Below are positions 1-64,000 of a stretch of 64,000 bases of DNA, one piece after another (position 1 is the first letter of the stretch; each line of letters opens with the position of its first letter). Location: contig NZ_CP080531.1 in assembly GCF_024746835.1 (NCBI RefSeq), positions 2,170,001-2,234,000 on the forward strand, in the 5' to 3' direction. The notes below the pieces were generated by a model. That model saw only the letters and a list, made by a program, of their open reading frames with translations. It did not search any database and was not told where the DNA came from. Both the position numbers and the translations under genes were made by a program. Source of the DNA: Mesorhizobium sp. AR02. GTDB lineage: Bacteria; Pseudomonadota; Alphaproteobacteria; Rhizobiales; Rhizobiaceae.

Positions 1-45
1 CGCAACGCTGCGCGCACATCTTGGGCTTGGCACGGGAGGCGTAAA

Positions 46-1296
46 ATGAGCGCGCGCCAGATGAAGTTCGGCGCCTTCCTGTGGGCGACGGGTCACCACA
101 TCGCCGCCTGGCGCCATCCCAAGGCGCATGTGACCGCCGGCATCGACATCGACCATTACATCCAGCTGGCGCGCACGGCGGAAGCGGCCAAGTTCGACAT
201 GATCTTCTGCGAGGACGCCGCCGGTCTGCGCGAGGCCAATGTCGGCATCGCCAGTCAGACGTCGCGTTCGATCGGCTTCGAGCCGATCAGCCTGCTTTCT
301 GCGTTAGCTGCGCAGACCAGCCGCATCGGTCTCGTCTCCACGGCCTCGACGAGCTACAACGAGCCCTATGGCCTGGCGCGAACCTTCCTGTCACTCGACC
401 ATCTGAGCGGCGGCCGGGCCGGCTGGAACCTGGTGACATCGGCCAGTCCGATCGAAGCCGCCAATTTCGGCGCGACGGGCCTCAAGCCCCACGCCGACCG
501 CTACGAGCGAGCGCGCGAATTCGCCGAGGTGGTCACCGGCCTTTGGCACGGCAAGGCTTCCGGTCACGACGGCCAGAGCTTTTCGGTGCGTGACCCGCTC
601 GACCTGCCGCGGTCGCCGCAAGGTGCGCCTGTCATGGTCCAGGCCGGTGCCTCGGATGTCGGCCGCGACCTTGCCGCCCGCACCGCCGACGTGGTCTTCA
701 CGGCGGCGCAAACCTTCGAGGAAGCGAAGGCCTTCTACGACGATCTCAAGGGGCGCATGGCCGCCTATGGACGCGAACCCGACGACATCAAGATCATGCC
801 CGGCGTCTCACCCGTGGTGGCGGAAACCGAGGCCGAAGCCCGGGAGAAGCATGAGGAGTTGCAGGCGCTGATCCCCGACGATGTCGGCGTAGCGCTGCTC
901 TCCAGCTATCTCAGCATCTCCGATCTGTGGCGATATCCGATCGATGGGCCGCTGCCCGAACTGCCGGAGAGCGAAGGGATGAAAAGCCGGCAGGCGCTGG
1001 TCGTCGAGCAATCGCGCCGCGACGGCCTTTCCATTCGCCAGCTTGCCCGCCATTTCGCCGGGGCGCGCGGCCATTGGCGCATCGTCGGGACGGCGGCGCA
1101 GGTCGCCGACGAGTTGCAGGCGCGGTTCGAAGGGGGTGCTGCCGACGGCTTCAATGTCATGCCGTCCTATTTCCCCGGCGAACTCGATGCCTTTGCGACG
1201 CTGGTCGTGCCGGAACTGCAGCGGCGCGGCCTGTTCCGCAGGGATTATGAAGGCTGCACGCTGCGCGACCATCTGGGCCTGAGACAGCCGGCCTGA
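46..1296 (+). CDS. LLM-class flavin-dependent monooxygenase (NtaA/DmoA type)
   Basis: This 416-residue protein looks like an FMN-dependent, luciferase-like monooxygenase of the NtaA/SnaA/DszA group, which uses reduced FMN from a partner reductase to oxidise small organosulfur, aminopolycarboxylate or similar substrates. Visible hallmarks are the N-terminal MKFGAFLWATGHH strand, the EDAAGL segment, the SLDHLSGGRAGWNLVTS stretch with the conserved Asn-Leu-Val-Thr, and the later MVQAGAS motif, all at the spacing of this family; the length is also typical. A GGGAGG ribosome site lies six bases before the ATG. No flavin reductase is adjacent, so the substrate cannot be named. It is followed by a convergent PhzF-like gene. 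Family assignment is firm, the substrate unknown. Confidence 0.85.
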   Translation: MSARQMKFGAFLWATGHHIAAWRHPKAHVTAGIDIDHYIQLARTAEAAKFDMIFCEDAAGLREANVGIASQTSRSIGFEPISLLSALAAQTSRIGLVSTASTSYNEPYGLARTFLSLDHLSGGRAGWNLVTSASPIEAANFGATGLKPHADRYERAREFAEVVTGLWHGKASGHDGQSFSVRDPLDLPRSPQGAPVMVQAGASDVGRDLAARTADVVFTAAQTFEEAKAFYDDLKGRMAAYGREPDDIKIMPGVSPVVAETEAEAREKHEELQALIPDDVGVALLSSYLSISDLWRYPIDGPLPELPESEGMKSRQALVVEQSRRDGLSIRQLARHFAGARGHWRIVGTAAQVADELQARFEGGAADGFNVMPSYFPGELDAFATLVVPELQRRGLFRRDYEGCTLRDHLGLRQPA

Positions 1297-1322
1297 GGTC
1301 GGCAGCTTCTATGCTTCGTCCA

Positions 1323-2039
1323 TCATTCGGGCTGTGCCTGAGACCCTGATGAGCTGCCTATCTCGGGCGCAATATCGGCGTGCAGGCGCGAACGCATGCC
1401 CATGTCCTCGCCTTGCACGACATCGATCGCGCCGCCATGCGGCCAGCCAATGTCCCGCAAATAGCCGGCAAAGGCAGCCGTCGAAGCTCCCGTCGCCGGA
1501 TCCTCGTAGACGCCGCCTGAAGCAAAGGGGTTACGCGTGTGGAAAAGCCGCGGCGTTTCGGCATAGGCCAGCAGGATCGTCACCAGCCCATCGCGACGCA
1601 TCAGGGCTTGCCCGGCTTTCAGCTCGTAGCGCATGGCGGCCAGTGCCTCGCGCGACTTCAGAGCGAGCACGAGGTGGTCGGCGCCGCCATGGATCAGCGC
1701 CGCCGGAATGGCCGGATCGAGATCGCTTGGCGAATAGCCGAACAATGCCAGCGCCTCGGCGATCAGTTCCGGCGGCGCCGGCTTGCTGCGTGTCGGCGGC
1801 GACTGCAAGGCGGCGGCGATGGTGGCGTGACCGCAGAAGGGAACCTCGGTTTCCGGGGAGAAATAGCGCACTCGCCAGTTGTCCCCATCCGGCGCGGCAA
1901 AGGCGGTTTCCGAGAACCCGACCTCCGCCGCCAGACGCTGCATCTCGACCGCATCGGGCAAGATATCGCCGATCAACACCCCGGCAGGATTGCCACCGGT
2001 GTTGCCATCCGAAAAAGCCGCGATTTTCAGAACGTCCAT
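1323..2039 (-). CDS. PhzF family isomerase-like protein
   Basis: The 238-residue product belongs to the PhzF/YddE family, whose members have the diaminopimelate-epimerase fold and isomerise or epimerise small metabolites. The family signature is visible as an N-terminal GGNPAGV segment, the GFSETAFA motif carrying the catalytic Glu, a GHATIAAA motif, and a C-terminal EDPATGAS motif. It is shorter than the usual 260-300 residues, mainly in the middle. A GGTGAGGA ribosome site precedes the ATG. It is read in the same direction as xdhC but about 90 bases beyond it, so co-transcription with the purine operon is possible but not shown. The substrate cannot be inferred. Confidence 0.85.
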   Translation of the reverse strand: MDVLKIAAFSDGNTGGNPAGVLIGDILPDAVEMQRLAAEVGFSETAFAAPDGDNWRVRYFSPETEVPFCGHATIAAALQSPPTRSKPAPPELIAEALALFGYSPSDLDPAIPAALIHGGADHLVLALKSREALAAMRYELKAGQALMRRDGLVTILLAYAETPRLFHTRNPFASGGVYEDPATGASTAAFAGYLRDIGWPHGGAIDVVQGEDMGMRSRLHADIAPEIGSSSGSQAQPE

Positions 2040-2130
2040 GTATCCTCACCTCATGCCGCAATGCCGGGTGGATACCGCAAATGCATCTTTCCTGCGATTG
2101 AAAAACGGACAGGCCGACCGGCAGTCTTGG

Positions 2131-3135
2131 CTAACCGGCCATCACCTTGTCCTGCTGGACCTGATGGGCGGCATTTGACGCTGCGGTGTGAACCACCAGC
2201 GCCGTCATGATCTCGGCTGCCGCAAGTGCGGCAATCACCGGCGGGCGCTTGTCCTTGACCGCGTCGCCGCCGATCGGCGAGACGAGACGGGCAAACTCCG
2301 CTTCTGTCCCTTCAGCGGATTTCAGGAACCAGTTCCTGAAGGTCGCTTTCTTGGTTTTCGAGCCGATCATACCGACATAGGCTGCGTCGTCGCGCTTCAG
2401 CGCTTCGGCGACGACCAGGAAATCCAGCGCATGGTCATGGGTGAGGATGGCGAAGGCGGTGCCGGCGGGAGCGTTGCGCACCTCGGCCTCGGGCATCGGC
2501 GTCAGCCGCGTCTCGACGGTTTCCGGCATGCCTTCCAGCGCCTCGGCGCGGGTCTCGATGACGACTGCATGAACGGGAAGCAGCGCAATCGTTGACGCTA
2601 GCGCCTGTCCGACATGGCCGCCGCCGAAGATGTAGACATGCGGCAGATGCGCTTCCTCGGCCTCCGCGGCCGCAACCAGTTCGGCAGCGAGCGCGGCATC
2701 GACAAGCCGGATCAAGACTTCGACACGCCCGCCACAGCATTGGCCGATCTCCGGCCCGAGCGGGACGTCGAGTGTGGCGCAGACTTCATCGACCTCGATG
2801 CGGGCTTCTTTACCCTCCCCCTTGTGGGGAGGGTCGGACGACGCAGTCGTCCGGGGTGGGGCGCCTTCGAACGCCGCACCCCCACCCCGGCCGGCTTTGC
2901 CGGCCGACCCTCCCCACAAGGTGGAGGGTGAAGACGCTACCATCTGCCGGGCTTTGTCGATGGCCATGTATTCGAGCTGGCCGCCGCCGATCGTACCGAA
3001 AATCGCCCCCCGTGAGACGAGCATGAAGGCGCCCTTCTCGCGCGGCGTCGAGCCTTTGGTGCCCGCCACCTCGACCAGCGCAAGCCGGGGGGTGCTGGCA
3101 AGAAAGGCTTTCAGGCTTTGCACTTTCGAGTTCAT
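2131..3135 (-). CDS. xdhC: Xanthine dehydrogenase accessory protein XdhC, with in-frame repeat insert
   Basis: XdhC binds molybdenum cofactor, helps its sulfuration and inserts it into xanthine dehydrogenase. The 334-residue protein has the N-terminal CoxI/XdhC domain (MLVSRGAIFGTIGGGQLEY) and a C-terminal Rossmann domain with YIFGGGHVGQALA and later YVGMIGSKTK. The conserved GQCCGG cysteine pair lies between them. About residues 69-109 have no family counterpart: they are encoded by a 120-bp palindromic repeat lying in frame inside the gene, giving a Gly/Pro/Ser-rich loop. Because 120 is a multiple of three and no stop is created, the gene remains open. It is the last gene of the uraH-xdhA-xdhB-xdhC operon, about 60 bases after xdhB. 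The start is the ATG that follows GGGAACG. Confidence 0.9.
   Translation of the reverse strand: MNSKVQSLKAFLASTPRLALVEVAGTKGSTPREKGAFMLVSRGAIFGTIGGGQLEYMAIDKARQMVASSPSTLWGGSAGKAGRGGGAAFEGAPPRTTASSDPPHKGEGKEARIEVDEVCATLDVPLGPEIGQCCGGRVEVLIRLVDAALAAELVAAAEAEEAHLPHVYIFGGGHVGQALASTIALLPVHAVVIETRAEALEGMPETVETRLTPMPEAEVRNAPAGTAFAILTHDHALDFLVVAEALKRDDAAYVGMIGSKTKKATFRNWFLKSAEGTEAEFARLVSPIGGDAVKDKRPPVIAALAAAEIMTALVVHTAASNAAHQVQQDKVMAG
2811..2930. repeat. 120-bp palindromic repeat element inside xdhC
   Basis: Two 26-base arms (2812-2837 and 2904-2929) are inverted copies with one mismatch, each beginning ACCCTCC and containing TTGTGGGGAGGGTCGG or its complement. Inside are a second inverted pair (CCGGGGTGGGG / CCCCACCCCGG) and small hairpins CGACGCAGTCG and CGGCCGGCTTTGCCGGCCG. 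The architecture is that of the short non-autonomous palindromic elements dispersed in rhizobial genomes, usually between genes; here it sits within a coding region. Confidence 0.85.
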
Positions 3136-3197
3136 CTTTTGCGTTCCCGAGTGGGAAATATAGCGTTTTCAGGCGCGATTTGCACGTTTAGGCTCGA

Positions 3198-5564
3198 TCA
3201 GCCCAGTTTTGCGGCTTCCCGCTTCAACCTCTCGATCGCCATCAGCACGCGTTCCGGCGTTGCCGGCGCATCGAGGCGCGGGCAGATCTTGTGGTCGGCG
3301 ACGCTGGCCACTGCATCCGACAGCGCGTGCAGCACCGACATGCCGTGCGGCAGCGGCGGCTCGCCGACTGCCTTGGAGCGATGGATGGTCGGCTCATAGG
3401 CCTGCGACCAGTCGGTCAGCGCCACGTTGAAAATCTTCGGGCGGTCGGACGCGAGCGGGATCTTGTAGGTCGACGGCGCGTGCGTGCGCAGCCGGCCCTT
3501 GTCGTCCCACCACAGTTCCTCCGTCGTCAGCCAGCCCATGCCCTGGATGAAGCCACCCTCGACCTGGCCGATGTCGATCGCCGTGTTCAGCGAACGGCCA
3601 CAATCGTGCAGGATGTCGGCGCGCTCGACGACATATTCGCCGGTCAGCGTGTCGACCGACACTTCCGAACAGGCCGCGCCATAGGCGTAATAGTAGAAGG
3701 CATGGCCCTGACCCTTGCTGCGATCCCAATGGATTTTCGGCGTCTTGTAGAAGCCGGCAGCGGAAAGCTGGACGCGCGCGATGTAGGCCTGCTTGACCAG
3801 GTCGTTGAAGCTGACCTCCTGGTTGCCGACGCGGACGCGATTGGGCAGGAACACCACCTGGTCGACCGGCACTTGATACTTTTCGGCGGCGAAATCGGTT
3901 AGCCGCTTGCGGATCTGGCGGGCGGCGTTCTGCGCCGCCATGCCGTTGAGGTCAGCGCCGGAGGATGCCGCCGTCGGTGCCGTGTTCGGCACCTTGGCGG
4001 TGGTGGTGGCGGTGATTTTCACCCGCTCGAGATCGATCTGGAATTCCTCCGCCACAACCTGTGCCACCTTGAGGTGCAGGCCCTGCCCCATTTCGGTGCC
4101 GCCATGGTTCATGTGCACCGAGCCGTCGGCATAGACATGCACCAGCGCACCGGCCTGGTTGGACTCGGTCTTGGTGAAGGAGATGCCGAACTTGACCGGG
4201 GTCAGCGCCAAGCCGCGCTTGATGAAACGGCTGTTGGCGTTGAAGGCCTGTATCTCCCGCCGACGCCGCGCATAGTTGGCGCTTTCCTCAAGCTCGGCGA
4301 CGATGCGCTGGATGATGTTGTCTTCGACCTTCTGGTGATAGGGCGTGACGCAGCGCGCGCCGATCGCCTCCATCGGGTCATAAAAATTCCGCTTGCGGAT
4401 ATCGAGCGGATCCTTGCCGACTGCGAACGCGACCTCGTCGATGACGCGCTCGGCGCCGATCATGCCTTGTGGGCCGCCGAAGCCGCGGAAGGCCGTGTTG
4501 GATACGGTGTTGGTGTAAAGCGGTGCCGACTTGGCGTGGACGTTCGGATAGAAATAGGCGTTGTCGCAATGGAACAGCGCGCGGTCGCCGACCGGACCGG
4601 ACAGGTCGGCCGAAAAGCCGGCATTGAGTGCGAACATGAAGTCGACGCCGAGGATATTGCCCTCATTGTCGAAGCCGACCTCATAGTCGATGGCGAAATC
4701 GTGCCGCTTGCCGGTGGCGGTCATATCCTCGTCGCGGTCGAGCCTGACCTTCACGGCCCGTTTGTGCTTCTTGGCCGCGATCGCGGCGATTGCCGCGCAC
4801 TGGTTGGCCTGAGTTTCCTTGCCGCCGAAGCCGCCGCCCATGCGCCGAACTTCGACCGTCACCGCATGGCTCGGCACGCCGAGCACATGGGAAACGAGAT
4901 GCTGGGTCTCGCTCGGCCCCTGGGTTGAGCAATAGACCGTAACTTCGTCGTCTTCGCCCGGCAGGGCCAACGACACCTGGCCCTCGAGGTAGAAGTGGTC
5001 CTGTCCGCCAAGCTTCATGCGCCCTTTCACCCGACGGGGCGCGGCAGCGATCGCAGCAGCCGCATCGCCGCGCCGCAATGTCAACGGGGTGGTGACCAGC
5101 CTGTCCTTGATCGGATCCAGCGGCCAGATGCCGAGGATGGCGGGAAGCTCATCATATTCGATCTTGGCCAGGCGCGCCGCGCGCCGCGCTGCATCCCGTG
5201 TTTCAGCGATGACCGCGAAGATCGGCTGGCCAAAGAACTGCACCGTGCCTTCCGCGAGCACCGGATCGTCATGCATGTTGCTGGGGGAGACGTCGTTTTC
5301 GCCGGGCACATCGGCATAGGTCAGCACATCGACGACGCCGGAGGCTGTCCGCACGGCCGAGAGGTCGACACTCTTCAGGGTGCCATGCGCCACCTTCGAC
5401 AGACCGAGCCCGACATGCAGCGTGCCGGCCGGTTCCGGCATGTCGTCGATATAGACGGCGGTGCCGCTGACATGCTTGTGGGCCGAGTCATGGCGCTGAT
5501 CGGTGGCGACGCCGCCGGCGATCTTCTCGGCCTTGAGATTTGATGTGGCGTGCTTGTTCATCAT
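3198..5564 (-). CDS. xdhB: Xanthine dehydrogenase, molybdopterin-binding subunit XdhB
   Basis: The 788-residue large subunit holds the molybdenum cofactor and hydroxylates hypoxanthine and xanthine to urate. Family motifs are clear: SGTAVYIDDMP near the N-terminus, GQPIFAVIAET, the GGGFGGKETQ molybdopterin loop, AFRGFGGPQG with the substrate-binding region, the GTEMGQGLHLK motif, and KAVGEPPLPHG near residue 750 containing the catalytic Glu. The length matches bacterial XdhB. Its ATG overlaps the xdhA stop by four bases, indicating translational coupling, and xdhC follows. The enzyme is a cytoplasmic heterotetramer with XdhA. Confidence 0.96.
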   Translation of the reverse strand: MMNKHATSNLKAEKIAGGVATDQRHDSAHKHVSGTAVYIDDMPEPAGTLHVGLGLSKVAHGTLKSVDLSAVRTASGVVDVLTYADVPGENDVSPSNMHDDPVLAEGTVQFFGQPIFAVIAETRDAARRAARLAKIEYDELPAILGIWPLDPIKDRLVTTPLTLRRGDAAAAIAAAPRRVKGRMKLGGQDHFYLEGQVSLALPGEDDEVTVYCSTQGPSETQHLVSHVLGVPSHAVTVEVRRMGGGFGGKETQANQCAAIAAIAAKKHKRAVKVRLDRDEDMTATGKRHDFAIDYEVGFDNEGNILGVDFMFALNAGFSADLSGPVGDRALFHCDNAYFYPNVHAKSAPLYTNTVSNTAFRGFGGPQGMIGAERVIDEVAFAVGKDPLDIRKRNFYDPMEAIGARCVTPYHQKVEDNIIQRIVAELEESANYARRRREIQAFNANSRFIKRGLALTPVKFGISFTKTESNQAGALVHVYADGSVHMNHGGTEMGQGLHLKVAQVVAEEFQIDLERVKITATTTAKVPNTAPTAASSGADLNGMAAQNAARQIRKRLTDFAAEKYQVPVDQVVFLPNRVRVGNQEVSFNDLVKQAYIARVQLSAAGFYKTPKIHWDRSKGQGHAFYYYAYGAACSEVSVDTLTGEYVVERADILHDCGRSLNTAIDIGQVEGGFIQGMGWLTTEELWWDDKGRLRTHAPSTYKIPLASDRPKIFNVALTDWSQAYEPTIHRSKAVGEPPLPHGMSVLHALSDAVASVADHKICPRLDAPATPERVLMAIERLKREAAKLG

Positions 5565-7042
5565 GCCGCCTCGTTGCGTGACACCTGGAATGGTGCCTTT
5601 GTGCCCGTGGTTTCGACAAAGAAGCGCAGCAATAGGTTTTTCGCCGCCAGAGCCCGGTATTCGGCTGACGCCCGCATGTCGGTGAGCGGTGTGAAATCCC
5701 TGGCGTATTCGGCCATCGCCGTCTCAACCGTCTCTTCGCTCCACGGCTTGCCGAGCAGTGCCTTCTCGACAGCAGACGCCCGCTTCGGCGTCGCAGCCAT
5801 GCCGCCATAGGCAATGCGCACATCCGCGACCGTGCCGTCCTTGGCCAACGTCAGGAAGAAGGCGCCGAGTGCTGCGGTGATGTCCTCGTCGCGGCGCTTC
5901 GTAATCTTGTAGACGGCAAATTTTTCTCCCTTGGCCGGCACGGGCACGTGCACCGCCTCGACGAACTCGCCCGGCTGCCGGTCCTGCTTGCCATAGGCAA
6001 TGAAGAAGGTTTCCAGCGGGATCGTCCGCCGCTTCTTGCCCTTGCGCAGCGTCAGGCGCGCGCCGAGCGCGATCAAGGGCGGCGGCGTGTCGCCGATCGG
6101 CGAGCCGTTGGCGATGTTGCCGCCGATGGTGCCCATGTTGCGCACCTGTTCGCCGCCGATACGGTCGAACAGCGGGCCAAGCGCCGGGATGCGTTTAGCA
6201 AGCGTCGAGAAGGCTTCGGTGTAGGTGACGCCGGCGCCGATTGATATCACGCCCTTGTCTTCGGAGATGGTGCACAGCCCGTCGAGATTGCCGATGAAGA
6301 CCACCGGCGAGATGTCTCGCATGTGCTTGGTCACCCACAGGCCGACATCGGTCGAACCGGCGACGATGGTGGCGCCGGGTTCCTTGTCGAGCACGGCGGC
6401 GAAATCATCGACATTGGCCGGTACGATGAGCCGTGCCTTGCCGACCCCGATCTCGACCCGCGCGCCGTCGTGCATGGCTTCGAGCCTTGCCGTGATTGCC
6501 TTGCGCTCCACCGCCAGAGGATCCTTGGCCGCCTTGCCGTAGCTGGAGATGGCGTGCGCGGCACGCATGATCGCCTCATAGCCGGTGCAGCGGCAGAGAT
6601 TGCCTTGCAAAGTCTTTTCGATCGCCGCGTTCGACGGATCGGGCGATTTCATCCACAGGCCGTAGAGCGACATGACGAAGCCCGGCGTGCAGAAACCGCA
6701 TTGCGAACCGTGGAAATCGACCATCGCCTGCTGGACGGGATGCAACTGGCCAGGCTCGCCGCGCAGATGCTCGACCGTCACGACATGGGTGCCGTCGAGC
6801 GAGCCGAGGAAGCGGATGCAGGCATTGACGCTTTCATAGACCAGCCCACCAGCCGAGAGTTTGCCGACCAGCACCGTGCAGGCGCCGCAATCGCCCTCGG
6901 CACAGCCTTCCTTGGTGCCGCGCAGCGAACGGTCGAGCCGAAGCCAGTCGAGCAAGGTCGCGTCGGGTGTCACCGACGACAGCACGACATCCCTGCCATT
7001 CAGGATGAAGCGGATCTCGTTTCGGATGGAAATCTTGGCCAT
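5561..7042 (-). CDS. xdhA: Xanthine dehydrogenase, iron-sulfur/FAD subunit XdhA
   Basis: The 493-residue small subunit passes electrons from the Mo site through two [2Fe-2S] clusters to FAD and NAD+. The plant-type ferredoxin domain shows CAEGDCGACTVLVG near residue 48. The second cluster domain shows CGFCTPGFVMS and CRCTGYEAI around residues 115-155. The FAD domain follows from about residue 200 with IVAGSTDVGLW and IGGNIANGSPIGD, and the C-terminal CO dehydrogenase flavoprotein domain ends the protein. It lies three bases downstream of uraH and overlaps xdhB by four bases, so the three are one transcript. Confidence 0.96.
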   Translation of the reverse strand: MAKISIRNEIRFILNGRDVVLSSVTPDATLLDWLRLDRSLRGTKEGCAEGDCGACTVLVGKLSAGGLVYESVNACIRFLGSLDGTHVVTVEHLRGEPGQLHPVQQAMVDFHGSQCGFCTPGFVMSLYGLWMKSPDPSNAAIEKTLQGNLCRCTGYEAIMRAAHAISSYGKAAKDPLAVERKAITARLEAMHDGARVEIGVGKARLIVPANVDDFAAVLDKEPGATIVAGSTDVGLWVTKHMRDISPVVFIGNLDGLCTISEDKGVISIGAGVTYTEAFSTLAKRIPALGPLFDRIGGEQVRNMGTIGGNIANGSPIGDTPPPLIALGARLTLRKGKKRRTIPLETFFIAYGKQDRQPGEFVEAVHVPVPAKGEKFAVYKITKRRDEDITAALGAFFLTLAKDGTVADVRIAYGGMAATPKRASAVEKALLGKPWSEETVETAMAEYARDFTPLTDMRASAEYRALAAKNLLLRFFVETTGTKAPFQVSRNEAA

Positions 7043-7045
7043 GCC

Positions 7046-7420
7046 TCAACTCCCCCTGTAGGTCGAATAGCCGTAGGGCGAGATCAGCAATGGTACATGA
7101 TAGTGCACCGCTTCCGCCATGCCGAAGCGGATCGGCACGCTGTCGAGGAAGGCCGGCTCGGGCAGCTTTGTGCCCTGGCCGCGCAGATAATCGCCGGCCG
7201 AGAACACCAGCTCGTATTCGCCGGTGCGAAATTCCGCTCCGGCGAGCAGTGGTGCGTCGCAGCGGCCGTCGGCATTGGTGACAACGGTCTTCAGATGTGT
7301 CCGGGCGTCGCCCTCAAGGTGATAAAGCGCGATCGACAATCCAGCCGCCGGCTTGCCGGTCGCCGTGTCCAGCACGTGGGTCGTCAGGCGCCCGCCATCG
7401 GCTTTCGACGTTTCTGCCAT
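7046..7420 (-). CDS. uraH: 5-hydroxyisourate hydrolase (transthyretin-like)
   Basis: This 124-residue protein hydrolyses 5-hydroxyisourate, the first product of urate oxidation, to OHCU. The N-terminal [14 protein letters not shown] segment (with the catalytic His) and the C-terminal [11 protein letters not shown] tail are the two diagnostic signatures of the family. I chose the ATG at 7420 because it follows a GGGAGG ribosome site (7427-7432) by six bases; an earlier in-frame start at 7444 lacks one. It is the first gene of the leftward xdh operon and faces puuE across a region of about 180 bases. The next pathway enzyme, OHCU decarboxylase, is encoded in the facing gene. Confidence 0.95.
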
Positions 7421-7603
7421 TGGCCGCCTCCCATCCTGGTACAATCGAACAATAGTGATGAATTGTGCGCCAATTAAAGGCGATGCATAAGTCCCGGTCG
7501 AGCGTAGTGCGACAAAAACACTTTCAAAAATTTTCGGGGGAATGCGCGAGCAGCCCTTTCGATATCCTGATCATAGTTCGGGCGATGCCCGGCCGGAGGG
7601 ACA

Positions 7604-9022
7604 ATGCGTTACATCAGAGACATGCGCGGCTACGGAGCCAACCCGCCGGATCCGAAATGGCCTGGCGGTGCGCATGTCGCCGTACAGTTCGTCGTCAACT
7701 ATGAAGAGGGCGGCGAGAATTGCGTGCTGCACGGCGACAAGGCTTCGGAAGCCTTCCTGTCAGAGATCGTCGGCGCGGCACCCTGGGTCGGCCAGCGCCA
7801 CTGGAACATGGAATCGATCTACGAATATGGCGCGCGGGCCGGCTTCTGGCGGTTGCTGCGCCTGTTCACCGAGGCCGAGGTGCCGATCACCTGCTACGGC
7901 GTCGCCTCAGCACTTGCGCGTTCGCCCGACCAGGTCACGGCCATGCAGGACGCCGGTTGGGAAATCGCCTCGCACGGGCTAAGATGGATCGATTACCGCG
8001 ACCATGCGCCGGAAGATGAACGCCGTGACCTCGAAGCGGCGATCAAGCTGCATTACGAGGTGACCGGCCAGCGCCCGACCGGCTGGTATACGGGCCGCAC
8101 GTCGGTCAACACGGTGCGGCTGGTGGCAGAAGAAGGCGGCTTCGACTACGTCTCCGACACCTATGACGACGAACTGCCCTACTGGTTCGAGCACAGTGGC
8201 GGCACGCAGCTCGTCATCCCCTATACGCTCGACGCCAACGACATGCGCTTCGCCACGCCGCAGGGCTTCAATTCGGGCGACCAGTTCTTCGCCTATCTCA
8301 AGGACAGTTTCGACACGCTCTATGCCGAGGGCAAGGCAGGGCGGCCGCGCATGATGAATATCGGCCTGCATTGCCGCCTCGTCGGGCGGCCGGGCCGGGT
8401 GGCGGCATTGAAGCGCTTCGTCGACTATGTCAGATCGCACGACAAGGTCTGGCTGGCGCGGCGCATCGACATCGCCAGGCACTGGCAGGAGAACCATCCC
8501 TACAAGCCGGCGGCGCTGCGCCCGACGAAAATGGAATTCGAGACCTTCGTTCACACTTTCGGCGGCGTGTTCGAACATTCGCCCTGGATCGCCGAGCGGG
8601 CCTACGAGCTGGAACTCGGTCCGGCGCATGACACGGCAGGTGGCCTGCACAATGCGCTTTGCCGCATCTTCCGTGCCGCCAGCGAGACCGAGCGGCTGGG
8701 CGTGCTCAACGCCCATCCCGACCTTGCCGGCAAGCTGGCCAAGGCCAGGCGGCTGACGGCGGAATCGACCCGGGAACAGGCCTCTGCCGGCCTCGACGCG
8801 CTGACCGACAAGGAACGTGAACTGTTCTCCAAGCTCAACGCGGCCTACGTCACCACCTTCGGCTTCCCCTTTATCATCGCGGTAAAGGGCAAGACCAAGG
8901 AGGAAATCCTTGCCGAATTCGAGGCGCGCATCGGCAACAGCCGCGGCGTCGAATTCGAGACCGCCTGCAAACAGGTCGAGCGCATCGCGCTGCTCCGCCT
9001 CAAAGACATGCTACCGCAATAG
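7604..9022 (+). CDS. puuE: Fused PuuE-type allantoinase and OHCU decarboxylase
   Basis: The 472-residue product joins two steps of urate breakdown. Residues 1 to about 300 are a polysaccharide-deacetylase-fold allantoinase of the PuuE type (RDMRGYGANPPDPKWPGGA start, VNYEEGGE metal-site motif, SHGLRWIDY, TGWYTGRTS). Residues about 310-470 are OHCU decarboxylase (UraD): FGGVFEHSPWIAERA, LNAHPDLAGK with the catalytic His, and TTFGFPFIIAVKGK. The two halves are separate proteins in many bacteria; the fusion would channel OHCU to allantoin and then allantoate, although the decarboxylase acts first. A GGAGGG ribosome site precedes the ATG. It heads the rightward purine operon puuE-allE-allA-deaminase. 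Confidence 0.93.
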   Translation: MRYIRDMRGYGANPPDPKWPGGAHVAVQFVVNYEEGGENCVLHGDKASEAFLSEIVGAAPWVGQRHWNMESIYEYGARAGFWRLLRLFTEAEVPITCYGVASALARSPDQVTAMQDAGWEIASHGLRWIDYRDHAPEDERRDLEAAIKLHYEVTGQRPTGWYTGRTSVNTVRLVAEEGGFDYVSDTYDDELPYWFEHSGGTQLVIPYTLDANDMRFATPQGFNSGDQFFAYLKDSFDTLYAEGKAGRPRMMNIGLHCRLVGRPGRVAALKRFVDYVRSHDKVWLARRIDIARHWQENHPYKPAALRPTKMEFETFVHTFGGVFEHSPWIAERAYELELGPAHDTAGGLHNALCRIFRAASETERLGVLNAHPDLAGKLAKARRLTAESTREQASAGLDALTDKERELFSKLNAAYVTTFGFPFIIAVKGKTKEEILAEFEARIGNSRGVEFETACKQVERIALLRLKDMLPQ

Positions 9023-9032
9023 GTTTGAACCC

Positions 9033-9896
9033 ATGGATACGATCAGGATGCCCGAGCGAACCTATTATGCGCCACATGGCGGCCATCCCGGCCAGACCGA
9101 GCTTTTGACCGGCCGTGCCGTCTTCACCGAGGCCTATGCGGTCATCCCCAGGGGCGTGATGCAGGACATCGTCACCAGCGCCTTGCCGTTCTGGGACAAG
9201 ACCCGCGTCTGGATCCTGTCGCGCCCGCTGTCCGGCTTCGCCGAGACATTCTCGCAATATATCGTCGAGGTCGAGCCCGGCGGCGGCAGCGAACGGCCGG
9301 AACCCGATGCCGGCGCCGAGGGCGCCCTGTTCGTGGTCGAAGGCGAACTGACGGTTCTGCTGGGCAGCAAGAAGCACGTCTTGAGACCAGGCGGCTTTGC
9401 CTTCCTGCCCCCGGCCAGTGGCTGGATCGTTCGCAACGAGGCAAAGGCTGCTGTTCGTTTTCACTGGATTCGCAAGGCCTACGAGGCGGTCGACGGTCTC
9501 GACACGCCGGAAGCCTTCTTCACCAACGAGCAGGATATCGCGCCGTCGCCGATGCCGGGCACCGAGGGTCGCTGGGCAACGACACGCTTCGTTGATCCCT
9601 CTGATTTGCGCCACGACATGCACATGACCATCGTCACGCTCGAGCCCGGAGCCGTCATCCCCTTCGCCGAGACGCATGTCATGGAACACGGGCTCTACGT
9701 GCTCGAAGGCAAGGCGGTCTATCGTCTCAACCAGGACTGGGTCGAGGTCGAGGCGGGCGACTATATGTGGCTGCGCGCCTTCTGCCCGCAGGCCTGCTAT
9801 GCCGGCGGCCCGGGCAAATTCCGCTATCTTCTCTACAAGGACGTCAACCGGCACGCCAAGCTCGGCGGGGCGGGCATTGGTGGTCGCGCGCGGTGA
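9033..9896 (+). CDS. allE: (S)-ureidoglycine aminohydrolase
   Basis: A two-cupin protein of 287 residues that converts (S)-ureidoglycine to (S)-ureidoglycolate and ammonia, releasing nitrogen from allantoate breakdown. The family start YYAPHGGHPGQTELLTGRA is followed by the first cupin (LFVVEGELTVLLG, near residue 95) and the second cupin with HDMHMTIVTLEPG, ETHVMEHGLYVLEGKA and the Mn-binding His/Glu residues. The ATG at 9033 gives the family N-terminus; longer readings extend into puuE. It starts ten bases after the puuE stop and overlaps allA by four bases. Allantoate amidohydrolase, which makes its substrate, is not in the window. Confidence 0.92.
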   Translation: MDTIRMPERTYYAPHGGHPGQTELLTGRAVFTEAYAVIPRGVMQDIVTSALPFWDKTRVWILSRPLSGFAETFSQYIVEVEPGGGSERPEPDAGAEGALFVVEGELTVLLGSKKHVLRPGGFAFLPPASGWIVRNEAKAAVRFHWIRKAYEAVDGLDTPEAFFTNEQDIAPSPMPGTEGRWATTRFVDPSDLRHDMHMTIVTLEPGAVIPFAETHVMEHGLYVLEGKAVYRLNQDWVEVEAGDYMWLRAFCPQACYAGGPGKFRYLLYKDVNRHAKLGGAGIGGRAR

Positions 9897-10384
9897 CCCG
9901 CATCGTCGCGCGACCGCTGACCCGTGAGGCCTTTGCCCCCTTCGGCGATGTCATCGACATGGGTGGCGACAACCACTACCCGATCAATGGCGGCAAGGCC
10001 GAGCGCTACCATGATCTTGCCACCGCTGAAGCAGGAGGGCCGAACGCTCGCGTGCTGATCTCGATGGTGCGCGGCACGCCTTACGAACTGCCGCTGAAAT
10101 TGACCATGGTCGAGCGTCACCCCTTCGGCAGCCAGGCCTTTATTCCGCTGTCGCCGCGTCCGTTCCTGGTCGTCGTCTGCCATGACGGCAAGGAGGGGCC
10201 GGGCGACCCGCACGCCTTCATCACTGCGCCCGGACAAGGCATCAACTATTCCCGCAATCTCTGGCATGGCGTGCTGACGCCGCTCGGCAAGCCTCAGGAT
10301 TTCCTGATCGTCGACCGTGGCGGTGACGGTTCCAATCTCGAAGAATTCCACTTCTCGCACGCCTACGAGATCCACCTTCCCTGA
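9893..10384 (+). CDS. allA: Ureidoglycolate lyase
   Basis: This 163-residue protein cleaves ureidoglycolate to glyoxylate and urea, the last step of the pathway encoded here. Recognisable features are the TREAFAPFGDVIDM N-terminus, the INGGKAERYHDL segment, the MVERHPFGSQAF stretch and the late WHGVLTPL motif. The start is taken as the GTG at 9893, which overlaps the allE stop (GTGA) and gives the family's usual beginning VTRIVARPLTREAF; no good ATG exists in frame. Four-base overlap implies translational coupling with allE. Confidence 0.92.
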   Translation: MTRIVARPLTREAFAPFGDVIDMGGDNHYPINGGKAERYHDLATAEAGGPNARVLISMVRGTPYELPLKLTMVERHPFGSQAFIPLSPRPFLVVVCHDGKEGPGDPHAFITAPGQGINYSRNLWHGVLTPLGKPQDFLIVDRGGDGSNLEEFHFSHAYEIHLP

Positions 10385-10400
10385 AGGGTTCCCTTTTCCA

Positions 10401-10994
10401 ATGACCGACATTTCCCTAATCGACCGCCTGCTCGACGTCATCGAGCACGACATCGTGCCGAAGACGGCGGATGGCGTTGCCCACGGCAACAAGCTGTTCG
10501 GCGCCGCGATCCTGCGCAAGGACGATCGCTCGCTGGTGCTGGCCGAAACCAACAACGAGATCGAGAACCCGCTCTGGCATGGCGAGGTGCACTGCCTGAA
10601 GCGTTTCTACGAAATGCCCAGGGCCGAGCGTGTCGACACCAAGGACGCGCTTTTCATCGCCACGCACGAACCCTGCTCGCTCTGCCTGTCGGCGATCACC
10701 TGGACCGGCTTCGACAATTTCTACTATCTGTTCAGCCATGAGGATTCGCGCGACAGTTTTGCCATCCCGCACGATCTGAAAATCCTGAAAGAGGTCTTCA
10801 CCCTCGACCCCGGCGGTTACAATGCCGAGAATGCCTATTGGAAGAGTTTTTCCATACGCAGGCTGGTGCGGGCGCTGCCCGAGGCCGACCGCCAGCGGCT
10901 GGAAACGCGTATCGGCAGGATTTCGGCCCGTTACGACGAGCTATCCGGCGCCTATCAGGCAAGCAAGGCCGAGAACGATATTCCGCTGAACTGA
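10401..10994 (+). CDS. Zinc-dependent nucleoside/base deaminase
   Basis: A 197-residue member of the cytidine/guanine deaminase-like superfamily. The zinc site is visible as WHGEVHCL (His and proton-shuttle Glu) and THEPCSLCLSAI (two cysteine ligands). Its place as the last gene of the purine operon, 16 bases after allA, suggests it deaminates a purine such as guanine or a related base feeding xanthine to XdhAB; this is inference from context. It has an extended C-terminal half (about residues 125-197) compared with minimal deaminases. The ATG at 10401 gives the shortest sensible start. Confidence 0.8.
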   Translation: MTDISLIDRLLDVIEHDIVPKTADGVAHGNKLFGAAILRKDDRSLVLAETNNEIENPLWHGEVHCLKRFYEMPRAERVDTKDALFIATHEPCSLCLSAITWTGFDNFYYLFSHEDSRDSFAIPHDLKILKEVFTLDPGGYNAENAYWKSFSIRRLVRALPEADRQRLETRIGRISARYDELSGAYQASKAENDIPLN

Positions 10995-11081
10995 TGGCGT
11001 GAAGCAGGTAGCGGCACAGGTCGCATAATTCGCTGCGCCAGTCGCGAATGGCGATTGAAACTTGCCGCTCCGCGGGGCGTT

Positions 11082-13076
11082 ATGCCTGCCATGAAAACCA
11101 TCACCAAATTTCCCCGCAAGGTCGTCGAATTTCCCGATATGGGCATCGTCATGCCGGATGGCTGCCGGCTGTCGGCGCGAGTGTGGATGCCGGAAGATGC
11201 CGGCGACGATCCGGTGCCTGTCATCCTCGAGCACCTGCCCTACCGCAAGCGCGACGGCACCATCTTTCGCGACCAGCTGACACATCCCTATTTCGCCGGC
11301 CACGGCTACGCCTCGATCCGCGTCGACATGCGTGGCAATGGCGATTCCGAAGGGCTGATGGACGACGAATATTCAGAGCAGGAACTGCAGGACGCCTGCG
11401 ATGTCATCGCCTGGGCAGCTAGCCAACCCTGGTGCAACGGCAATGTCGGCATGATGGGCATCTCCTGGGGCGGCTTCAACTGCCTGCAGGTGGCGGCCAA
11501 GCAGCCTCCGGCGCTGAAGGCGGTGATCAGCCTGTGCTCGACCGTCGACCGCTATGCCGACGACATCCACTACAAGGGCGGCTGCCTGCTGATCGAGAAT
11601 TTCGGCTGGGCCTCGACGATGCTGTCCTATTCGTCGCGGCCGCCGGATCCGCTGATCGCGGGCGACAACCGCTGGCGCGATCTGTGGCTGACGCGGCTGG
11701 AGAACCAGTCGTTCCTTTTGCCGCTCTGGCTCAGCCATCAGCATCGCGACGCCTATTGGAAGCGCGGCTCGATCTGCGAGGATTTTTCGGCTGTCAAAGC
11801 CGCCGTTTTGTCGATCGGCGGCTGGCATGACGGCTACCGCAACACGATCTCCAATCTCGTCACCAACATCGAGGCGCCGGTGAAGGGCATCGTCGGCCCG
11901 TGGATCCACAAATACCCACATTATGCCGGACCCCAGCCGGCCATCGGCTTCCTGCAGGAAGCCTTGCGCTGGTGGGACCGCTGGCTGAAGGGCGCCGAGA
12001 CCGGCGTCGAGGACGATCCCGCCTACCGCGCCTATGTGATGGACAGTGTGCGCCCGGCCCGCTGGCATCCGGAGCGGCCTGGCCGCTGGGTGGCGGAGCA
12101 ACAATGGCCGTCGCCCGGCATCAAGACGCAGACGATCGATCTGCTCCCCAAGGGGAGCAAACCAGCCATCGTCGCCTCGCCGCAGACCTGCGGCCTTGCC
12201 GGTGGCGAGTATTTCCCATTCACCTTCGGCCCCGAACTGCCGGGCGATCAGCGCACCGACGATGCATTGTCGGTGTGTTTCGACCAGCCGGAACTCGCCG
12301 AGGCGATCGACATTGTCGGCGCGCCGGAAGTTCAGGTCACGCTCTCTTCCGACCGCCCACAGGCCAACATCGCGGTGCGGCTCTGCGACGTGCATCCCGA
12401 CGGCGCTTCGGACCTGATCTCCTATGGCGTGCTCAACCTGACGCACCGCAATTCGCATGAATTCCCGCAAGCCCTGGCGCCGGGCGAAACCGTGTCGGCG
12501 CGCGTCGTGCTCGATCAATGCGCCTACCGCGTCCCGGCCGGCCACCGCCTGCGCATCGCCGTGTCGAACGCCTATTGGCCTGCCATCTGGCCCTCGCCGG
12601 AGCCGGTCCAACTCGCCTTGTCGGCTGCCACGTTGTCCTTGCCGCTGCGGCCGCTGGCGACAGGCAACGAAGCGACGTTCGCCGAGCCGGAAGGCGCCAC
12701 GCCGTGGGCCACCGAGACGGTTCGGCCCGCCAATTCCGAACGCCATGTCGATCGCGACGAAAAGACGGGAATCGTCACGCTTTCCGTATCCGATGATTTC
12801 GGCGAGGTGCGCGATCTCGAGCACGGCCTGGCCAACGGCGGCATCGCCCGCGAGACCTGGACGATCCATCCTGACAATCCATTGTCAGCTTCGGGAAAAA
12901 CACACTGGACGCAGACACTGTCGCGAAATGGATGGTCGGTGCGCACCGAGACATGGGCCGAGATGCGATCGGACGCGCAAAACTTCATCGTCAGCGCCAG
13001 AATCGAGGCCTATGAAGGCGAAAAAATCGTCTTCGAGCGTAATTTCGAGGAAAAGATTCCACGCGCGCTTGTTTGA
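11082..13076 (+). CDS. CocE/NonD family alpha/beta hydrolase (S15-like)
   Basis: The 664-residue protein is a serine hydrolase of the X-Pro dipeptidyl peptidase/cocaine esterase family. The N-terminal alpha/beta domain contains ILEHLPYRKRDGT, VDMRGNGDSEG and the nucleophile elbow GISWGGFN; the C-terminal jelly-roll domain has SYGVLNLTHRNSHE and YRVPAGHRLRIAVS. These enzymes cleave acyl-amino or ester bonds in the cytoplasm. The gene immediately precedes a peptide-type ABC importer in the same direction, so a role on imported peptides or amides is plausible. An ATG at 11082 behind GGGGCG and another at 11091 are both possible starts. Confidence 0.85.
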   Translation: MPAMKTITKFPRKVVEFPDMGIVMPDGCRLSARVWMPEDAGDDPVPVILEHLPYRKRDGTIFRDQLTHPYFAGHGYASIRVDMRGNGDSEGLMDDEYSEQELQDACDVIAWAASQPWCNGNVGMMGISWGGFNCLQVAAKQPPALKAVISLCSTVDRYADDIHYKGGCLLIENFGWASTMLSYSSRPPDPLIAGDNRWRDLWLTRLENQSFLLPLWLSHQHRDAYWKRGSICEDFSAVKAAVLSIGGWHDGYRNTISNLVTNIEAPVKGIVGPWIHKYPHYAGPQPAIGFLQEALRWWDRWLKGAETGVEDDPAYRAYVMDSVRPARWHPERPGRWVAEQQWPSPGIKTQTIDLLPKGSKPAIVASPQTCGLAGGEYFPFTFGPELPGDQRTDDALSVCFDQPELAEAIDIVGAPEVQVTLSSDRPQANIAVRLCDVHPDGASDLISYGVLNLTHRNSHEFPQALAPGETVSARVVLDQCAYRVPAGHRLRIAVSNAYWPAIWPSPEPVQLALSAATLSLPLRPLATGNEATFAEPEGATPWATETVRPANSERHVDRDEKTGIVTLSVSDDFGEVRDLEHGLANGGIARETWTIHPDNPLSASGKTHWTQTLSRNGWSVRTETWAEMRSDAQNFIVSARIEAYEGEKIVFERNFEEKIPRALV

Positions 13077-13096
13077 GCGCTGAAGCTGTTGGTCCA

Positions 13097-13133
13097 AATG
13101 CGACGTACGATTTACGCCACGGCATGTCGCATT
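13097..13133. promoter_or_regulatory. Inverted repeat upstream of peptide ABC operon
   Basis: An 8-base inverted pair, AATGCGAC at 13097-13104 and GTCGCATT at 13126-13133, lies about 100 bases before the start of the first binding-protein gene. The 21-base separation would place the half sites on one face of the helix. It may be a regulator site, but no regulator gene is adjacent. Confidence 0.3.
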
Positions 13134-13230
13134 CGGTCTTGCTTACGGCATTAGCTTACCCTCATTATTCAGGGAGAATTAACAAGAAAATCGACCGCAG
13201 AGTCGAACCAACAGAGTGAGGAACTCAAAA

Positions 13231-14817
13231 ATGTCGAATGAACTCGAATTCCTTAGCCGGCGTGTCGCAGCAGGCAAGCTGAGCCGTCGCGATTTTCTCG
13301 GTCGGGCGGCAGCGCTCGGCATCGCCGCGCCCTTCGCCAACTCGCTGCTTTCAAGCGCGGCGCGGGCGGCAGGCCCGGTCAAGGGCGGCACGCTGAAGGC
13401 CGGCCTGGTCGGCGGTGAATCCACCAACAGCCTTGATCCGGCGCTGATGATGACGCAAGTGCCCTTCGCCTTCGGCAAGTGCTGGGGCGAAATGATCGTC
13501 GAGCTTTCGCCGGACGGCAAGCTCGAGAACCGCATCGCCGAGGAGATCGGCTCCTCGGACGACGCGAAGACCTGGACTCTGAAAATCCGCGACGGGGTCG
13601 AATTCCACAACGGCAAGACCGTGACCGCCGAGGACGTGGCCGCCACGCTTGAGCGCCATTCGGACGAGAAGTCGAAATCCGGCGCGCTCGGCTACATGAA
13701 AGGCATCGCGACCATCAAGGCCAGCGGCAAGGAAGTGGTGCTGACGCTGAAGGAGGCCAATGCCGACCTTCCCTACCTGCTCAGCGACTATCACCTGATC
13801 GTCCAGCCGAACGGCGGCAAGGACAAGCCCGACGCAGGCATCTCGGCCGGCCCCTATGTGGTCAAGACCAACGAGCCCGGCGTACGCCATGGCGGCGAGC
13901 GTTTCGCCAACTACTGGCAGGGCGACAAGATGGGCCATGCCGACCAGATCGAAGTCATCGTCATCAACGATGCCACGGCGCGCACGGCGGCCCTGCAGGG
14001 CGGCCAGGTCAACATGATCAACCGCGTCGAGCCGAAGATCGTCGACCTGATCAAGCGCGTACCGGGCGTCACCATCCGCAACCATGCGGGTCCGGGCCAC
14101 TATGTCTTCATCATGCATTGCAACACGGCACCCTTCGACAACAACGACCTCAGAATGGCGCTGAAGCTCGCGATCGACCGCGAGGAGATGCTGACCAAGG
14201 TGCTGCGCGGCTATGGCTCGCTTGGTAACGACTTCCCGATCAACGCGTCCTATCCGCTGTTCACCGAGATCGAGCAGCGCAAGTACGATCCCGACAAGGC
14301 CAAGTTCCACTACAAGAAGTCCGGCCATGACGGCACCGTGCTGCTCAGGACCTCCGACGTCGCCTTCCCCGGCGCCGTCGATGCCTCGCAGCTCTTCCAG
14401 CAGAGCGCGGCCAAGGCCGGCATCAAGATCGAGCTCAAGCGCGAGCCCGGCGACGGCTACTGGAACGAGGTCTGGAACAAGCAGCCCTTCTGCGCTTCCT
14501 ATTGGGGCGGACGCTCGACCCAGGACCAGATGTACTCGACCGCCTATCTGTCGACCGCCGACTGGAACGACACGCGTTTCAAGCGCCCGGACTTCGATAA
14601 GATGGTGCTGGCAGCGCGCGCCGAACTCGACGAGGCCAAGCGCAAGCAGATGTACCACGACATGGCCGTCATGGTGCGCGACGAAGGCGGCCTGATCCTG
14701 CCGATGTTCAACCAGTTCATCGACGCCACCGGCGCCAAGGTCGATGGCTGGGTGGACGATCCGCACCAGGAACTGATGAACGGCTACGCCCTGGCGAAGT
14801 GCTGGCTGCAGGCCTGA
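13231..14817 (+). CDS. Peptide-type ABC transporter substrate-binding protein (first copy)
   Basis: A 528-residue SBP_bac_5 (DppA/OppA-like) binding protein. The N-terminus carries a twin-arginine signal (SRRDFLG near residue 18, hydrophobic AAALGIAAPFA, then AARA before the mature chain), so it is predicted to be exported folded to the periplasm. Mature motifs typical of the family include LKAGLVGGESTNSLDPAL, FHNGKTVTAEDVAATLERH and DLRMALKLAIDREEM. The ATG at 13231 lies just after GAGTGAGGA. It begins an operon with two permeases and a double ATPase; a close paralogue (18510-20099) lies after them. The exact ligand is unknown. Confidence 0.93.
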   Translation: MSNELEFLSRRVAAGKLSRRDFLGRAAALGIAAPFANSLLSSAARAAGPVKGGTLKAGLVGGESTNSLDPALMMTQVPFAFGKCWGEMIVELSPDGKLENRIAEEIGSSDDAKTWTLKIRDGVEFHNGKTVTAEDVAATLERHSDEKSKSGALGYMKGIATIKASGKEVVLTLKEANADLPYLLSDYHLIVQPNGGKDKPDAGISAGPYVVKTNEPGVRHGGERFANYWQGDKMGHADQIEVIVINDATARTAALQGGQVNMINRVEPKIVDLIKRVPGVTIRNHAGPGHYVFIMHCNTAPFDNNDLRMALKLAIDREEMLTKVLRGYGSLGNDFPINASYPLFTEIEQRKYDPDKAKFHYKKSGHDGTVLLRTSDVAFPGAVDASQLFQQSAAKAGIKIELKREPGDGYWNEVWNKQPFCASYWGGRSTQDQMYSTAYLSTADWNDTRFKRPDFDKMVLAARAELDEAKRKQMYHDMAVMVRDEGGLILPMFNQFIDATGAKVDGWVDDPHQELMNGYALAKCWLQA

Positions 14818-14833
14818 GTCCGGCTTTGCAGAG

Positions 14834-15793
14834 ATGTCTTCGCCCATCCTGAAACTAATTGCCCAGCGCATTGCGCTGGGCATCCTCCTTCTGTTGGCCA
14901 TTTCGGTCCTGATCTTCGCCGGCACGCAAATCCTGCCCGGCGACGTCGCGCAAGCCATTCTTGGACAATCGGCGACGCCGGAGTCGCTCGCCAATCTGCG
15001 CGAGCAGCTCGGGCTGAACGACCCGGCCTATATCAGGTATTTCCACTGGCTCGGCGGCGTGCTGACCGGCGACCTCGGCACGGCCATGTCGAGCGGGCAG
15101 GATATCGCCACCTCGATCAAGGGCCGGTTGTGGAACACGCTGTTCCTCGCCTTCTGGGCGGCGATCGTCGCCGTGCCACTGGCGATCATCCTTGGCCTCA
15201 TCGCGGTGCGCTACCGCAATGGCTGGGTCGACAAGCTGATCTCCGGACTGGCGCTCGCCTCGACCTCCTTCCCCGAGTTCTTCATCGGCTATGTCCTCGT
15301 CTACTTCTTTGCCGTGAAGTGGCAAATCTTCCCCGGCATCTCGACTGTCTATGAGGGCATGCCTTTCGGTGAGCGGATGCAGGCGATCGCGCTGCCGGCG
15401 ACGGCGCTGACGCTGGTGGTGCTCGCCCACATGATGCGCATGACGCGCGCGGCGATCCTCAATGTCATGCAGTCGGCCTATGTCGAGACGGCTGAACTGA
15501 AAGGCCTGTCGGCCTTCAACGTCATCCGCAAGCATGCCTTTCCCAATGCCATCGCACCGATCATCAACGTCGTCATGCTCAACCTCGCCTATCTCATCGT
15601 CGGCGTCGTGGTGGTCGAGGTGATCTTCGTCTACCCCGGCATGGGGCAGTATCTGGTCGATCACGTCACCAAGCGCGACGTGCCGGTGGTGCAGGCCGTC
15701 GGCCTGATCTTTGCCGCCGTTTACATCAGCCTCAACATCATCGCGGACATAGCGGCGATTGTCGCCAATCCGCGCCTCAGACATCCGAAATAG
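14834..15793 (+). CDS. Peptide-type ABC transporter permease (DppB-like)
   Basis: A 319-residue inner-membrane permease of the DppB/OppB type. It starts with a membrane segment (LIAQRIALGILLLLAISVLIF), has the family's FAGTQILPGD motif and LREQLGLNDP, and ends with further membrane spans including the EAA-type loop AYVETAELKGLSAFNVIRKHAFPNA (split here by the cytoplasmic Gly), which docks on the ATPase. It lies 16 bases after the binding-protein gene and 9 bases before the second permease, within one operon. Confidence 0.93.
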   Translation: MSSPILKLIAQRIALGILLLLAISVLIFAGTQILPGDVAQAILGQSATPESLANLREQLGLNDPAYIRYFHWLGGVLTGDLGTAMSSGQDIATSIKGRLWNTLFLAFWAAIVAVPLAIILGLIAVRYRNGWVDKLISGLALASTSFPEFFIGYVLVYFFAVKWQIFPGISTVYEGMPFGERMQAIALPATALTLVVLAHMMRMTRAAILNVMQSAYVETAELKGLSAFNVIRKHAFPNAIAPIINVVMLNLAYLIVGVVVVEVIFVYPGMGQYLVDHVTKRDVPVVQAVGLIFAAVYISLNIIADIAAIVANPRLRHPK

Positions 15794-15802
15794 GGGGCGG
15801 GC

Positions 15803-16627
15803 ATGCTCGATATCAAACGCATCCCCATCCCCGCTCTGATCGGCATAATCCTGACGGCACTGTTCGTGCTGGCGGCGATCTTCGCGCCGTGGATCTCTCC
15901 GCATGACAATGCCGAGATCGTCGGCGATGTGTGGGAGCCGATGTCGGTGGCGCATTGGCTGGGCACGGACAATCTCGGCCGCGATCTCTTGTCACGCATG
16001 ATCTACGGCGCCCGCATCACCCTGTTCATCGCCGTGCTGGCCACCGCGCTGTCCTTCTCGCTCGGCGCCATACTGGGTTTCTCGGCCGCCGTGTTTGGCG
16101 GCTGGTTCGACACAATCCTGTCGCGCCTGGTCGATCTCCTGATGTCGATCCCGACACTGATCATGGGTCTGGTCGTGCTCTCGGTGTTGCCTTCCAACCT
16201 GGTGACGCTGATCCTGGTCATGGGCATTCTCGACTCGACCCGTGTCTACCGCCTGTCGCGCGCGGTTGCGGTCGACATCAACGTCATGGATTACGTCGAG
16301 GCGGCAAAGCTGCGCGGCGAAGGCAGCGCCTGGATCATCTTCCGCGAGATCCTGCCCAATGCGCTGTCGCCGCTGGTCTCGGAACTCGGCCTGCGCTTCA
16401 TCTATGCGGTGCTGTTCCTGTCGACGCTTTCCTTCCTCGGCCTTGGCGTGCAACCGCCGGATGCCGACTGGGGCGGTATGGTCAAGGAAAACAAGGACGG
16501 TATCGTCTTCGGCATAGGCGCAGCACTTATCCCGGCGGGAGCGATCGCCATGCTGGCAATTTCGGTCAACCTTGTCGCCGACTGGGTGCTCAACCGCACG
16601 ACAAGCCTGAAGGGAGGACGCGGGTGA
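15803..16627 (+). CDS. Peptide-type ABC transporter permease (DppC-like)
   Basis: The 274-residue partner permease of the DppC/OppC type. Diagnostic stretches are HWLGTDNLGRDLLSRMIYGAR early in the chain and the EAA loop DYVEAAKLRGEGSAWIIFREI near residue 170, followed by LSFLGLGVQPPDADWGGM. Five or six membrane spans are visible as hydrophobic runs. Its TGA overlaps the ATG of the ATPase gene, so the two are translationally linked. It forms the heterodimeric pore with the preceding permease. Confidence 0.93.
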   Translation: MLDIKRIPIPALIGIILTALFVLAAIFAPWISPHDNAEIVGDVWEPMSVAHWLGTDNLGRDLLSRMIYGARITLFIAVLATALSFSLGAILGFSAAVFGGWFDTILSRLVDLLMSIPTLIMGLVVLSVLPSNLVTLILVMGILDSTRVYRLSRAVAVDINVMDYVEAAKLRGEGSAWIIFREILPNALSPLVSELGLRFIYAVLFLSTLSFLGLGVQPPDADWGGMVKENKDGIVFGIGAALIPAGAIAMLAISVNLVADWVLNRTTSLKGGRG

Positions 16628-18297
16628 TGGCTGATACCAAAGCGAAACCCGGACAACCCAAGCCAGGCGTGCTGCTCGATATCAGGAATCTGCGCATCGA
16701 GGCCACGGTCTTCCCGCCCGGCGAGGCGCCAAAGAACATCGTGCTGGTGCACGATGTCTCGCTGACGCTGGAAAAGGGCAAGGTGCTCGGCCTGATCGGC
16801 GAATCCGGCGCCGGTAAGTCGACCATCGGCTTGTCGTCGATGGGTTATGGCCGCGGCGGCGTGCGCATCACGGGCGGCGAGGTGATCCTCAACGGCCGAG
16901 ACATCCTCAAGGGTGGCAAGGAAGGCTTCCGCAAGCTGCGCGGCCGCGAGGTCTGCTACGTCGCGCAGTCGGCGGCGGCGGCCTTCAACCCGGCGCACCG
17001 GCTGATGGACCAGGTGGTGGAAGCCACGCTGCTGCACGGCACGGCGACACGCGCGGAAGCCGAGAAGCGCGCCGTCGCGCTGTTCAAGAAGCTCAGCCTG
17101 CCCAACCCCGAAACCATCGGCGAACGCTTTCCCCACCAGGTCTCGGGCGGCCAGCTGCAGCGCGTGATGACGGCGATGGCGCTGTGCTCCGAGCCGGACC
17201 TGATCGTCTTCGACGAGCCGACGACGGCGCTCGACGTGACGACGCAGATCGATGTGCTGGCGGCGATCAAGGACGCCATCCGCGACACCCATGTGGCGGC
17301 GCTCTACATCACGCACGACCTTGCCGTCGTTGCCCAGGTCTCGGACGAGATCATGGTGCTGCGCCATGGCCGGCTGGTCGAATGGGGCGGCACCCGCCAG
17401 ATCATCAAGGAGCCGCGCCAGGAGTACACCAACGCGCTGGTCTCGGTGCATGAGATCGAACATGCCGAGCAGAAGCCCGGTGTCACGCCGTTCCTGTCGG
17501 TGAAAAACGTCACCGCCGCCTATGGCGGCGGCCAGGTCAAGGTGCTGAAGAACGTCTCGGTCGATATCTACCCCGGCCAGACACTGGCCGTGGTCGGCGA
17601 ATCCGGCTCCGGCAAGTCGACGCTGGCGCGTGCCATCACCGGCCTTTTGCCGCCAGAGCAAGGCACCGTCACCTTCGATGGACGTCCGCTGGCCAACCGG
17701 CTTGCCGACCGGCCGAAGGAGGATCTGCGCCAGCTGCAGATGATCTACCAGATGGCCGACGTGGCGATGAACCCGCGCCAGACGGTCGGCACCATCATTG
17801 GCCGGCCGCTCGAATTCTATTTCGGCATGCGTGGCAGGGAACGCGACAAGCGCGTTGCCGAGCTGCTCGACGAGATCGAGATGGGCAAGGGTTTTGTCGA
17901 CCGCTATCCGGCCGAGCTTTCCGGCGGCCAGAAGCAGCGCGTCTGTATCGCCCGGTCGCTCGCCGCCAAGCCGAAGCTGATCATCTGCGACGAGGTGACC
18001 TCGGCGCTCGATCCGCTGGTGGCCAACGGCATCCTCAAGCTGCTGCTGCACCTGCAGGAGCATGAAAAGGTCGCCTATCTCTTCATCACCCACGACCTCG
18101 CCACGGTGAAGTCGATCGCCGATTCGATCGCGGTGATGTATCGCGGTGAAGTGGTCCGCTACGGCTCGAAGAGCAAGGTTCTGACACCGCCCTTCGACGC
18201 CTATACCGACCTTCTCTTGTCATCGGTTCCAGAGATGGAGATCGGCTGGCTGGAAAAGGCGATCAAGGGGCGGCGCATGGCCAGCGCGGGGAACTAG
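16627..18297 (+). CDS. Peptide-type ABC transporter, fused double ATPase
   Basis: A 556-residue protein with two complete ABC ATPase domains, equivalent to DppD and DppF joined in one chain. The first has Walker A GESGAGKST near residue 58, signature VSGGQLQRV and Walker B LIVFDEPTTALD; the second has GESGSGKST near residue 330, signature LSGGQKQRV and Walker B LIICDEVTSALD. The last shows Val where most have Pro after the catalytic Glu, a common variant. The ATG at 16627 overlaps the permease stop. The stop codon lies in the first bases of an intergenic palindromic repeat. Confidence 0.95.
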   Translation: MADTKAKPGQPKPGVLLDIRNLRIEATVFPPGEAPKNIVLVHDVSLTLEKGKVLGLIGESGAGKSTIGLSSMGYGRGGVRITGGEVILNGRDILKGGKEGFRKLRGREVCYVAQSAAAAFNPAHRLMDQVVEATLLHGTATRAEAEKRAVALFKKLSLPNPETIGERFPHQVSGGQLQRVMTAMALCSEPDLIVFDEPTTALDVTTQIDVLAAIKDAIRDTHVAALYITHDLAVVAQVSDEIMVLRHGRLVEWGGTRQIIKEPRQEYTNALVSVHEIEHAEQKPGVTPFLSVKNVTAAYGGGQVKVLKNVSVDIYPGQTLAVVGESGSGKSTLARAITGLLPPEQGTVTFDGRPLANRLADRPKEDLRQLQMIYQMADVAMNPRQTVGTIIGRPLEFYFGMRGRERDKRVAELLDEIEMGKGFVDRYPAELSGGQKQRVCIARSLAAKPKLIICDEVTSALDPLVANGILKLLLHLQEHEKVAYLFITHDLATVKSIADSIAVMYRGEVVRYGSKSKVLTPPFDAYTDLLLSSVPEMEIGWLEKAIKGRRMASAGN

Positions 18298-18400
18298 AGC
18301 AGTTCACCGTTTCGCGGAAACGGCAAACCGCTCTAACTCTTTGTTTTTGACGCAATTCCAGACGGAAAACCGTTTCACACTTTTCCTGGAATTGCTCTAG
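18294..18400. repeat. Intergenic palindromic repeat after double ATPase gene
   Basis: The element begins CTAGAGCAGTTC and ends GGAATTGCTCTAG, which are imperfect inverted copies, and contains inner pairs such as CCGTTTCGCGGAAACGG and GGAAAACCGTTTCACACTTTTCC. This is a widespread Rhizobiales intergenic repeat type. The TAG stop of the preceding gene forms part of its left CTAG terminus. It separates the transporter core from the second binding-protein gene. Confidence 0.8.
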
Positions 18401-18509
18401 CGAGCGGTTGGTCGGCGGCAACTGTCGTCATTCAGATGCAACACTAGAGCGCCACACGTCCTTCTGGACGGGCGCTGCTCGTGACGTTGTTTTCAACAAG
18501 GGGTAGGAC

Positions 18510-20099
18510 ATGAAGACTGAACTCGACCATCTCGCTGATCTCGCCGGCCAGGGCCGGATATCGCGTCGTGACTTCCTTGGCCGCACGGCGGCACTGGGCG
18601 TGTCGGCGGCGCTGGCAACGACGCTGGCCGGGAAAGCCTTCGCACAGACGCCGGCCAAGGGCGGCATCCTCAAGGCCGGCCTGCAGGGTGGGGAATCGAC
18701 CAACAGCCTCGACCCCGCGCTGAACCTCAGCCAGGTCACCTACAGCTTCGGCAAGCAGTGGGGCGAGTATTTGGTCCGGCTGATGCCCGACAACAGCCTG
18801 ACCAATATGATCGCGCAGGAGATCGGCGCGTCCAAGGACGCCAAGACCTGGACGATCAAGGTGCGCGACGGCATCGAGTTCCACAATGGCAAGACCGTTG
18901 CCGCCGAAGACATCGCCGCCACCATCGAGCGCCATGCCGACGAAAAGTCCAAATCCGGTGCGCTCGGCATCCTCAAGAACATCAAGGGCGTCAAGGCAAG
19001 CGGCAAGGAAGTCGTCGTCACGCTCGGCGATGCCGACGCCGATTTCCCCTATCTGATGGCCGACTACCACCTCGTCATCCAGCCGAATGGCGGCAAGGAC
19101 AACCCGAATGCCGGCATCAGCGCCGGCCCCTACAAGGTCGCCGTCAACCAGCCTGGCGTGCGCCATGGCGGCGAGCGCTTCGCCAATTACTGGCAAGGCG
19201 ACAAAATGGGCCATGCCGACCAGATCGAGATCGTCGTCATCAATGACGCGACGGCGCGGCTTGCTGCGCTGCAGGGCGGCCAGATGCACATGATCAACCG
19301 CGTCGAGCCCAAGGTTGTCGACCTGGTCAAGCGCATTCCCGGCGTCAGCATCGAGAATGTGTCGGGCAAGGGCTATTACCCGTTCAACATGTTCTGCGAC
19401 ACCGCACCGTTCGACAGCAACGACCTTCGGATGGCGCTGAAACTCGCCATGGACCGCGAGGAGATGTTGGAGAAGATCCTGCGCGGCTATGGCTCGGTCG
19501 GCAACGACTTCCCGATCAACGAAGCCTACCCGCTGTTTTCGACCGACATCGAGCAACGCAAGTTCGATCCGGAAAAGGCGGCCGCACTCTACAAGAAGTC
19601 GGGCCACAGCGGCTCGATCCTGCTGCGCACCTCCGACGTCGCCTTCCCCGGCGCCGTCGACGCCGCCCAGCTCTATCAGCAGTCCTGCGCCAAGGCCGGC
19701 ATCAAGATCGAGATCAAGCGCGAGCCCGGCGACGGCTATTGGTCGGAAGTCTGGAACAAGCAGCCCTTCTCGCTCTCCTACTGGGGTGGGCGCGCCACGC
19801 AGGACCAGATGTATTCCACTGGCTACGTCTCGACCGCCGACTGGAACGACACGCGCTTCAAGCGTCCGGAATTCGACAAGATGCTGCTTGCGGCGCGCGG
19901 CGAGCTCGACCAGGCCAAGCGCAAGGCGATCTACCACGACATGGCGGTGTTGATACGCGACGAAGGCGGCCTGATCGTGCCGTTCTTCAACCAATTCATC
20001 GACGCGGCCGCCACCAATAAGATCGGCGGCTTTGCCAAGAGCCCGATCGGCGAAATGATGGATGGCTACGCGTTGGCTGAGTGCTGGCTCAACGCTTAG
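18510..20099 (+). CDS. Peptide-type ABC transporter substrate-binding protein (second copy)
   Basis: A 529-residue periplasmic SBP_bac_5 protein closely similar along its whole length to the product of 13231-14817; for example both share LKAG.(L/V).GGESTNSLDPAL, VRHGGERFANYWQGDKMGHA and the STADWNDTRFKRP region. It too has a Tat signal (ISRRDFLGRTAALGVSA, then KAFAQ). The pair probably arose by duplication and serves one transporter with two ligands or conditions. The gene has its own 200-base leader containing the palindromic repeat, so it may be separately expressed. Confidence 0.93.
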   Translation: MKTELDHLADLAGQGRISRRDFLGRTAALGVSAALATTLAGKAFAQTPAKGGILKAGLQGGESTNSLDPALNLSQVTYSFGKQWGEYLVRLMPDNSLTNMIAQEIGASKDAKTWTIKVRDGIEFHNGKTVAAEDIAATIERHADEKSKSGALGILKNIKGVKASGKEVVVTLGDADADFPYLMADYHLVIQPNGGKDNPNAGISAGPYKVAVNQPGVRHGGERFANYWQGDKMGHADQIEIVVINDATARLAALQGGQMHMINRVEPKVVDLVKRIPGVSIENVSGKGYYPFNMFCDTAPFDSNDLRMALKLAMDREEMLEKILRGYGSVGNDFPINEAYPLFSTDIEQRKFDPEKAAALYKKSGHSGSILLRTSDVAFPGAVDAAQLYQQSCAKAGIKIEIKREPGDGYWSEVWNKQPFSLSYWGGRATQDQMYSTGYVSTADWNDTRFKRPEFDKMLLAARGELDQAKRKAIYHDMAVLIRDEGGLIVPFFNQFIDAAATNKIGGFAKSPIGEMMDGYALAECWLNA

Positions 20100-20196
20100 C
20101 CGAACCCTGCCTGTCTGATTCACGTGTAAGAACGCCGTGTGCCCGAAACGGCATGCGGCGTTCCCGTTTCAACTGCTAGACATCATGGAGCAGCCC

Positions 20197-21036
20197 ATGG
20201 CGCTCAATTCCAAGCTTCTGCTGATCATCCTCGATGGCGTGCCCTACCGGAACTGGCGCCGGCTGATGGGCAATCTCGAGGGCTGGGTGCAATCGGGCGA
20301 GGCGCGGGTCTGGAAGATGCGCTCGGTGCTGCCGTCGACCTCGGCCTGCTGCTATGCCTCGATCCACACCGGCGTGTCGCCACAGGTGCACGGCATCCTC
20401 TCCAATGAGAACCGGTTTCGCGTAACCCAGCCGGATATCTTTTCGGAAGTCAGCAAGGCCGGTGGCAAGACGGGTGCCGTCACCCACTCCTACTGGTCGG
20501 AATTCTTCCGGTCCTACCCGTTCGACCTGGTCGAAGACATGGAGTATGACGAGCCCGGCGGGCCGATCACGCATGGCCGCTTCCACACCATGACCGGCTA
20601 CAACGCCCGCAACCAGATGACGCCGAGCGATGTCGACCTGTTCGCGACGCTGACCATGCTGACGAAACGCCACGGCATCGACTACGGCATCCTGCACACC
20701 TGCACGCTGGACTCGATGGGCCATCGCTTCGGCCACGACTGCCACGAGATGGACCATGCCGTCTATGCGATGGACGGCATGCTGGCCGCCTTCCTGCCGG
20801 GCTGGATCGCGGCCGGCTACGAAGTCATGGTCACCGCCGATCACGGCCAGACCGACCGTGGCCACCATGGCGGCCACGATGACGAGATGCAGGATTTCGC
20901 GCTCTACTATTTCGGGTCCGGCAAAGGCCCCGAGGGCGAGGTGCTGATCGACCAGTTGCAGCTGGCGCCGACGGTGCTCAGCCGGCTTGGCGTGCCGGTG
21001 CCGGCGACGATGAAGGCGAAGCCGTTTTTGGGGTGA
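20197..21036 (+). CDS. Alkaline phosphatase superfamily phosphodiesterase/pyrophosphatase
   Basis: A 279-residue protein of the type I phosphodiesterase/nucleotide pyrophosphatase clan. The N-terminal LLLIILDGVPYRNW supplies the first metal Asp, SVLPSTSACCYASIHTGVSPQVHGI carries the nucleophile Ser/Thr region, and VTADHGQTDRGHHGGHDDE holds the C-terminal metal ligands. No signal peptide is visible, so it is probably cytoplasmic. The ATG at 20197 follows GGAG by six bases; a further ATG at 20185 has no ribosome site. It follows the peptide-type transporter in the same direction, which hints that the imported ligand may be a phosphate ester or phosphonate-like compound; this is inference. Confidence 0.8.
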   Translation: MALNSKLLLIILDGVPYRNWRRLMGNLEGWVQSGEARVWKMRSVLPSTSACCYASIHTGVSPQVHGILSNENRFRVTQPDIFSEVSKAGGKTGAVTHSYWSEFFRSYPFDLVEDMEYDEPGGPITHGRFHTMTGYNARNQMTPSDVDLFATLTMLTKRHGIDYGILHTCTLDSMGHRFGHDCHEMDHAVYAMDGMLAAFLPGWIAAGYEVMVTADHGQTDRGHHGGHDDEMQDFALYYFGSGKGPEGEVLIDQLQLAPTVLSRLGVPVPATMKAKPFLG

Positions 21037-21114
21037 GAAGCGCCGAGCTGATAAGGGTGTCGGAGAAACTTCAGCGTCGCCCGCCCCACGCTATGGCTTC
21101 GGGCGTTCGTCACT

Positions 21115-21155
21115 TCAATCGACAAATCGTTGTCGATTGACCCGCCTCCGGCGGG
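21115..21155. repeat. Palindromes upstream of sigma factor operon
   Basis: A perfect 10-base inverted repeat (TCAATCGACA at 21115-21124 and TGTCGATTGA at 21131-21140, six-base loop) is followed directly by CCCGCC-TCC-GGCGGG at 21141-21155. It could terminate the phosphodiesterase transcript or be part of a dispersed repeat; no T-tract follows. Confidence 0.5.
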
Positions 21156-21280
21156 ACGCTCCTCACCCACTGGCAACCGCCCCACTCTTCGGTTAGCCTC
21201 CGCAAATTCCTTGGCGGAGGATGAACCTTTTTGGACCGATCAGCGACAGAGCAGACAGGAGCCAGGCGGCTCGACCGGCC

Positions 21281-21847
21281 ATGACGGCAGCGACGGAGAC
21301 CGATCGCGCGCTTGTCAACCGGGTCGCGAAGGGCGACCGTGCCGCCGTGCGGCTCCTGTTCATGCGTCACCACGCGCGGGTCTACCGCTTCGTGGCGCGC
21401 CAGACGGGATCGGAAATGATGGCTGACGATATCGCGAATGAGGTGTTCCTCGAACTGTGGCGCCAGGCGCCAGGCTTCGAAGGCCGCTCCGAAGTCTCGA
21501 CATGGCTGCTCGGCATCGCCCGGTTCAAGGCGCTGTCGCTGCTGCGCAAGAAAAAGGAAGACTGGATCGACGACGAGGCCGCCGCCGCGGTGCCCGACAG
21601 CGCCGACACGCCGGAGGTCGTCACCATGAAGGAGGACAAGGCCGCCGCCTTGCGTCGCTTCATTGACGCCTTGCCCGAAGAACACCGCACGGTGATCGAC
21701 CTTGCCTATTATCACGGACAGTCGGTGAGCGAGATCGGCGAGGTGCTCGCCATCCCGGTCGCGACGGTCAAGACCAGGATGTTCTACGCCCGCAAGAAAC
21801 TCGGCGAGGCCCTCAAGGCCGCCGGTTACGACAGGGGGTGGCCATGA
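21281..21847 (+). CDS. ECF-type RNA polymerase sigma factor
   Basis: A sigma-70 factor of about 188 residues with only regions 2 and 4. Region 2 spans roughly residues 15-85 (MRHHARVYRFVARQTG, MMADDIANEVFLELWRQ, VSTWLLGIARFKALSLLRKK). Region 4 spans about 115-180, with the helix-turn-helix SVSEIGEVLAIPVATVKTRM. It overlaps the following anti-sigma gene (ATGA) and a secreted subtilase gene, so it probably controls this operon and an envelope response. The start is uncertain: ATG at 21281 gives a normal N-terminus, while ATG at 21221 lies directly against a GGAGG and would add 20 residues. Confidence 0.9.
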   Translation: MTAATETDRALVNRVAKGDRAAVRLLFMRHHARVYRFVARQTGSEMMADDIANEVFLELWRQAPGFEGRSEVSTWLLGIARFKALSLLRKKKEDWIDDEAAAAVPDSADTPEVVTMKEDKAAALRRFIDALPEEHRTVIDLAYYHGQSVSEIGEVLAIPVATVKTRMFYARKKLGEALKAAGYDRGWP

Positions 21848-22512
21848 GCGCCGCTGAAAAGATGTCGCGCCGCGACGAAATGGAAACGTTGCTGCCGTTC
21901 TATCTGAACGGCTCGCTGGAAGGCTCCGACCTCGAAGCTGTCGAGGAATGGCTGGCCAGCGATCCCACGGCGCTTGCCGCACTTGGCGAGGCCGAGGCCG
22001 AATTCTCCGGCACGTCGGCCGCCAATGAGGCAATCCGCCCGCCGACCGATGCGCTCAGCCGCTTTGCCAGGGCGCTCGATGCCGAGGCCGGACCTGCACG
22101 CAAGCCGGCAGGCTCATCCTGGCTGGCGCAGGCCTGGGGCCGCTTCATGGCGGTGCCGGTCGGCGTCGCGTGGGCGGCGGCCGCGGTCCTGCTGGCGCTG
22201 ATTGCGGTGCAGTCCCTGGTGCAGCCCGGCGGCAAGGGCAAGGATTTCGAGATTGCCGGCGCGGAAGACGATCTGGCGAAAATGCCGTTCGCGCTGGTCA
22301 AGTTCAAGCCGGATGCAAAGATGTCGGATATTTCGGCATTCCTCGGCAGCAACGGGCTGAAGGTCATCGGCGGACCGACCGCCGATGGCGTCTTCCGGCT
22401 TGCCATCCCCGCCGCCAACGCAGCCGACTATACGAAGCAGCTCGGCCTTATTGCCGCCCAGCCTTTCGCGGAGACTGTGATCGAGGGAAGGAAACCGGTT
22501 GATGGCGGCTGA
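21844..22512 (+). CDS. Membrane anti-sigma factor with propeptide-like outer domain
   Basis: A 222-residue protein translated from an ATG overlapping the sigma factor stop. Residues 1-60 (RRDEMETLLPFYLNGSLEG, VEEWLASDP) look like a short cytoplasmic anti-sigma domain, without the zinc His/Cys set. A single membrane span lies at about residues 104-125 (VGVAWAAAAVLLALIAVQSLV). The outer part (about 140-215) reads strand-helix-strand-helix-strand: FALVKFKPDA, SDISAFLGSNGLKVIGG, GVFRLAIPA, ADYTKQLGLIAAQ, ETVIEG. This resembles subtilase propeptides, including that of the next gene. It would hold the sigma factor at the membrane until a periplasmic signal releases it. Confidence 0.8.
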   Translation: MSAAEKMSRRDEMETLLPFYLNGSLEGSDLEAVEEWLASDPTALAALGEAEAEFSGTSAANEAIRPPTDALSRFARALDAEAGPARKPAGSSWLAQAWGRFMAVPVGVAWAAAAVLLALIAVQSLVQPGGKGKDFEIAGAEDDLAKMPFALVKFKPDAKMSDISAFLGSNGLKVIGGPTADGVFRLAIPAANAADYTKQLGLIAAQPFAETVIEGRKPVDGG

Positions 22513-23950
22513 GGCGGCCCTTCGATTTGCGGCAATCCTTGCGGCGGCGATGACAATCGCCGCCGTGCCTGCGTCGGCGCAGAGCAACGCCGCCAATAGC
22601 GACCAGACGAAAATCGACTGCCGCAACGGCACCAATGCAGCTGGCGCCAACTGCGCCAAGGATGGCAGCGGCGCCAACGACAATGCCGGCGGTGCGGGTC
22701 CTGCCCAAGCCGGCGCCGTCTTTCTTCCCGTCCTGATCGTCGACCTGTTTCCCAACCCGGTCGCGCCCCCGGCACCGGTGCCGACACCACGACCGGAACC
22801 GGCGCCGCCGCCCGGCAACAATCAGGCCGGCCCGCCGGCCAGCGGGCCGATCGTCTCGCCGACCGATCTCATCGCCGTCCAGCCGCCGCGCGCCGTGGCC
22901 GGCGATTTCGTGCCTGACGAGGTGCTGGTGACCGTTGACGGCGATGCCGGCGCCGTGCAGCAGATCGCCGCCTCCTTCGGCCTCGAAGTGCGCTCGCAGC
23001 GCCAGTCCCGGCTGCTCGGCACCACATTGGTGCGCTTCGGCATTCCCGACGGCCGTCCTGTCGGCGTCGTGCTGGCGCAGCTTGCCGCCGACGGCCGCAC
23101 GCAGCGCCGCGAACCCAATCATATCTATACATTGCAGCAGGCCGCGGGCATCGTGAACTATGCGTTCGGCCGCATCGAACTCGATTCCAAACAGGCCAGC
23201 GGCGAAAACGTCCGCGTTGCCGTCATCGATACCGGCATCGACGACGCCAATCCGGCCTTGGCCGGCGTCATCGCCGCGCAGTTCGACGCCATGCCCGACG
23301 TGCCGATCGAAAAGCGCGATCACGGCACCTCGGTCGACGGGCTGATCGCCGGCGTCGGCGCGCTGGAGGGCATGGCGCCGGGCGCCAGAATCTATCACGC
23401 CCGCGCCTTCGAAGGCGGCAAGTCGACCATGGATGTCATCCTGTCGGCGCTCGACTGGGCGGCGGAGCAGAATGTCAGCATCATCAATATGAGCTTCGTC
23501 GGACCGAAGAACGATCTGCTCGGCGCCGCCTGCCGCAATGCACGAGCGCTTGGCATGGTGCTGGTGGCCGCTGCCGGCAATAACGGGCCGAAGGCGCCCT
23601 ATGGCTATCCGGCCGCTTTCGACGGCGTCATCGCGGTGACCGCCACTGACGCCAAGGACGGGCTGATGCCGCAGGCCAATCGTGGCGCCTATGTCTTCAT
23701 CTCAGCCCCCGGCGTCGAGATGGTGGCGCCGAGCGGCGCCGGCTCCGATGTGGTCACCGGCACCTCATTTGCCGCGGCGATCGTCAGCGGCGCCATCGCC
23801 AATCTCCTCCATGCCGCGCCCGACCGCTCGGCGGATGACATCGAGAAAGCCTTGGCGGCAACGGCCAAGGATCTCGGGCCCAAGGGGCGCGACAACGACT
23901 TCGGCTATGGGCTGCTGGACATCAAGGCGGCCGAGGCGGCGAAGAAATGA
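22502..23950 (+). CDS. Secreted subtilase (S8 serine protease)
   Basis: A 482-residue exported serine protease. A signal peptide (LRFAAILAAAMTIAAVPASAQS) is followed by a low-complexity Asn/Pro-rich segment to about residue 120, including the PAPVPTPRPEPAPPPGNN stretch that may span the envelope. A propeptide-like domain lies at about 135-210, and the catalytic domain after it shows the full triad: VAVIDTGIDD (Asp), RDHGTSVDGL (His) and GTSFAAAIVSG (Ser), with the oxyanion Asn in AAAGNNGP. The ATG lies inside the end of the anti-sigma gene (11-base overlap). The operon suggests that the protease acts in, or responds to, the sigma factor circuit. Confidence 0.92.
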   Translation: MAAEAALRFAAILAAAMTIAAVPASAQSNAANSDQTKIDCRNGTNAAGANCAKDGSGANDNAGGAGPAQAGAVFLPVLIVDLFPNPVAPPAPVPTPRPEPAPPPGNNQAGPPASGPIVSPTDLIAVQPPRAVAGDFVPDEVLVTVDGDAGAVQQIAASFGLEVRSQRQSRLLGTTLVRFGIPDGRPVGVVLAQLAADGRTQRREPNHIYTLQQAAGIVNYAFGRIELDSKQASGENVRVAVIDTGIDDANPALAGVIAAQFDAMPDVPIEKRDHGTSVDGLIAGVGALEGMAPGARIYHARAFEGGKSTMDVILSALDWAAEQNVSIINMSFVGPKNDLLGAACRNARALGMVLVAAAGNNGPKAPYGYPAAFDGVIAVTATDAKDGLMPQANRGAYVFISAPGVEMVAPSGAGSDVVTGTSFAAAIVSGAIANLLHAAPDRSADDIEKALAATAKDLGPKGRDNDFGYGLLDIKAAEAAKK

Positions 23951-23965
23951 AGTCGCGCTAGCAGA

Positions 23966-24763
23966 TTACCGTTCCAACCAATCTGGCGCGATCTCCATCA
24001 GCGCCTGCTCCGGGCGTGCGGCCAAATCATCCAGCAACTCCATTTCGTCGTCTGGAATCGATCGTTTGTGTTGAGGCGCCTCGCGCCAGCGATCCCAGTT
24101 CGACGTCTCGCGACCGTTCAGCACATAGTGGTCGCGCAGCACGTTGATCTTCAGGAACCACCAGCCGGCCACACTGCCGTGGCCGAATGCGCCTGAGTCG
24201 GCCTCCGCCCGGCGGCATCTCAACCAGGCTTCTCCCGCCGTCATGAAAAACCGGCGCGGCACATCGGCGGAATCGAATTCAATGCGGTTCCTTTGCCGCA
24301 GCATGGGATCGATTTGGGCATCGCTGAGGCGCCACGTGCCGGCCTCGGAATCCCAGTATTCGCAAACCCAGTGGTCCTCCCATTCGTCACCAAAATAAGC
24401 AGCGAAGCCGCATCGCACGCGGGCCGGAACACCCCTGCAGCGCAAGAAGGAGCAGAGCGCAAGCGCGAAGTCGCGGCAGGTGCCGGTGGATCGCTTGTCC
24501 GCCGGCCGCTGGACATCAAGAGGCCGCGGATCCCGCTTCAGGACATCATCCAGCCGTTCGGCGATGGGCAATGTTCTGCGCGCCGTTGGATCGAGCGTCG
24601 TCTCGTCGAGGCCGTACTCTCTTGCCCAGTCAGCATGCACCAGCACGCCCTGGATGACCTGGCTGAGAGGCCCGATGCCTGCCGGAAGCGTGGCAATCGC
24701 AGCAGCGTGGTGCCCCGGATCGGACATGTGGCTATGAGCCAGCCAACGATCCGCGCCTTCCAT
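23966..24763 (-). CDS. Transglutaminase-like cysteine peptidase family protein
   Basis: A 265-residue protein with a transglutaminase-like core. The catalytic Cys lies in STGTCRDFALAL near residue 95, the His in WEDHWVCEYW near 131, and the Asp in RLSDAQID near 148, in the right order. No signal peptide or membrane span is seen, so it is cytoplasmic. Such proteins act as peptidases or amide-modifying enzymes; the substrate is unknown. A GGAGAG ribosome site precedes the ATG. It converges on the subtilase gene with 15 bases between them, and a broken membrane-protein gene lies upstream on the same strand. Confidence 0.8.
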   Translation of the reverse strand: MEGADRWLAHSHMSDPGHHAAAIATLPAGIGPLSQVIQGVLVHADWAREYGLDETTLDPTARRTLPIAERLDDVLKRDPRPLDVQRPADKRSTGTCRDFALALCSFLRCRGVPARVRCGFAAYFGDEWEDHWVCEYWDSEAGTWRLSDAQIDPMLRQRNRIEFDSADVPRRFFMTAGEAWLRCRRAEADSGAFGHGSVAGWWFLKINVLRDHYVLNGRETSNWDRWREAPQHKRSIPDDEMELLDDLAARPEQALMEIAPDWLER

Positions 24764-24885
24764 GTCGGCTCTCCGTTCCTCGGCCAGGGCCGCTTAATCA
24801 GTCAAACTGATTTTTTCGCTGCGAGCAAGGCCGGCAAGGGGCAGCCAGGCGCATCCTCGTCTGAGGATCCTGCGAACGCTATCGA

Positions 24886-25539
24886 TCAGCCCGCCGCGAG
24901 TTCACGGGTTCGCCGGCCTAGCAGAAGCAGCGCGGATGCAAGACAAAACCCGACGACAGCCAGCCCGATTATAACAAGCCATCGCATCAATACCGCCTGC
25001 TCATCATGGCCGATGACGCGGTAGAGACCGTTGATCTCGACCATTTCGGTGTCGGACAATCGCTTTTTGGGCAGCGTTCGGTCGGTGTAGAAATATTTGG
25101 TCATCGCATTGAATTCGAGTTCACGTCCGATGAACATTTCGGTGGGGTTCAGGTCTGAAGTGACATAGCCCTCATAAGTGAGTTCCTGCGTGGTCCGGAT
25201 ATCGACATTGTTGAAGTCCGGCTCTGTAGCGCCCGCATGAAACCAGCCTGGCGAAAACACCGAGAATGACCCAGAGCGAGGCAGATGGGTGATCGGCTAG
25301 TTGACGATCTCGACCACTTTCTGTTCTGTCCGCGCGGCTTCCGCATTTGCCTTTTCGATCCCTGGCAAAGTCCAGACGATTGCACCGGCAACGGTCAGCA
25401 AAAGGCCCGTCAAGCCAAGCAGAAACACGATACGGCCAGCAGGGAGCGCCGGTCTCGGGGCACGGTGAACCGGGGTAGCCGGGGCGCGACTCTCGCGCCC
25501 GCGCCGGCCGAAAACCGCGCTGGGCTGATCGGTGTTCAT
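24886..25539 (-). pseudogene. Two-span membrane protein gene with in-frame TAG
   Basis: Two open stretches in the same frame are separated only by a TAG at 25297-25299. The upstream part has a proline-rich N-terminus and a membrane span (GRIVFLLGLTGLLLTVAGAIV) followed by a charged helix ending KVVEIVN. Beyond the stop, without any start, reading continues PITHLPRSG...FSPGWFHAGATEPDFNN, a soluble domain with the well-formed FIGRELEFNAMTKYFYTDR segment, and a second span RWLVIIGLAVVGFCLASALLLLG. The continued coding quality on both sides points to one ancestral gene of about 218 codons cut by a nonsense change, or a sequencing error. The function is not recognised. The N-terminal start is uncertain; ATG at 25539 is used. 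Confidence 0.65.
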
Positions 25540-25681
25540 CGGCTCATGTTCGAACAGGCGGGCTAATGCGGCGTTAATAGGCCTTCGTCGTTGCTTCAAA
25601 ACCGAGGTCACTTTTGAGTGACATGCATTAGAAGGTCCGCTTCGGGCGAACCCGGTCGTTCACTGTGATTGGACCTAGCCC

Positions 25682-26704
25682 CTACGCCGGCGCGCCGGCC
25701 ACCGAGCCGCGCACCACCAGGTCGACCGGCCAGACTTCGCCGCGGGCGCCCTCTTCCAGTCCCGATATCCGCGCCGCCAGCCGCTCGGCGACGCGCGCGC
25801 CGGCAAGACGGATCGATGAGCGCGTGGTCGACAGCGGCACGGAAAAATTCTCCGGCTTCAGCCAGGGAAAGACGTCGTCATGGGCGATCAGCGAGACGTC
25901 GCCGGGAATGGTGAGGCCGAGATCGCGCACAGCGCGCACGACGCCCAGCGCCATGATCAGGCTGGAGCAGGCGATCGCCGTCGGCGCGTCGCCGGCCTCC
26001 AGCAGACGCCTGGTGGCGCGGTAGCCGTTTTCTTCGGTCATGGCCACCGAACAGACATGGCGTTTGCCCAGGGTCAGCCCGCTTACCGCGAGTGCGCGGC
26101 GCACGCCGCGCTCGCGATGGATGGCGAAGGTCTCGCGGTCGTCGCCATTGATCAGCGCCAACCGCCGGTGGCCGAGCTGGACCAGCAGCCGCGCCGCCTC
26201 GTGGAAGGCACCCTCATTGTCGATGTCGAGATAGGGATAGTCGAAATCGAAGCCTTCGCTGCGACCATGGACGAGGAAGGGAATGCCGAGCGTGCTGACC
26301 AGCGCCACCCGACTGTCCTGCGGCCTAGGCGAAGAGATATAGACGGCATCGACCTGGCGGTTGGCGACGATGCGCCGGTAGGTCGTCTCCTGGTCGTCGG
26401 CGTCGGCCGGCGACAGCACAAGGTCAAGCTCGTGCGAGCGGGCATAGTCGCCGAGGCCGGACAGGAACTCGACAAAATGCGGATCGATGTCGACGGCGGC
26501 CCCGGTCGGCAAGACATAGCCGATCATGCCGGATTTGCCGGTCGCCAGCCGCCGCGCACTCGGATTGGGGCGATAGCCATGGCGCTTGGCGGCATCCATG
26601 ACGCGCCGGCGCGTTTCCTCGTTGACCTCCGGATAGCCGTTCAACGCCCGGCTTACCGTGGTCTGCGAGAGCGCCAGCATATGCGCGAGCTGCTTGAGGT
26701 TCAC
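25682..26704 (-). CDS. aglR: LacI-family regulator of the alpha-glucoside operon
   Basis: A 340-residue LacI/GalR repressor. The N-terminal helix-turn-helix reads NLKQLAHMLALSQTTVSRALNGYPEVNEETR; the periplasmic-binding-like effector domain follows from about residue 60 (GMIGYVLPTGAAVDIDPHF, HRRLALINGD, SLIAHDDVFPWL). The GTG at 26704 is preferred: a GGAGG lies six bases before it (26711-26715) and it places the DNA-binding domain at the very N-terminus. It diverges from aglEFGAK, the arrangement known for S. meliloti agl, and AAAGCGCTTT-type palindromes lie before both transcription units, as expected for autoregulation and operon control. Confidence 0.9.
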   Translation of the reverse strand: MNLKQLAHMLALSQTTVSRALNGYPEVNEETRRRVMDAAKRHGYRPNPSARRLATGKSGMIGYVLPTGAAVDIDPHFVEFLSGLGDYARSHELDLVLSPADADDQETTYRRIVANRQVDAVYISSPRPQDSRVALVSTLGIPFLVHGRSEGFDFDYPYLDIDNEGAFHEAARLLVQLGHRRLALINGDDRETFAIHRERGVRRALAVSGLTLGKRHVCSVAMTEENGYRATRRLLEAGDAPTAIACSSLIMALGVVRAVRDLGLTIPGDVSLIAHDDVFPWLKPENFSVPLSTTRSSIRLAGARVAERLAARISGLEEGARGEVWPVDLVVRGSVAGAPA

Positions 26705-26721
26705 AAAAGGCCTCCATTCCC

Positions 26722-26735
26722 TCAAAGCGCTTTTA
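26722..26735. promoter_or_regulatory. Candidate AglR operator before aglR
   Basis: The sequence TCAAAGCGCTTTTA has a perfect 10-base palindromic core, AAAGCGCTTT (26724-26733), 18 bases upstream of the GTG of aglR. The central CG dyad is typical of LacI-family operators. The same core occurs before aglE. Confidence 0.6.
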
Positions 26736-26943
26736 AATTGAATCGACCCAAATGCCACAAGGGCGCGACGTCATCGCGATGACCATAGTCGGGGTTGAGA
26801 CCGGTTTGAAACAAAAAATCACTGTTGCGCTGCCAAAAAACCATGCTGCGCTGCACTTTTCGGCGCCAAAATCTACAAAGTTAAATCGATTAGCTAACCG
26901 AGCCTCTTGACTTCCGGTCGATTCAATGGCGTGATCGGGAAAG

Positions 26944-26957
26944 CCAAAGCGCTTTGG
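26944..26957. promoter_or_regulatory. Candidate AglR operator before aglE
   Basis: CCAAAGCGCTTTGG is a perfect 14-base palindrome with the same AAAGCGCTTT core as the site before aglR. It lies 113 bases before the aglE start, where a promoter for the transport operon would be expected, and is the strongest operator-like sequence in the divergent region. Confidence 0.65.
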
Positions 26958-27069
26958 AAGACTCTTCGAAAGGTTGCGGTTCCCTTGCGACTGAGTCACA
27001 GTCCTGCAGCGTCGGCGGGCGGAATGGAGGTTCCGTCCGGTGTATGTGACCCACTGGGAGGGAATACCG

Positions 27070-28425
27070 ATGAAGAAAATGCTTTTGCTGGGTGCTGCGT
27101 TTGCCACGTTCGCCCTGAATGCGCCCGCGCATGCCGAACTGAAGTTCAAGCCGGGTGAAGACAAGCGCTTCAACTGGGCAAATTACGAAGAGCTCAAGAA
27201 AGTCGATCTCAAGGGCGAGACCCTGACCATCTTCGGACCCTGGCGCGGCGAGGACGAGGATCTGGCCCGCTCGGTGCTCGATTATTTCGCCGAGGCCACA
27301 GGCGCCGAGGTCAAGTACTCCTCGTCCGAAAATTACGAGCAGCAGATCGTCATCGACACCCAGGCCGGCAGCCCGCCCAACATCGCCATCCTGCCGCAGC
27401 CGGGCCTGATCCAGGATCTGGCTTCCAAGGGCGTGCTCACCCCGCTCGGCGACGACGTCGCCGCCTGGATCAAGGAGAACTATGCCGCCGGCGACTCCTG
27501 GGCCAAGCTCGGCACCTATAACGGCAAGGACGGCAAGCCCGGCTTCTACGCCTTCCCCTACAAGATCGACGTCAAGGGCCTGATCTGGTACTCGCCCGAC
27601 AATTTCAACGAGGCCGGCTACAAGGTGCCGAAGACGCAGGAGGAACTGGCCGAGCTCGAAAAGAAGATCATCGCCGACGGCGGCAAGCCTTGGTGCATCG
27701 GGCTTGGTTCGGGCGGCGCCACCGGCTGGCCGGCGACCGACTGGGTCGAGGATATCATGCTGAGGACGCAGCCGCCGGAAGTCTACGACAAGTGGGTCAA
27801 GAACGAGATTCCGTTCACCGATCCGGCAGTGGTCAACGCCATCGACATCTTCGGCAAGATCGCTACCGACGACAAGATGGTCGATGGTGGCGCCAAGGCG
27901 GTGGCGGCAACCGACTTCCGCGACAGCCCGAAAGGGCTCTTTACCGTGCCGCCCAAGTGCTACATGCACCACCAGGCGTCGTTCATCCCGTCCTTCTTCC
28001 CGCAAAACGTGAAGCTCGGCCAGGATGCGGACTTCTTCCCCTACCCGCCTTACGCTTCCAAGCCGGAACTGGGCAACCCCCAGGAAGTGGCCGGAACGCT
28101 GGTGATGATCACCAAGGATTCCAAGGCATCGCGCGAGTTCATCAAGTTCCTGGAGATGCCGCTCGCGCATGAATTGTGGATGGCGCAGAAGAGCTTCGTC
28201 ACCCCCTTCAAGGGGGCCAACAAGGATGCCTATGGCAGCGCTGCGCTGAAGAAGCAGGGCGAGATCCTGGTCGGCGCGACGACGGTGCGCTTCGACGGCT
28301 CGGACCTGATGCCTGGCAAGGTCGGCGCCGGCTCGTTCTGGACCGGCATGATCGATCTGGTCGGCGGCAAGTCCGCTCAGGATGTCGCCGCCGACATCCA
28401 GAAGAGCTGGGATGGCATCAAGTAG
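27070..28425 (+). CDS. aglE: Alpha-glucoside ABC transporter, substrate-binding protein
   Basis: A 451-residue periplasmic binding protein of the SBP_bac_1 family with a signal peptide (MKKMLLLGAAFATFALNAPAHA). Family traits include LTIFGPWRGEDEDLARSVLDYF, ILPQPGLIQDLASKG, GFYAFPYKIDVKGLIWYSP and the late GSFWTGMIDLVGGKSAQDV. The ATG at 27070 follows GGGAGGGAATACC. It heads the aglEFGAK operon, which in S. meliloti takes up sucrose, maltose, trehalose and related alpha-glucosides; the gene order here is the same, so the substrate range is inferred from that. Confidence 0.93.
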   Translation: MKKMLLLGAAFATFALNAPAHAELKFKPGEDKRFNWANYEELKKVDLKGETLTIFGPWRGEDEDLARSVLDYFAEATGAEVKYSSSENYEQQIVIDTQAGSPPNIAILPQPGLIQDLASKGVLTPLGDDVAAWIKENYAAGDSWAKLGTYNGKDGKPGFYAFPYKIDVKGLIWYSPDNFNEAGYKVPKTQEELAELEKKIIADGGKPWCIGLGSGGATGWPATDWVEDIMLRTQPPEVYDKWVKNEIPFTDPAVVNAIDIFGKIATDDKMVDGGAKAVAATDFRDSPKGLFTVPPKCYMHHQASFIPSFFPQNVKLGQDADFFPYPPYASKPELGNPQEVAGTLVMITKDSKASREFIKFLEMPLAHELWMAQKSFVTPFKGANKDAYGSAALKKQGEILVGATTVRFDGSDLMPGKVGAGSFWTGMIDLVGGKSAQDVAADIQKSWDGIK

Positions 28426-28466
28426 TTCGCTCCAGAGCGACCTGACACTTTCCTGATCCTCCTACT

Positions 28467-28490
28467 GGATCCGGGCCACGGCCCGGATCC
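28467..28490. terminator. Stem-loop between aglE and aglF
   Basis: GGATCCGGGC (28467-28476) pairs perfectly with GCCCGGATCC (28481-28490) around a CACG loop, without a T-tract. Stems at this place commonly protect or partly terminate the binding-protein message so that more binding protein than permease is made. Confidence 0.6.
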
Positions 28491-28604
28491 GACCGGCGGC
28501 GCACGCCGCAAGCCTTCGCATTTCGACTGTTCCGAATAACTCAAAAGTCGGTGCATCCGACCGCCGGTGTTTGCCTGGCCGGTCATGTGCAGGGAGAGGG
28601 ACCC

Positions 28605-29618
28605 ATGGCGGCTCAGATTTTCTCGGCCATATTCGTCATCATCATCGGCGTCGGCGGCTGTGTCGCCTATTTCTGGGGCGCCAACAAACTGCTCGACCTG
28701 ACCTTCCCCTCGCGCGGGGTCTCCGGCACGGCCGCCGTCGATAATCTGCGCCGGCAGGGCCTGATAAGACCCTGGCTGTTTGTCGGTCCGGCGATGATCA
28801 TCCTGACGATCTATTTGATCTATCCCGTGATCGAAACGCTGCGGCTCTCCTTCCTCGACCGTGGCGGCATCAATTTCGTCGGCCTGGCCAACTATCAATG
28901 GGCCTTCGGCGACCGCGACTTCCGCAACTCGATCCTCAACAATGTGCTGTGGCTGGCTGTCGTGCCCGCCGCCTGCACCTTCCTTGGCCTGATCATCGCC
29001 GTGCTGACCGACAAGATCTGGTGGGGCACGATCGCCAAGAGCCTGATCTTCCTGCCGCTGGCCATCTCCTTCGTCGGCGCCAGCGTGATCTGGAAGTTCA
29101 TCTACGAATACCGCGGCGAGGGCCAGGTGCAGATCGGCCTGCTCAACGCCATCATCCAGCATTTCGGCGGCCAGCCGCAGGTGTGGATATCGCTGCCGTT
29201 CTGGAACAACTTGTTCCTGATGATCATCCTGATCTGGATCCAGACCGGCTTTGCCATGGTCATCCTGTCCTCGGCGCTGCGCGGCATTCCGGAAGAGACG
29301 CTGGAAGCCGCCGTCATCGACGGCGCCAATCCGTTCCAGATCTTCTGGAAGATCATGGTGCCGCAGATCTGGGGCACCATAGCGGTGGTGTGGACCACGA
29401 TCACCATTCTGGTGCTCAAGGTGTTCGACATCGTGCTGACCATGACCAACGGCCAATGGAACAGCCAGGTGCTGGCCAATCTGATGTTCGACTGGATGTT
29501 CCGCGGCGGCGGCGATTTCGGCCGCGGCGCGACCATCGCCATCATCATCATGATCGCGGTCATCCCGATCATGGTCTGGAACATCCGCCAGGCCAACAGA
29601 GAGACGGGAGGGCACTGA
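28605..29618 (+). CDS. aglF: Alpha-glucoside ABC transporter permease AglF
   Basis: A 337-residue MalF-like permease. An N-terminal span (IFSAIFVIIIGVGGCVAYFWG) precedes the usual core: RPWLFVGPAMIILTIYLIYPVIETL, GLANYQWAFGD, and the EAA loop IPEETLEAAVIDGANPFQIFWKI near residue 230, which binds AglK. The ATG at 28605 follows GGGAGAGGGACCC. It lies two bases from aglG and is separated from aglE by a 179-base stretch with a stem-loop. Confidence 0.93.
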   Translation: MAAQIFSAIFVIIIGVGGCVAYFWGANKLLDLTFPSRGVSGTAAVDNLRRQGLIRPWLFVGPAMIILTIYLIYPVIETLRLSFLDRGGINFVGLANYQWAFGDRDFRNSILNNVLWLAVVPAACTFLGLIIAVLTDKIWWGTIAKSLIFLPLAISFVGASVIWKFIYEYRGEGQVQIGLLNAIIQHFGGQPQVWISLPFWNNLFLMIILIWIQTGFAMVILSSALRGIPEETLEAAVIDGANPFQIFWKIMVPQIWGTIAVVWTTITILVLKVFDIVLTMTNGQWNSQVLANLMFDWMFRGGGDFGRGATIAIIIMIAVIPIMVWNIRQANRETGGH

Positions 29619-29619
29619 G

Positions 29620-30774
29620 ATGGCCGTCGCAACCGGAAAGTCCTTTGCCAGCCGTTTCGGCGTCCACATCGCCGTACTGATCTTCGTCACGATCTGGACC
29701 ATCCCGACGCTCGGCATCCTCGTCTCGTCGCTGCGCGACAAGGACCAGATCGTCGCCTCCGGCTGGTGGAACTCCTTCGCCAGTTCCAGCCAGACCGAGG
29801 GCGGGCGATTGCCGGGCGCTTCCGCGCAAACCCAGAAGGACGGCAAATACGTCATCGAAGGCAACATCTTCGGCGACGGCGCCAAGCGCGAGATCAGCGC
29901 CTTTGGCGTCAAGGCGGCTGCGCCGACGCAATACAAGACGGGAAGCTCAGCCGATCTCGGCGACGGCGTCATGCTGCAGTTGAATGCCGACGGCAGCTTC
30001 GTGCTGTCTTCGGCAAAGGCCTTCGAAGGCGACCGCGGCCAGCGCGTCTATTATGCTTCGTCGGCGCCGCCGAAATTCACCACCGAGAACTATCAGAATG
30101 TGCTGTTGTCGCAGGGCATCGGCCGCTCCTTCATGAATTCGCTGACGGTCACTATCCCGGCGACGGTGATCCCGATCCTGATCGCGGCCTTCGCGGCCTA
30201 TGCGCTGGCCTGGATGCGCTTTCCCGGCCGGGCGCTGCTGATCGCCGTCATCATCGGCCTTTTGGTCGTGCCGCTGCAGATGTCGCTGATCCCGCTGCTC
30301 AAGCTCTATAACGGCGTCGGCACTTTCTTCGGCGTGCCGTCGAAAACCTATCTCGGCATCTGGCTGGCGCATACCGGCTTCGGCCTGCCCTTCGCCATCT
30401 ACCTGCTCAGGAGCTACATTGCCGGCCTGCCGCGCGAGATCATGGAATCGGCGCGCATCGACGGCGCCAGCGACTTCGAGATCTTCGTCAAGATCGTGCT
30501 GCCGCTGTCCTTCCCGGTGCTTGCCTCCTTCGCCATCTTCCAATTCCTGTGGGTATGGAACGATCTGCTGGTGGCGATGGTTTTCCTCGGTACGGCGCCC
30601 GACCAGATCGTGCTGACGGCGCAGCTCAACGCGCTGCTCGGCTCGCGCGGCGGCAATTGGGAGATCCTGACGACATCGGCCTTCATCACCATCATCGTGC
30701 CGCTGACCGTCTTCTTCTCGCTGCAGCGCTATTTCGTCCGCGGGCTGCTCGCCGGCTCGGTGAAAGGAGGCTGA
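29620..30774 (+). CDS. aglG: Alpha-glucoside ABC transporter permease AglG
   Basis: A 384-residue MalG-like permease. After the first span (FGVHIAVLIFVTIWTIPTLGILVSSL) there is a long periplasmic insert of roughly 110 residues (about 40-160), normal for AglG-type proteins but absent from classical MalG. The remaining spans follow, with the EAA loop LPREIMESARIDGASDFEIFVKI near residue 275. It sits immediately after aglF and four bases before the alpha-glucosidase gene. Confidence 0.93.
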   Translation: MAVATGKSFASRFGVHIAVLIFVTIWTIPTLGILVSSLRDKDQIVASGWWNSFASSSQTEGGRLPGASAQTQKDGKYVIEGNIFGDGAKREISAFGVKAAAPTQYKTGSSADLGDGVMLQLNADGSFVLSSAKAFEGDRGQRVYYASSAPPKFTTENYQNVLLSQGIGRSFMNSLTVTIPATVIPILIAAFAAYALAWMRFPGRALLIAVIIGLLVVPLQMSLIPLLKLYNGVGTFFGVPSKTYLGIWLAHTGFGLPFAIYLLRSYIAGLPREIMESARIDGASDFEIFVKIVLPLSFPVLASFAIFQFLWVWNDLLVAMVFLGTAPDQIVLTAQLNALLGSRGGNWEILTTSAFITIIVPLTVFFSLQRYFVRGLLAGSVKGG

Positions 30775-30778
30775 GACA

Positions 30779-32443
30779 ATGCAATCTGCTTTGAAAGCCA
30801 GTTCGAACCCTGACCTCGCCATCGATCGCGACTGGTGGCGCGGTGCTGTGATCTACCAGATCTATCCGCGCAGCTATCAGGATTCAAATGGCGACGGCAT
30901 CGGCGACCTCAAGGGCATTATCGGCAGGCTTCCCTACATCGCCGCACTGGGCGCCGACGCCATCTGGATTTCGCCCTTCTTCAAATCGCCGATGAAGGAT
31001 TTCGGTTACGACGTCTCGGACTATTGTGACGTCGATCCGATGTTCGGCACGCTGGCCGATTTCGATGCGCTGACGGCGGAGGCGCACCGGCTGGGGCTCA
31101 AGGTGATGATCGACGAAGTGCTGTCGCACACCGCCGACAGCCACCCCTGGTTCAAGGAAAGCCGGTCGAGCCGCACCAATCCCAAGGCGGACTGGTATGT
31201 CTGGGCGGACGCAAGGCCCGACGGCACGCCGCCCAACAACTGGTTGTCGATCTTCGGTGGGTCGGCCTGGCAGTGGGACACCAGCCGCCAGCAATATTAT
31301 CTGCACAATTTCCTGGCCGAGCAACCGGACCTCAACTTCCACAACCGCGAAGTCCAGGACGCGCTGCTCGACGTCACCCGCTTCTGGCTGGAACGCGGCG
31401 TTGACGGCTTCCGCCTCGACACGATCAATTTCTACTTCCACAGCCAGGGCCTGGAGAACAATCCGCCGCTGCCGCCGGAAGAGCGCAACGACCAGACCGC
31501 ACCGGCGGTCAATCCCTACAATTACCAGGACCATATCTACGACAAGAGCCGGCCGGAAAACCTCGGCTTCCTCGAACGCTTCCGCGCCCTGCTCGACGAA
31601 TATCCGGCGGCCGCAGCCGTCGGCGAGGTCGGCGATTCGCAGCGCGGGCTGGAAGTCGTGGCGGCCTATACCGCCGGCGGCAAGCGCGTGCACATGTGCT
31701 ATTCCTTCGACTTCCTGGCGCCGGAAAAGATCAGCGCGGCCAAGGTCCGCTCGGTGCTCGAAGCCTTCGGCAAGGTCGCCAGCGACGGCTGGTCGTGCTG
31801 GGCTTTTTCCAACCATGACGTGATGCGCCCGGCCTCGCGCTGGGCCGCCAGCGAAGCCGACCCGATCGCCTATCTCAAGGTCATCTCGGCTTTGCTGATG
31901 TCGCTGCGCGGCTCGGTCTGCCTCTACCAGGGCGAAGAGCTCGGGCTCGGCGAGGCCGAGCTGCGTTTCGAGGATCTGCAGGACCCGTACGGCATCCGCT
32001 TCTGGCCGGAATTCAAGGGCCGCGACGGCTGCCGCACGCCCATGGTGTGGGATGGCAGCGCCAAGAATGGCGGCTTCTCCCAGGCAAAGCCCTGGCTGCC
32101 GGTGCCGGCCAAGCATCTGGCACAAGCGGTCAATGTCCAGCAAGGCGACCAGGCTTCGCTGCTCGAGCACTACCGGCGCTTCCTCACCTTCCGCCGTGCG
32201 CATCCGGCATTGGCCAAGGGCGATATCACCTTCATCGAAAGCGAGGGCGACACCGTCGCCTTCACGCGCCGCGCCGGCAATGAGCAGATCGTCTGCGTCT
32301 TCAACCTCGGCGCCAAGCCAGCCAAGGTTGACCTTGGCAGCCGATCCCTGCAACCTTTGCCGGGACACGGGTTTTCCGGGCAGGCGAGCCCCGGTTCGAT
32401 CGAACTTAGCGGTTACGGCGCCTGGTTCGGACGCATCGACTGA
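30779..32443 (+). CDS. aglA: Alpha-glucosidase, GH13 family
   Basis: A 554-residue cytoplasmic alpha-glucosidase that hydrolyses imported alpha-glucosides. GH13 regions are complete: WRGAVIYQIYPRSYQDSNGDGIGDL, IDEVLSHTADSHPWF (region I), GVDGFRLDTINFY with the nucleophile Asp (region II), AVGEVGD with the acid Glu (region III) and FSNHDVMRP with the transition-state Asp (region IV). It is encoded between the permease and ATPase genes of the agl operon, the order known from S. meliloti. No signal peptide is present. Confidence 0.95.
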   Translation: MQSALKASSNPDLAIDRDWWRGAVIYQIYPRSYQDSNGDGIGDLKGIIGRLPYIAALGADAIWISPFFKSPMKDFGYDVSDYCDVDPMFGTLADFDALTAEAHRLGLKVMIDEVLSHTADSHPWFKESRSSRTNPKADWYVWADARPDGTPPNNWLSIFGGSAWQWDTSRQQYYLHNFLAEQPDLNFHNREVQDALLDVTRFWLERGVDGFRLDTINFYFHSQGLENNPPLPPEERNDQTAPAVNPYNYQDHIYDKSRPENLGFLERFRALLDEYPAAAAVGEVGDSQRGLEVVAAYTAGGKRVHMCYSFDFLAPEKISAAKVRSVLEAFGKVASDGWSCWAFSNHDVMRPASRWAASEADPIAYLKVISALLMSLRGSVCLYQGEELGLGEAELRFEDLQDPYGIRFWPEFKGRDGCRTPMVWDGSAKNGGFSQAKPWLPVPAKHLAQAVNVQQGDQASLLEHYRRFLTFRRAHPALAKGDITFIESEGDTVAFTRRAGNEQIVCVFNLGAKPAKVDLGSRSLQPLPGHGFSGQASPGSIELSGYGAWFGRID

Positions 32444-32472
32444 ATTTTTGAGAAATCACTGGGAGGAAACCA

Positions 32473-33585
32473 ATGGCCGATGTCAATTTGAGGCAAGTGA
32501 AGAAGTCCTACGGCAATCTCAACATTCTCCACGGCATCGACCTCGATATCAAATCGGGCGAGTTCATCGTCTTCGTCGGTCCGTCGGGCTGTGGCAAGTC
32601 AACCTTGCTGCGCTCCATCGCCGGGCTCGAGGAAATCACGTCGGGTGAGCTCAAGATCGATGGCGAGGTGGTCAATGACGTGCCGCCGTCCAAGCGCGGC
32701 ATCGCCATGGTGTTCCAATCCTATGCGCTCTATCCGCATATGACGGTCTACGACAACATGGCGTTCTCGATGAAGATCGGCAAGGAAAACAAGGCCGAGA
32801 TCGACCGGCGTGTGAAGCAGGCCGCCGAAATCCTGCAGCTGACCAAATATCTCGACCGGCTGCCCAAGGCGATGTCGGGCGGGCAGCGCCAGCGCGTCGC
32901 CATCGGCCGCGCCATCGTGCGCAATCCGAAAGTGTTCCTGTTCGACGAGCCGCTGTCGAACCTTGACGCCGCACTGCGCGTCGCCACGCGTATCGAGATC
33001 GCCAAGCTCAAGGAATCGATGCCCGCCACGACCATGATCTACGTCACCCATGACCAGGTCGAGGCGATGACGCTCGCCGACCGCATCGTGGTGTTGAAGG
33101 ACGGCCATATCGAGCAGGTCGGTACGCCTATGGATCTCTACAAGAAGCCCGGCAATCTGTTCGTCGCCCAGTTCATCGGCTCGCCGGCCATGAACATCCT
33201 GCCGGCGACGATCGACAAGACCGGCAACCCGACCGTCGTCAGCCATGTCGGCGGCCGTAAGGCTACGGTGCCGATTACGACGCCTGCTTCGGCGAAGGGT
33301 GCGGCGGTAAGCTTCGGGGTGCGGCCGGAAGACCTCATGGTCGCAACCGGCGCGGATTATCTGTTCGAGGGAACGGTCGATTATGTCGAGCAGCTCGGCG
33401 AGGTTCAGCTGGTCTATGTCGACATCGGCCGCGCCGACCTGCCGCTGGTGACAAAGCTGCCGGGCAATGTCGAGGTCAAGCGCGGCTCGACGCTCCGGCT
33501 GAGCGCCAATGGCGAGGACCTGCATATCTTCGATGCGGACGGACATTCCTTCGCACTCCGGAAGCCGGAAGCAAAAGCGGCTTAA
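32473..33585 (+). CDS. aglK: Alpha-glucoside ABC transporter ATPase
   Basis: A 370-residue MalK/UgpC-type ATPase. Walker A GPSGCGKST near residue 38, signature MSGGQRQRV near 135 and Walker B VFLFDEPLSNLDA are all intact, followed by the H-loop YVTHDQVEAMTLADR and a C-terminal TOBE-type regulatory domain (GVRPEDLMV). A GGGAGG ribosome site precedes the ATG. It is the last gene of the operon and is followed by a strong terminator. Confidence 0.95.
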   Translation: MADVNLRQVKKSYGNLNILHGIDLDIKSGEFIVFVGPSGCGKSTLLRSIAGLEEITSGELKIDGEVVNDVPPSKRGIAMVFQSYALYPHMTVYDNMAFSMKIGKENKAEIDRRVKQAAEILQLTKYLDRLPKAMSGGQRQRVAIGRAIVRNPKVFLFDEPLSNLDAALRVATRIEIAKLKESMPATTMIYVTHDQVEAMTLADRIVVLKDGHIEQVGTPMDLYKKPGNLFVAQFIGSPAMNILPATIDKTGNPTVVSHVGGRKATVPITTPASAKGAAVSFGVRPEDLMVATGADYLFEGTVDYVEQLGEVQLVYVDIGRADLPLVTKLPGNVEVKRGSTLRLSANGEDLHIFDADGHSFALRKPEAKAA

Positions 33586-33615
33586 GACAGAACCCCATCT
33601 CGACGGCGTAAAAAA

Positions 33616-33646
33616 GAGCGGCGGGCATGGCCCGCCGCTCTTTTTT
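33616..33646. terminator. Rho-independent terminator after aglK
   Basis: GAGCGGCGGGC (33616-33626) and GCCCGCCGCTC (33630-33640) form an 11-bp GC stem with an ATG loop, flanked by six A before and six T after. It can work in both directions, ending aglK from the left and the DUF680 transcript from the right. Confidence 0.92.
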
Positions 33647-33663
33647 AGAATCGGCTTCGGCTG

Positions 33664-33903
33664 TTAGTGGTTGCCGAAGCGGTCCCGGTCGCTGCTCTGA
33701 GGGATCGACTTCTGCACGTCGCCCGATGAATTGAGCAGCTTGTAGACGGGCGAGCCGCTGTCACGGATCGAAGCCGTGCGCGAATTGTCAACCGAAGTCG
33801 CGGCAGGCTGGTTGGCGCCATTGGAGCCGTAATTGTCACTGCCTGCGAAGGCGCTGCCGGAGACAGCCAGAACGGCGGCGGCAGCAAGGATGATCTTCTT
33901 CAT
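33664..33903 (-). CDS. DUF680 small secreted protein, copy 1
   Basis: A 79-residue DUF680 protein with a signal peptide (MKKIILAAAAVLAVSGSAFA) and a short mature part starting GSDNYGSNGANQPAATSVDNS. DUF680 proteins are small, exported and of unknown function, and are typical of Mesorhizobium. It is the last of three tandem copies and the most divergent in its C-terminal part. An AGGAGAC-type ribosome site precedes the ATG. Confidence 0.85.
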   Translation of the reverse strand: MKKIILAAAAVLAVSGSAFAGSDNYGSNGANQPAATSVDNSRTASIRDSGSPVYKLLNSSGDVQKSIPQSSDRDRFGNH

Positions 33904-33930
33904 TTCAAGTCTCCTGAATTTTGAGCTTCA

Positions 33931-33960
33931 CGGGAGCAGCGGGGCAAACCGCCGCTCCCG
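33931..33960. terminator. Hairpin between DUF680 genes
   Basis: CGGGAGC at 33931-33937 pairs with GCTCCCG at 33954-33960, with GCGG and CCGC extending the stem inward. It lies just past the stop of the middle DUF680 gene (leftward) and may terminate or stabilise its message. No clear T-tract follows. Confidence 0.5.
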
Positions 33961-33970
33961 GAATCGGCTG

Positions 33971-34174
33971 TTAGCGGCCGAAAAGATTACGATCGGCACC
34001 CTTGACAGGCGCCTGGGCAGCCGGTTCCGACTTCTTGATCGAAGCCGTGTAAGAGCTGTCGGTCGAAGCAACAGCGGGCTGGTTGGCGCCATTGGAGCCA
34101 TAGTTGTCGCTGCCAGCAAAGGCGCTGCCGGAGATGGCCAGGACGGCGGCAGCAGCAATGATGAACTTGTTCAT
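33971..34174 (-). CDS. DUF680 small secreted protein, copy 2
   Basis: A 67-residue paralogue of its neighbours: signal peptide MNKFIIAAAAVLAISGSAFA, then GSDNYGSNGANQPAVASTDS and a C-terminus ending PVKGADRNLFGR. The shared region GSDNYGSNGANQP is identical to copy 1. A ribosome site of the form AGGAGACTAAC precedes the ATG. The product is predicted to be periplasmic; its function is unknown. Confidence 0.85.
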   Translation of the reverse strand: MNKFIIAAAAVLAISGSAFAGSDNYGSNGANQPAVASTDSSYTASIKKSEPAAQAPVKGADRNLFGR

Positions 34175-34245
34175 GTTAGTCTCCTGAATTTCTGAAGGTC
34201 GGCCAGAGCGGCGGACAAAAGCCCGCCGTCGGCCGGGATCGGCTG

Positions 34246-34446
34246 TTAGTTGTTGCCGAAGAGGTTGTGGTCAGCACCCTGCACAGGCGTCTGAGCAGCC
34301 GGTTCCGACTTCTTGGTCGAAGCGGTGTACGAGCTGTCGACAGCAGCGGTGGCTGCAGGGGCATTCGAACCGTAGTGGTCGCTACCAGCGAAGGCGCTGC
34401 CGGAAATGGCCAGAAGGGCGGCGGCAGTGAGAACAATCTTTTTCAT
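34246..34446 (-). CDS. DUF680 small secreted protein, copy 3
   Basis: A 66-residue paralogue, signal peptide MKKIVLTAAALLAISGSAFA, then GSDHYGSNAPAATAAVDSSY and a C-terminus ending PVQGADHNLFGNN. It is closest to copy 2 (KKSEPAAQ-PV-GAD-NLFG shared). It is the first of the three in the direction of transcription. In all three genes the stop codon is followed by TAACAGCCGA, showing that the duplicated unit extends past the coding region. Confidence 0.85.
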   Translation of the reverse strand: MKKIVLTAAALLAISGSAFAGSDHYGSNAPAATAAVDSSYTASTKKSEPAAQTPVQGADHNLFGNN

Positions 34447-34944
34447 TTTGGGTACTCCAGTATTTTTCCGTCCGTCTAGCGGCGTGTCTTGGGATTAAAA
34501 TCGCGTCGTTCGGACAGCCCCGATGTGGGAAAGCCAGCTAGCCGTTTCCAATCACGAAGTTGTTCCGTGTGGACCAAGTATCCACCACTTGAAATTGTAC
34601 CAAGGCCCTCTAAGCCAAACATTTTTCTTTTTAATATCAAACTGTTAGTCAAAACCGGCGCTGCGATCACCAACTGTATCGGAGGCTCAGCGTTCACACC
34701 GTCCTGCACGCACCGTCAACAGAAACGAACCGTTCGGTTCGATTTTAGAATCTGCTAATAGTCACTTTTCGAAACCGTTAACCTTTTTTGCCGCCGTTTC
34801 GGGTCGATCTGGATAGCCGGCACCGCCACCAACGAAACGATTTTCGTGACCGCTGTGCTTGACCCGATCATTGCGCATGCGTGTCGCGCCACATGGATGC
34901 GATGTCGCTTTCATGCCGATGTCGCAAACGCTGTCGTGATTAGA
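34447..34944. other. Gene-free region left of the riboswitch
   Basis: About 500 bases, locally AT-richer than the surroundings, without a convincing gene. It must hold the promoter of the leftward DUF680 genes and that of the rightward riboswitch transcript. A 77-codon leftward frame at 34476-34709 has no family features and no ribosome site and is not called. Confidence 0.5.
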
Positions 34945-35130
34945 TCAGGGCATCTCAGGTGCCGCTTCGTGACGACGGGGCGGAGAATTGGGAAGCCGGT
35001 CAGAATCCGGCGCTGCCCCCGCAACGGTGGTGGAGTTCAAGTCGCAACGGGAGACCACTGGGCGAAAGCCTGGGAAGGTGTCGCGATCGTCCGCAAGGAC
35101 ACTCCAGAGCCCGGAAACCAGCCCGAGAAT
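34945..35130 (+). ncRNA. Cobalamin riboswitch
   Basis: The conserved core of a B12 riboswitch is plain: GTGCC at about 34959, GGGAAGCCGGT then AATCCGGCGCTGCCCCCGC and AAC (34990-35025), ACCACTGGGC near 35054 (the B12-box region), AAGCCTGGGAAGGTG (35067-35080), and the closing GCCCGGAAACCAGCCC at 35109-35124. All are in order and on the + strand. It ends about 125 bases before the Rieske oxygenase gene, leaving room for an expression platform that hides the ribosome site or terminates. Such switches usually shut genes off when adenosylcobalamin is plentiful. Confidence 0.92.
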
Positions 35131-35253
35131 TTGAACTCGACTGATCGCGGTGGGCGGTCAAGAGGCGGATGGTGCATGCCCGGTTTTCGCCGGCCTGCGT
35201 CCGGTCCTTCCTCAATCACCACCAGTTCAGTCCTTGAAGCATGAGGACAGGAC

Positions 35254-36501
35254 ATGGATGCGCGCAACGACATGCTGAGGCTCTTGAACAGCCGCAGAGA
35301 GGGTTTCTCACTCGAGCAGCCCTTCTACACCGACCCAGACTACTTCAAACTAGACATGGAGCTAATCTGGTATCGCGACTGGCTGTTCATCGGCCATGAT
35401 TGCGAATTGCCGAAGCCCGGCAGCTTCATCACCGTACAGATCGGCGACTATCCGGTCGTGCTGGTGCGCGATCAGCAAGGCAAGATCAACGCCTTCCATA
35501 ATTCCTGCCGCCATCGCGGCAGCCGCGTCTGCAACACCGACAAGGGCATGGCGGCCAAGCTAGTCTGTCCCTATCACCAGTGGACCTATGAACTGGATGG
35601 CCGCCTGCTGTTCGCCCGCCAGATGGCCGACGGTTTCGACAAGACCCAGTTCGGGCTGAAGCCGGTCGCCTGCGAAAGCGTGGCCGGCTATATCTTCATC
35701 TGCCTGGCAAAGGAGCCCGCCGACTTCGCGCCGATGCGGGCGATGATCGAACCCTACCTCAAGCCGCACCGCCTGAGCGAAGCAAAGATCGCCTTCGAGA
35801 GCACGATCGTCGAGAAGGGCAATTGGAAGCTGGTCTGGGAGAACAACCGCGAGTGCTACCATTGCGCCGGCAATCACCCGGAGCTGTGCAAGACCTTCCC
35901 GGAAGCCCCGACGGTGACCGGCGTGCAAGGCGCCGACAGCGACCCGGAGATGCTGGCGCATTGGGCCAAATGCGAGGCAGCCGGCCTGCCGAGCAAGTTC
36001 CGCATCGACCCGGCCGGACAATACCGCGCCACCCGCGCGCCGCTGCTGCGCGACGCGGTCAGCTACACGATGACCGGCAAGCGGGCGGTGAAGAAGAACC
36101 TCTCCGACAGCGTCTCGGCCGACCGCATCGGCACGTTGATGCACTATCACTACCCGACGACCTGGAACCATATCCTGATCGACCATGCCGTCACCTTCCG
36201 GGTGCTGCCGATCAGCGCGACGGAAACCGCGGTGACGACCAAATGGCTGGTTCACAAGGATGCCGTCGAGGGTGTCGATTACGATCTTGCCGAACTCACT
36301 CATGTCTGGACCGAGACCAACGACCAGGACCGCCGCATCGTCGAGGAAAACGCCTTCGGGATCCTGTCGCCGGCCTATGAACCCGGTCCCTATTCGGAGC
36401 TGCATGAGGGCGGCGTGATCCAGTTCGTCGACTGGTACGCGCGCTTCATCGGCCCGCGCCTTGCCGACGATGGCCGGCCGGCCCTGCGCAGCGTTGCTTG
36501 A
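35254..36501 (+). CDS. gbcA: Rieske oxygenase, glycine-betaine monooxygenase type (GbcA-like)
   Basis: A 415-residue oxygenase subunit of a Rieske non-haem iron enzyme. The [2Fe-2S] ligands are C85-x-H87 (SCRHRGS) and C105-x2-H108 (VCPYHQW). The mononuclear iron site lies at NRECYHCAGNHPELC (H203 and H208). The N-terminal FSLEQPFYTDPDYF and the whole layout resemble GbcA, which demethylates glycine betaine to dimethylglycine with release of formaldehyde. The partner reductase follows 11 bases later. The gene is the first after the cobalamin riboswitch, an unexpected control for this enzyme. Related quaternary amines such as stachydrine or carnitine derivatives are alternative substrates. Confidence 0.85.
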   Translation: MDARNDMLRLLNSRREGFSLEQPFYTDPDYFKLDMELIWYRDWLFIGHDCELPKPGSFITVQIGDYPVVLVRDQQGKINAFHNSCRHRGSRVCNTDKGMAAKLVCPYHQWTYELDGRLLFARQMADGFDKTQFGLKPVACESVAGYIFICLAKEPADFAPMRAMIEPYLKPHRLSEAKIAFESTIVEKGNWKLVWENNRECYHCAGNHPELCKTFPEAPTVTGVQGADSDPEMLAHWAKCEAAGLPSKFRIDPAGQYRATRAPLLRDAVSYTMTGKRAVKKNLSDSVSADRIGTLMHYHYPTTWNHILIDHAVTFRVLPISATETAVTTKWLVHKDAVEGVDYDLAELTHVWTETNDQDRRIVEENAFGILSPAYEPGPYSELHEGGVIQFVDWYARFIGPRLADDGRPALRSVA

Positions 36502-36512
36502 GAGGTTGAGGG

Positions 36513-37622
36513 ATGAATGCGATGACGGATCTTGGCCTCTATCGCCATCTTGACCAGATGGCGCCGTGGAACGACAGGCTGCAGGTGCTGGAAGTGATCG
36601 GCGTCAGCGACGAGGCGCCTGACGTCAAGACCTTCACCTTCCGCTCCGACAACCAGACCTGGTTCCGCTACAAGCCTGGCCAGTTCGTGACGCTGGAGCT
36701 GCCGACATCGGACGGGCCGCTGATGCGCACCTATACTCTGTCGTCCTCGCCGTCGCGGCCGTTCTCGATCGCGGTGACGGTGAAGGCGCAGGCCGGCAGC
36801 ATCGGCACGCGCTGGATGTTCGATCACCTAGCGCCCGGCTCGCACGTCAAGGCCTATGGGCCGGCGGGCGACTTTTCGCTGCACAGCCATCCGGCGGCCA
36901 AATATCTGTTCATCTCGGCCGGTTCCGGCGTGACGCCGATGATGTCGATGCTGCGCTGGCTGAATGACTGCGCGCCATGGACCGATGTCGGCTTCGTCAA
37001 CTGTGCGCGGCGCGCCGAAGAGATCATCTTCCGCAAGGAACTCGAACTGCTCGGCGGCCATATGCCTGGCCTGTCGCTCGGTTTCATGATCGAGGAGCGG
37101 TCGAGCCGCGAGGGCTGGTACGGCCATATGGGCCGCATCGACGCCATCCGGCTGCCGCTGCTGGCGCCTGATTTCCGCGAACGCGAAATCTTCTGCTGTG
37201 GTCCGGACCCCTTCATGCGCGCCGTGCGCGGCATGCTGGACGCCGCCGGCTTCGATATGACGAAATACCACCAGGAAAGCTTTGCCGCACCCGCGGTGGA
37301 GGAAATCCCGGCACCGTTCGCCGCACCGTCGCAGGACGGCGTGGCCGTTCCCGTCGAAGCCGCAACACCGATCCGCTTCGCGCTTTCGGATGTCGACGCG
37401 GAGTGCGTCGCCGGCCAGACCGTGCTGCAGACGGCGCGCGCCTCGGGCGTGCGGATCCCCGCGGCCTGCGAATTCGGGCTGTGCGGAACCTGCAAGGTGA
37501 AGAAAGTCTCCGGCGCCGTCGAGATGAGCCACAATGGCGGCATCCTCGATCACGAGATCGATGACGGCTTCATCCTCGCCTGCTGCTCGAAGCCGCTGTC
37601 AGCGCTCGAAATAGAGGCGTAA
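36513..37622 (+). CDS. gbcB: Rieske oxygenase reductase, GbcB-like
   Basis: A 369-residue electron-transfer partner. It has an FAD domain (RTYTLSSSPSRPFS near residue 72), an NAD(P)H domain (YLFISAGSGVTPMMSML, IFCCGPDPFMRAV) and a C-terminal plant-type ferredoxin domain with CEFGLCGTCKVKKVSG near residue 320 and the final cluster Cys in ILACCSKP. This order is that of GbcB. A GAGGG ribosome site precedes the ATG. It would pass electrons from NADH to the upstream oxygenase; both are under the riboswitch leader. Confidence 0.9.
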   Translation: MNAMTDLGLYRHLDQMAPWNDRLQVLEVIGVSDEAPDVKTFTFRSDNQTWFRYKPGQFVTLELPTSDGPLMRTYTLSSSPSRPFSIAVTVKAQAGSIGTRWMFDHLAPGSHVKAYGPAGDFSLHSHPAAKYLFISAGSGVTPMMSMLRWLNDCAPWTDVGFVNCARRAEEIIFRKELELLGGHMPGLSLGFMIEERSSREGWYGHMGRIDAIRLPLLAPDFREREIFCCGPDPFMRAVRGMLDAAGFDMTKYHQESFAAPAVEEIPAPFAAPSQDGVAVPVEAATPIRFALSDVDAECVAGQTVLQTARASGVRIPAACEFGLCGTCKVKKVSGAVEMSHNGGILDHEIDDGFILACCSKPLSALEIEA

Positions 37623-37625
37623 CAG

Positions 37626-37669
37626 CGTCGGGGCGGCCCTGCGCGGCATGGCCCTCAGCCGCCCCGACG
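37626..37669. terminator. Inverted repeat after gbcB
   Basis: CGTCGGGGCGGC (37626-37637) is perfectly complementary to GCCGCCCCGACG (37658-37669), starting four bases after the gbcB stop. It is a likely terminator or 3'-end stabiliser, although no T-tract is present. Confidence 0.6.
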
Positions 37670-38020
37670 GCAACCGGGTGCCACGCTTCGTGGCAAGGTG
37701 ACGCCGGACAAGAAGAGGCAGACGCTAGGCCGAAGGTGCGCCTTCAGCACGACGTCATTGTCGCGGCCTGTGGCGCCCTGCCCTGCCATCTGCTTTCAGC
37801 AGAATCCTCTCGGTTCAGTCGACCGCCCCTGACGAGCCGCAACGCGGCTGGCGGTTCTGCCCTTGCAGCCCTTTCTCCCTGGATCGCCAGCGGAACAATT
37901 CCGTGAACACTGTTCCCCGTTGTAAGCCCCTTATAGGGCTGGCACAATAATCCTTTGTTTTTTCATGGTTTTTTGAAATCCAGCGCATCGCCTCTGGTCT
38001 CCAAATTTTAAAGTTTGCGC
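37670..38020. other. Gene-free spacer between gbcB and sugar ABC operon
   Basis: About 350 bases with no convincing gene in either direction. A short leftward frame (37744-37947) lacks a ribosome site and any recognisable family feature. The right end becomes AT-rich and leads into the promoter region of the sugar transporter. Confidence 0.5.
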
Positions 38021-38025
38021 GTCAC

Positions 38026-38058
38026 TTGACATTTGTCGATTGCAATTTGACTATTGTC
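38026..38058. promoter_or_regulatory. Repeated 12-base operator-like sites before sugar ABC operon
   Basis: TTGACATTTGTC (38026-38037) and TTGACTATTGTC (38047-38058) match at 10 of 12 bases, are each near-palindromic (GAC...TTGTC), and are exactly 21 bases apart, two helical turns. This is what a tandem binding site for an oligomeric regulator looks like. The SorC-type regulator at 44390-46471 is the obvious candidate. Confidence 0.5.
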
Positions 38059-38132
38059 AGCATCGGCATTTGGGCGGGAGATCACGTGCCGATCGGCATC
38101 CGACAGGGATTAGCCGAAGTCATGGGAGGACG

Positions 38133-39614
38133 ATGGTGGAGCTGTTGCTCGAAGTGGAAGGGCTGAAGAAGTCCTTTGGTGGTGTCGCCGCCTTGCGCGA
38201 CGGCCGCTTTCAGCTTCGCGCCGGCACGGTTCACGCGCTTTGCGGCGGCAATGGCGCCGGCAAGTCGACCTTTCTGAAGATCCTGATGGGCATCCAAAGG
38301 CGCGATGCCGGCTCAATCCGCCGCCGCGGCAAGGAGGTGGAATTCGCCAGCCCCGCCGACGCGCTGGCCTCGGGGATCGCCATCATCGAGCAGGAACTGA
38401 GCCCGGTTCCCCACATGACGGTCGCCGAGAACATCTATCTCGGCCGTGAGCCCAAGGCCCGGTTCGGCGGCATCGATTTTCGCGCCATGAACCGCGCCGC
38501 GCAGAAGCTTCTGGACGACCTCGAATTCGACATTCGAGCCACGCAATACATGATGAACCTCTCGGTCGCGCAGATGCAACTGGTCGAGATCGCCAAGGCG
38601 CTCAGCCACGACGCCGAGGTCATCTTCATGGACGAGCCGACCTCGGCGATCGGCGAGCGGGAGGCGCAGCATCTGTTTGCCGCGATTGGCCGCCTGCAGA
38701 GGCAGGGCCGCGGCATCGTCTACGTGTCGCATCGCCTGTCGGAAATATTCCAGGTCGCCGATTCCTACACGGTCTTCCGGGACGGTTCCTATGTCGGCAG
38801 CGGGGCGCTTGCCGAGATCGACCGGCCCGGCCTGATCCGCATGATCGTCGGCCGCGAGCTGTCCGAGGAATACGTCAAGACCAACACACCGACCGAGGAA
38901 ACCGGGCTAGAAATTGCCGGGCTGACCTGCCCGAACAAGATCGAGGACATCTCCTTTTCAGCGCGCAAGGGCGAGATCTTCGGCATTTACGGGCTGATGG
39001 GGGCCGGACGGACGGAAATCTTCAATTGCCTGTTCGGGCTCGACAGGCCTTCGGCCGGAACCATCGCCATCGACGGAACCCCGGTTGCCATCTCGAAGCC
39101 GGCGGATGCGATGGCGCATGGCCTGGCGCTGGTCACCGAGGATCGCAAGCTGACCGGCCTCAATCTCTCCGATTCGGTGCGCGCCAACATCTGCATGGCC
39201 AGCCTGCCCGAGATGAGCCCCGCCTTTGCCATGGACCGGCCGCGCGAGGCGGAAGCAAGCCGCCGGATGCGGGAGCGATTTCAGATCAAGGCGGCGCGCG
39301 ACACCATGCCGGTCTCCGGCCTGTCGGGCGGCAACCAGCAGAAGGTAGTGCTCGGCAAGTGGTTCCTGCGCAACCCGAAGGTGCTGCTGCTGGACGAGCC
39401 TACCCGTGGCGTCGATGTCGGCGCCAAGCGTGAAATCTACCGGATCATCTGCGACTTCGCCGCCGCCGGCGGCACGGTGGTGATGATCTCTTCCGAGATC
39501 GATGAAGTTCTCGGGATTTCGGACCGGATCATGGTGATGCGGGCCGGCAGAAGTGCCGGAATCTTCAGGCGGGAGGAAACGGATGCGCAATCACTCGTCC
39601 ACCTATCGACCTGA
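38133..39614 (+). CDS. Ribose-type sugar ABC transporter, double-domain ATPase
   Basis: A 493-residue RbsA/MglA-type protein with two ATPase halves. The first has Walker A GGNGAGKST (Gly in place of the more usual GENGAGKST Glu), Walker B VIFMDEPTSAIGE and a signature region reading LSVAQMQLVEIA; the second has a degenerate nucleotide loop (GLMGAGRTE), signature LSGGNQQKVVLGKW and Walker B VLLLDEPTRGVD, all normal for this class. A GGGAGGA ribosome site lies two bases before the ATG at 38133. It begins the operon with permease, binding protein, SDR and kinase genes. Confidence 0.92.
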   Translation: MVELLLEVEGLKKSFGGVAALRDGRFQLRAGTVHALCGGNGAGKSTFLKILMGIQRRDAGSIRRRGKEVEFASPADALASGIAIIEQELSPVPHMTVAENIYLGREPKARFGGIDFRAMNRAAQKLLDDLEFDIRATQYMMNLSVAQMQLVEIAKALSHDAEVIFMDEPTSAIGEREAQHLFAAIGRLQRQGRGIVYVSHRLSEIFQVADSYTVFRDGSYVGSGALAEIDRPGLIRMIVGRELSEEYVKTNTPTEETGLEIAGLTCPNKIEDISFSARKGEIFGIYGLMGAGRTEIFNCLFGLDRPSAGTIAIDGTPVAISKPADAMAHGLALVTEDRKLTGLNLSDSVRANICMASLPEMSPAFAMDRPREAEASRRMRERFQIKAARDTMPVSGLSGGNQQKVVLGKWFLRNPKVLLLDEPTRGVDVGAKREIYRIICDFAAAGGTVVMISSEIDEVLGISDRIMVMRAGRSAGIFRREETDAQSLVHLST

Positions 39615-39648
39615 ACAGGGAAACGGTTCGGCGGCAAAGGAGCCAGGA

Positions 39649-40653
39649 ATGTCGGTTGGCGACAAGAAGACGATGCAAGGCTGGCTCGGTTCCGAGCAGC
39701 GCCGGCTGCTGATCCAGGAGTACGGCATCTTCCTTGCATTCCTGATCCTGGTGGCGGTGCTCTCGGTCTCCAACGAGTTCTTCCTGACGGCCGGCAACAT
39801 CTCCAACGTGTTGCTGCAGACATCGATCAACGGTGTCCTGGCCATCGGCATGACCTTCGTCATCCTCACCCGCGGCATCGATCTCTCGGTCGGCTCCGTC
39901 GTCGCGCTCGCGGGTATCGTCAGCGCCAGCTTCATGACCACTTCGGCGACCGCCGGCATCGCCGGCGCACCCTATCCAGTTGCCTTGGGCCTCGGCATCG
40001 GCCTGCTGGTCGGCATTGCCTGCGGCGCGATTTCGGGCCTCATCGTGTCGCGCTTCTCGGTGCCGGCCTTCGTGACGACGCTCGGCATGCTTTCGGCGGC
40101 GCGCGGGATGACCCTCATCTATGGCGGCGGCCGTCCGGTTCCCGCGCTGACGCCGGCTTTCCGCTGGATCGGCACCGGCGACGTCTTCGGCATACCCGCA
40201 CCGGTCGTCATTCTTGCCGTCGTGTTCGCCGTGTCGTGGTGGATCCTCAACCGGACGCGTTTTGGCCGCTACATCTATGCCGTCGGCGGCAACCCGCACG
40301 CGGCCAGGACCTCGGGCATCAACATCACCCGCATCCAGTTCCTCGTCTATGTCATTTCCGGCGGCCTTGCCGGCTTCGCCGGCATGCTGCTCAGCGCCCG
40401 CACTGGGTCCGCGCTCCCCCAGGCCGGCATTGCCTATGAACTCGACGCGATCGCGGCGGTGGTGATTGGCGGAACCAGCCTGTCGGGAGGCGTCGGCCGG
40501 GTGACCGGTACGCTGATCGGCGCGCTGATCATCGGCGTCATGAACAACGGCCTCGATCTGATGGGCATCCAATCCTACTACCAGCAGGTCCTCAAGGGCG
40601 CCCTGATCGTCGGCGCCGTGATGCTCGACCAGAAGCGAAACTACGGGGCCTAG
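39649..40653 (+). CDS. Ribose-type sugar ABC transporter permease
   Basis: A 334-residue RbsC-type permease with about eight to ten hydrophobic spans. Characteristic stretches are GMTFVILTRGIDLSVGSVVALAG, VPAFVTTLGMLSAARGMTLI, YAVGGNPHAARTSGI and VIGGTSLSGGVGRVTGTLIGALIIGVMNNGL. Two starts have good ribosome sites: ATG at 39649 after AAGGAGCC, used here, and ATG at 39583 after GGGAGGAAACGG, which would overlap the ATPase gene by 32 bases and add 22 residues. Confidence 0.92.
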   Translation: MSVGDKKTMQGWLGSEQRRLLIQEYGIFLAFLILVAVLSVSNEFFLTAGNISNVLLQTSINGVLAIGMTFVILTRGIDLSVGSVVALAGIVSASFMTTSATAGIAGAPYPVALGLGIGLLVGIACGAISGLIVSRFSVPAFVTTLGMLSAARGMTLIYGGGRPVPALTPAFRWIGTGDVFGIPAPVVILAVVFAVSWWILNRTRFGRYIYAVGGNPHAARTSGINITRIQFLVYVISGGLAGFAGMLLSARTGSALPQAGIAYELDAIAAVVIGGTSLSGGVGRVTGTLIGALIIGVMNNGLDLMGIQSYYQQVLKGALIVGAVMLDQKRNYGA

Positions 40654-40739
40654 GCTCCTTTCCGGTACCGGACCTGCGTCAGGCGTGTCCGTTGCAAGGC
40701 GAACCATGTCGGTCGCTCACTCAAAGTGGAGGTAACGAA

Positions 40740-41726
40740 ATGAAAAGATGGATGATCGCGCTCGCATCCGCGACCGCGCTGCTGGCCGCGCCAGCCATGG
40801 CGCAGGACAAGATCAAGATCGGCGCCGCGCCCTACGGGCTGAATGCCGAGTTCATGCAGATCTGGGTCGCCGCGCTGCAGGACCATCCCGCCGTCAAGAG
40901 CGGCGAGGTCGAACTGACGGTGTTCGACGGCCGTTATGACGCGCTGGTGCAGCAGGACCAGTTCAAGACGATGGTCACGCAAAAGTACAACGCGATCATC
41001 TTTGCGCCGATCGACGTCGACGCGGGCGCTGCCGCCGTGCAGGCCGCTGCCGACGCCGGCATTCCGGTCATCGGCTCGAACACCCGCGTCCATTCCGATC
41101 TTCTGACCTCCTATGTCGGATCGGACGACACGATCTCGGGCTACATGGAAGCCAAGACCGTGCTCGACAAGATCGGCTGCAAGGGCAACGTGGTCATCCT
41201 CGAAGGCCCGGTCGGCCAGTCGGCGCAGATCTCGCGCCTGGAAGGCAACAAGAAGGCGCTGGCCGAATGCCCCGACGTCAAGGTCCTCGAGGACCAGACG
41301 GCAAACTGGTCGCGTGCCGAGGCCCAGACCCTGATGGAGAACTGGCTCACCGCTCACCCGAACCAGATCAATGGCGTGATCGGCCAGAATGACGAAATGG
41401 CGCTTGGAGCCATCGAGGCGATCAAGGCAGCCAAACTTGACGTGAAGAGCTTCACCATTGCCGGTATCGATGGCATCACCGACGCGCTGCATGCGGTCAA
41501 GAACGGCGACATGACGTCGATCCTGCAGGATGCGCGCGCCCAGGCGCAGGGCGCGCTCGACCTCGCCATCCTCAATGCCAAGAAGGGTGACTACAAGCCG
41601 CAATCCGACATTTGGGAGACCTACAAGGACATGCCTTGGAAGGACGGCAAGGAGAAGCTCTACAATGTGCCGTGGACGCCGGTGACGGCTGACAATGTCG
41701 ACAAGCTGCTTGCGACGCGCAAGTGA
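40740..41726 (+). CDS. Sugar/polyol ABC transporter substrate-binding protein
   Basis: A 328-residue periplasmic binding protein of the RbsB-like family (Peripla_BP_4). A signal peptide (MKRWMIALASATALLAAPAMA) precedes a mature chain with KYNAIIFAPIDVDAGAAAVQAA, AGIPVIGSNTRV, and INGVIGQNDEMALGAIEAIK, typical of pentose and polyol binders. A GGAGG ribosome site lies before the ATG. The linked SDR and dihydroxyacetone-kinase-type genes suggest a polyol or ketose of three to five carbons as the ligand. Confidence 0.9.
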   Translation: MKRWMIALASATALLAAPAMAQDKIKIGAAPYGLNAEFMQIWVAALQDHPAVKSGEVELTVFDGRYDALVQQDQFKTMVTQKYNAIIFAPIDVDAGAAAVQAAADAGIPVIGSNTRVHSDLLTSYVGSDDTISGYMEAKTVLDKIGCKGNVVILEGPVGQSAQISRLEGNKKALAECPDVKVLEDQTANWSRAEAQTLMENWLTAHPNQINGVIGQNDEMALGAIEAIKAAKLDVKSFTIAGIDGITDALHAVKNGDMTSILQDARAQAQGALDLAILNAKKGDYKPQSDIWETYKDMPWKDGKEKLYNVPWTPVTADNVDKLLATRK

Positions 41727-41786
41727 TCCAGCCGCAGGGTGGGCTTTGCGGCCCGCCCCGCATTCCATCAGGCCGAGAAGAGAACC

Positions 41787-42557
41787 ATGACCGAAACAAT
41801 AGATGTTGATCTCAATTTTTCGCTGGGCGGCAAGGTCGCCCTGGTCACCGGCGGCGCTTCGGGCATCGGCAGCGCCATCGCATCGGCATTCGCCGCCAAG
41901 GGCGCAATTGTCGGGGTGATCGATATCAATGAAGCGGTTGCGCAGGCGAAGGCCGCCGAACTCGGCAATGGTGCGAAAGCCTTCGTCTGCGATGTGTCCA
42001 ACCCGCAATCCGTGGACGCCGTGTTCGCTTCGGCGCTGGCGGCATTCGGCCATGTCGACATCGTCGTCAACAGCGCCGGCGTCGTCATGCTTGCCCCCGC
42101 CGAGGAACTCAGTCTCGACGCCTGGGACAAGACCATCGCCATCAATCTCAAGGGAACGTTCCTGATTTCCCAGGCCGCCGGGCGCGCCATGATCAAGGCC
42201 GGCAAGGGCGGCAAGATCATCAACATGGCCTCGCAGGCCGGCACTGTCGCGATCGACCAACACGCCGCCTACTGCGCCTCGAAATTCGGCGTCATCGGCC
42301 TGTCCAAGACGCTTGCCGCCGAGTGGGGCAGGCACGGCATCACGGTCAACACGATCTCGCCGACCGTGGTCCTGACCGAACTCGGCAAGAAGGCCTGGGA
42401 CGGGCCGCGCGGCGAGGCGCTGAAGCTGCGCATCCCGACCGGCCGCTTCGCCTTTCCGCAGGAGATCGCCGCCGCTGCCGTGTTCCTGGCCTCGAACGGC
42501 GCCGACATGATCAACGGCGCCGACCTTCTGGTCGACGGCGGCTACACCATCATCTGA
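41787..42557 (+). CDS. SDR family sugar-alcohol dehydrogenase
   Basis: A 256-residue classical short-chain dehydrogenase. The NAD(P) site is TGGASGIGSA near residue 25, with a downstream Asp (VIDINEA) that favours NAD+. NSAG at about 96 and the catalytic set Ser (NMASQAG), Tyr-x3-Lys (AAYCASKFG) are intact. The C-terminus ends LLVDGGYTII. It lies between the transporter and the DhaK gene and probably oxidises the imported polyol to a ketose that the kinases then phosphorylate. Start at 41787 is the first ATG giving a normal N-terminus. Confidence 0.9.
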   Translation: MTETIDVDLNFSLGGKVALVTGGASGIGSAIASAFAAKGAIVGVIDINEAVAQAKAAELGNGAKAFVCDVSNPQSVDAVFASALAAFGHVDIVVNSAGVVMLAPAEELSLDAWDKTIAINLKGTFLISQAAGRAMIKAGKGGKIINMASQAGTVAIDQHAAYCASKFGVIGLSKTLAAEWGRHGITVNTISPTVVLTELGKKAWDGPRGEALKLRIPTGRFAFPQEIAAAAVFLASNGADMINGADLLVDGGYTII

Positions 42558-42572
42558 GCGGCGGGAGCAACA

Positions 42573-43568
42573 ATGCAGCGTTTCATCAACAATCCGGACG
42601 AGGTCGTCGAGGACACGGTCAAGGGCTTCGTCAAGGCGCATGCCGGCATCGTCAGGCTCGGCAGCAGCAATCCGCGCGTCATCGCCGCCCGCCATGCCCC
42701 GGTCGCCGGCAAGGTCGGCGTGATCACCGGCGGCGGCTCCGGTCACGAGCCGGCCTTCATCGGCTATACCGGCCGCAACATGCTGGACGCGGTCGCGGTC
42801 GGCGAATTGTTCTCCTCGCCGACGGCCAAGAGCTTCCTCGACGCGGCGCGGGAAGCCAATGGTGGCAAAGGTGTCGTCTGCCTCTACGGCAACTATGCCG
42901 GCGACAACATGAATGTGAAGATGGCCATCAAGCTGGCCGCCAAGCAAGGCATCGAGATCGCCACCGTCGTCGCCAATGACGATGTCTGCTCGGCCGGACC
43001 CGACGAGCGCGAAAAGCGCCGTGGCGTCGCCGGTGAGATCTTCATGTGGAAATGCGCCGGTGCGCTGGCGGCGGAAAGCGCAAGCCTCGAGGATGTGCAA
43101 GCGACGGCACAAAGGGCGATCGACAATTGCCGCTCGATCGGCGTTGGCCTTGGTCCCTGCACACTGCCTGCCGTCGGGCATCCGAATTTCCTGATCGAGC
43201 CGGGCACGATGGAGGTCGGCATCGGTCACCACGGCGAGCCGGGCGTGCGGGTCGAGCCGCTGAAGCCGGCGGCCGACATTGCGCGGGATATGGTCAAGAT
43301 CGTGCTCGACGATCATGCGCTTGCGGCCGGAACCGAAGTGGCGGTGCTGGTGTCCGGCCTCGGCGCGACGCCGGTCAACGAACTCTACATCCTCAACGGC
43401 ACGATCGAGGCCGAGATCAGCGGACGCGGCCTGGTCATCCACAAGACCTATGTCGGCAACTATTTCACCTCGCTGGAGATGGTCGGCGCAACACTCACGG
43501 TCATGGCGCTCGACGCCGAGCTGAAACGGCTGCTGGACGTCGATGTCGATTGTCCCGCAAGGCTTTAG
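42573..43568 (+). CDS. Dihydroxyacetone kinase subunit DhaK-like
   Basis: A 331-residue DhaK domain protein. The substrate-binding signatures are complete: GGGSGHEPAF (H58), GNYAGDNMN, EREKRRGVAGE and IGHHGEPGV, whose His before GEPG (H220) forms the covalent hemiaminal with the ketose carbonyl. In this family the ketose may be dihydroxyacetone or, in relatives such as LerK and DerK, erythrulose. The ATP site is supplied by the DhaL protein encoded 11 bases downstream. No PTS DhaM is present, so phosphate probably comes from ATP. Confidence 0.9.
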   Translation: MQRFINNPDEVVEDTVKGFVKAHAGIVRLGSSNPRVIAARHAPVAGKVGVITGGGSGHEPAFIGYTGRNMLDAVAVGELFSSPTAKSFLDAAREANGGKGVVCLYGNYAGDNMNVKMAIKLAAKQGIEIATVVANDDVCSAGPDEREKRRGVAGEIFMWKCAGALAAESASLEDVQATAQRAIDNCRSIGVGLGPCTLPAVGHPNFLIEPGTMEVGIGHHGEPGVRVEPLKPAADIARDMVKIVLDDHALAAGTEVAVLVSGLGATPVNELYILNGTIEAEISGRGLVIHKTYVGNYFTSLEMVGATLTVMALDAELKRLLDVDVDCPARL

Positions 43569-43579
43569 GAAACAGGCAG

Positions 43580-44242
43580 ATGCAGCAGTTTGACAATGCT
43601 TCCGCGGGCGACATCGTGCTTTCGCTCGCCGACCGGATCATCGAAAACCGGGCCTATCTCAGCGAGATCGACGGCAAGATCGGTGACGGCGACCACGGCG
43701 TCAACATGGCCAAGGGCTTTGGCATGGCGGCGGACAGGATCAGGGGCAACGACATGTCGCTCGCCTCGGCCTTCGATACGCTCGGTACCGTGCTGATGAC
43801 CGAGATCGGCGGCTCCATGGGACCGCTCTACGGCATCATGTTCACCCAGTTCGCCGAGACGATCGAAGCCTCTCCGTCGATCGGCGCCGAGACCTTCGGC
43901 GCCATGCTGGGCAGCGGCCTCGAAGGCATCCAGACGATCGGGTCGGCCAAGGTTGGCGACAAGACGCTGCTTGACGCGCTTGTGCCGGCCATCGAGGCCT
44001 TCAACGGCGCCAATGCCGCCGGCAAGCCGTTTGCAGACGCGCTCGACGCGATGGCCGCCGCCGCCGAGCAAGGCCGTGACAGCACGAGGGATCTCGTGGC
44101 CAAGATCGGCCGCGCCAGCCGGCTCGGCGAACGCTCGGTGGGCGTCCTCGACGCCGGCGCGACCTCCTGCGCACTGATCCTGACAACCCTGGCGTCCGGC
44201 GCCAAGCAGAAGCTGCGGTCGCCCGCGACCGCTGGCCATTGA
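43580..44242 (+). CDS. Dihydroxyacetone kinase subunit DhaL-like
   Basis: A 220-residue DhaL domain binding ATP/ADP and magnesium. The metal site is EIDGKIGDGDHGVNMAKGF (three Asp in the GDGDHG context), followed by GSMGPLYG and GDKTLLDALVPA, and the late RLGERSVGVLDAGATS. The ATG at 43580 gives the usual N-terminus and follows AGGAAACAGG. It pairs with the DhaK gene just upstream. A perfect 11-bp hairpin (44272-44299) lies after the stop. Confidence 0.9.
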   Translation: MQQFDNASAGDIVLSLADRIIENRAYLSEIDGKIGDGDHGVNMAKGFGMAADRIRGNDMSLASAFDTLGTVLMTEIGGSMGPLYGIMFTQFAETIEASPSIGAETFGAMLGSGLEGIQTIGSAKVGDKTLLDALVPAIEAFNGANAAGKPFADALDAMAAAAEQGRDSTRDLVAKIGRASRLGERSVGVLDAGATSCALILTTLASGAKQKLRSPATAGH

Positions 44243-44271
44243 ATTTATGAATATGCTCCTCCCGAGCAAAG

Positions 44272-44299
44272 GCTCCCGGCTGACATTGCAGCCGGGAGC
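44272..44299. terminator. Hairpin between dhaL and the regulator-kinase gene
   Basis: GCTCCCGGCTG (44272-44282) pairs perfectly with CAGCCGGGAGC (44289-44299) around ACATTG. It may partly end the transporter/kinase transcript before the fused regulator gene. No T-tract follows. Confidence 0.6.
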
Positions 44300-44389
44300 G
44301 CGCTAAGTGGCCGATCGCAGCAAGATTGAGAGTTCGCCCGTTTGCGCTCATCTTGACGATCGATCTTGGATTCGGGGAAACCAGGCAGC

Positions 44390-46471
44390 ATGACCGGCAA
44401 GACATCATCGGCGCGCAGGAACGGAACCGAGGCGGCGGGCGAGCCCATCCCCTTGCGCTACGGCGACGACCCGTATGTCTGGGCCTGCTGGCTCTACTAC
44501 GAAGACCATATGACGCAAGGCGACATCGCCGAGATCATGGGCATATCGCGGGCGACGGTGAACAGCTATCTGGCCGATGCCCGCGCCCGCGGCATCGTCA
44601 ACATCTCACTCGAACCATCGCGGCTGAGCTCGCTTTCGATCGCGCAGGAACTCAAACGCCATTTCGGCCTGCATGACTGCCTGGTCGTGCCGAGCGACGA
44701 CAACGCGCGGCCGCTGATCGACCGCCTCGGTGGGGCGGCGGCGCAGGCGCTGGCCAAGCTGTTGAAATCCGGCGACACGCTTGCGGTTGCCTGGGGACGC
44801 ACGGTGCTGGCGATCGGCGAGCAGGCATCGGTGCCCGGCCTGCAGGACGTCACCGTCGTCCAGGCCACCGGGGGAACGGCCGCCAACTTCGCCTATACGC
44901 CAGAGCTCTGCGCCTCGGCCATCGCCGGCGCGGTCAAGGCGCGGCTGATCAACATCACCGCGCCCGCCGTCGTGTCCACCGCCGAAGTCCGCGACATGCT
45001 TTTGCGCGAGCCGCTCATCCAAAGCCAGTTCGAGGCGCTTGCCAAAGCCAACAAGGCGCTGTTCGGCATCTCGTCGCTGCGTCCGAATTCGACGATCCAC
45101 ACCAGCGGCTTCTTCGAATCCGTTTCGCTGCAGCAGTATCTCGCCAGGAACGCGGTGGGCGTCGTCGCCGGCCGTTTCATCGACGGCCAGGGCAATCCGG
45201 TGGCCGGCCCGCTCGACGACCGGACGATCGGCATATCGCTGGACATGTTGAAGGCCATAGGCCTGCGCATCGCTGTGGCCGGCGGCTTCGACAAGGTGCC
45301 GGCTATCCTGGCCAGCCTGCGCGGCGGCTACGTCAATGTGCTGATCACCGACGCCGCCACCGGCCGCGGCATCCTCAATGCCGACGGCGTGACGGAGCTC
45401 GACCAGAAGCTGTCGCAGCGCCCGAGGGTCGACAACACGATCGCCCTGCCCAGCAATTACCGGACCCATATCAAGAAATTCCTCAACGACCCCGACGATG
45501 TCGTCGAGGAAATGCTGGATGGCGTGGTCAAGGCCCATGCCGCCTACATCAAGCCGATCAAGGGCTCCAATCGTGCTCTGGTCGCCCGCACCGGACCGAG
45601 GCCCGGCAAGGTCGGGCTGGTGATCGGCGGCGGCTCGGGACACGAGCCCTGTTTTCTCAGCTATGTCGGCAAGGGTCTCGCCGACGCCGTGGCTGTCGGC
45701 AACATCTTTTCGTCGCCTCCTCCCGGGCCGATCCTCGAATGCACCCAGGCGGCATCCGGCGGCGAGGGCGTGCTTTTCGTCTACGGCAATTATGCCGGCG
45801 ATGTGATGAACTTCGACATGGCGGCCGAGATGGCGGCGGACAGGGGCATCCAGGTCCGCACCGTGGTGACCACGGACGATATCGCCTCCTCTCCGCTGGA
45901 GGACCGGGAAGGCCGCCGCGGTGTCGCCGGCAACTTTTTCATGTTCAAGATCGCTGGGGCCGCCTGCGACCGTGGCCAGTCGCTCGATGCCTGCGAGGCG
46001 GCGACACGCAAGGCCAATGCACGGACCTTCACCATGGGCGTCGCGCTGGAGCCCTGCTCGATGCCGCAGACCCGCCGCCACAATTTCGAGATCGGCCCCG
46101 ACGACATCGAGATCGGCATGGGCATCCACGGCGAACCCGGCGTGATCCGCGAAAAGATGATGAGCGCCGATGCGATCACCGACCGGGTGATGGACCGCAT
46201 CTTCTCCGAAATGAAGCCGGCGGCGGGCGACCGCGTGGCGGTGCTGATCAATTCCTTCGGCGCGACGCCCCTGATGGAACTCTACATCCTGTTTAGACGC
46301 GTCGAGCAGCGGCTGAGCGCGAAGGGCATCCAGATAGAGGCGAACTGGGTGGGTCACTATTGCACGTCGCTCGACATGGTCGGCGCATCCATATCGATCC
46401 TGCATCTCGACACCGAGCTGTCGGAGCTTTTGCGACACCCTTGCGATACGGCCGTGCTGCGGATCGGTTGA
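44390..46471 (+). CDS. SorC-type transcription regulator fused to a DhaK kinase domain
   Basis: A 693-residue two-part protein. Residues 1 to about 350 are a SorC/DeoR-like regulator: a helix-turn-helix at 41-65 (MTQGDIAEIMGISRATVNSYL) and a sugar-binding domain (LAVAWGRTVLAIG, ATGGTAAN, GVVAGRFIDGQGNPV). Residues 361-693 are a full DhaK domain with GGGSGHEPC (H418), GNYAGDVMNF, EGRRGVAGNF and GIHGEPGV (H580, the covalent ketose site). All catalytic His are kept, so the domain could bind or phosphorylate a ketose. It is followed by its own DhaL gene. The fusion suggests that the same molecule senses and handles the pathway's ketose. The ATG at 44390 is preferred; an upstream TTG would add eight residues. 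Confidence 0.9.
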   Translation: MTGKTSSARRNGTEAAGEPIPLRYGDDPYVWACWLYYEDHMTQGDIAEIMGISRATVNSYLADARARGIVNISLEPSRLSSLSIAQELKRHFGLHDCLVVPSDDNARPLIDRLGGAAAQALAKLLKSGDTLAVAWGRTVLAIGEQASVPGLQDVTVVQATGGTAANFAYTPELCASAIAGAVKARLINITAPAVVSTAEVRDMLLREPLIQSQFEALAKANKALFGISSLRPNSTIHTSGFFESVSLQQYLARNAVGVVAGRFIDGQGNPVAGPLDDRTIGISLDMLKAIGLRIAVAGGFDKVPAILASLRGGYVNVLITDAATGRGILNADGVTELDQKLSQRPRVDNTIALPSNYRTHIKKFLNDPDDVVEEMLDGVVKAHAAYIKPIKGSNRALVARTGPRPGKVGLVIGGGSGHEPCFLSYVGKGLADAVAVGNIFSSPPPGPILECTQAASGGEGVLFVYGNYAGDVMNFDMAAEMAADRGIQVRTVVTTDDIASSPLEDREGRRGVAGNFFMFKIAGAACDRGQSLDACEAATRKANARTFTMGVALEPCSMPQTRRHNFEIGPDDIEIGMGIHGEPGVIREKMMSADAITDRVMDRIFSEMKPAAGDRVAVLINSFGATPLMELYILFRRVEQRLSAKGIQIEANWVGHYCTSLDMVGASISILHLDTELSELLRHPCDTAVLRIG

Positions 46472-46530
46472 GGACAATAAGAGATGCGTTTTACGAACAC
46501 AGGCCGCATCCTGCTTGAGTTGGGAGGACC

Positions 46531-47190
46531 ATGATGTCGGACAATGCCGCACGACGCCTGAGCAGGATGTTCTACCGCATATCGATCGCCATCGAGGCGG
46601 GAAAGGATCGGCTGTCCGATCTGGACGGCGCCATCGGCGACGCCGACCACGGCATCACCATGTCGCTCGGCTTCATGGCCGTGAATGCGTATCTGGCCAA
46701 GCTCAATCTCGACGACACGCCTCCCTCGGAGATCTTCACGGCCGCCGCCTCGGCCTTCCTCGACGCCGTCGGCGCCTCCACCGGACCGCTCTACGCGACC
46801 GCATTCCGAAGGGCCGCGCAGGCCCTCAAGCAGGATGAATGCCTCTCGCTCGCCGACCAGGCGGCGATCATCAAAGCGATGACGACCGGCATCATGGAGC
46901 GCGGCAAGGGGCAGCGCGGCGACAAGACCATGCTGGACGTGTGGATCCCCGCCACTGAAGCCGCGCATAACGCGCAGGCCCGCAATGCCGGTGGCACGGA
47001 TATGTGGAACAGCATCCTCGAAGCCGCGGAAGCCGGCGCGAACGCGACGCGGTCCATGGTGGCGGCGCGCGGGCGGGCGGCGCGGCTCGGGGAGCGGTCG
47101 CTCGGCCACATGGACCCGGGCGCCGCCTCGGCCGTGATCATCCTGCGCGCGATGAAGGACACCTTCACCGAAAGCGAGCCTCGGCACTGA
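46531..47190 (+). CDS. DhaL-like kinase subunit, second copy
   Basis: A 219-residue DhaL domain distinct from the one at 43580-44242. The metal motif reads DLDGAIGDADHGITMSLGF, with Asp residues kept; GASTGPLYATAF, RGDKTMLDVWIPA and RLGERSLGHMDPGAAS complete the family pattern. GGGAGGA precedes the ATG. Its position directly after the regulator-DhaK fusion suggests that it supplies the nucleotide site for that DhaK domain, or that it reads its state. In E. coli, DhaL and DhaK act as co-activator and co-repressor of DhaR, a precedent for signalling by these subunits. Confidence 0.88.
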   Translation: MMSDNAARRLSRMFYRISIAIEAGKDRLSDLDGAIGDADHGITMSLGFMAVNAYLAKLNLDDTPPSEIFTAAASAFLDAVGASTGPLYATAFRRAAQALKQDECLSLADQAAIIKAMTTGIMERGKGQRGDKTMLDVWIPATEAAHNAQARNAGGTDMWNSILEAAEAGANATRSMVAARGRAARLGERSLGHMDPGAASAVIILRAMKDTFTESEPRH

Positions 47191-47191
47191 A

Positions 47192-47222
47192 AATCGAGGC
47201 GTCATCCACTCGGGCCTCGATT
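47192..47222. terminator. Hairpin after second dhaL gene
   Basis: AATCGAGGC (47192-47200) pairs with GCCTCGATT (47214-47222) two bases after the stop codon. It is a probable end for the polyol operon transcript and separates it from the PqqD-like unit. Confidence 0.55.
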
Positions 47223-47349
47223 GATCCCTGAAATGGGCGGCCTCTTGCCAGCACCGCTTGCCTTGCCAACGAAGAACCGAGCGTTTACAGGCGTTGTCAG
47301 TGGAAGCGTTCCTGCTGGCGGGCGGGAACTGCGAAGCGGGGCAACAAAG

Positions 47350-47778
47350 ATGCGTGATTGCGACGCCTATGCGGTTGCGAGCAGGGATATCGTCTTCGAA
47401 TCCTTCGATGGCGAGGCCGTGGTGCTCAACCTTGCCAACGGCAAGTATTTCGGCTTCTCCGATTCCGGCAGCAGGGTCTGGCAAGCGCTCTCGTCCGGGG
47501 TCGATACCCAGGCCCTGATCGGGCTGGCCGCCGGCGGTTCGACACTCGGCGCGGCTGAACTCGAACACTTCATCTCGCAATTGCTCGAACTGGGGTTGCT
47601 GGTGCGTTCGGAAGCGGCGGCGCAACCGCTGCCCGGCGATTTGGCTGCCGAGCTTGCCGCCACGAACGAGCCGCTCAATGTGAGCATTCACGACGACCTT
47701 GCCGACCTGATCATCGTGGATCCCATCCACGAGGTCGAGGAACCCCTGGGCTGGCCGGCGGTCAAGCAGGCATCCTGA
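47350..47778 (+). CDS. PqqD-like peptide chaperone with conserved-looking acidic tail
   Basis: A 142-residue protein. Residues 1-86 form a PqqD-like (RiPP recognition element) domain: an N-terminal strand pair around IVFESFDGEAVVLNLANGKYFGFSDSGSRVWQAL (split as FESFDGEAVVL and ANGKYFGF) and a C-terminal helical part ending LLELGLLVRS. Residues 87-142 form a separate tail, acidic, with a hydrophobic patch and DPIHEVEEPLGWP near the end, finishing with Ser. It starts a close-packed unit with an HprK-related kinase. In RiPP pathways PqqD domains bind a precursor peptide; no separate precursor gene is visible here, so the tail itself might be the substrate. ATG at 47350 is chosen; a longer frame from 47221 has no family match. 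Confidence 0.75.
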   Translation: MRDCDAYAVASRDIVFESFDGEAVVLNLANGKYFGFSDSGSRVWQALSSGVDTQALIGLAAGGSTLGAAELEHFISQLLELGLLVRSEAAAQPLPGDLAAELAATNEPLNVSIHDDLADLIIVDPIHEVEEPLGWPAVKQAS

Positions 47779-47810
47779 CGGGCCGGCTGCGTCAGAGATA
47801 GGGGCGCAGG

Positions 47811-48854
47811 ATGCCGCGCGTCACGCTCGAAACCTTGCCGGATTACGCCCGGTATCTCATCACCGCCGCTGAAGCCACACATTATCCGGCCACGCGGACG
47901 GTCCGCCTGCCCCGGCTGGAGCTGACCGCGCATGTCGCTCCCGGCGTGCTTGCCGAGGCGCTCGGCCACGCCTTCTTGGAGGCCGAGGATGACCAGGCGG
48001 AGCCATCGGCATGCCGTATCTTTACCGTTCATCCCGGTATTGACGGCATCCCTGAGCCCGCACGGTGGGGCGACGCACATTTCACTGAATACAGTTTTGC
48101 AGAACGGCTCGCCGGGGCCGGGCTGCGTGGCCACTATTTTCACGATCTGGATTTCTGGCAGGTCTACGATCCGCAACGCCGCGTTGGCGTGCAATTGATG
48201 GAATCGGCCGATGCCTTTCCGCCCTGGGAGCCAGCAGCGCCGCTGCGGGCCTTCCTGCATTGGGACTATGCGGCGCGCGGCATGCGGCTGACCCATGCCG
48301 GCACGCTTGGCGCCAATGGCAAGGGCGTGCTGCTCGCCGGCGCCGGCGGTGCCGGCAAGTCCGGCACGGTCGCCGCCGGTCTGCTCAACGGGCTCGACAG
48401 CGTCGGCGACGACTATGTGCTGATCGATCTCGGCGGCGGCGTGACCGCGCGGCCGCTGTTTTCAACGCTGAAGCAGGACCCGCAAGGTTTCGCACGGCTG
48501 GGCCTGAAGCAGCGGCTGAGGATCGACAGCCCCTTGAACTGGCAGGGCAAGCACACTTTTCACATTGCCGACATCGCGCCCCGGCCCGTGCCTGCAGCGC
48601 TGGACATCGTTGCGCTGGTGGTGCCACATATCGGCGGTGGCGAGACGAGTTCGATCGTGCCGGTGTCGCGTCGAGACGCCATGATAGCACTGGCACCGTC
48701 GGGCATCATGCAGATGCCGGGGGAGCGCGAAAGCGGCTTCCGTTTCTTCGGCGATCTCACTCGCCTGCTGCCAAGCTATCGTCTGTCCCTGGGAACGCAT
48801 CCTGAGGAGATTGCCGGCACTGTTGCGGATTTTCTAACACGAGTTGTTTCGTGA
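47811..48854 (+). CDS. HprK-related kinase (HPr kinase A type)
   Basis: A 347-residue protein whose C-terminal half is an HPr-kinase-like P-loop domain. The Walker A loop is GAGGAGKS at 177-184, followed by SVGDDYVLID with the catalytic-type Asp pair. The N-terminal 150 residues match no HprK and are probably a specific substrate-binding part. In lasso-peptide clusters related kinases phosphorylate a peptide's terminal Ser next to a PqqD protein, so the upstream gene may encode the substrate. True HprK is encoded at 61955-62416, so this is a distinct function. Its stop overlaps the next gene's GTG by four bases. Confidence 0.8.
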   Translation: MPRVTLETLPDYARYLITAAEATHYPATRTVRLPRLELTAHVAPGVLAEALGHAFLEAEDDQAEPSACRIFTVHPGIDGIPEPARWGDAHFTEYSFAERLAGAGLRGHYFHDLDFWQVYDPQRRVGVQLMESADAFPPWEPAAPLRAFLHWDYAARGMRLTHAGTLGANGKGVLLAGAGGAGKSGTVAAGLLNGLDSVGDDYVLIDLGGGVTARPLFSTLKQDPQGFARLGLKQRLRIDSPLNWQGKHTFHIADIAPRPVPAALDIVALVVPHIGGGETSSIVPVSRRDAMIALAPSGIMQMPGERESGFRFFGDLTRLLPSYRLSLGTHPEEIAGTVADFLTRVVS

Positions 48855-49603
48855 AGTTGAGCGTGATCATGCCCGTCTACAACCGCGAACGCTATGTCGT
48901 TTCGGCCTTGCGCTCACTGCTGCGGCAGCGCGATGCCGCCGATCTCGACATCATCGTCATCGACGACGGCTCGACCGACGGTTCGGCGGAGGCGGTGCGT
49001 TCGATGATGGTCGAGACCCCCTGCATCCGCCTGTTCCGACAAGAGAATATGGGCGTGACCCGAACCCGCAATGCTGGTCTCAGGCTGCTCAAACCGGAAA
49101 CGGAGCTCGTGTCGTTCCTCGATTCGGACGATGTCTCGCCTGCCGGACGATTCAAGGCCGATATCGCCTGCTTTCAGGCCGACCCAGGTCTCGAGCTTAC
49201 CTATTCCCTCATGATGCTGGTCGACGGCATTGACGACGACAGGCTGGAACCCGGGCCTGACAGCCATTTCATGACCGTGCGGGGAATTCATCTGTCGGCG
49301 GCGATTTTCTCGCGCAAGCTCGTCGACCGGATCGGCGGCTTCGACGAGGCCTTCAGCCAGGCCGAAGACACCGACTACCTGCTGCGCACCTTTGAAAGCG
49401 GCCCCAGATTCGTCATGCCGGATACCGTGGCGCTCTATTACAGACGTCACCCCGGCAACATGACGAAGCAGGCCGACACATCCCTTCGGGAGTTCATGCG
49501 GGCCATCCACAAATCGATGAAACGGCGCAAGGCCGACCCCTCACTGTGCGGGATCGAAGGCATCTTCGATGTCAAGGAACTCGCCAATTGGCGTTTCACG
49601 TAG
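48851..49603 (+). CDS. Glycosyltransferase family 2, first copy
   Basis: A 250-residue GT-A-fold glycosyltransferase. The nucleotide-sugar site shows SVIMPVYNRERYVVSALRSLL, IIVIDDGSTDGS, and the DXD-type SFLDSDDVSPAGR near residue 98, followed by GGFDEAFSQAEDTDYLLR, where the acidic residue of the catalytic ED motif is present. The GTG start overlaps the preceding kinase stop (GTGA). No membrane span is seen. The acceptor is unknown; the context suggests a peptide or surface polymer. Confidence 0.88.
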   Translation: MKLSVIMPVYNRERYVVSALRSLLRQRDAADLDIIVIDDGSTDGSAEAVRSMMVETPCIRLFRQENMGVTRTRNAGLRLLKPETELVSFLDSDDVSPAGRFKADIACFQADPGLELTYSLMMLVDGIDDDRLEPGPDSHFMTVRGIHLSAAIFSRKLVDRIGGFDEAFSQAEDTDYLLRTFESGPRFVMPDTVALYYRRHPGNMTKQADTSLREFMRAIHKSMKRRKADPSLCGIEGIFDVKELANWRFT

Positions 49604-49604
49604 C

Positions 49605-50282
49605 ATGCGGACCTATGGCGTCGTCATCCCGGCCTTCAACGCCAGCGGCACCATCGCCGAGACGCTGCTATCGGTCGCGGCGCAGACGGTGCGCCCTGAC
49701 CTGGTGGTGATCGTCGACGATGGTTCAACCGACGATCTGGCTTCAGCGATCGGCGGAACGGACCTGCCGGTGCAACTGCTGCGCCAGGCAAATGCCGGGC
49801 CTGGCAGCGCTACGACCCGAGGCATCGCCGCCCTGTCGACGCCGCTCGTCGCGACGCTCGATGCGGACGACCTCTGGCTGCCGAACAAGATCGAGAGGCA
49901 GCTCGCGCATCTCGACAAATCTCCCGCGACATCGGGGGTCTTCTGTCAGTGGCGGAATTTCCGCAACGACCAGCCCGACGCGCCCGAGGCCGCGGCCGTG
50001 CCGGGCTGGTCGCGGACCACCATGATGATCCGCCGCGATGTCGCCGGGACGGTTGGACCCATCGTCGATCCGCCGGGCGGCCGTGGCGAAATGATCGACT
50101 GGATCGCCCGGGCGCGCGAGGCGGGCCTTGCCCTCGACATGCTGGACGAGGTGCTGGCGCTGCGCCGCATTCGGCCGGGCAGCCTGTCCTATGGACGCGA
50201 TGCGGCCCGCGATCGCGGCTATCTCGAAGTGGCGCGGCTCGCCATGCTGCGGCGGGCGCAGAACAAGACCGGCTCGAGCTGA
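49605..50282 (+). CDS. Glycosyltransferase family 2, second copy
   Basis: A 225-residue GT-A-fold enzyme beginning one base after the previous stop. It shows GVVIPAFNASGTIAETLLSVAAQ, LVVIVDDGSTDD and ATLDADDLWLPNKIE (DXD-type). The C-terminal part is shorter than in copy one, with GEMIDWIARAREAGLALDML where the acceptor-site motif is expected. Its TGA overlaps the next ATG (TGATG). The two transferases may add successive sugars. Confidence 0.85.
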   Translation: MRTYGVVIPAFNASGTIAETLLSVAAQTVRPDLVVIVDDGSTDDLASAIGGTDLPVQLLRQANAGPGSATTRGIAALSTPLVATLDADDLWLPNKIERQLAHLDKSPATSGVFCQWRNFRNDQPDAPEAAAVPGWSRTTMMIRRDVAGTVGPIVDPPGGRGEMIDWIARAREAGLALDMLDEVLALRRIRPGSLSYGRDAARDRGYLEVARLAMLRRAQNKTGSS

Positions 50283-52063
50283 TGGCAGATATTCGCCGTA
50301 TCGAGCGTCGCTTCCCGGACTATGGCTGGTCCTGGCCGACGGGCGGGCTCGACCAGTTGCTCAAGGCCGCACTTCTTCCCGACGAGGACGCTGCTGCCGC
50401 TTGCGCCGGCCGCTGGCTGGACGAGAACGATATCGATCACGTCTCGTTCCGCGAGCACCGGCTGCTGGCCGCCATCTCCGACAGGTTCGGCAGGAAGCTG
50501 GCCGGCCATTCCGCTTATCCGCGCCTCGTCGGCCTGCAGAAGATGCTGTGGACCAAATCGCGCATGGCGATGCGCGAAGCCGAGCCGACGCTGAAGGCGA
50601 TGACGGATACGGGATGCAAGGTGATGCTGATCAAGGGCGCCAGCCGCATCGCATTGAACGCCTCGGCACAGCGCGGCAGGGTGGCGCATGACATCGACAT
50701 ATTGGTGCGGCCGCAGGACATGAAAACGGCCTTCGACGTGCTGCGCGACGGCGACTGGCAGATCGCCACCGGCGTCAGCCCGCAATATCTGCGGACGAGA
50801 CTGGCGTCGCTGCGCTCGATGAATTTCTTCAAAGGCAATCTTGGTGACATCGACCTGCACCAACTCGCCTATGACGGTTCGCAGCGAAGCGAGGAAGACG
50901 ACCTGGCCATCTGGCAACGGGCGGATAGCGCCGAGTTCAGCGGCGTCGGCGTGCTGGTGCCGTCACCGGCCGACCGCATCGCGCTGGCCATCGCGCATGG
51001 CGGGCTCGACGCCCACACGCACAGCGACTGGCTGGTCGATTGCGCGGTGGCTATTCGCGGCGGAGATGTCGACTGGGACGTGTTCCTCGATGTTGTCGCC
51101 AAGCGCGGCCTTGCTGTTGCCGCAGCGGTGGCGCTCTCCTATCTGGCGCTTGAAACAGGCGTGGCAGTGCCGGGCAAGGTGCTGGCGCGCGTGCTGGAGC
51201 TGGCCGACCGCAGCGGCCTCTCGCGCTGGTCGGCCGTGCTGCAGGCCAAGCCGCGGACCGATTTCGGCAGGCTGGTCTGGTTGTCGCGCGGCCTCGCCAA
51301 GCAGTTGCGGCTGAGGCGCAGGAGCGGCCGGCTGCGGCAGGAGCCGCCAGCCACGGCCTGGCGTGGCAAGCCAGCCCGCAACGCGCCATCGGAAACGGCG
51401 CCGCCACCCGTGTTCTCACAGGCCATACCGTGCCCGCTGACGGCAGGCGACATGATGCTGGACATCACGGTCAGGATCCGTGTTCCGCCGGTCCGCCGCC
51501 GCATCGAAATGGAGATCAATGCCGATGACGACCATATTGCGCGCCTGCGCGCCATGGCCATCAGCCGGTCGGGTGGGGAACGGGCGCTGCATTTTCGCGG
51601 CAAGGTAACGCTTGACGGGCAAAGGCGCGCCGTGACGCTGGAGGCGCGACCTTCCCGGCAATTTCGTCAATGGGACGATAATGCGAACCGTGGCGGCCTA
51701 TGGCGCACTGCCCTTCCATCTCATCTCGGCGACGTTTTCGCCGCTGCGCTGAGAATCGCGTGGCGACTTTCCGCTGCGATTATGATGTCTGGCCGTCTAT
51801 CGCCGTGGAAACAAGGGGGCCGCGTTCACGGGCTCTTATGTCGGCAAGCATCCATGCCGACAGGGACAATGGCACCAAGATGCCGATGCCGAGCCCGACA
51901 AAGTTCACCAGATGCGCGATGGCAGGGTAGAGCCAGACCAGCGCCAGGAAAAGCCGAGCTATGTTGGCGCGCCTCGAAAACAGGTAGGCGACGGCGACGG
52001 CAAGACCGACCGTGTCGTAACTGTAGCCATAAGGCGTCGCAACGGTTGCCAACACGGCGGTGA
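50282..52063 (+). CDS. Nucleotidyltransferase family protein (NTP_transf_5 type) with run-on C-terminus
   Basis: The first part (about residues 1-370) is a nucleotidyltransferase-fold protein of the uncharacterised PF14907 type: MLIKGASRIAL near 115 followed by HDIDILVRP with D137 and D139, then DIDLHQLAYD near 200. Similar proteins occur beside PqqD/HprK-type pairs and in lasso-peptide clusters. Its start overlaps the second glycosyltransferase stop. The frame stays protein-like to about residue 495 (LGDVFAAALRIAWRLSAAI), after which it becomes Arg-rich and runs 284 bases into the opposite, well-formed GT87 gene. Thus the real stop was probably near 51780 and was lost by mutation or sequence error, giving 593 codons as read. 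Confidence 0.7.
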   Translation: MADIRRIERRFPDYGWSWPTGGLDQLLKAALLPDEDAAAACAGRWLDENDIDHVSFREHRLLAAISDRFGRKLAGHSAYPRLVGLQKMLWTKSRMAMREAEPTLKAMTDTGCKVMLIKGASRIALNASAQRGRVAHDIDILVRPQDMKTAFDVLRDGDWQIATGVSPQYLRTRLASLRSMNFFKGNLGDIDLHQLAYDGSQRSEEDDLAIWQRADSAEFSGVGVLVPSPADRIALAIAHGGLDAHTHSDWLVDCAVAIRGGDVDWDVFLDVVAKRGLAVAAAVALSYLALETGVAVPGKVLARVLELADRSGLSRWSAVLQAKPRTDFGRLVWLSRGLAKQLRLRRRSGRLRQEPPATAWRGKPARNAPSETAPPPVFSQAIPCPLTAGDMMLDITVRIRVPPVRRRIEMEINADDDHIARLRAMAISRSGGERALHFRGKVTLDGQRRAVTLEARPSRQFRQWDDNANRGGLWRTALPSHLGDVFAAALRIAWRLSAAIMMSGRLSPWKQGGRVHGLLCRQASMPTGTMAPRCRCRARQSSPDARWQGRARPAPGKAELCWRASKTGRRRRRQDRPCRNCSHKASQRLPTRR

Positions 52064-53000
52064 GAACCACTCTTTCGCCATGCTGGACCTGCCGCCAGGG
52101 CAGCCAGACCCAGATGGCGGCGGCGATGGCGGCGATCGTCGCAACCGCCTGCATTGCATAGGCAACTGTCAGTCCCGCCCCGCATGCGCGCGCCAGGAAG
52201 AACATGGTTGCGGCGTTGGCCTGGTAGGGCTGCGGATAGGGCGCCTCCAGTATCGCCGTCATCAAGGGACGGGTTTCGGTCCAGAACAGCCGCCAGACGT
52301 CGAAGCCGAGTGCGGCGCCAGTCAAAATGAACAGCGCTGCCGATGACAGGGCGGCGGCGACGATGGCGCGCCAGTTGCCGCTGGCCAGCAGGCAGAACGG
52401 GACCAGAATGCCGAGATGCGGCTTGACCGTCAGCAACCCGAACAGCAGCCCGGCAAGGATCGGCCGCTTTGGCGCGATGGCCAGTCCGCCGATGAGGAGA
52501 GCGGTGGTCAAGGCGCCGTTCTGACCGAAAATAGCGTTGACGAATACGGCCGGACACACACAGATGGCCGCTTCGGCAAGCGTGCCCATTTTCAGCGGCC
52601 GCACCGCCAGCCACAGGCAGAAGACGGTGCCGAAGGTCCAGATGAAATAGGCCGAAAAAATCGGCAGCAGCGCCAGCGGCGCGCCGAAGATGAGGATGCT
52701 GGGCGGGTAGCTCCATTCCTGATTGGGAAGATCGGGCGAGAACATCTGCCGCAAGGCCGCGCGATAGGTGTCGACGTCGAACAGCCAGGCAACATGGCCG
52801 TCGAGCGCCATGCGCCCGCCGGCCCACAGATTGGTGAAATCCCAGTAGGGCAGCCGGTCGCTGAGTTCGGAGAAGCCGTGCTCGTCGAAGGTCCACAGAG
52901 CAAGATGGTAGCGCAGGCCGATCAGAATCCCGGTGCACAGCACAAGTGCCGCGAAACGGAGATCGGATCGATTGCGGGCAGTCTGATCGACCGGTGCCAT
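51780..53000 (-). CDS. GT87-like integral membrane glycosyltransferase (DUF2029)
   Basis: A 406-residue protein with about ten hydrophobic spans and a periplasmic loop containing DFTNLWAGGRMALDGHVAWLFD near residue 45, the conserved region of DUF2029/GT87 polyprenol-phosphate-mannose-type transferases. Other family traits are WSYPPSILIFGAPLALLP and LFGLLTVKPHLGILVPF. It transfers sugars from a lipid carrier outside the inner membrane. ATG at 53000 is used; a TTG at 53015 is also possible. Its 3' end overlaps the convergent nucleotidyltransferase frame. Confidence 0.8.
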   Translation of the reverse strand: MAPVDQTARNRSDLRFAALVLCTGILIGLRYHLALWTFDEHGFSELSDRLPYWDFTNLWAGGRMALDGHVAWLFDVDTYRAALRQMFSPDLPNQEWSYPPSILIFGAPLALLPIFSAYFIWTFGTVFCLWLAVRPLKMGTLAEAAICVCPAVFVNAIFGQNGALTTALLIGGLAIAPKRPILAGLLFGLLTVKPHLGILVPFCLLASGNWRAIVAAALSSAALFILTGAALGFDVWRLFWTETRPLMTAILEAPYPQPYQANAATMFFLARACGAGLTVAYAMQAVATIAAIAAAIWVWLPWRQVQHGERVVLTAVLATVATPYGYSYDTVGLAVAVAYLFSRRANIARLFLALVWLYPAIAHLVNFVGLGIGILVPLSLSAWMLADIRARERGPLVSTAIDGQTS

Positions 53001-53056
53001 TGTGCTGTTTTCCAAGACCCTGGCAGCCTTGATAAGGGATTTGCGTTAAGATCGGC

Positions 53057-53686
53057 TTATACGGGGCTCTCGTGTGGCTTCGTCACCCGCCGCAGCGTCA
53101 GATTGATCCTGCCGCCGTTCTTCAGCAGTGCCGAGGTCGAGGGGTAGATGCGGTCGACGCCATGGAAGGCGAGACGGCCCTCACCGCCGAGCACGACGAC
53201 GTCGCCGCTCTTCAGCCTGAACGACTTGGTGGCGCCCTCGCGCGTCGCCTGGCCGACCCTGAACAGGCAATCATCACCCAGCGAGACGGAGACGACGGGT
53301 GCCGAGAAATCGGCCTCGTCGCGATCCTGGTGCAGGCCCATCTTCGCGTCGGCCGTGTAGAAATTGATCAGGCAGGCCTCCGGCGGATTCGGATAGCCCG
53401 ACACCTGCCGCCAGAGATCGAGCAGGCCCTCGGGGATCGGCGGCCATGGCTCTCCGGTCAGCGGATGCATCGGCTGGTAGCGATAGCCGCGCTCCTTGTC
53501 GGTGACCCAGCCGAGCGGGCCGCAATTGGTCATGCGCACGCTCATCTCCTTGCCGGTGCGCGGCATGGCCGGCACGAACAGCGGGGCCTGCTGGACGATG
53601 CTCCTCACTTCCTCGATTAGCGCCTCCTGCACGGTGCGGGAGAGATAGGCCGGCATGTGGCGGACGCCCTTGGGCAGAACGAGCAT
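53057..53686 (-). CDS. alkB: Alpha-ketoglutarate-dependent dioxygenase AlkB
   Basis: A 209-residue DNA/RNA demethylase that removes 1-methyladenine and 3-methylcytosine lesions by oxidation. The iron triad is visible: LHQDRDE (His-x-Asp) near residue 119 and FHGVDRIYP near 175, then RINLTLRR with the 2-oxoglutarate Arg residues. INFYTADAKMG is the substrate-side motif. The ATG at 53686 gives the family N-terminus. It stands alone between the GT87 gene and the divergent receptor gene; no ada gene is near. Confidence 0.93.
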   Translation of the reverse strand: MLVLPKGVRHMPAYLSRTVQEALIEEVRSIVQQAPLFVPAMPRTGKEMSVRMTNCGPLGWVTDKERGYRYQPMHPLTGEPWPPIPEGLLDLWRQVSGYPNPPEACLINFYTADAKMGLHQDRDEADFSAPVVSVSLGDDCLFRVGQATREGATKSFRLKSGDVVVLGGEGRLAFHGVDRIYPSTSALLKNGGRINLTLRRVTKPHESPV

Positions 53687-53841
53687 GGGTAGCGCACCTT
53701 GAGATGGTTTCGAGCCCGCAAGATGCCACCATCGAAGGAAAACGGCGACCCGAAAGCCGTCGGCGGTCTGATGGCGGCTGTCGATGTCGGCATGGGCGGT
53801 GAATTCACTCCCGGCTTCGCGAAAGGCGGTTGACGGATAAA

Positions 53842-53872
53842 TATGAATTTCATAGTCAAGTTTTTAACTTGA
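53842..53872. promoter_or_regulatory. Two palindromes upstream of the TonB receptor
   Basis: TATGAATTTCATA (53842-53854) is palindromic around one central base, and TCAAGTT/AACTTGA (53856-53862 and 53866-53872) is a perfect 7-base inverted repeat three bases apart. They lie about 100-130 bases before the receptor ATG in an AT-rich stretch. In Rhizobiales, iron regulators (RirA, Irr) act on such genes; which protein binds here is not known. Confidence 0.45.
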
Positions 53873-53975
53873 GTGTTTGAGGCAACAATTTGGACGCCGG
53901 CGAGACGGAGAGGTCGCCGGCGGCGAATGGCAAAGCGCGAGGCATATCGGCGTGACGTTTCATGAGAGGTTTAAC

Positions 53976-56129
53976 ATGGTCAGGGGTGGCAGGGTCTGGC
54001 GCCGGAGATTGCTCGCCACGACGTGTCTGGCGACGCTGCTCGGTGCTCATCAGGTGCTGGCGCAGCAAACCGCCACCCAGGCACAAGATAGCACGCTCGA
54101 GCCGATCACGGTCAGCGGCAAGGGCGACCGGGTCACTTCCGGGGATGACGACAAGACAGTGGCCGCCAAGCGCAGCTCCGGTGCGACCAAGACGGATACG
54201 CCGCTCATCGAAACGCCGCGCTCCGTCTCGGTGGTGACGCGCAAGGAACTCGAGGAGCGCGGCGCGCAGGACATCATCGAGGCGGTGCGCTATTCGGCGG
54301 GCGTCAGCACCGGCGCCTATGGCTTCGATCCGCGCTTCGACCAGATTTATATCAGAGGCTACGACGCTACCACGCTCGGCGACTACAAGACGGCCTGCGC
54401 CAGCCCTACATCAATTACGGCACGTTCCGCACCGACCCCTATTCGCTCGAACGTGTCGAGGTGATCAAGGGGCCGGTGTCGGTGCTTTATGGCGCGGGAA
54501 CGCCGGCCGGCATCGTCAACAAGGTGCCCAAGCTGCCGACCGAGGACAGGATTCGCGAAGTCCAGTTGCTCTACGGCACGAAGGACAGGGCGCAGGCGGC
54601 CTTCGATTTCGGCGGCCCGGTCACGGAAGGCAGCGACGAGTTCCTTTACCGGATCGTCGGCCTGGCGCGAAACGGCGACACCAATTTCGACATCGCCGAC
54701 GACCGCTATTTCCTGCAGCCGTCGCTGACCTGGAATCCCGATGCCGCGACCTCCTTCACCATCTATGGGCTGGTGCAGGCGGACGAGACGGATGCCAATG
54801 TCGGCGTGATCACCGATCCGTCGGGGAAAGTCCTCAAGTTGCGCGACAGCGATCCCGACTACGACTATCAGAAAATCCGCCAGCAGCAGGTCGGCTACAA
54901 GTTCGACCACGAATTCGACAATGGCCTCACCTTCCGCCAGAACCTTCGATACTCGCATCTGGACCTAAGATCGCGGTACCTCAGCGGCATGAACATGCTG
55001 TGGAATGGTACAGTGGTCCAGCGGGCCGCTTATTCCATTCGCGACGAAATGAATGTTTTCCAGGTCGACAATCAGCTTGAGGCAAAATTTGACACCGGCG
55101 CGCTCGCTAATACTTTTCTGCTCGGCCTCGACTACACGAACCTGACCTCGTCCTTCGGTTATGGGATGGGTCCGAGCGATCCGGCATACGATTTCGACAT
55201 CGACAATCCGACCTATGGCGTCTCCGGTCCGACGCCGGACTACAATGTCACGACGTCCGACGCGGATCTGCGCCAGACCGGCATTTATGCGCTGGATCAG
55301 GTCGAGTTGGACAGATGGCGCTTCACGCTCGGTGGCCGGCAGACCTGGGTCGAGCAGACGCGTGAATACGGTAACGGCAGGTCCGAGGGCTTGAGCAAGA
55401 ACGCCTTCAGCATGCAGGCCGGCGCCCTCTATCTGTTCGACAATGGCGTCGCGCCGTTCGCGAGCTATGCGACCTCCTTCGAGCCGGTCACAAACCAATC
55501 CGCGTCACACGAGATCCTTAAGCCGACGGAGGGGGAGCAGTTCGAGCTGGGCGTCAAATATCAACCGCCGGGGACCGATATCCTGCTGTCGGCGGTCGCC
55601 TACCATCTCGTCGAGAAGAACAAGCCGGTTACTGAAGACTTCATAAATTACCGGGCGCTGGGCGAAGTCACCAGCAACGGTTTTGAACTCGAGGCGCGCG
55701 CCGGCATTGCGGACGGGCTCGATGTGATCGCGGCCTATAACTACAACCATGCGGAGATCACGGGCGGTGACCCCGGCTCGACGGAAATCGGCAAGGTCCC
55801 GGCGGTCACGCCCGCGCATGTCGCCAGCCTCTGGGCCAACTACAGGTTCGACGAGGGCAGTGCCGCCCCGGGCCTTTCGATCGGTGCGGGTGCAAGGCTG
55901 CAGAGCGCGACATACACCGACACCACCAACACCGGCAAGAATGGCCGCGATCTATCTCGACGCCTCGGCGTCCTATGATTTCGGCGCCATCGACAAGAAA
56001 TATGAAGGTGTTTCCGCCGCCTTCGCCATCCGCAACATCGCCGATGAACGTCCTATTGTGTGCAACAGCGGCTATTGCTATTTGGGCCAGGGCCGCAACA
56101 TCACGGCTTCGCTGAAGCGCAGCTGGTGA
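53976..56129 (+). pseudogene. TonB-dependent siderophore receptor with two frameshifts
   Basis: The parts together make one FhuA-type outer-membrane receptor of about 717 codons. From the ATG at 53976 come a signal peptide, a TonB-box-like ITVSG, and plug-domain ETPRSVSVVTRKELEERGAQD. Near 54391 the frame shifts by a missing base: AAGACGGCC would read K-D-G-L-R-Q-P-Y if one G were restored, and reading goes on as RVEVIKGPVSVLYGAG in the next frame. Near 55950 it shifts back (a missing AT in GATC, restoring I-Y-L-D-A-S), and reaches the normal C-terminus ITASLKRSW. With two independent shifts the gene is probably dead in this sequence, although sequencing error cannot be excluded. The siderophore is unknown. 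Confidence 0.85.
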
Positions 56130-56137
56130 AATCGAAA

Positions 56138-56167
56138 ACGCCGCGCGTCCTTTCGGATGCGCGGCGT
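56138..56167. terminator. Terminator between receptor and Kbp-like gene
   Basis: ACGCCGCGC (56138-56146) pairs with GCGCGGCGT (56159-56167), preceded by AAAA and followed by CTTGATTTT. It can end the receptor transcript and, in the other direction, the Kbp-like gene. Confidence 0.8.
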
Positions 56168-56212
56168 CTTGATTTTGCCGTATCGAAACGGCGCGACCCG
56201 GTAGTAGCCGGG

Positions 56213-56677
56213 TCAGGGGATGCGCAGCACCTGGCCTGGATAGATCTTGTCGGGGTGGGTCAGCATCGGCCTGTTGGCCTCGAAGATGGCGGTATTCTTG
56301 GCACCCTGGCCCTTGCCGTAACTTTTCTCGGCGATCTTCCAGAGGTTGTCGCCCTTCTGCACGGTGTAGAAGGTCGGATCCTTGGCCGGGGCAGCTGCCT
56401 TGCCCGCCTCGGGCGCGACCTGCAATTCGTCAGCCTGGACCTTGGAGACGCCGAGCGTGTTGCCGACGGCAATGACCGCCTTTTCGAAGATCGACTGGTC
56501 CTTGACCACGCCCTTCAGCACCGCCGTGTCGCCCTGAACGACGACTTGCACGCCATCGGTGCCGAGCTTGTGTGAATCGAGCTCCTTCTTGAGCGTGTCG
56601 GCCGTGGGTGCGGCTTCCTCGTCGCCGCCAATGCCCAGTTTCTTGCCGACGCTCTTGACGAAATCGAACATGCCCAT
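56213..56677 (-). CDS. kbp: BON-LysM protein, Kbp-like potassium-binding
   Basis: A 154-residue protein with MGMFDFVKSVGKKLG at its start, then a BON domain (about 35-85: KLGTDGVQVVVQGDTAVLKGVV) and a C-terminal LysM domain (about 103-153: YTVQKGDNLWKIAEKSYG and IYPGQVLRI). This is the layout of E. coli YgaU/Kbp, a cytoplasmic potassium-binding protein. The ATG at 56677 follows GGGAGACC. It has no neighbours in its operon. Confidence 0.88.
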   Translation of the reverse strand: MGMFDFVKSVGKKLGIGGDEEAAPTADTLKKELDSHKLGTDGVQVVVQGDTAVLKGVVKDQSIFEKAVIAVGNTLGVSKVQADELQVAPEAGKAAAPAKDPTFYTVQKGDNLWKIAEKSYGKGQGAKNTAIFEANRPMLTHPDKIYPGQVLRIP

Positions 56678-56766
56678 CTCTGGTCTCCCTTGCTGTGGCA
56701 ATGGTGAAACCTCGCATCTGCGGTGCGAAATGGAAAGCCGTTTTATACACGCACCTGGTGTGGTGC

Positions 56767-57204
56767 TTAATCGTTCTCCACCCGGCCGCGCAACTTCTTG
56801 ATCGTGCCGCGTCCAGCCTTGCCCTTCAGCCGCCGCTCCACCGCGCCTTTCGACGGCCGCGTCTTCTTGCGTGGCGGCGGTGGCGGCTCGGCGGCCTTGG
56901 CGACCAGTGCTGTCAGCCTTGCCCGGGCGTCCGCCCGGTTCTGCTCCTGGGTGCGGAAGCGCCCGGCTTCGATGACGATGACGCCGTCCTTGGTGGCGCG
57001 CTGGCCGGCAAGCTTGATCGTGCGCGCGCGCACGCGTTCCGACAGGCCGGCCGCGTTGGCCGCGTCGAAGCGCAGTTGCACGGCTGTCGCCACCTTGTTG
57101 ACGTTCTGGCCGCCGGGACCGGACGAGCGGATGAAATCCTCGTGCAGGTCGCCCGGGTGGATCACGGCTTCGCCTGATATGATGATGTTGTCGTCGATCG
57201 GCAT
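56767..57204 (-). CDS. arfB: Alternative ribosome-rescue factor ArfB
   Basis: A 145-residue peptidyl-tRNA hydrolase-type release factor. The catalytic GGQ loop reads SSGPGGQNVNKVATAV at about residues 27-42, and the basic C-terminal tail (PPRKKTRPSKGAVERRLKGK and on), which enters the empty mRNA channel, is present. The ATG at 57204 starts MPIDDNIIIS as in relatives; a longer reading would cross the pckA terminator. It rescues ribosomes stalled on broken mRNA. Confidence 0.93.
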   Translation of the reverse strand: MPIDDNIIISGEAVIHPGDLHEDFIRSSGPGGQNVNKVATAVQLRFDAANAAGLSERVRARTIKLAGQRATKDGVIVIEAGRFRTQEQNRADARARLTALVAKAAEPPPPPRKKTRPSKGAVERRLKGKAGRGTIKKLRGRVEND

Positions 57205-57237
57205 GCCGCAGTCATGGCGCGGCAGCGGAAAAAAGAA

Positions 57238-57261
57238 AAGGCCCGATCGAAACCGGGCCTT
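57238..57261 (-). terminator. Terminator after pckA
   Basis: In the direction of pckA the stem AAGGCCCG...CGGGCCTT (57261-57254 with 57245-57238) is followed by TTTTCTTTTTT. This is a typical rho-independent terminator, ending before arfB. Confidence 0.88.
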
Positions 57262-57285
57262 CAACGGTGCTGAGCGACGTGACGA

Positions 57286-58896
57286 CTACTCCGCCGCTTC
57301 CTGCATGCGGGGCGCCGCGCCCATGACTGTTGCATCGACATGCGGCTCGAATTTCTCGAAGTTGACGGCGAACATGCCGACCAGTCTTGCCGCCTGCCGG
57401 TCATAGGCAGGCTTGTCGGCCCAGGTCGAGCGCGGATCGAGAATGGCGCTGTCGACGCCTGGCACGGCCACCGGCACTTGGAACCCGAAATTGGCATCGG
57501 TGCGGAATTCGCCGTTCTTCAGCGAGCCGTCGAGTGCGGCGGCAAGCAAAGCGCGCGTCGCCTTGATCGGCATGCGCTTGCCGGTGCCGTAGGCGCCGCC
57601 GGTCCAGCCGGTGTTGACCAGCCAGCAATCGGCGCCTTGGCTGGCGATAAGTTCGCGCAGCAGATTGCCGTATTCCGACGGATGACGCGGCATGAAGGGA
57701 GCGCCAAAACAGGTCGAGAACGTCGCTTCGGGCTCGGTGACGCCCTTTTCGGTTCCGGCCACCTTGGCCGTGTAGCCGGAGAGGAAATGATACATCGCCT
57801 GCGCCGGGGTCAGCCGCGCGATCGGCGGCATCACACCGAAGGCGTCGGCGGTCAGCATGATGATGTTTTTCGGATGATTGGCGCGCCCGGTCTTCGAGGC
57901 ATTGGGGATGAAGTCGAGCGGGTAGGCGCAGCGGGTGTTTTCCGTGAGGCGGCCATCATTGAAGTCCGGCACGCCGTCCGCGTCGAGCACGACATTTTCC
58001 AGCACGGTGCCGAAGCGCTGCGTGGTGGCGAAGATCTCCGGCTCGGCTTCGGCCGACAGCTTGATCGTCTTGGCGTAGCAGCCGCCTTCGAAATTGAAGA
58101 TGCCATGCGGACCCCAGCCATGTTCGTCGTCGCCGATCAGCGTGCGCGACGGATCGGCCGACAGCGTCGTCTTGCCGGTTCCGGAAAGCCCGAAGAAGAC
58201 GGCGGCGTCACCGGCCGGCCCCTCATTGGCCGAGCAATGCATCGGCATCACGCCCTTCTGCGGCAGGAGATAGTTGAGCATGGTGAACACCGACTTCTTC
58301 ATCTCGCCGGCATAAGAGGTGCCCCCGATCAGCACGATCTTGCGGGTGAGATCGACGGCGATCACCGTTACGGTGCGGCTGCCGTGACGGGTGGGGTCGG
58401 CGCGGAAGGACGGCAGGTCGATGATTGTCATCTCCGGCACGAACTCTTCGAGTTCAGCTTTGTTCGGACGGATCAGCAGATTGCGGATGAACAGCGAGTG
58501 CCAGGCAAATTCAGTGATCACCCGGGTGGGCAATTTCAGCTCCGCATCGGCACCGCCGACCAGGTCCTGCACATAGAGATCCTTGTCCGCGGCGTGGGCA
58601 AGGAAATCGGCGAACAGCGTCTCGAACTGCGCCGGCGAGATCGCCTTGTTGTTGTCCCACCAGACATGCGCCTCTGTGGCGGCGTCGCGAACGACGAACT
58701 TGTCCTTGGGCGAACGGCCGGTGTGCTGGCCGGTCTCGGCCACCAGCGCGCCATGTGCGGTCAGTCGGGCCTCGCCGCGCCGGATCGAGTCCTCGTAAAG
58801 GGCGGCCGCACCGAAATTGTAGCGCACCGTACCGGTGGTTTTCAGGCCGATACGATCGATCGGGCAAGCAGGATTGCGTTTGCCGACTTCCGACAT
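57286..58896 (-). CDS. pckA: Phosphoenolpyruvate carboxykinase (ATP)
   Basis: A 536-residue ATP-dependent PEPCK making phosphoenolpyruvate from oxaloacetate in gluconeogenesis, needed by rhizobia growing on dicarboxylates. Features: [12 protein letters not shown] near residue 57, the kinase-1a P-loop [11 protein letters not shown] near 235, DDEHGW with metal ligands, and [12 protein letters not shown]. The C-terminal lid region [17 protein letters not shown] is intact. ATG at 58896 follows AGAAGGGACACC; longer frames extend into the regulatory region. It diverges from chvI across 343 bases, as in other Rhizobiales. Confidence 0.97.
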
Positions 58897-59007
58897 TGGT
58901 GTCCCTTCTACGATTTTCCGCATCTTTGCCGGCGTCTTTCCGGCACACCCGCTGTCCGGGCTGAGATGGTCAAAACCAGAAAAGCCAAATGATATCAAAT
59001 CATTAAT

Positions 59008-59039
59008 CGATTTAAATATTTTGAAAGTTGTTTAAATCG
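59008..59039. promoter_or_regulatory. AT-rich inverted repeat between pckA and chvI
   Basis: CGATTTAAA (59008-59016) and TTTAAATCG (59031-59039) form a perfect 9-base inverted repeat 14 bases apart, within the AT-rich core of the divergent pckA/chvI region. A LacI-family regulator (PckR) is known to control pckA in S. meliloti; whether this is its site is a guess. The rest of 58897-59239 holds no gene. Confidence 0.45.
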
Positions 59040-59239
59040 TTTATATATGCGAAAAGTTTCACGGTTGCCCAAAGGATTGGCGCTGTTCGTTCGTCCAATC
59101 CATGTCGAGGTAGGATTGTGGCCTGCGGCACCCCGCGCGTGACAGCGGACAAGGCCTATGCCACATTTTGTACCTAATTTGTCCTGCAAAAGCCCCTTCT
59201 CTACGAAAGAAGGGACAGCTCATGAGGGAGCCGCTTGAA

Positions 59240-59941
59240 ATGGCAACAATCGCGCTTGTCGATGACGACCGCAACATTCTGACGTCGGTGTCGATCGCCC
59301 TCGAATCCGAGGGATATCGCGTCGAGACCTACACGGATGGTGCGTCCGCGCTGGAAGGCCTGGCGGCACGTCCGCCAAATCTTGCCATCCTCGACATCAA
59401 GATGCCGCGCATGGATGGCATGGAGCTCTTGCGCCGGATGCGCCAGAAGTCCGACCTGCCGGTGATCTTCCTGACCTCCAAGGACGACGAGATCGATGAA
59501 TTGTTCGGCCTCAAGATGGGCGCCGACGATTTCATCCGCAAACCGTTCTCGCAGCGTCTGCTGGTCGAGCGGGTGCGCGCCGTGCTGCGCCGTGCCAGTG
59601 CCCGCGAGGCTGCGGCAAAGGCGCCCAGCCAGCAGGCCCGCTCGCTCGAGCGCGGCCAGCTCGTCATGGACCAGGAACGCCACACCTGCACCTGGAAGGG
59701 CGAACCGGTGACGCTCACCGTCACCGAATTCCTGATCCTGCATTCGCTGGCGCAGCGCCCCGGTGTCGTAAAAAGCCGTGATGCGCTGATGGATTCGGCC
59801 TATGATGAACAGGTCTATGTCGATGACCGCACGATCGACAGCCACATCAAGCGGCTGCGCAAGAAGTTCAAGGCTGTCGACGACGACTTCGAGATGATCG
59901 AAACCCTTTACGGAGTCGGATACCGGTTCCGCGAAGCGTGA
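59240..59941 (+). CDS. chvI: Response regulator ChvI
   Basis: A 233-residue OmpR-type regulator of the ChvG/ChvI system, which governs exopolysaccharide, acid and envelope responses in rhizobia, Agrobacterium and Brucella. The receiver domain shows LVDDDRNIL, phosphoryl-acceptor D52 in [20 protein letters not shown] and K101 in FIRKPFS. The winged-helix domain follows ([47 protein letters not shown]). ATG at 59240 matches the usual [10 protein letters not shown] start; an ATG at 59222 with its own AAGGGA would add six residues. Confidence 0.96.
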
Positions 59942-59947
59942 ATAGGT

Positions 59948-60048
59948 AGTAGGCAGTAGGGAATAGTCAGTAGTCCGTTTTGAATGGTGCAAGCGGCCGC
60001 ATCGCCGCGATCTCAGCCAACCAATTTCTCTATTCCCTACTGCCTACT
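59948..60048. repeat. Long inverted repeat between chvI and chvG
   Basis: AGTAGGCAGTAGGGAATAG (59948-59966) is exactly the inverse complement of 60030-60048, with 63 bases between. Shorter copies of the same GTAG/CTAC words flank both arms. It fills nearly all of the 144 bases between the two genes and is a likely dispersed repeat and RNA hairpin. Confidence 0.85.
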
Positions 60049-60085
60049 CACTACTCACTAATTACGAAGCAGGGCCTGCTATTCG

Positions 60086-61870
60086 ATGGCAGTGGAAGCA
60101 CAGCGAACAAGACCGACGGGCGCCGCCAGGCGGCCGTCGCGCATCATGCCGTCCTTCGTGTCGAAAATCACGGTGCCGATGCGCCGCTTCCTTGGCCATC
60201 ACATCTTTTCCAGCCTGACGCGGCGCATCCTGTTCCTCAACCTTGCCGGCCTGGCCGTGCTGGTCACCGGCATCCTCTACCTCAACACCTTCCGCGACGG
60301 GCTGATCGATGCCCGCGTCGAAAGCCTGATGACGCAGGGCGAGATCATCGCCGGCGCGATCGCCGCATCGGCGACGGTCGAGACGGACTCGATCAGCATC
60401 GACCCGGAAAAGCTGCTTGAGCTGCAGGCCGGCGAAAGCCTTGGACCGGGCTCGGACCAGCTCGACAATCTCGACTTTCCGATCAATCCCGAACGTGTCG
60501 CGCCGGTGCTGCGGCGGCTGATCTCGCCGACCCGGACGCGCGCCCGCATCTATGACCGCGACGCCAATCTGCTGCTCGATTCGCGCCATCTCTATTCGCG
60601 CGGCCAGATCCTGCGCTACGATCTGCCGCCGGTGGAGGAGGAACAGCCCGACCTTGTCGAGCGCGTCCAGAAGTTCATCTTCGACTTCTTCCGCAACACC
60701 GACCTGCCGGTCTATCACGAGCAGCCGGGCGGCAACGGTGCCGCCTTCCCGGAAGTGGTCAAGGCGCTGACCGGCAGCCCGTCGACCATCGTGCGGGTCT
60801 CGGAACAGGGCGAGCAGATCGTCTCGGTGGCGGTGCCGATCCAGCGCTTCCGCGCCGTTCTCGGCGTCTTGATGCTGTCGACCGAAGGCGGTGACATCGA
60901 CAAGATCGTCGCCGCCGAGCGCAAGGCGATCCTGCGCGTGTTCGGCATCGCGGCACTCGTCACCGCCATCCTGTCGATGCTTCTGGCCTCGACCATCGCC
61001 AATCCGCTGCGCCGGCTGTCGGCGGCGGCGGTGCGGGTCAGGCGCGGCGTCAAGAATCGCGAGGAGATCCCCGACTTTTCCGACCGCCAGGACGAGATCG
61101 GCAATCTGTCAATCGCCGTGCGTGACATGACCAACGCGCTCTATGCCCGTATCGAGGCGATCGAGAGCTTCGCCGCCGATGTTTCACATGAATTGAAGAA
61201 CCCGCTGACGTCACTGCGCAGCGCGGTGGAAACCTTGCCGCTGGCCAAGAACGACAATTCGCGCAGCCGGCTGATGGACATCATCCAGCATGACGTCCGG
61301 CGGCTGGACCGGCTGATCACCGACATCTCCGACGCCTCCCGTCTCGACGCCGAACTCGCGCGTGAGGATGCCGGGACGGTGGACCTGAAGAAATTCATCA
61401 CCGACCTCGTCGCCGTGTCGCGCGAGGCCACGCGCAACAAGAAGGCGGTTGAGATCGAACTCAAGGTCGCCAAGCTGCCGCAGGGCGTCAAAGGCTATAT
61501 CGTTGTCGGCCATGATCTGCGCATCGGCCAGGTCGTCACCAATTTGATCGAGAATGCGCGCTCCTTCGTTCCCGAGGACCATGGCCATATCAGCCTGTCG
61601 CTGGCGCGCGCCGGCAAGTTCAATATCCTCACCGTCGACGACAATGGTCCAGGCATCCGCGCCGACAACATCGACCGCATCTTCGAACGCTTCTACACCG
61701 ACCGGCCAGCCGGCGAGGCGTTCGGCCAGAATTCGGGGCTTGGCCTGTCGATCTCCAGGCAGATCGTCGAGGCCCATGGCGGCACGCTGACCGCCGAGAA
61801 CATTCCCGGCACCAAGCCCGGCGAGATCAAGGGCGCGCGCTTCGTCGTGACGCTGCCCGCCGAAGCATGA
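60086..61870 (+). CDS. chvG: Sensor histidine kinase ChvG (ExoS)
   Basis: A 594-residue membrane kinase that phosphorylates ChvI. A first span (about 50-70: ILFLNLAGLAVLVTGILYL) and a second (about 280-305: VFGIAALVTAILSMLLASTIA) enclose a periplasmic sensor region of about 210 residues, the site where ExoR inhibits in S. meliloti. A HAMP domain and HisKA helix with DVSHELKNPLTSLR (phospho-acceptor His near 370) follow, then the ATPase domain with NLIENARSF, DDNGPGI and GLGLSISRQIVEAHGG. Its stop overlaps the start of a palindromic repeat. Confidence 0.96.
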   Translation: MAVEAQRTRPTGAARRPSRIMPSFVSKITVPMRRFLGHHIFSSLTRRILFLNLAGLAVLVTGILYLNTFRDGLIDARVESLMTQGEIIAGAIAASATVETDSISIDPEKLLELQAGESLGPGSDQLDNLDFPINPERVAPVLRRLISPTRTRARIYDRDANLLLDSRHLYSRGQILRYDLPPVEEEQPDLVERVQKFIFDFFRNTDLPVYHEQPGGNGAAFPEVVKALTGSPSTIVRVSEQGEQIVSVAVPIQRFRAVLGVLMLSTEGGDIDKIVAAERKAILRVFGIAALVTAILSMLLASTIANPLRRLSAAAVRVRRGVKNREEIPDFSDRQDEIGNLSIAVRDMTNALYARIEAIESFAADVSHELKNPLTSLRSAVETLPLAKNDNSRSRLMDIIQHDVRRLDRLITDISDASRLDAELAREDAGTVDLKKFITDLVAVSREATRNKKAVEIELKVAKLPQGVKGYIVVGHDLRIGQVVTNLIENARSFVPEDHGHISLSLARAGKFNILTVDDNGPGIRADNIDRIFERFYTDRPAGEAFGQNSGLGLSISRQIVEAHGGTLTAENIPGTKPGEIKGARFVVTLPAEA

Positions 61871-61945
61871 TCCCGAAAAGTGGACACCGGTTTTCTCGGA
61901 CGAACGGTTCCGTTCGTCCAGAGATCATGTCCAAAAACATGATCG
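61865..61945. repeat. Palindromic repeat between chvG and hprK
   Basis: The element runs from GCATGATCCCGAAAAGTGG to a closing AACATGATC. It contains a perfect GGACGAACGG / CCGTTCGTCC hairpin (61898-61907 and 61910-61919) and outer CATGATC/GATCATG words. It is a common Rhizobiales intergenic repeat type; it begins within the chvG stop codon and ends about ten bases before hprK. Confidence 0.75.
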
Positions 61946-61954
61946 GGCAAGATC

Positions 61955-62416
61955 GTGCCTGATCCAGTTGCGCCGCCAGAAAACATTCACGGAACCGCGA
62001 TCCTGATCGGCGAGCGCGGCGTCCTTATCACCGGGCCGTCCGGCGCCGGCAAGACGACGCTGGCGCTGACACTCCTGGACCATTGCCGCGCGCGCGGGCT
62101 GTTCTCGCGGCTGATCGGCGACGACAGGCTGCTTGCCGCGGCTCGCGCCGGGCGGCTGGTCTGTCGCGTGCCGGCGACCATCGCCGGTCTCGCCGAAGTG
62201 CCTGGGTTCATGCCGCGCCCGCTGCCGTTCGAGCCGGGCGGAGTGATCGACCTGCATGTGAGGCTGGTGCCAAAGGCAGAGATGGCCCGTTTCCAGGAGG
62301 AAATCAGCGAGCCGGTCGCAGGCTGCCCAGTGCCGCGTATCGACCTTGCCGAGCGTAACGCCGCCACAGCCCTGCCTGCCGTGATGGCGCGGCTGTCGAT
62401 CCCGCCTTTTCTATGA
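61955..62416 (+). CDS. hprK: HPr kinase, short alphaproteobacterial form
   Basis: A 153-residue kinase domain that phosphorylates HPr on Ser, lacking the N-terminal domain of Firmicutes HprK, as is normal in alphaproteobacteria. The P-loop is GPSGAGKT at 27-34, with LIGDDRLLAA and the later PVPRIDLAERN. The start is a GTG at 61955; no ATG is available. It is followed by EIIA(Man) and HPr, giving the regulatory PTS unit that in related bacteria influences carbon use and ChvGI-linked traits. Confidence 0.93.
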   Translation: MPDPVAPPENIHGTAILIGERGVLITGPSGAGKTTLALTLLDHCRARGLFSRLIGDDRLLAAARAGRLVCRVPATIAGLAEVPGFMPRPLPFEPGGVIDLHVRLVPKAEMARFQEEISEPVAGCPVPRIDLAERNAATALPAVMARLSIPPFL

Positions 62417-62580
62417 TCCGCCCCGGGTTTTTTGCTGCAATGCGTCAAAATGGCATGGGCCGGCGCAATTTTGGGCTTGTCAACGGGCCGCGCGTCGACA
62501 AGATAGCGCTCCCGCCGCCTGGAATGGCTGGCGAGCATAAAATGCGCCTGTGAAGCGGCGATGACGGGAGCCACCAAAGA

Positions 62581-62982
62581 ATGATCGGACTCGTGCTTGT
62601 AACGCACGGTCAACTGGCCACCGAGTTCCGACATGCCGTCGAACATGTCGTCGGGCCACAAGACAATTTCGAAACCGTGGCGATCGGTGCCGACGACGAT
62701 ATGGAACAGCGTCGCCGCGACATCGTCGACGCCGTCGCCCGTGTCGATACCGGAGCGGGCGTCATCGTGCTGACCGACATGTTCGGCGGCACGCCGTCGA
62801 ACCTCGCCATCTCGGTGATGGAGTCCGGCCGCACAGAAGTGATCGCCGGCATGAACCTGCCGATGCTGATCAAGCTGTCCTCGATCCGCAAGGGCGACAA
62901 CATGGCAGCGGCTCTCGACGAGGCGCAGGCCGCCGGCCGCAAATACATCAATGTCGCCAGCCAGCTTCTGAGCAGCAAATGA
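62581..62982 (+). CDS. PTS EIIA component, mannose family
   Basis: A 133-residue EIIA(Man) domain. The phosphorylated residue is H9 in MIGLVLVTHGQLATEF, and VIVLTDMFGGTPSNLA near residue 61 is the family's second motif. No EIIB or EIIC permease genes are adjacent, so this is part of a regulatory, not transporting, phosphorelay. It overlaps the HPr gene by four bases (ATGA). Confidence 0.95.
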   Translation: MIGLVLVTHGQLATEFRHAVEHVVGPQDNFETVAIGADDDMEQRRRDIVDAVARVDTGAGVIVLTDMFGGTPSNLAISVMESGRTEVIAGMNLPMLIKLSSIRKGDNMAAALDEAQAAGRKYINVASQLLSSK

Positions 62983-63290
62983 ACGCGCTATCCCCGGAAA
63001 GAGACCAGATCGCCAAAGATCCGATCACCAGGGAGTTTCCGATCGTCAACCAGCGCGGCCTGCATGCGCGCGCCTCGGCCAAATTCGTCCAGCTCGCCAG
63101 TGGCTTCAACGCCGCGGTCCATGTCGAGAAGGACGGCGTCAAGGTCGGCGGCACGTCGATCATGGGCCTGATGATGCTTGCCGCCAGCCCCGGCTATTCG
63201 ATCCGCGTCACCGCCAGCGGGCCGGAAGCACTCGAAGTCATGGACGCGCTTGAGCAGCTTGTAGCGTCGCGCTTCGGCGAGGAATGCTGA
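62979..63290 (+). CDS. ptsH: HPr phosphocarrier protein
   Basis: A 103-residue HPr with an N-terminal extension of about 16 residues before the domain. The EI-phosphorylated His is H29 in NQRGLHARASAKFVQLA, and the Ser site recognised by HprK is S60 in GGTSIMGLMMLAAS, so both switches are kept. It is translationally coupled to EIIA(Man). It carries phosphate from EI(Ntr) or EI to EIIA and reports metabolic state through HprK. Confidence 0.95.
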   Translation: MNALSPERDQIAKDPITREFPIVNQRGLHARASAKFVQLASGFNAAVHVEKDGVKVGGTSIMGLMMLAASPGYSIRVTASGPEALEVMDALEQLVASRFGEEC

Positions 63291-63308
63291 TCCCGTACAC
63301 CGCCCAAT

Positions 63309-63325
63309 CATGTCCGAGAGACATG
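63309..63325. terminator. Small hairpin after ptsH
   Basis: CATGTC (63309-63314) pairs with GACATG (63320-63325) around CGAGA, 19 bases past the ptsH stop. It may mark the end of the PTS transcript; the stem is short and no T-tract is present. Confidence 0.35.
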
Positions 63326-63328
63326 CAG

Positions 63329-63350
63329 GGATAAAGATTTCTTTATATCC
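63329..63350. promoter_or_regulatory. Candidate SahR-type operator upstream of ahcY
   Basis: ATAAAGA (63331-63337) and TCTTTAT (63340-63346) form a perfect inverted repeat two bases apart within GGATAAAGATTTCTTTATATCC. ArsR-family SahR regulators, known to control ahcY and methionine-cycle genes in Proteobacteria, bind palindromes of this general kind. The site lies about 120 bases before the ahcY start. Confidence 0.55.
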
Positions 63351-63471
63351 CATTGTCGTCTCGATGCCGATCTGCTAGTCAGGCCGGCAATTCGCGCCCT
63401 TCGACGCGCCGACCGGCGCGGGCGCATCCGCAACCAATTCGCAGCATAACAATTCGCATCGGAGCACTGCC

Positions 63472-64000
63472 ATGACGGGTAGCAAGGATTATGTGGTCGC
63501 CGACATCTCGCTTGCCGGCTGGGGCCGCAAGGAACTCGATATCGCCGAAACCGAAATGCCGGGCCTGATGGCCTGCCGCGAGGAATTCGGCGCCAAGAAG
63601 CCGCTGAAGGGCGCGCGCATCACCGGCTCGCTGCACATGACCATCCAGACCGCGGTGCTGATCGAGACGCTGAAGGCGCTCGGCGCCGACATCCGCTGGG
63701 CCTCCTGCAACATCTTCTCGACCCAGGACCATGCCGCCGCGGCGATCGCCGAAGCCGGCATTCCGGTCTTCGCCGTCAAGGGTGAGAGCCTCGAACAGTA
63801 CTGGGACTACACCGACCGGATCTTCCAGTGGACCGACGGCGGCCTCTCCAACATGATCCTCGATGATGGCGGCGACGCCACCATGTACATCCTGATCGGC
63901 GCCCGCGCCGAGGCCGGCGAGGACGTGCTGTCCAACCCGCAGAGCGAGGAAGAGGAATATTTCTATGCTCAGGTCAAGAAGCGCCTGAAGGCTTCGCCCG
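63472..64000 (+). CDS. ahcY: S-adenosylhomocysteine hydrolase, N-terminal part (cut by window end)
   Basis: The first 176 codons of SAH hydrolase, which splits S-adenosylhomocysteine to adenosine and homocysteine. The start [20 protein letters not shown], the substrate motif [14 protein letters not shown], the [16 protein letters not shown] segment, and WDGG-equivalent [18 protein letters not shown] are all characteristic. The remaining NAD-binding part lies beyond the window. An SahR-like palindrome precedes it. The order HPr-ahcY is conserved in Rhizobiales. Confidence 0.96.

Follow-up and report, generated by a model that had tools for sequence, protein, structure and literature searches.

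Comparison with described systems

Lasso peptide clusters include HprK-like kinases and nucleotidyltransferases, as described in the available text of PMC9266682 and PMC8498205. According to the same portions of these papers, the kinases phosphorylate the C-terminal serine, and in the pseudomycoidin system PsmN seems to act after PsmK; the available text of PMC9266682 gives the catalytic set of these tailoring kinases as His-Lys-Asp-Asp. A PqqD protein (TIGR04353) is combined with an HprK-related kinase (TIGR04352) in the HPr-rel-A system as well.

We analysed a stretch of 64,000 nt, further called the window, from Mesorhizobium sp. AR02 (GCF_024746835.1, NZ_CP080531.1, positions 2,170,001-2,234,000 of the forward strand). 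It contains a five-gene cassette with the following features.

47263..47291, + strand: promoter-like element TTGCCA, 17 bp, TACAGG, directly 5' of the PqqD gene (from upstream conservation)
47350..47778, + strand: PqqD-like protein, 142 aa, RRE at about residues 5-90, then linker and tail (PF05402)
47689..47757, + strand: C-terminal tail motif, residues 114-136 of the PqqD-like protein (from pN/pS and positions conserved in 67/67)
47811..48854, + strand: HprK-like kinase, 347 aa, with H162, K183, D200 and D201 (from the residue quartet and HprK structure matches)
48851..49603, + strand: GT2 glycosyltransferase A (GT2-A), 250 aa (PF00535)
49605..50282, + strand: GT2 glycosyltransferase B (GT2-B), 225 aa (PF00535)
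50282..51752, + strand: NTP_transf_5 nucleotidyltransferase (NTP5) with a C-terminal beta domain (PF14907; frameshift near 51680)

A 32-bp gap separates the PqqD gene from the kinase gene, which overlaps the GT2-A gene by 4 bp; a 1-bp gap follows, and the GT2-B gene overlaps the NTP_transf_5 gene, starting at 50282, by 1 bp. These open reading frames and distances match the preliminary description of five tightly packed genes, and the families it named (a PqqD-type domain, an HprK-type kinase, two GT2s and NTP_transf_5) were all matched, the kinase weakly by the HprK_rel models. Its end of the unit at 52063 has to be revised: this is read-through after a frameshift, and relatives put the last stop near 51752.

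The cassette and the pseudomycoidin and paeninodin systems (PsmK, PsmN, PadeK), as far as the available text describes the latter, have in common an HPr kinase homologue with the H-K-D-D set, an annotated nucleotidyltransferase and a PqqD-type RRE. However, no protease, cyclase or precursor was found near the cassette, which also differs in having GT2s, a conserved RRE tail and, in relatives, kinase-GT2 fusions. The discrete RRE (B1) of lasso clusters is present, but the Pfam scan of 16 window proteins (five from the cassette and 11 further) found neither a B2 protease nor an Asn synthetase-like C cyclase, in agreement with the earlier statement that both are lacking. By analogy, the cassette resembles lasso kinase/nucleotidyltransferase tailoring minus the lasso machinery nearby. 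As for the HPr-rel-A system, the window kinase scores 24.9 bits with HprK_rel_A against a cut-off of 200 (there is also a weak HprK_rel_B match) and the window PqqD-like protein has no TIGR04353 match, so the locus is not assigned to it. The open-licence literature searched contains no description of the kinase/GT2/NTP_transf_5/PqqD combination outside lasso clusters, and no characterised polysaccharide pathway in which all five proteins have standard roles.

Conservation of the cassette

Of 61 genomes of the same genus, 30 have the kinase together with the tailed PqqD-like protein, and the other 31 have neither. Among the 31 same-genus loci retrieved, 30 share the same gene order; in the remaining one, L061, neither GT2-B nor NTP5 has a match of its own. 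A search with the tail alone yielded 304 confirmed places, of which 80 were retained, from about ten phyla as judged by record names. An HprK-like kinase, a GT2 and an NTP_transf_5 occur together in 41 of 46 loci flanked on either side by 5 kb or more, a count that shares the bias of a set picked by the tail. Of the exceptions, two (L124, L155) contain none of the three partners although the tail is there and the flanks are long, and three (L092, L093, L123) lack NTP5 despite flanks of at least 5 kb. Homologues of the five genes thus occur together, as the preliminary description had proposed to check, and sequence comparison supports a real, conserved functional unit.

Among 398 genomes of the phylum, kinase matches above 140 bits were observed in exactly six, the same six that have a PqqD match reaching the tail. 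This agreement is not independent, because profile A6 of the kinase derives from loci found by the tail, and the line at 140 bits was set after the scores were visible. Below the line there are near-full-length kinase matches in G047 (87 bits) and, as a second match, in G015 (83 bits); as far as searched, no tailed PqqD was found beside them or in the same genome. With the thresholds applied, any match to the PqqD profile was seen in 27 of the 398 genomes and any match to the kinase profile in 50; 21 and 44 of these, respectively, are partial or weaker and fall outside the family.

Carriage by plasmids or phages was considered and rejected: one of 72,556 plasmid records (Crinalium) and no phage record searched gave a match. 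A role in anti-phage defence was likewise rejected, since none of the five proteins matched any PADLOC model.

The PqqD-like protein and its tail

The window protein matches PF05402 (PqqD) with 25.9 bits against a cut-off of 23.4. Its predicted structure is a winged-helix RRE fold, three strands followed by three helices, and on this model the protein carries a true RRE fold like that of the lasso B1 protein TbiB1. The identity to TbiB1 and TfuB1, neither of which has a tail, is 25-26 % and 16 %, respectively. TIGR04353 matches one of the 80 tailed PqqDs (E 2.8e-4). The lasso model NF033536 is matched by 69 of them, the window protein scoring 31.5 bits against a cut-off of 80. The body is thus nearest to lasso B1 proteins, and this, together with the kinases and nucleotidyltransferases of lasso clusters, would fit a lasso-type or other RiPP pathway with the protease, cyclase and precursor at unlinked places. 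However, lasso B1 structures cover residues 3-88 of the model and leave the tail outside, and no Asn_synthase or transglutaminase-type protease was found among the 16 window proteins or the 25 commonest of 124 neighbour families, which makes such a pathway highly improbable.

RRE domains of characterised function bind peptides (available text of PMC12710340 and PMC7470986). According to the available text of PMC12710340, 21 % of PF05402-matching proteins are larger than a plain RRE and carry nothing else that Pfam annotates; the tailed class may belong to these.

The tail has 22-23 residues with the consensus Y-x-D-M-Q-D-L-L-x-L-D-P-I-H-(D/E)-V-D-x(2,3)-G-W-P. It is absent from the preliminary description of the protein. 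In loci found with the kinase, and hence free of selection by the tail, pN/pS is 0.040 for the tail and 0.299 for the RRE body (n=26), so that the tail is about seven times more constrained. The Leu, Leu, Asp, Pro, His and Gly-Trp positions are invariant among the dereplicated relatives (67 of 67), which come from many phyla and were partly chosen by the tail itself; in the tail-selected alignment conservation is 2.86 bits per column in the tail against 1.73. This alignment left out three of 81 proteins as too short (L152, L117, L166), 11 near-identical sequences and, in L121, the second PqqD on the minus strand. Three tail strings had no occurrence in the open-licence literature searched.

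No hydroxyl residue is conserved within the motif. S, T, Y and C are all absent from it in the window protein, in 24 of 26 orthologues and in six of 67 diverse relatives. A phospho-acceptor inside the motif is therefore unlikely as a general rule, and docking fits the tail better. Against this, the model has low confidence there (block means of 53, 55 and 46 from residue 121), so that no docking is visible in it.

On the other hand, serine is the last residue of 25 of the 32 same-genus proteins, the window protein included, so that a C-terminal serine acceptor is conceivable here. The PqqD-like protein might then be its own substrate, an RRE fused to leader and core and modified in cis at the C-terminal serine in this genus, or at the His, Asp or Trp of the tail. 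Serine is the residue type phosphorylated by the lasso kinases (in the available text cited above), a predicted strand at 111-114 sits where a leader would be, between RRE and tail, and no short peptide element other than the strongly constrained tail was found recurring across loci. However, only eight of 66 diverse relatives end in serine, the last residue is N, P or T in seven of the 32 from the genus, and serine is also frequent as the last residue of the kinase (11/31) and of GT2-B (14/30 or 31) in the same loci. Moreover, the tail is near-identical across phyla, whereas natural-product cores vary, and its motif has no conserved hydroxyl. We consider modification of the PqqD-like protein in cis quite unlikely. 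Slightly more probable, though still unlikely, is that the RRE and the peptide it recognises share one polypeptide in which the tail is a self-presented scaffold or carrier for a phosphoglycan built by the kinase, the GT2s and the nucleotidyltransferase, in an RRE-dependent system spread across phyla.

The kinase, glycosyltransferases and NTP_transf_5

The Pfam scan gave no match for the window kinase. Its profile matches the HprK structures 1jb1, 2qmh and 1ko7 over approximately positions 159-215, and the His-Lys-Asp-Asp set is kept (H162 in 55/55, K183 in 54/55, D200 in 54/55, D201 in 55/55), the pairing of these positions with the lasso kinases being by motif and not by alignment. For residue counts, 54 of 75 kinases and 62 of 74 NTP5s were used; length outliers and second matches were dropped. 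The substrates of functionally characterised HprK-type kinases are, to our knowledge, proteins or peptides. The kinase and a GT2 form a single polypeptide in 15 of 81 loci; in six fusions checked with Pfam, GT2 was found in all six and Hpr_kinase_C in five, with scores below its cut-off.

Both GT2-A and GT2-B match PF00535, and of 25 further orthologous loci in the genus, 17 carry a tandem second copy of GT2-A. The window NTP_transf_5 scores 74.9 bits with PF14907 (cut-off 31.2). Its relatives are typically about 489 aa long: counted from the first residue that aligns, 28 of 30 measure 485-509 aa, and only L052 (287 aa) and L043 (479 aa) fall outside this range. A different reading frame of the window restores the family C-terminus, with a stop at 51750-51752; judging from these alignments, the open frame to 52063 is artefactual and due to a frameshift near 51680. 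An AF2 model of residues 1-465 (mean pLDDT 81, pTM 0.83) weakly resembles the NTase-fold transferases FKRP, LnuA and ANT(2'')-Ia, with E no better than 2.5e-3, a likeness of fold without demonstrated sequence relation. The C-terminal domain, searched as part of the model, had no fold match with E under 0.001.

Upstream region and genomic context

TTGCCA is conserved in all 26 upstream regions. The second box, at the same spacing, is TACAGG in 17, TACAGC in three, TAGACG in four and different in two. The sigma-70 consensus scan over this element gave no sites; its conservation leads us to infer a possible promoter. No Rfam element was found over 47100-52100.

The small-ORF and flank searches near the cassette gave no candidate for a separate precursor shared among lineages, though one might be encoded at an unlinked place. 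Among 1478 small ORFs in 81 loci no cluster extends beyond three lineage groups, and the widest is the start of a larger protein. Upstream stretches in the 500-bp flanks of Mesorhizobium match up to 24 other loci in several frames and on both strands, and are tentatively attributed to the coding gene on that side and the conserved promoter-like element. Downstream stretches match nine other loci and include an AbrB-like/PIN-like pair on the opposite strand, labelled by its look in sequence.

We did not retain a connection with the two-component and HPr kinase genes that lie 10 kb downstream: besides the window, a chvI-type gene is present in only four of 25 orthologous 20-kb regions, whose edges may hide some. 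Gene calls in neighbour and orthologous regions followed simple ORF rules and retain some spurious antisense ORFs. The second-largest neighbour cluster seems to consist of such ORFs.

Flanking functions vary by lineage and include ABC exporters, Amj-like flippases, GT1 and epimerases (the Pfam neighbour survey covered 81 of 261 neighbour ORFs, hand-picked for closeness to the core genes), so that a glycan product suits equally. The genes could then form a surface-glycan pathway without a peptide, in which the kinase, the GT2s and NTP5 assemble an oligosaccharide containing phosphate on a lipid or a polysaccharide, with the PqqD-like protein merely holding the complex together. Indeed, the GT2 copy number differs among close relatives, and the same genome also encodes, within a few kb of a Bac_transf gene, a tail-less PqqD together with an NTP5, a GT2, an Hpr kinase and an ABC protein. 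However, none of the 16 window proteins scanned is an initiating sugar-phosphate transferase, flippase or glycan exporter, and the window ABC parts at 38-41 kb are of the sugar-uptake type. The acceptors of known HprK-type kinases, those in the available text of PMC9266682 and PMC8498205 included, and the peptide binding of characterised RRE domains also speak against a peptide-free pathway. We regard it as doubtful, though deserving some weight.

Possible mechanism

Our preferred reading, held tentatively and with the balance close to even, is that the five genes form one phospho-glycosylation machine with the tail as docking motif and the acceptor elsewhere. Together, the five proteins probably add phosphate and sugars to a putative acceptor. 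The PqqD-like protein would be an adaptor that binds a segment of a peptide through the RRE domain, and its tail would dock a partner enzyme common to these systems, the kinase/GT2 unit or the nucleotidyltransferase. The kinase would phosphorylate an acceptor hydroxyl, and the GT2 enzymes, fused to the kinase in some bacteria, would add sugars. The NTP_transf_5 enzyme may modify the phosphorylated product by transfer of a nucleotidyl or sugar-phosphate group, a step placed after the kinase by analogy with PsmN and PsmK. A peptide or protein whose gene lies elsewhere is the likeliest acceptor, with a glycan as another possibility. The gene unit, its co-occurrence, the RRE fold, the conservation of catalytic residues, the constraint on the tail and the kinase-GT2 fusions are directly supported; the chemical steps, the docking role and the acceptor we infer. 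Of the preliminary interpretation, the conserved unit, the RRE fold, the lasso-like kinase quartet, the adjoining NTP_transf_5 and the lack of cyclase and protease among the 16 window proteins scanned stand; phosphorylation of the PqqD-like protein, if placed inside the tail motif, is unlikely as a general rule.

An odd five-gene cluster thus becomes a defined family with a diagnostic signature of 22-23 residues, found beside HprK-like kinases, GT2s and NTP_transf_5 in Mesorhizobium, Bacteroidota, Cyanobacteriota, Chloroflexi groups, Nitrospirota and Actinobacteria. The tail offers a probe for mining genomes, and NTP_transf_5, uncharacterised according to Pfam, gains a testable role. The family suggests that RRE domains may serve systems beyond classical peptide natural products.

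Structure of the cassette

The cassette comprises five genes:

47350-47778, plus strand: PqqD-like gene, PF05402 (PqqD) by family scan
47811-48854, plus strand: HprK-like kinase gene, weak HprK_rel_A and HprK_rel_B matches
48851-49603, plus strand: glycosyltransferase GT2-A, PF00535
49605-50282, plus strand: glycosyltransferase GT2-B, PF00535
from 50282, plus strand: NTP_transf_5 gene (NTP5), PF14907; family C-terminus in another frame, stop at 51750-51752

The kinase has no Pfam match in the family scan. A gap of 32 bp separates the PqqD-like and kinase genes, the kinase gene overlaps GT2-A by 4 bp, a single base lies between GT2-A and GT2-B, and GT2-B shares one base with NTP5; this confirms the set and tight packing given in the preliminary description. 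However, its cassette end at 52063 is a read-through, and on sequence comparison the window NTP5 does not truly extend so far. In 28 of 30 relatives the NTP5 protein is 485-509 residues long, and the other frame carries the same C-terminus, so the window copy has a frameshift near 51680, which is either real or a sequencing error.

All 26 orthologous loci have TTGCCA upstream of the PqqD gene (window 47263-47291), and 17 have TACAGG at the same spacing. If this element is a promoter, there is little space for a precursor gene ahead of PqqD. No separate small ORF recurring across lineages was found in the loci.

Conservation in Mesorhizobium

The kinase search covered 61 genomes of the genus. 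One of the 26 close orthologues that it yielded is the window's own kinase, and the remaining 25 are 72-94% identical. Four further genomes hold a distant version (28-29%) at five loci, and an orthologue genome, G022, has an additional distant locus. The 31 regions fetched comprise 25 orthologues (L031-L055), five loci with the distant version (L056-L060) and the additional locus of G022 (L061), which has only PqqD, the kinase and a double GT2. GT2-A is tandem in 17 of the 25 orthologous regions.

The preliminary description had called for a check of co-occurrence across relatives, and the genes do co-occur. The order PqqD, kinase, GT2-A, GT2-B, NTP5 is kept in 30 of the 31 regions. No full PqqD-like protein with the conserved C-terminal motif (the tail, see below) was found in the 31 genomes lacking such a kinase, so both are present in 30 genomes and neither in 31. 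Four of these 31 contain partial matches; one, a 29-residue stretch in G029 (83% identical), looks like a PqqD remnant. Some hold other kinases of the superfamily (87 bits with a broader profile in G047).

The two genes directly 5' of the cassette look, by sequence inspection, like a Rieske oxygenase pair in 19 of 25 orthologues, the genes 3' vary and the distant version sits in other genomic surroundings; the cassette is therefore a self-contained unit. Damaged copies, namely a short NTP5 (L052 12646-13521), a missing kinase end and GT2-A start (L043 9111-10700) and a lone PqqD remnant (L215 1489-1575), suggest its repeated loss in the genus.

Several Mesorhizobium loci (L036, L041, L044 and others) have directly 3' of NTP5, on the minus strand, an AbrB-like and a PIN-like gene, by inspection a toxin-antitoxin pair; each clusters in five loci. 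A GT87 membrane glycosyltransferase (window 51780-53015) faces the cassette; besides the window it occurs in three of 25 orthologous regions (L033, L037, L043). The protein at 44366-46471, with Sigma70_r4-like helix-turn-helix, sugar-binding regulator (PF04198) and Dak1 dihydroxyacetone-kinase domains, is by its sequence a predicted regulator fused to a kinase. About 10 kb 3' of the cassette, 59168-63999 contains a short HPr kinase gene (Hpr_kinase_C) together with two-component and small PTS-like genes; the names chvI, chvG, manX and HPr were given by inspection. A chvI-type gene is present in four of 25 orthologous 20-kb regions.

The tail and its distribution

The tail is a 23-residue motif (window 47689-47757). 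Leu at two positions and Asp, Pro, His, Gly and Trp at one each are kept in all 67 diverse relatives, a set chosen in part by the tail. Ser, Thr, Tyr and Cys are absent from the tail in 24 of 26 orthologues, including the window, and in 6 of the 67.

When only the tail was used to scan a collection of 84,980 species, the pattern matched 423 times; tblastn confirmed 304 of these matches, and 80 were kept. By record titles, many of them metagenome-assembled genomes, these represent Alpha-, Beta- and Deltaproteobacteria, Bacteroidetes, cyanobacteria, Chloroflexi groups, Nitrospirota, Actinobacteria, Acidobacteria, Planctomycetes, Aminicenantes, Ignavibacteriae and a Bacillota. Each locus has one motif-bearing ORF, on the plus strand, and none on the other; the motif forms the C-terminal end of a PqqD-like ORF, with L117 and L152 cut by contig ends and L166 and L167 irregular. 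In L167 (4084-4892) another PqqD domain seems to begin after the tail within the same ORF, but the contig stops there.

Among 81 tail-selected loci (these 80 and an annotated Crinalium plasmid) the kinase occurs in 72, GT2 in 74, NTP5 in 67 and all three in 62; for the 46 loci flanked by 5 kb or more in each direction the counts are 44, 44, 41 and 41. Of these 46, L124 and L155 have none of the three, and NTP5 is missing from L092, L093 and L123. Across 398 genomes of the phylum, kinase matches above 140 bits and PqqD matches reaching into the tail fall in the same six genomes, four of them of the genus Mesorhizobium; the kinase profile was made from tail-found loci, and the 140-bit line was set after the scores were seen. 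The next kinase matches, at 87 bits in G047 and at 83 bits for an additional match in G015, are also nearly full-length.

Genomic neighbours

Elsewhere, an ABC-exporter cluster lies near the cassette in 31 locus groups; other neighbours are GT1/GT4-like (11), SDR/epimerase-like (8), Amj-like (7) and sulfotransferase-like (8, labelled by inspection). Pfam analysis of 81 chosen neighbours gave ABC_tran 17, Glycos_transf_1 8, adh_short 6, Amj 5 and Epimerase 5. A glycan pathway without any peptide, in itself rather unlikely, remains a strong rival because export and flippase genes thus recur and GT2 number differs between close relatives.

Another locus of the window's own genome (L173, contig C2 1924001-1943000) encodes a tail-less PqqD (99 aa), NTP_transf_5, GT2, an Hpr_kinase_C protein, a membrane protein of ABC type and a sugar transferase (Bac_transf); these are the same kinds of enzymes in an apparent exopolysaccharide locus.

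Candidate function and relation to known systems

In NTP5, 55-62 of 63 sequences keep K118, R133, D137, D139, H193 and D253, a strong conservation, and its structure model (pLDDT 81) weakly resembles LnuA, ANT(2'')-Ia and FKRP. FKRP is a ribitol-phosphate transferase, in agreement with an entry title naming CDP-ribitol. Kinase and GT2 form one polypeptide in 15 of the 81 loci (records of Nitrospirota, Bacteroidetes, Deltaproteobacteria, Sphingomonas, Phenylobacterium and Actinomycetales); Pfam detected GT2 in six of six fusions tested and Hpr_kinase_C, below the cut-off, in five. This fusion suggests that phosphorylation and glycosylation act on one product. Kinase residues H162, K183, D200 and D201 are conserved in 54-55 of 55 sequences, like the H-K-D-D set needed in lasso kinases according to PMC9266682.

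We tentatively propose a five-gene phospho-glycosylation machine with the PqqD-like protein as adaptor, and infer its docking partner, acceptor and order of steps. The N-terminal RiPP recognition element would hold a peptide or protein acceptor. The tail may dock a partner enzyme common to these systems, since identity across phyla is expected of a motif for a conserved pocket. The kinase would prime an acceptor hydroxyl with phosphate, the GT2s would add sugars, and NTP5 might add a nucleotidyl or sugar-phosphate group. It is improbable that the PqqD protein is itself the substrate, modified in cis, but this reading is kept alive by the C-terminal residue: the window protein ends in Ser, as do 25 of 32 proteins of the genus, against 8 of 66 diverse ones. 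Ser is also a frequent last residue of the kinase (11 of 31) and GT2-B (14) at those loci.

For the lasso peptide pseudomycoidin, PMC9266682 and PMC8498205 describe a kinase, PsmK, that phosphorylates the peptide and a nucleotidyltransferase, PsmN, needed for hexoses on that phosphate. By analogy, the cassette may work like this tailoring of some lasso peptides. However, lasso clusters are defined by a protease and a cyclase, and Pfam found neither among 16 window proteins scanned, which agrees with the preliminary description. A scattered lasso pathway is very improbable. Nor is the cassette a member of the HPr-rel-A system by the NCBIfam cut-off. String searches of the open-licence literature did not find the tail, and literature searches found the gene combination only in lasso papers. 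There is a chance that the cassette is a kind of its own.
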